Origin: Sulfurimonas sp.
GTDB taxonomy: Bacteria > Campylobacterota > Campylobacteria > Campylobacterales > Sulfurimonadaceae
DNA length: 11,291 nt
Direction of reading: 5' to 3'
NCBI GenBank assembly: GCA_021107375.1
Contig: JAIOSY010000040.1
Location: 1-11,291 of the forward strand
Under the pieces are notes generated by a model. The model was not told where the DNA came from, made no database searches, and saw only the letters and a program-made list of their open reading frames with translations. The position numbers and the translations under genes are program-made. This document shows, one piece after another, positions 1 through 11,291 of the stretch; the stretch's first letter is position 1, and the number at the start of each line of letters is the position of its first letter.

Positions 1-2
1 AA

Positions 3-143
3 AAGTTTAGAATTTATGTTTGGGATGAACAAATTATTGATAATGCAACAATAAGAGCTGAAATAAACAGACTTAAAAAGTTTTTAAAAGAGGATATGAT
101 TATAAATGTTCGTGGTATGGGCTATATGATAGATAAACCATAA
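3..143 (+). CDS. OmpR/PhoB-family response regulator, C-terminal end (partial)
   Basis: An open frame enters from the left edge and ends at TAA 141-143, giving 46 visible residues. They read VWDE, then a recognition-helix-like stretch TIRAEINRLKKFL, then a beta-hairpin ending in NVRGMGYMIDKP. This is the pattern of the winged-helix DNA-binding domain of OmpR/PhoB regulators, where the usual form is 'I.TVRGVGY.'. The receiver domain lies outside the window. The frame is the only one of the three forward frames without an early stop. The partner kinase and target genes are not visible; the porin gene starts 135 bases downstream, and regulation of it is only a possibility. Confidence 0.85.
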   Translation, partial: KFRIYVWDEQIIDNATIRAEINRLKKFLKEDMIINVRGMGYMIDKP

Positions 144-239
144 ATGACAGATTAATTGTTACTTATTAGGACATTTATAAAATTAAATTGTTTTTATATA
201 TAAAATATCACTTCTGCTATGTTCATGCTATTTTTCTAT

Positions 240-259
240 TTTAACATTATTGTGTTAAA
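240..259. promoter_or_regulatory. Inverted repeat just upstream of the porin start
   Basis: The arms TTTAACA (240-246) and TGTTAAA (253-259) are perfect 7-bp reverse complements around a 6-base spacer. The repeat ends 19 bases before the porin ATG and just before its ribosome binding site (AAAGGG, 267-272). It could be an operator or a 5'-UTR hairpin controlling porin translation. The rest of 144-239 is AT-rich with TATA-like runs near 197-206, but no promoter can be chosen with confidence. Confidence 0.4.
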
Positions 260-278
260 TAAACTTAAAGGGAAATAG

Positions 279-1652
279 ATGAAAAACAAAATTCTATTAA
301 GTGCAATTACATTGGGACTTTTAAGTTCTACTGGTGTTTACGCAGCAGAAGACTTAAGTTCAATGTTTAGTGAAGGTAAAGTTAGTGGTCAAATTAGAGA
401 GTTTAGTATCTCTAGAAGTGTAGATGATACACGAGTAGATAAAGATGATTATACTCGTAATGCTAATGCCATTGGTGGTTATTTAAAGTTTGAAACTGCA
501 GATTATAAAGGCTTAAGTCTTGGTACTGCTCTTTATACAACTAATGGTTTTGGATTAGATAGTCCTAGAGATGATTACTCTGAGGTTGATCCAACTCTTT
601 TAGGTAAAGACAATGAATCTTTTTCAATGCTTGGTGAAGCATATTTACAATTTAAATATGATAACACTACTTTTAAAGCTGGTCGTCAAAAGTTAAATAC
701 ACCAATGGCTGGTGCTGATGATGCTAGAATGATTCCAAATCTATTTGAAGCATATGTTTTAACTAATACTGACTTGGCAGATACAACTCTTTTAGCTGCT
801 CATGTAACTAAATTTGCACAGGGTACTTTTGGTCGTGCATACGGTGTTGGTAGTCTTTTAGGTGCTACTTCTGGCTATTCTGCAGTTGATGCTTCAAATC
901 AAGTTGGTGATTTTGAAAATATGGGAACATATGCTCTTGGTGAATCAACTTCTGGTGTTTCTATTTTATCTGCAACTTATACTGGTGTAAAAGGGCTTAA
1001 AGTTCAACTTTGGGATTATTATGCTCATGATATTGTAAATATTATTTATGGTCAGGTTGATTATTCTTGGAACTGTCTTTTAACGGATAGTGTAAAACCT
1101 TTTGCATCTGCTCAGTTTATTAAAGAGGATGATATTGGAGATAAACAACTAAAAGCTATTGGTGGAGATGGTGAGATAGATAGTTTTTACTATGGCTTAA
1201 AATTTGGTGCTAAGGTAGAAAATTTCACAGCTTATGTTGCTTACTCTGAAACTGGTAAAAACTCTGCAACCGATAAAGTAAATGGTGCATATCAAAATGC
1301 AATAATTTCACCATGGGGTGGAATGCCAGCATTTACTCAAGGTATGGTAACTCGTCATGTTTTCTTAGCAGGAACGAAAGCTACAAAAATTGCAGCTTCA
1401 TATAACTGGAAAAATTTTGGTCCAGATTTAAAAACTGTTTTATATTATGCAGATTATAATATGGATAAAAATAATGGTTATACAAATGGTGATACTGATG
1501 AAGCAGGTTTTGACATTATCTACAACACTAGCTTTGTGAAAAATTTACAACTTCGTCTTCGTGGAAACTTCTCAAATGATTTTTATGAAGATGCTGCAGG
1601 TGATTCTGTAAGTTGGGATGAGTATAGATTCATCGCTAACTATAGCTTTTAA
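279..1652 (+). CDS. Outer-membrane porin, OprD/MOMP-like
   Basis: The product is 457 residues. It has a classical signal peptide (MKNK, then a hydrophobic run to about residue 22, with probable cleavage after VYA before AEDL). The mature part is rich in alternating aromatic/small residue strands (for example GGYLKFETA, SFYYGLKFGAKV, AYVAYSETG) and ends in the outer-membrane anchor pattern YRFIANYSF with terminal Phe. The length and the N-terminal 'G.VSGQIREFSISR' pattern followed by 'RNANAIGGYLKFET' fit the OprD-type porins found in Campylobacterota. It should form a beta-barrel for passive solute diffusion. The ATG is preceded by AAAGGGA at good spacing. It lies on the same strand as the acetate genes, 135 bases upstream of them, so it may admit acetate or related acids, but this is inference. 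The substrate cannot be read from sequence. Confidence 0.85.
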   Translation: MKNKILLSAITLGLLSSTGVYAAEDLSSMFSEGKVSGQIREFSISRSVDDTRVDKDDYTRNANAIGGYLKFETADYKGLSLGTALYTTNGFGLDSPRDDYSEVDPTLLGKDNESFSMLGEAYLQFKYDNTTFKAGRQKLNTPMAGADDARMIPNLFEAYVLTNTDLADTTLLAAHVTKFAQGTFGRAYGVGSLLGATSGYSAVDASNQVGDFENMGTYALGESTSGVSILSATYTGVKGLKVQLWDYYAHDIVNIIYGQVDYSWNCLLTDSVKPFASAQFIKEDDIGDKQLKAIGGDGEIDSFYYGLKFGAKVENFTAYVAYSETGKNSATDKVNGAYQNAIISPWGGMPAFTQGMVTRHVFLAGTKATKIAASYNWKNFGPDLKTVLYYADYNMDKNNGYTNGDTDEAGFDIIYNTSFVKNLQLRLRGNFSNDFYEDAAGDSVSWDEYRFIANYSF

Positions 1653-1654
1653 AA

Positions 1655-1670
1655 ATAACACTAGTGTTAT
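1655..1670. repeat. 16-bp perfect palindrome after the porin stop codon
   Basis: ATAACACTAGTGTTAT is its own reverse complement and starts two bases after the porin stop. It could act as a mRNA 3'-end stabiliser, a protein-binding site or one end of the structured element that follows. No T-run follows, so a simple intrinsic terminator is not supported. Confidence 0.6.
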
Positions 1671-1729
1671 GGGCTTCCTGCCGAAGGAAACATAGCGTTA
1701 GCGTAGGTAGCAGAATTACTTCTGATACC
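1671..1729. repeat. GC-richer hairpin element, REP-like
   Basis: Two hairpins lie in a stretch clearly richer in G+C than its surroundings. The first is TTCCT (1675-1679) with AGGAA (1685-1689) around GCCGA. The second is GGTA-G-CAGAA (1706-1715) with TTCTG-A-TACC (1720-1729), nine pairs with one G/A mismatch around TTAC. Between them is the tandem-like AGCGTTAGCGTA. The combination looks like a dispersed intergenic repeat (REP type), but only one copy is in the window. It contains no plausible coding region. Confidence 0.45.
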
Positions 1730-1731
1730 GT

Positions 1732-1766
1732 CATAAATAATGGGAAAAGGTTCCCTTAAATTTATG
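1732..1766 (+). promoter_or_regulatory. Hairpin in the leader of yjcH-actP
   Basis: The outer arms are CATAAAT (1732-1738) and ATTTATG (1760-1766). The inner arms are GGGAA (1742-1746) and TTCCC (1751-1755), closed by AAGG. The structure ends 9 bases before the ribosome binding site AAAGGA (1776-1781) of the DUF485 gene. It could be a processing or stability hairpin that separates porin from acetate-gene mRNA, or an attenuator. No T-run follows. No clear promoter was identified in 1653-1787, so transcription from the porin cannot be excluded. Confidence 0.45.
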
Positions 1767-1787
1767 AAATAAATTAAAGGAAAAATT

Positions 1788-2102
1788 ATGAATAATGAAC
1801 TCGTAGAAAAGATTAAGGCAAATTCAGATTATCAAGAACTGGTTTCAAAAAGAACTAGTTTTGCGATAAAAATGTCTATTGCTATGTTAGTTGTGTATTT
1901 TACATTTATTTTAACGATTGCGTTTAGTCCTGCTACCTTAGGGACTCCAATCTCTGGGGATTCTGTAACAACTATAGGTATTCCTATCGGTATAGCAATT
2001 ATTGTATTTGCTTTTATTTTAACTGGTATTTATACAAAAAGAGCAAATGGTGAATTTGATGCTTTAAACAATAAAATTAAACAAGCGATAAAGGAAGATT
2101 AG
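1788..2102 (+). CDS. yjcH: DUF485 inner-membrane protein, YjcH type
   Basis: The product is 104 residues, the usual size of the family. It has an N-terminal cytoplasmic helix with the family signature YQELVSKRTSFA, then two hydrophobic segments at about residues 27-47 and 62-83. The conserved GTPISGDSVTTIGIPIGI stretch lies between and into the second, and GIYTKRANGEFDALN follows it. DUF485 proteins are encoded immediately before ActP-type acetate symporters in many proteobacteria and are thought to be accessory to them; the precise role is not established. The start has AAAGGA at 1776-1781. The stop codon TAG (2100-2102) directly abuts the actP ATG, which implies translational coupling. Confidence 0.93.
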   Translation: MNNELVEKIKANSDYQELVSKRTSFAIKMSIAMLVVYFTFILTIAFSPATLGTPISGDSVTTIGIPIGIAIIVFAFILTGIYTKRANGEFDALNNKIKQAIKED

Positions 2103-3773
2103 ATGCAAATGAATAGAATATTTTTATTTTTAATATTGGGATCAATCGCTGCATTCGCAGGTGGTGCTATTGAGGGTGTAGTTGAAAAACAATCTCTAAA
2201 TATGTCTGCAATTGTTATGTTTGTGATTTTTGTTGGGGCTACTTTAGGTATCACTTATTGGGCAGCTAAAAGAACAAAATCTGCAAAAGATTTTTATACT
2301 GCTGGTGGTGGAATTACTGGTTTTCAAAATGGTATGGCGATAGCTGGTGATTATATGTCAGCTGCTTCATTTCTAGGTATTACAGGACTTGTATATCTTA
2401 AAGGTTATGATGGTCTTATCTACTCTATCGGTTTTTTAGTTGGATGGCCAATTATCCTTTTCTTGATTGCTGAGCCTTTAAGAAACTTAGGTAAATATAC
2501 TTTTGCTGATGTTGCTGCTTATAGACTTCGTCAAACTCCTATCCGTACACTTGCTGCATCTGGCTCTATTGCAACTGTAATTTTATACCTTATTGCACAG
2601 ATGGTTGGTTCGGGTAAACTTATCCAGCTTCTATTTGGTCTTGAGTATGAGGTGGCAGTTATTTTAGTTGGTGTGTTGATGATGCTTTATGTAACATTTG
2701 GTGGTATGCTTGCTACTACTTGGGTACAGATTATTAAAGCATTTCTTCTGCTTTCAGGTACAACATTTATGACTATTGCTGTTATGACACATTATGACTT
2801 TAGTTTTGCGTCACTGTTTTCACATGCGACTGAACTTAAAGGTATCGAGATTATGAGTCCAGGTGGATTGGTTTCTGACCCTGTTTCTGCCATTTCACTT
2901 GCCGTCGCTCTGATGTTTGGTACAGCGGGTTTACCACATATTTTAATGAGGTTTTTTACAGTAAGTGATGCTAAAGAAGCTCGTAAATCAGTTTTTTATG
3001 CAACTGGTTTTATCGGTTATTTTTATATTTTAACTTTTATTATGGGCTTTGGTGCTATCGTACTTGTTTTTCAAAATCCAGAGTATTTAGATTTAGCTAA
3101 ACAAGCTATTAATGGTGGTTCTCCAATTCTTGGTGGAAATAATATGGCTGCAATTCACTTGTCACATGCCGTTGGTGGTGATTTCTTCTTAGGCTTTATT
3201 TCAGCTGTTGCTTTTGCTACGATTTTAGCTGTTGTATCTGGTTTAACACTAGCTGGTGCATCTGCAATCTCTCATGACCTTTATGCTTCGGTATTTAAAA
3301 AAGGGAATGCTGATTCTATGGCAGAGATGAGAGTATCTAAAATTGCAACTATATGTTTAGGTCTTACTGCAATTATTTTAGGTATTATGTTTGAGAAACA
3401 AAATATCGCATTTGTTGTTGGTCTTGCTTTTGCTATTGCAGCTTCAGCTAACTTCCCAGTTCTTTTTCTTTCAATGTACTGGAAAAAACTTACAACTCGT
3501 GGAGCAGTTATTGGTGGTTCATTAGGACTGGCAACTGCTGTTTTACTTGTAATACTTGGTCCAATTGTATGGGTAGATATTTTAGGAAATGCAGAAGCAA
3601 TTTTTCCTTATAAATATCCGGCATTATTCTCTGTGACAGTTTCATTTGCATCTATCTGGTTCTTCTCAATTACTGATAAATCTCATGATGCACAAAAAGA
3701 GATTGAAGCTTTTGAGGCTCAATATATTAGAAGTCAAACTGGTATCGGTGCTGAGGGTGCGTCAGAACACTAA
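2103..3773 (+). CDS. actP: Cation/acetate symporter ActP (SSS family)
   Basis: The product is 556 residues, close to the 549 of E. coli ActP, and matches it along the whole length from memory. It is a sodium:solute symporter-family inner-membrane protein that takes up acetate and similar short carboxylates. A hydrophobic N-terminal segment (about 1-20) corresponds to the signal-like segment of E. coli ActP and is followed by many membrane helices. Visible landmarks are [17 protein letters not shown] (67-83), [11 protein letters not shown] (82-92), [44 protein letters not shown] and the C-terminal [12 protein letters not shown] 2103 is preferred over ATG 2109 because AAGGA (2091-2095) is better spaced for it. 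It follows the DUF485 gene with no gap. Acs, which uses the imported acetate, is encoded three genes downstream on the same strand. Confidence 0.96.
3163..3170 (-). repeat. GGCATGTG motif copy, inside actP
   Basis: CACATGCC on the plus strand is the reverse complement of GGCATGTG. It is a single copy inside the actP coding region, encoding part of SHAVGG. It is one of nine exact copies in the window. Confidence 0.6.
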
Positions 3774-3785
3774 TATCTATTAATC

Positions 3786-3838
3786 TTGGCATGCGGAAGT
3801 CCTCCTTGGTTGAGGGTGGGAATAAATCCACATGCCAA
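3786..3838. repeat. 53-bp imperfect inverted-repeat element ending in TTGGCATG arms
   Basis: The left arm TTGGCATGCGG (3786-3796) pairs with the right arm CCACATGCCAA (3828-3838) with one C/A mismatch. One more pair follows inside (A3797 with T3827). The interior can form a second small stem, CCTC (3801-3804) with GAGG (3812-3815). The same arms, with a much shorter interior, occur at 8266-8293. The element fills most of the gap between actP and the DUF294 gene and probably forms an RNA hairpin there, modulating downstream expression or mRNA processing. No T-run follows it. Confidence 0.75.
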
Positions 3839-3845
3839 CAAATAC

Positions 3846-3849
3846 GGAG
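3846..3849 (+). promoter_or_regulatory. Ribosome binding site fixing the DUF294 start
   Basis: GGAG lies 8 bases before TTG 3858. The upstream in-frame TTG 3786 is the first base of the repeat arm and has no comparable site, so the start at 3858 is strongly preferred. Confidence 0.75.
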
Positions 3850-3857
3850 TAATTATT

Positions 3858-5672
3858 TTGAGTATTTTAGACCAAAGAAAACTTATCGAGTCTATACATC
3901 CTTTTGAGTTATTAAGTAGTTCTACTCTTGATGGTTTAATGAATAAAATAGATATTGCTTATTATCCTAAAGATACACTTTTAATCTCTAAAAATCTTCC
4001 TTCAATTGCTTTTTATATAATTATTAAAGGTTCTGTAAATGAGATTATTGATGATGAAATTCATAATGTTTATATTTCTGGAGATAGTTTTGATGCAGAT
4101 AGTTTAATTTACTCCAAATGTGATAGTAAGTTTGTAGTTGATGAAGATTTGATTTGTTATGAGATAAAAAAAGATGACTTTCTTGAACTAATGCAAAACA
4201 AAAAAGTACAAGGGTACTTTTTATCAGACTTTATATCTAGGCATAAACATTTAAAAGAATATGATGCAGGTGGTGATTTAACACCATTTTTAATTTCAAA
4301 AGTTTCAGATATATTTTTACATTCGGCATGTGTAGTGGATGGGGATGAAACTATATATGATTCTTTGATAAAGCAAAAAGATTTAAAATCAAAAATTATT
4401 ATTGTAAAAGATGATGATAATTATTCTGTTGTAACAGATACTGATTTAAGAGATAAAGTTCTTTTAGGTGATATTAGTATTAATGACAATATTAAGAGGG
4501 TTGCAAGTTCTGGAGTTATTAGCATAGATATAAATGATTTTTTATTTAATGCTCTTTTAATTATGACACATAGTGAGATAAAAAGGTTAGTTGTAACAGA
4601 AGATAAAAAAATAGTTGGTGTTTTAGAACAGCTAGATTTACTTAGTTATTTTGCAAATCATTCACATCTTGTTGCAGTTCAAATAGATAAGGCAAATAGT
4701 TTAGAAGATTTAAAAAATCTTCAAAATGATTTACGAAATCTAATTGTAACTTTAAAATCAAAAGGTGTAAAAGTAAGATATATCACAAAACTTGTTTCAG
4801 CTTTAAATTTAAAAATTTATAAAAAAGTTTTTGAGATGTGTATTGATGAAAGTTTAAGAGATAAATGTGCTTTAATTGTGATGGGAAGTGAAGGTAGAGA
4901 AGAACAAACTACAAAAACCGACCAAGATAATGCTTTAATAATTAAAGATGGTGTTGATACAAATCTTTTTGTAGAACCAATGATAAAATTAAATAAAGCT
5001 TTACTAGAGATTGGCTTTCCAAAGTGTGATGGTGATGTGATGGTTAGCAATGAGTTTTGGCGAAGAGATGTCTCATCTTTTAAAAAGTTAATAAACTCAT
5101 GGTCAACGAGTATGAGTGAAAAAAGTGTACAAGAGTTAAGTATATTTTTGGATTCTAAATATGTCGCTGGAGATGAGTTATTATTAAAAGAATTACTTAT
5201 ATACTTACATAGAACTTTTCACAATAGAGATGATATTTTAGCTCATATTGCAAAAGCTGTTTTGAATTTTGAAACACCTTTATCACTTTTTTCAGGTTTT
5301 GTTCTTGAAAAAGAGTATAACAATAAGCTTGACTTGAAAAAAGGTGGAATTTTTGCTTTAGTTCATGGTGTCAGAACCTTGTCTCTGCAGTACGGAGTTG
5401 AAGCTACAAATACCATTGAGAGAATTAAAGAGTTAAATAATTTAGGAATTATAGATAAGAATTTTGCAACTGAATTGATAGAAAGTTTTGATTCTTTATC
5501 GGCTATTCGTCTTGGGGCTATGCTTGAATCTTGTGATATAAATCAAAGTAATTATATAAATCCAAAGAGTTTAGAAAAAATTCAAAGAGATTTATTAAAA
5601 GATAGTTTTAAAATCATAAATAAATTTAAAAAGTTTATGAGTTTTCATTTTCATTTAGAGATGGTAAGTTAG
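3858..5672 (+). CDS. cNMP-binding/CBS/DUF294 nucleotidyltransferase-like protein
   Basis: The product from TTG 3858 is 604 residues starting MSILDQRKL. A frame extension upstream to 3786 would only translate the repeat element. Domains in order: a cyclic-nucleotide-binding-like fold (about 10-125, with YYPKDTLLISKNLPSIAFYIIIKGSV), a pair of CBS domains (about 150-268, containing VVTDTDLRDKV and VVGVLEQLDLL-like segments), and a DUF294 nucleotidyltransferase-like domain with GSEGREEQTTKTDQD at 343-357. The last part (about 450-600) fits the DUF294 substrate-binding C-terminus. The GS/D-x-D pattern is that of the GlnD-like nucleotidyltransferase superfamily, so transfer of a nucleotide to a protein is possible, but no substrate is known to me. 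Genes of this type commonly neighbour an exonuclease plus actP/acs, suggesting a sensory or regulatory link to acetate metabolism. The stop is 2 bases from the next gene. Confidence 0.88.
   Translation: MSILDQRKLIESIHPFELLSSSTLDGLMNKIDIAYYPKDTLLISKNLPSIAFYIIIKGSVNEIIDDEIHNVYISGDSFDADSLIYSKCDSKFVVDEDLICYEIKKDDFLELMQNKKVQGYFLSDFISRHKHLKEYDAGGDLTPFLISKVSDIFLHSACVVDGDETIYDSLIKQKDLKSKIIIVKDDDNYSVVTDTDLRDKVLLGDISINDNIKRVASSGVISIDINDFLFNALLIMTHSEIKRLVVTEDKKIVGVLEQLDLLSYFANHSHLVAVQIDKANSLEDLKNLQNDLRNLIVTLKSKGVKVRYITKLVSALNLKIYKKVFEMCIDESLRDKCALIVMGSEGREEQTTKTDQDNALIIKDGVDTNLFVEPMIKLNKALLEIGFPKCDGDVMVSNEFWRRDVSSFKKLINSWSTSMSEKSVQELSIFLDSKYVAGDELLLKELLIYLHRTFHNRDDILAHIAKAVLNFETPLSLFSGFVLEKEYNNKLDLKKGGIFALVHGVRTLSLQYGVEATNTIERIKELNNLGIIDKNFATELIESFDSLSAIRLGAMLESCDINQSNYINPKSLEKIQRDLLKDSFKIINKFKKFMSFHFHLEMVS
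4325..4332 (+). repeat. GGCATGTG motif copy, inside the DUF294 gene
   Basis: This is an exact GGCATGTG within the coding sequence, near the start of the first CBS domain (encoding SACVV). The flanking context is TTC before and TAG after, so it matches the core but not the full 11-mer. Confidence 0.6.
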
Positions 5673-5674
5673 CA

Positions 5675-6286
5675 ATGTTTGGCATGTGGAGTAATTTCAA
5701 GAAAAAGAGAAATCTGTTAAACTTGAATAATCTAGAATTTGAATTTTTATTTGAAGAAAATCAAAATGATGAATATATTGTATTTGATACTGAAACTACA
5801 GGCTTAAATCCAAAAGATGATGAGATTTTATCTATCGGTGCTGTTAAGATTAAAGGCAATAAAATTATTACCTCTGAGACTTTTGAAGTTTATGTTAAAA
5901 ATTCTAAGGAGATAAATGCGAAGAGTATTGAGATACACGGAATTAGAGAGTGTGATTTAAAAAATGCTACAGATGTAGAAGAAGCGATTGAAGATTTTTT
6001 ACATTTTATTGGTTCAAGACCATTAATAGGTTACTATTTAGAGTTTGATGTTGCAATGATTAACAAGTATATTAAACCAATGTTTGGAATTACATTGCCA
6101 AATAAGATGATAGAGGTTTCTGAGATTTATTTTGAAAAAGAGATTACTTTGATACCACAAGGAAATATTGATTTACGCTTCGATACAATCTTAAAAAATT
6201 ATGATATTCCCAATATGGGAGTACACAATGCTGTAAATGATGCCATTATGACAGCGATGATATATTTAAAATTAACAACAAAATAA
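5675..6286 (+). CDS. DEDDh-family 3'-5' exonuclease (DnaQ/epsilon-like)
   Basis: The product is 203 residues. After a basic N-terminal extension of about 33 residues it shows the three exonuclease motifs. ExoI is FDTETTGL with D38 and E40. ExoII lies in LIGYYLEFDVAMINKY. ExoIII is HNAVNDA with H184 and D189. These are the metal-binding acidic residues and general-base histidine of the DEDDh class, so a 3'-5' exonuclease on DNA, RNA or nucleotides is expected. It is too short and too divergent at the N-terminus to be called the replicative epsilon subunit. It starts 2 bases after the DUF294 stop with only a weak ribosome site, suggesting reinitiation; ATG 5684 is an alternative start. The first codons overlap a TTGGCATGTGGAG motif. 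The gene is commonly paired with DUF294 proteins in acetate loci; its role there is not established. Confidence 0.88.
   Translation: MFGMWSNFKKKRNLLNLNNLEFEFLFEENQNDEYIVFDTETTGLNPKDDEILSIGAVKIKGNKIITSETFEVYVKNSKEINAKSIEIHGIRECDLKNATDVEEAIEDFLHFIGSRPLIGYYLEFDVAMINKYIKPMFGITLPNKMIEVSEIYFEKEITLIPQGNIDLRFDTILKNYDIPNMGVHNAVNDAIMTAMIYLKLTTK
5679..5691 (+). repeat. TTGGCATGTGGAG motif copy at the exonuclease start
   Basis: This 13-base stretch is identical to 8266-8278. It overlaps the second to sixth codons of the exonuclease gene (encoding FGMWS). No matching opposite arm lies nearby, so it is a single-arm copy. Confidence 0.65.
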
Positions 6287-6301
6287 AATTAAGGAAGAAT
6301 A

Positions 6302-8254
6302 ATGTCAGAAAAACAAGTTTTTAATCCAAATCCAGAGTTTTCAAAAAATGCTCGTATAAAAAATATGGATGAGTATAATGCTCTTCAAAATAAAGCTATG
6401 AATGATTATGAAGGTTTTTGGGGAGATTTTGCTAAAGAGAAGATAGATTGGATAGAACCGTTTACAAATACTTTAGATGAGTCTAATTTTCCATTTGTAA
6501 AATGGTTTGAAGGTGGAAAGTTAAATGTTTCTACTCAGTGTATTGACCGTCATTTAGATACTCGTAAAAATAAAGCTGCAATAATTTTTGAGGGTGATAG
6601 AGGTGATGTTCAAACAATTACATATCTTGACCTTTATAAAAATGTAAACAGATTTGCGAACCTTTTAAAAGAGGATTTTGGAGTTAAAAAAGGTAATAGA
6701 GTTGTTATCTATATGCCAATGATTCCTGAAGCTGCTTATGCGATGTTGGCATGTGCGAGAATAGGTGCTATTCACTCTATCGTGTTTGGTGGATTCTCAA
6801 GTGAGGCTCTTAAAGATAGAATCATTGATGCTGAGGCAAAAGTAGTTATTACTGCTGATGGGGCATTTAGAAAAACTAAGCCATATATGTTAAAACCAGT
6901 TGTTGATGCTGCACTTGAGGGTGAAACTCCAGTTGAGAAAGTTCTTGTTGTTGAGAGAAATAATGAAGATGTTACTTGGGTAGCAGGAAGAGATTACTCT
7001 TATAATGAACTAATTAAAGATAAATCAGCAGTATGTGAAGCCCAAGTGATGGATGCGGAAGATCCACTTTTCTTACTTTATACTTCAGGTTCAACGGGTA
7101 AACCAAAAGGGGTTCAACATAACTCTGCTGGGTATATTTTATGGGCTCAAATGACTATGGAGTGGGTTTTTGATGTAAAAGAGAATGATACTTACTGGTG
7201 TACGGCTGATGTTGGTTGGATTACGGGGCATACTTATATAGTTTATGGACCTTTAGCTATGGGTGCAACTACTGTAATGTTTGAGGGTGTTATCACTTAC
7301 CCTGATGCTGGTCGTCCTTGGGCAATGGTTGAAAACCATAGAATTAACCAATTTTATACAGCACCTACTGCTATTCGTGTTTTACATAAAATGGGTGAAG
7401 ATGCACCTGCAAAATATGACCTTTCAAGCCTTAAAGTTCTTGGAACAGTTGGTGAGCCGATTGATCCACCTGCTTGGAAATGGTACTATGAAGAGGTTGG
7501 TAGTTCTAAATGTGCAATCGTTGATACTTACTGGCAAACTGAAACTGGTGGACATGTAGTTTCTCCACTTCCAGGGGCTACACCAATCAAACCGGCATGT
7601 GCAACTTTATCTCTTCCAGGAATAATGGGTGAAATTTTAGATCCTGAGACTGGTGTGAAAGTTGGAGTAGGTGAGAGTGGTTATATGTGTATCACGAGAC
7701 CTTGGCCTTCAATGATTCGTGGTGTATGGGGTGATGAGGAAAGATTTGTAAAATCATACTTTGGTGATGTTAAAAAAGATGGTAAGCCAGTTTATTTTAC
7801 GGGTGATGGTGCAAACTATGATAATGATGGTTATATAACTATCACTGGTCGTACTGATGATGTTATCAATGTATCTGGACATAGAATGGGAACTGCTGAG
7901 GTTGAAGCAGCTATCAAAAAACACTCAAATGTAGCTGAGGTTGCCGTTGTTGGTAAACCACATGAACTTAAAGGTGAGGGTATTTTTGCTTATGTTGTAC
8001 TAAAATCTGATGATGGTGTAGCTGATGAGGTTGAAGAGGTTAAAATTATTAACAATATTATCAAAAAAGAGATAGGAAATATTGCTCTTTGTGATGATAT
8101 GGTTTTCGCTCCTGGACTTCCAAAAACTCGTTCAGGGAAAATCATGAGAAGAATCCTTCGCTCAATAGCTAAAGGTGAAAAAATTACTCAAGATATATCA
8201 ACTCTTGAAGATCCTTCTGTGGTTGAGAAAATAAACTCTATGGTAAATAAATAA
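6302..8254 (+). CDS. acs: Acetyl-CoA synthetase (AMP-forming)
   Basis: The product is 650 residues, against about 652 for E. coli Acs. It activates acetate with ATP to acetyl-AMP and then to acetyl-CoA in the cytoplasm. It belongs to the ANL superfamily: an N-terminal Acs cap ([18 protein letters not shown]), the ATP-phosphate loop [10 protein letters not shown] (261-270), the substrate and adenine motif [10 protein letters not shown] (408-417, with W411 likely setting the small acyl pocket), the FTGDGA hinge region with D502, [13 protein letters not shown], and the C-terminal [11 protein letters not shown] with catalytic K613. That lysine is the one acetylated in Pat/CobB-type control in other bacteria. 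The start ATG has AAGGAAG at 6291-6297. It is the last gene of the acetate block; the gap to the exonuclease is 15 bases, and a terminator-like hairpin follows the stop. Confidence 0.97.
6746..6755 (+). repeat. TTGGCATGTG motif copy, inside acs
   Basis: This is a ten-base match to TTGGCATGTGG, followed by C instead of G. It encodes part of the conserved MLACARIGA segment of Acs, so protein constraint may contribute to this copy. Confidence 0.55.
7594..7601 (+). repeat. GGCATGTG motif copy, inside acs
   Basis: This is an exact GGCATGTG encoding part of KPACATLSL. It is preceded by CC rather than TT. Confidence 0.55.
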
Positions 8255-8265
8255 TATTTTTATTC

Positions 8266-8301
8266 TTGGCATGTGGAGATTCCCACATGCCAACACTTTT
8301 T
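8266..8301 (+). terminator. Perfect 11-bp hairpin after acs, likely terminator
   Basis: TTGGCATGTGG (8266-8276) and CCACATGCCAA (8283-8293) are perfect reverse complements around AGATTC. The stem is followed by CACTTTTT (8294-8301). It lies 11 bases after the acs stop and before the separate pyrF promoter, which fits an intrinsic terminator. The stem consists of two opposed copies of the repeated GGCATGTG motif. Confidence 0.75.
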
Positions 8302-8305
8302 AAAA

Positions 8306-8314
8306 TGCTATAAT
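8306..8314 (+). promoter_or_regulatory. Extended -10 promoter of pyrF
   Basis: TGCTATAAT is a perfect extended -10 (TGnTATAAT). Transcription should start near 8321, about 20 bases before the pyrF ATG. No -35 is obvious, as is normal in Campylobacterota. The -10 follows directly after the acs hairpin and T-run. Confidence 0.75.
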
Positions 8315-8341
8315 TTCATAACTAAAATATAAAGAGAAACT

Positions 8342-9025
8342 ATGGAATTATGTGTTGCCCTTGATTTACCCACAAAACAAGAAAATTTAGACTTAATTAA
8401 AAAAATACAAAACTATGATGTTTGGCTAAAAGTTGGACTTCGTACTTATATTCGTGATGGTGAAGAATTTCTAAAAGATATTAAAAAAATAAACCTTGAT
8501 TTTAAAATATTTTTAGATTTAAAACTTTATGATATTCCAAATACTATGGCTGATTCTGCTGAGTCTATTATGGGCCTTGGTGTTGATATGTTTAATGTTC
8601 ATGCTTCAGCTGGAAAAAGAGCTATGAGTGAAGTTATGAGCCGTTTAGAGAAGTATGAGACTCGTCCTATAGTTTTAGCTGTAACTGCTCTTACATCATT
8701 TACAGAAGAAGAGTTTACAGAAGTATATGAAAAAGGGATAGATGATAAAGCTAACCAATTCGCAAAAGATGCAATGGATAGTGGACTTGATGGTGTAGTG
8801 TGTTCTGCATTTGAGAGTAAATCTATCAAAGGTATCACTTCAAAAGAGTTTATGACTTTAACTCCTGGAATCCGTCCCTTTGGTGAAGATGCAGGTGATC
8901 AAAAAAGAGTAGCAGATATTAGTTTCGCAAAAAAAGCGCTTGTAGATTTTATAGTTGTAGGTCGTCCTATTTATCAATCAGAGAATTCAGCAGAAGTAGT
9001 TAAAAAGATTTTAGAAAAGATTTAA
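8342..9025 (+). CDS. pyrF: Orotidine 5'-phosphate decarboxylase
   Basis: The product is 227 residues, the usual size for bacterial PyrF. It converts orotidine monophosphate to UMP, the last step of UMP synthesis in the cytoplasm. Visible family residues are CVALDLP with D8 near the N-terminus, LKVGL with K30, the catalytic array DLKLYDIPNT with D59, K61 and D64, LTPGIRPFG, GDQKRVA and the phosphate-binding FIVVGRPI near the C-terminus. The start is set by the leucine-rich N-terminus and a weak AAAGAGA upstream (8331-8337). It is transcribed from its own promoter and is functionally unrelated to the acetate genes. Its stop codon overlaps the end of the convergent LapG-like gene by 4 bases. Confidence 0.97.
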   Translation: MELCVALDLPTKQENLDLIKKIQNYDVWLKVGLRTYIRDGEEFLKDIKKINLDFKIFLDLKLYDIPNTMADSAESIMGLGVDMFNVHASAGKRAMSEVMSRLEKYETRPIVLAVTALTSFTEEEFTEVYEKGIDDKANQFAKDAMDSGLDGVVCSAFESKSIKGITSKEFMTLTPGIRPFGEDAGDQKRVADISFAKKALVDFIVVGRPIYQSENSAEVVKKILEKI

Positions 9026-9648
9026 TGATTTTTTCTAATTTTTTTCATAAGTTCGTTATATTGTTTTGATTGATGAGCTATTTTTTTTAGATTATAATTT
9101 TTATCTATTTTAAAAACACCAGTTGAGTTTATAAAAATATCTGCCTTAATATCTTCTCTTGTTTTGAGGTCTAAAACTCTAAAACTTAGATTGTCTAAAA
9201 TAAGTGGTGGTTTGTTTTTATCTTTAAAATAACTAAGAACCATATGGTATCCACCTTGATATTGTTCAAAAACAGTTGTAAGAAACAGTTTTTTTTTATC
9301 AAAACCAAGTTTTAAAAGTGTAAAATATTTTATAATTACATAATCTTCACAATCTCCATAGCCAGCTATCAAAAACTCTTTTGGTGTTGCCCAGTAATCT
9401 TCTTGTTTTTGTATAATATCATCGTATTGAGGTAGTAGTTGATTTAGGTAGTGATTAACTGCATTTAGCTGTTTTGTTTCATTATATGTTTCAAAAATAG
9501 TTATATTTTTTTGATAATCCATAGCTCTATTTTTAGGAATTTTACCTGATCTTTTTTCTATTTTTATAAATTCATTTTGTGTAAAATATGGGTATTCTGA
9601 AGCATATAAAAAAAGTGGTATAAAAGTTAAATAAAATATTTTTTTCAT
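9022..9648 (-). CDS. lapG: LapG-type transglutaminase-like periplasmic cysteine protease
   Basis: The product is 208 residues. It has a signal peptide (MKK, hydrophobic run, likely cleavage after LYA at about 16), so it acts in the periplasm. The body fits the bacterial transglutaminase-like cysteine protease family (BTLCP, peptidase C93). WATPKEFLIAGYGDCEDY contains catalytic C100, GGYHMVL contains H135, and PLILDNL contains D152. D99 and E101 flank the cysteine as in calcium-binding LapG proteins. LapG cuts the N-terminal part of LapA-type adhesins and releases them from the surface when c-di-GMP is low. A retention-module adhesin begins on the opposite strand, 325 bases away across a tRNA gene, and is the obvious candidate substrate. 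An in-frame stop three codons upstream fixes the start at 9648. There is no Shine-Dalgarno sequence. Confidence 0.9.
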   Translation of the reverse strand: MKKIFYLTFIPLFLYASEYPYFTQNEFIKIEKRSGKIPKNRAMDYQKNITIFETYNETKQLNAVNHYLNQLLPQYDDIIQKQEDYWATPKEFLIAGYGDCEDYVIIKYFTLLKLGFDKKKLFLTTVFEQYQGGYHMVLSYFKDKNKPPLILDNLSFRVLDLKTREDIKADIFINSTGVFKIDKNYNLKKIAHQSKQYNELMKKIRKNH

Positions 9649-9653
9649 ATAAA

Positions 9654-9659
9654 ATTATA
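9654..9659 (-). promoter_or_regulatory. Possible -10 box very close to the lapG start
   Basis: Read on the minus strand, CACTATAATTTTATATG places a perfect TATAAT 5 bases before the start codon. If it is used, transcription would begin at or near the ATG and the mRNA would be leaderless, which agrees with the lack of a ribosome binding site. A promoter further upstream is equally possible in this AT-rich stretch. Confidence 0.35.
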
Positions 9660-9731
9660 GTGAAATAATTGCTATTTAAAAAACTTTTATATAAAGAATT
9701 TATTTTAAGCTATATATTATGAATTAATGAT

Positions 9732-9737
9732 TATAAT
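9732..9737 (+). promoter_or_regulatory. -10 promoter of tRNA-Ser
   Basis: A perfect TATAAT lies 14 bases before the first base of the tRNA, predicting a start near 9743-9746 and a short 5' leader. No recognisable -35 is present. Confidence 0.6.
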
Positions 9738-9740
9738 TTC

Positions 9741-9851
9741 AATCTTCAAATGGAGAATTGGGTGAGTGGCTGAAACCACATCCCTGCTAAGGATGCGTAT
9801 GGGTAACTGTACCGAGAGTTCGAATCTCTCATTCTCCACCACTTGAAGATT
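9741..9851 (+). repeat. 9-bp inverted repeat flanking the tRNA
   Basis: AATCTTCAA (9741-9749) and TTGAAGATT (9843-9851) are perfect reverse complements. They lie two bases outside the mature 5' end and one base after the CCA. In a precursor RNA they would extend the acceptor stem, which may assist folding or processing. The predicted transcription start would remove the first few bases of the left arm. Confidence 0.5.
9752..9841 (+). tRNA. tRNA-Ser (anticodon GCU)
   Basis: The acceptor arms GGAGAAT (9752-9758) and ATTCTCC (9831-9837) pair perfectly. The anticodon stem CATCC/GGATG holds the loop CTGCTAA, giving anticodon GCT, which reads AGC and AGU serine codons. A long variable arm, as expected for tRNA-Ser, precedes the T arm GAGAG-TTCGAAT-CTCTC. 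CCA is encoded (9839-9841). The base before CCA is A, where bacterial serine tRNAs usually have G. Confidence 0.96.
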
Positions 9852-9895
9852 CTATTTTCCCACAAATTTTTATTAATGCAAATAATATTAACCTA

Positions 9896-9918
9896 ATTGT
9901 ACTCAAGTACAATATACT
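9896..9918 (+). promoter_or_regulatory. Inverted repeat and -10 box upstream of the adhesin
   Basis: ATTGTACT (9896-9903) and AGTACAAT (9906-9913) are perfect 8-bp reverse complements around CA. A -10-like TATACT follows at 9913-9918, overlapping the last base of the repeat. This arrangement fits an operator for a dimeric regulator covering the promoter spacer. The transcription start would be near 9925, leaving a leader of about 50 bases before the adhesin start. The remainder of 9842-9973 is AT-rich with nothing else clear. Confidence 0.45.
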
Positions 9919-9973
9919 CTTTTTAAAAACTATTGTAATATCTTCTAATTAATAATTTATTTAGGGGTGTATT

Positions 9974-11291
9974 ATGTCAGAAGTAATAGGAAAAATATCA
10001 AGTTTAGATGGTAAGTTTTATGTAAAATTGAGTGACGGTTCATTTAATGAGATTTCTCATGGTGATGAAATTTATGAAGGTGATATTGTTGTTGGTGATA
10101 AAAATAATATTTCTATTGATAGTATTAGAATTGATTTAGATAATGGTAGTAATGTTATTGTGTATGGAAGTGAAACACAGTTGTTTGACTCTTCTTTATA
10201 TTCTGAGGAGTTTGCTGAAAATGAAACAGTTTCTGATTCTGAATCTATTGAAGCGATGTTTAATTCTGAAAATACTGAAGCTATAGTTGATGAAGATGTT
10301 GAAGATATAGATGAAGTAGAAACAGAAGCAGGAGAAGAATCTGGTTCGGAATCAACAGAGGGTGGTGAAGCTCAATTTGCAACCATGAGTGGTGGAATTG
10401 TTGATATAAATGCTGATCTTCGAGAGAGAGAATTTGATAACAATATTGATAGTAAAAATATTGAAATAGAAAATGTTTATGTTGATTCAGTTTTGGACTC
10501 TCTAAGTGCAGATATTGTAAACCTTTCAGATAGTGGAAGTTCAGATAGTGATAATATTACAAATGATACAACTCCAACAATAACAGGTTTAACTGAATCA
10601 GGTTCAACAGTAATAATTACAGATGCTTCAGGAAATGAAATTGGAAGAACGATAGCAGATGGCAGTGGTAATTTTACAATAACAACTACTGAATTGGATG
10701 ATGGAACTCAAAATTTAAATATCACTGCAACAGATACAGCTGGAAATACAAAATCAATTATTCAAGAAATTACAGTAGATACAACTACAACTAACTCAGT
10801 AGAATTTACTGATGAGAGTGGAGATGATGTAGTGAGTGCTAGCGAAGTTTTAATAACTGATATTTCAGGAAATATAGAGATTGGTTCAAGTATTAATTCT
10901 TTAACTATAACAGATGGAACAAATAGTGTAGTAATAGATGTAAATGACATAACTTTAAATGAAAATGGCAGTTATAATATAGACAATGTAGACTTGAGTT
11001 CATTAAACGATGGAGAACTCAGTGTAGAAGTTATTTCGACAGATATAGCTGGAAATCAAACTAGTTCAATAGATACAATTCAGAAAGATACTGTGGTTGA
11101 TTCATTAAGTATAGATAATGTAGTTTCAAACGAGGCTGGAGATGAAGCAACAGTAACTGGAAACACAGAGCCACATGCCAAAGTTGAATTAACATTAGAA
11201 GATGCAAATGGTGTAAAAGATACAGTAGAGGTAACAGCAGATGATAAAGGTGATTACTCAATCACATTTGATACATCAGCTATGAAAGATG
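9974..11291 (+). CDS. LapA-like retention-module adhesin with Ig-like repeats, 5' part
   Basis: An uninterrupted frame of 439 codons runs off the right edge. The ATG has AGGGG (9963-9967) six bases upstream. Residues 1-75 (VIGKISSLDGKFYVKLSDGS, then GDEIYEGDIVVGD, ending ETQLFDSSL) match the N-terminal retention module that plugs type I-secreted adhesins in the outer membrane. Residues 76-135 are a very acidic linker. Residues 136-195 contain GGIVDINADLREREF. Ig-like repeats follow at about 198-271, 272-371 and 372-439, with repeated motifs such as DTTPTITG, TDTAGN, TDIAGN and TGNTEPHAKV. The C-terminal repeats and type I secretion signal must lie beyond the window. There is no N-terminal signal peptide, as expected for type I secretion. 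A LapG-type protease is encoded nearby and probably releases this protein. Confidence 0.88.
   Translation, partial: MSEVIGKISSLDGKFYVKLSDGSFNEISHGDEIYEGDIVVGDKNNISIDSIRIDLDNGSNVIVYGSETQLFDSSLYSEEFAENETVSDSESIEAMFNSENTEAIVDEDVEDIDEVETEAGEESGSESTEGGEAQFATMSGGIVDINADLREREFDNNIDSKNIEIENVYVDSVLDSLSADIVNLSDSGSSDSDNITNDTTPTITGLTESGSTVIITDASGNEIGRTIADGSGNFTITTTELDDGTQNLNITATDTAGNTKSIIQEITVDTTTTNSVEFTDESGDDVVSASEVLITDISGNIEIGSSINSLTITDGTNSVVIDVNDITLNENGSYNIDNVDLSSLNDGELSVEVISTDIAGNQTSSIDTIQKDTVVDSLSIDNVVSNEAGDEATVTGNTEPHAKVELTLEDANGVKDTVEVTADDKGDYSITFDTSAMKD
11171..11181 (-). repeat. TTGGCATGTGG motif copy, inside the adhesin
   Basis: CCACATGCCAA on the plus strand is the exact reverse complement of TTGGCATGTGG, identical to the right arms at 3828-3838 and 8283-8293. 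It encodes part of EPHAKV in the third Ig-like repeat. Confidence 0.65.

Follow-up and report, generated by a model that had tools for sequence, protein, structure and literature searches.

A candidate DNA-uptake-type word with a CATGT core in Sulfurimonas and its relatives

The window analysed here, an 11,291-nt stretch from a Sulfurimonas metagenome-assembled genome (MAG, 72% complete), carries genes for an actP-type symporter, a DUF294 protein, an exonuclease, acs and a Big-domain protein, together with nine exact matches to GGCATGTG, five on the plus and four on the minus strand. All nine had been listed in a sequence-only reading of the same DNA, and each position and strand was recovered. 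The mean over 200 dinucleotide shuffles was 0.17 copies, near the 0.1 estimated by hand in that reading; the shuffle maximum was 2, and none of the 200 reached nine. Inspection by eye likewise bore out the two near-copies that it had reported, at 3788 and 2821, and its longer form, since five of the nine (3829, 5681, 8268, 8284 and 11172) extend to TTGGCATGTGG. Its placement of copies in five genes and in inverted pairs also stands, apart from the copy at 3829, which is intergenic if the DUF294 start is placed at 3858, the point from which relatives are homologous, rather than at the TTG at 3786. With that start, six copies lie in the five genes (two of them in acs) and three are intergenic, as follows.

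2821..2828, minus strand: near-copy (plus-strand letters CACATGCG) inside the symporter gene
3163..3170, minus strand: exact GGCATGTG inside the actP-type symporter gene; same site in 5 of 45 aligned genes, the rows shown being ungapped
3786..3838: longer hairpin of near-copy and copy, 3' of the symporter gene; RNA folding predicted at -24.4 kcal/mol (z -2.95), equalled by 2 of 200 shuffles
3788..3795, plus strand: near-copy GGCATGCG, pairing with the copy at 3829 in the predicted stem
3829..3836, minus strand: exact copy, as TTGGCATGTGGA, in the spacer between the symporter gene and DUF294
4325..4332, plus strand: exact GGCATGTG inside the DUF294 gene; same site in 3 of 47 aligned genes
5681..5688, plus strand: exact copy, as TTGGCATGTGGA, at the exonuclease gene start; the window alone among 34 aligned genes, the start region being poorly aligned
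6748..6755, plus strand: exact GGCATGTG inside acs; 11 of 41 aligned genes, the remainder encoding the same residues by different codons
7594..7601, plus strand: second exact GGCATGTG inside acs; same site in 7 of 41 aligned genes
8266..8293: perfect 11-bp, terminator-like hairpin formed by the inverted pair 3' of acs; RNA folding predicted at -18.9 kcal/mol (z -5.9), equalled by 0 of 200 shuffles
8268..8275, plus strand: exact GGCATGTG, left arm of the inverted pair 3' of acs
8284..8291, minus strand: exact GGCATGTG, right arm of the same pair
11172..11179, minus strand: exact copy, as TTGGCATGTGG, inside the Big-domain protein gene

The excess proposed from the window holds across the genome: the MAG contains 650 copies of GGCATGTG (327 and 323 by strand) as against six of the reversed word (3 and 3). 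Thirteen unmasked contigs, chosen blind to matches, held 38 copies in 67,366 bases, with at least one copy in 10 of the 13. Within the genus the word is unevenly distributed. Among 135 Sulfurimonas genomes, 19 have 109-1668 copies and are here termed word-rich (at least 100 copies), and the remaining 116 have 2-69; on the tree of the genus GGCATGTG falls in two separate clades. A palindrome, TTACATGTAA, is abundant in nine of the 135; in another family, 15 of the 17 genomes sampled carry 107-1496 copies of it. Related words in further species also share the CATGT core and differ in their flanks. No genome has at least 100 copies of both GGCATGTG and TTACATGTAA, but we do not claim mutual exclusion, because only about 1.3 such genomes would be expected by hand calculation from 19 and 9 of 135.

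Among other over-represented octamers in relatives, AAACGCAG (16 of 19 copies in L144 and 13 of 17 in L071 fall in two gene-relative frame classes) and TGCGTGAG (15 of 19 in L119 and L124) look codon-linked; they were not counted as dialects but may yet be such, since this frame-class criterion is weak, GGCATGTG itself having 67 of 97 copies in two classes. By eye, TGAGGGTG reads as Glu-Gly codons. On inspection of their contexts, whole octamer lists were set aside for an array resembling CRISPR (L053), for tandem repeats (L063 and L069) and for repeated protein units (L149).

The arrangement of the word was followed in 290 kb of a relative, G034, where 156 copies are fully genic (0.57/kb) and 47 fully intergenic (2.52/kb), a 4.4-fold higher density between genes that peaks in convergent spacers (6.8/kb). 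The longest word-free gaps coincide with a ribosomal-protein operon and with an island that encodes a C5 methylase together with a phage integrase. Spacing more even than random was not seen in the same 290 kb (CV 1.11 versus 0.81-1.09). At orthologous terminators, other species have dialect-specific inverted pairs of TTGACATGTGGA, TTGACATGTAGA or TTACATGTAAG in place of GGCATGTG, and CATGT is the top pentamer in the arms of perfect hairpins (26 of 134). Inverted word pairs are found at terminators, and, judging from the folding models, they probably act in termination.

Taken together, these patterns suggest that GGCATGTG, in its fuller form TTGGCATGTGGA, is probably a DNA-uptake-type signal of a Sulfurimonas lineage and one CATGT-core dialect within the Campylobacterota. 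The uptake-type interpretation offered by the sequence-only reading is partly supported: the genome-wide excess, the non-polar layout, the genic copies and terminator pairs and the absence from the integrase island agree with it, as in part do the lineage dialects around one core and the competence genes of the genus. The lack of even spacing and of a bias toward gene ends, and the scarcity of one-mismatch forms in G034, count against it. It is also weakened by the finding that comEC is about as common without the word: comEC is present in 17 of 19 word-rich genomes, and also in 106 of the 116 others. It was not found in the source MAG or in the word-rich G132, which is 99% complete. Pilins occur in all 27 genomes searched, and ComEA-sized HHH_3 proteins were present in six of 12 word-rich genomes searched and not found in the other six.

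The candidates examined as receptors, a priA-adjacent pilin and a T2SS-like secretin, yielded none for the word. The pilin, compared in 20 genomes where it adjoins a priA-like gene, shows no association with the word, an equally low value arising in 221 of 500 shuffles. In nine genomes compared, this pilin gene lies about 7-10 kb from comEC. The T2SS-like cluster of G034 scores above the Pfam cut-offs for T2SSE, Secretin, T2SSF and T2SSG, and weakly for GspC. Orthologues of its secretin (E < 1e-100) occur in all 11 word-rich genomes that are 90% complete or more, as well as in two of the eight less complete ones (G063 and G123; not G000, the source MAG, or G054, G055, G095, G108 and G117). The orthologue is also present in many word-poor genomes, for example G001, G012 and G013, and in four of the nine TTACATGTAA-rich genomes, being missing from G002, G069, G077, G082 and G092. 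The secretin is therefore neither required nor specific, and we rejected it as the determinant.

Since no receptor emerged, competence genes do not follow the words and the palindrome lacks an intergenic excess, a different genome-wide recognition site deserves a minor but appreciable share of belief: the words may serve another DNA-binding or DNA-modifying protein, such as a solitary methyltransferase, a repair protein or a nucleoid protein, with no role in uptake, as sites comparable to the HIP1 palindrome of cyanobacteria. TTACATGTAA is palindromic and abundant in another family, and in G019 the palindrome has no intergenic excess (TACATGTA, 0.40 versus 0.37/kb). One-mismatch forms are scarce in G034 (45 versus 181 exact), and the near-absence of variants within CATGTG there fits a strict recognition site. 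Against this, GGCATGTGG is non-palindromic, far denser between genes and arranged in inverted pairs, the flanks vary among species around a constant core, and CATG by itself, at 0.66-0.85 across eight compared sets, is mildly avoided in every one rather than favoured. This avoidance was itself considered as the cause of the pattern and rejected, being only mild.

The remaining explanations fare far worse. A one-directional replication or segregation signal of the Chi or KOPS type, which the word resembles in length, abundance and genic location, is very improbable: in one 290-kb contig of G034 the strands carry 105 and 104 copies, 95 of 208 neighbouring copies share an orientation and 21 of 27 close pairs are inverted, in keeping with the balanced orientation first noticed in the window, and the word is missing from most Sulfurimonas species. 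Hardly any probability attaches to a by-product of codon usage or protein motifs; two frame classes do take 100 of the 156 coding copies in G034, but all six are used, intergenic density is higher, and the Ala-Cys dipeptide, spelled by the word in 32 of 82 cases in G034, is written otherwise in G019 (1 of 43), which contradicts it as the only cause. Neither outcome that the sequence-only reading had named as fatal to its proposal occurred: the genome-wide count is far from expectation, and copies are not confined to a few intergenic repeats plus codon-constrained motifs. A dispersed mobile repeat spread by insertion, to which numerous intergenic inverted pairs might point, is no likelier and is contradicted at four in-gene sites of the window: codon alignments show copies in conserved genes arising by in-place base substitution (the actP, DUF294 and both acs sites align ungapped, often with synonymous differences) and conservation of the consensus TTGGCATGTGGA ends at about 13 bases, per-position information being low past about +13.

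If the words are uptake signals, some receptor within the competence apparatus would favour word-bearing DNA, and ComEC, which brings in one DNA strand, would import a single strand of it. Recombination would then swap resident alleles for word-bearing ones, and copies would build up at any site where protein or spacer can accommodate them; for conserved genes, their origin by in-place substitution is seen. Intergenic inverted pairs would also serve as terminator hairpins, as folding predicts, and drift in receptor specificity may be what alters the flanks around the core to give the observed dialects. More tentatively, and with somewhat less than even confidence, the CATGT-core dialects, which span two or more families of the order and run from palindromic TTTACATGTAAA to one-sided TTGGCATGTGGA, might represent a third independent origin of uptake words, in which a putative competence receptor shifts among species and sets the partners of gene exchange.

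A few other bacteria choose DNA for uptake by words that label it as "self". Another example from a distant phylum, showing several dialects within one genus, would, if true, indicate that such words evolve repeatedly; it would provide a large set for comparison, useful in tracing receptors and in asking how dialects switch, and hint at natural transformation among environmental sulfur-oxidising bacteria.

HIP1 of cyanobacteria is an abundant palindrome inside genes and in these respects resembles TTACATGTAA; unlike HIP1, GGCATGTGG is non-palindromic and forms intergenic inverted pairs. Our best reading of the sequence comparisons is that the putative signal is independent of the DUS of Neisseria and the USS of Pasteurellaceae. 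Work on Neisseriaceae DUS (PMC3630211) describes a compact word of 10-13 bases in hundreds to thousands of copies, with genic copies, inverted pairs at terminators and dialects around a fixed core, all of which have counterparts here. The core there is CTG, constant across the dialects, as against CATGT here in a different phylum; CTG occurs in neither the TTGGCATGTGGA consensus nor its complement. The same work states that one-mismatch forms outnumber exact DUS in Neisseria species, unlike the few seen in G034, and that two dialects within one species may overlap as a dyad. No receptor like ComP, the minor pilin that recognises DUS, was identified here, the one pilin compared across species not following the word. 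The USS of Pasteurellaceae, as described in PMC12616744, are similarly abundant, non-polar, genic and paired, with types that share an inner core, but our consensus has neither the GCGG core nor spaced AT-rich tracts downstream, and the bias toward gene ends described in PMC2346458 was looked for here and not seen. Within the same phylum, passages of PMC10046745 describe methylation-dependent uptake in Campylobacter jejuni, involving CtsM and the motif RAATTY, so that there too a short motif picks out self-DNA at uptake; the mark in that species is adenine methylation of the motif, whereas here it would be the abundance of a 9-12-base word.

The sequence-only reading had proposed the octamer GGCATGTG (hereafter the word) as a DNA-uptake-type signal, and its nine copies were all located in the window exactly where it had placed them. 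Indeed, the strong over-representation it had claimed extends to the whole genome, in which we counted 327 forward and 323 reverse copies as compared to 3 + 3 for the reversed word. This genome (1.66 Mb, 316 contigs, 72% complete) contains the window as contig C32, which encodes, according to Pfam, an OprD porin, DUF485, a sodium:solute symporter that we take to be actP-type, a DUF294 protein, an exonuclease, an acetyl-CoA synthetase (acs), pyrF, a BTLCP peptidase and a Big-domain protein, along with a tRNA-Ser; the closest named records for the DUF294 protein are Sulfurimonas MAGs (top AUK118, locus L039, 96% identity). Among 206,878 unmasked bases fetched from the genome, the word ranked first of all octamers, with 135 copies observed where tetramer and trimer counts predict 1.06, and 13 unmasked contigs picked blind to hits held 38 copies in 67,366 bases. 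The consensus around copies covers about 12-13 bases, TTGGCATGTGGA plus weaker neighbours, with little information farther out. In G034, a relative rich in the word (at least 100 copies), the decamer GGCATGTGGA occurs 181 times exactly; single-mismatch forms number 45 where 7.2 are expected, and all but four of them (41) differ at positions 1, 2, 9 or 10. The window's own genome has 60 exact versus 68 one-mismatch decamers (58 of which differ at positions 9 or 10), and G019, a relative without the word, has 0 and 14.

Placement was mapped for the 209 copies in 290 kb of G034, where genes were called by a home-made program. The balanced, non-polar orientation described from the window was borne out here, with 105 versus 104 copies by strand and 95 of 208 neighbours like-oriented; this lack of polarity speaks against a Chi or KOPS polar signal. 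Similarly, copies lie inside genes and as inverted pairs, as had been claimed: 156 are wholly in genes (0.57/kb), 47 wholly intergenic (2.52/kb) and 6 span a boundary, and 21 of the 27 pairs at most 60 bases apart are inverted. Spacer density is 6.8/kb in convergent, 2.4/kb in tandem and 1.0/kb in divergent spacers. Ala-Cys is encoded as the word in 32 of 82 cases in G034 versus 1 of 43 in G019; in-gene copies use all six frame classes (68, 32, 23, 14, 11 and 8), which together with the spacer copies argues against an origin in codon bias alone. The longest word-free gaps measure 13.5 and 10.2 kb. The first covers an apparent S10/spc ribosomal operon, of which S3 and SecY were confirmed; the other holds genes for a phage integrase and a C5 cytosine methylase, as well as another integrase match that stays below cut-off. 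ACGT is almost missing from the samples of the window's own genome and G034 (0.08 and 0.10 of expectation) and not near-absent in G031 (0.65); GATC and GGCC are likewise strongly avoided in the former two, which suggests restriction-modification pressure.

Codon alignments show in-gene copies that were made in place, and speak against a mobile repeat. At the first acs site the word is present in 11 of 41 genes, with the same residues in other codons elsewhere; it occupies the second acs site in 7 of 41 aligned genes, the symporter site in 5 of 45 and the DUF294 site in 3 of 47. Word-poor loci L072 (acs) and L052 (DUF294) each carry one copy at these sites, and at the first acs site the word is missing from L048, which bears it elsewhere. 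The copy in the exonuclease gene sits in a poorly aligned gene start, where the alignment is uninformative on origin. A tree of the symporter, DUF294 and acs proteins was built for 45 loci, 11 of which bear the word; these 11 require at least 6 changes and form two separate groups, one being the window with L039; the nearest sister, L041, has 0 copies in 19.9 kb. Across the genus, 19 of 135 genomes hold at least 100 copies (109-1668) and the remaining 116 hold 2-69. Class-wide (397 genomes), values above 50 for GGCATGTGG are confined to the window's genus; genus g19 of family f2 comes second, with at most 37 per genome, mildly over the reversed control (about 12-37 vs 0-4).

Related words look like dialects built on a shared CATGT core. 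The palindromic dialect TTACATGTAA reaches at least 100 copies (104-425) in 9 of the 135 genomes, and numbers 0-14 in the 19 word-rich genomes, but 43 in one of them (G131); GACATGTAG and GACATGTGG reach 100 (G065) and 62 copies (G132), with smaller excesses in several other genomes. Orthologous spacers 3′ of the symporter and acs genes hold inverted pairs of each locus's own word; in most other loci these spacers contain unrelated hairpins or no hairpin.

Inverted pairs following the symporter and acs genes, by word and locus
TTGGCATGTGGA: window, L048, L050, L059, L064, L066
TTGACATGTGGA: L042
TTACATGTAGA and TTGACATGTAGA: L043
CCGACATGTAAG: L086
CTTACATGTAAG: L078

CATGT was the top arm pentamer of perfect hairpins (26 of 134, 16.8-fold) in 113 sequences, some of which had been sampled for the word. 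Among 298 genomes class-wide, TTACATGTAA has 107-1496 copies in 15 of 17 genomes of f10, a different family of the same order. In the window's own family, two genus g4 genomes contain 367 and 48 copies, and beyond these two families there are 0-9 per genome. One f10 genome has 7 ACATGT sites within 10 kb, all of them part of TACATGTAA, and in f10 (L250, G372) many TTACATGTAA copies read TTTACATGTAAA. Unlike the word in G034, TACATGTA is equally dense in genes and intergenic regions of the palindrome-bearing G019 (0.37/kb vs 0.40/kb). AAACGCAG/CTGCGTTT (L144 of G074, L071, L068) and TGCGTGAG (L119 of G012, L124 of G017) are also strongly over-represented and dispersed; they are probably codon-linked, additional word families being possible. 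Elsewhere, L053:20444-21809 resembles a CRISPR array, with 19 nearly identical repeats that recur about every 72 bases.

The competence genes to which the sequence-only reading had pointed are present and do not follow the word: comEC (PF03772) was found in 123 of 135 genomes and pilins in 27 of 27 searched, comEC occurring in 17 of 19 word-rich genomes versus 106 of 116 others. Since both are widespread, uptake machinery exists in the genus. The PF03772 profile did not find comEC in the window's own genome (72% complete) or in G132 (99% complete); G054, with an acs 95% identical over 587 residues and 831 copies of the word, has it. Among 12 word-rich genomes searched, a ComEA-sized HHH_3 protein was found in 6, including the window's own and G054, and not in G034, G061, G066, G067, G095 or G132. 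A pilin pair or trio adjoins a priA-like gene in L230-L249 and L151, at a distance of about 7-10 kb from comEC; in stretches that extend far enough, flgB/flgC-like genes (named by eye) lie alongside. The first pilin has a highly variable C-terminal part. This is a candidate competence pilin locus, and the pilin adjoining the priA-like gene does not track the word. A T2SS-like cluster in G034 (L203:4733-14894; secretin, ATPase, inner-membrane protein, pseudopilins) is comparable to the Campylobacter competence apparatus; occurrence of the secretin does not strictly track the word. That competence genes do not co-vary with the word, that its core is sharply defined and that a palindromic dialect exists all leave room for another genome-wide recognition site as a possible reading.

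The likeness to uptake words comes from abundance, strand balance and origin in place being seen together with terminator pairs, integrase-island absence and dialects with a fixed core. This trait set is that of Neisseria and Pasteurellaceae uptake words, and a putative uptake role is our preferred reading of the word. Among the top-listed matches in open-licence papers (preprints outside scope), we recognised no report of GGCATGTG or TTACATGTAA, nor of these words for Sulfurimonas, Campylobacterota, Epsilonproteobacteria or Sulfurospirillum. Further literature served for comparison (PMC2346458, PMC10046745, PMC2734928). The Neisseria (PMC3630211) and Pasteurellaceae (PMC12616744) uptake words are alike to the word in their trait set but do not share its core; having neither family's core, the word is therefore a member of neither type.
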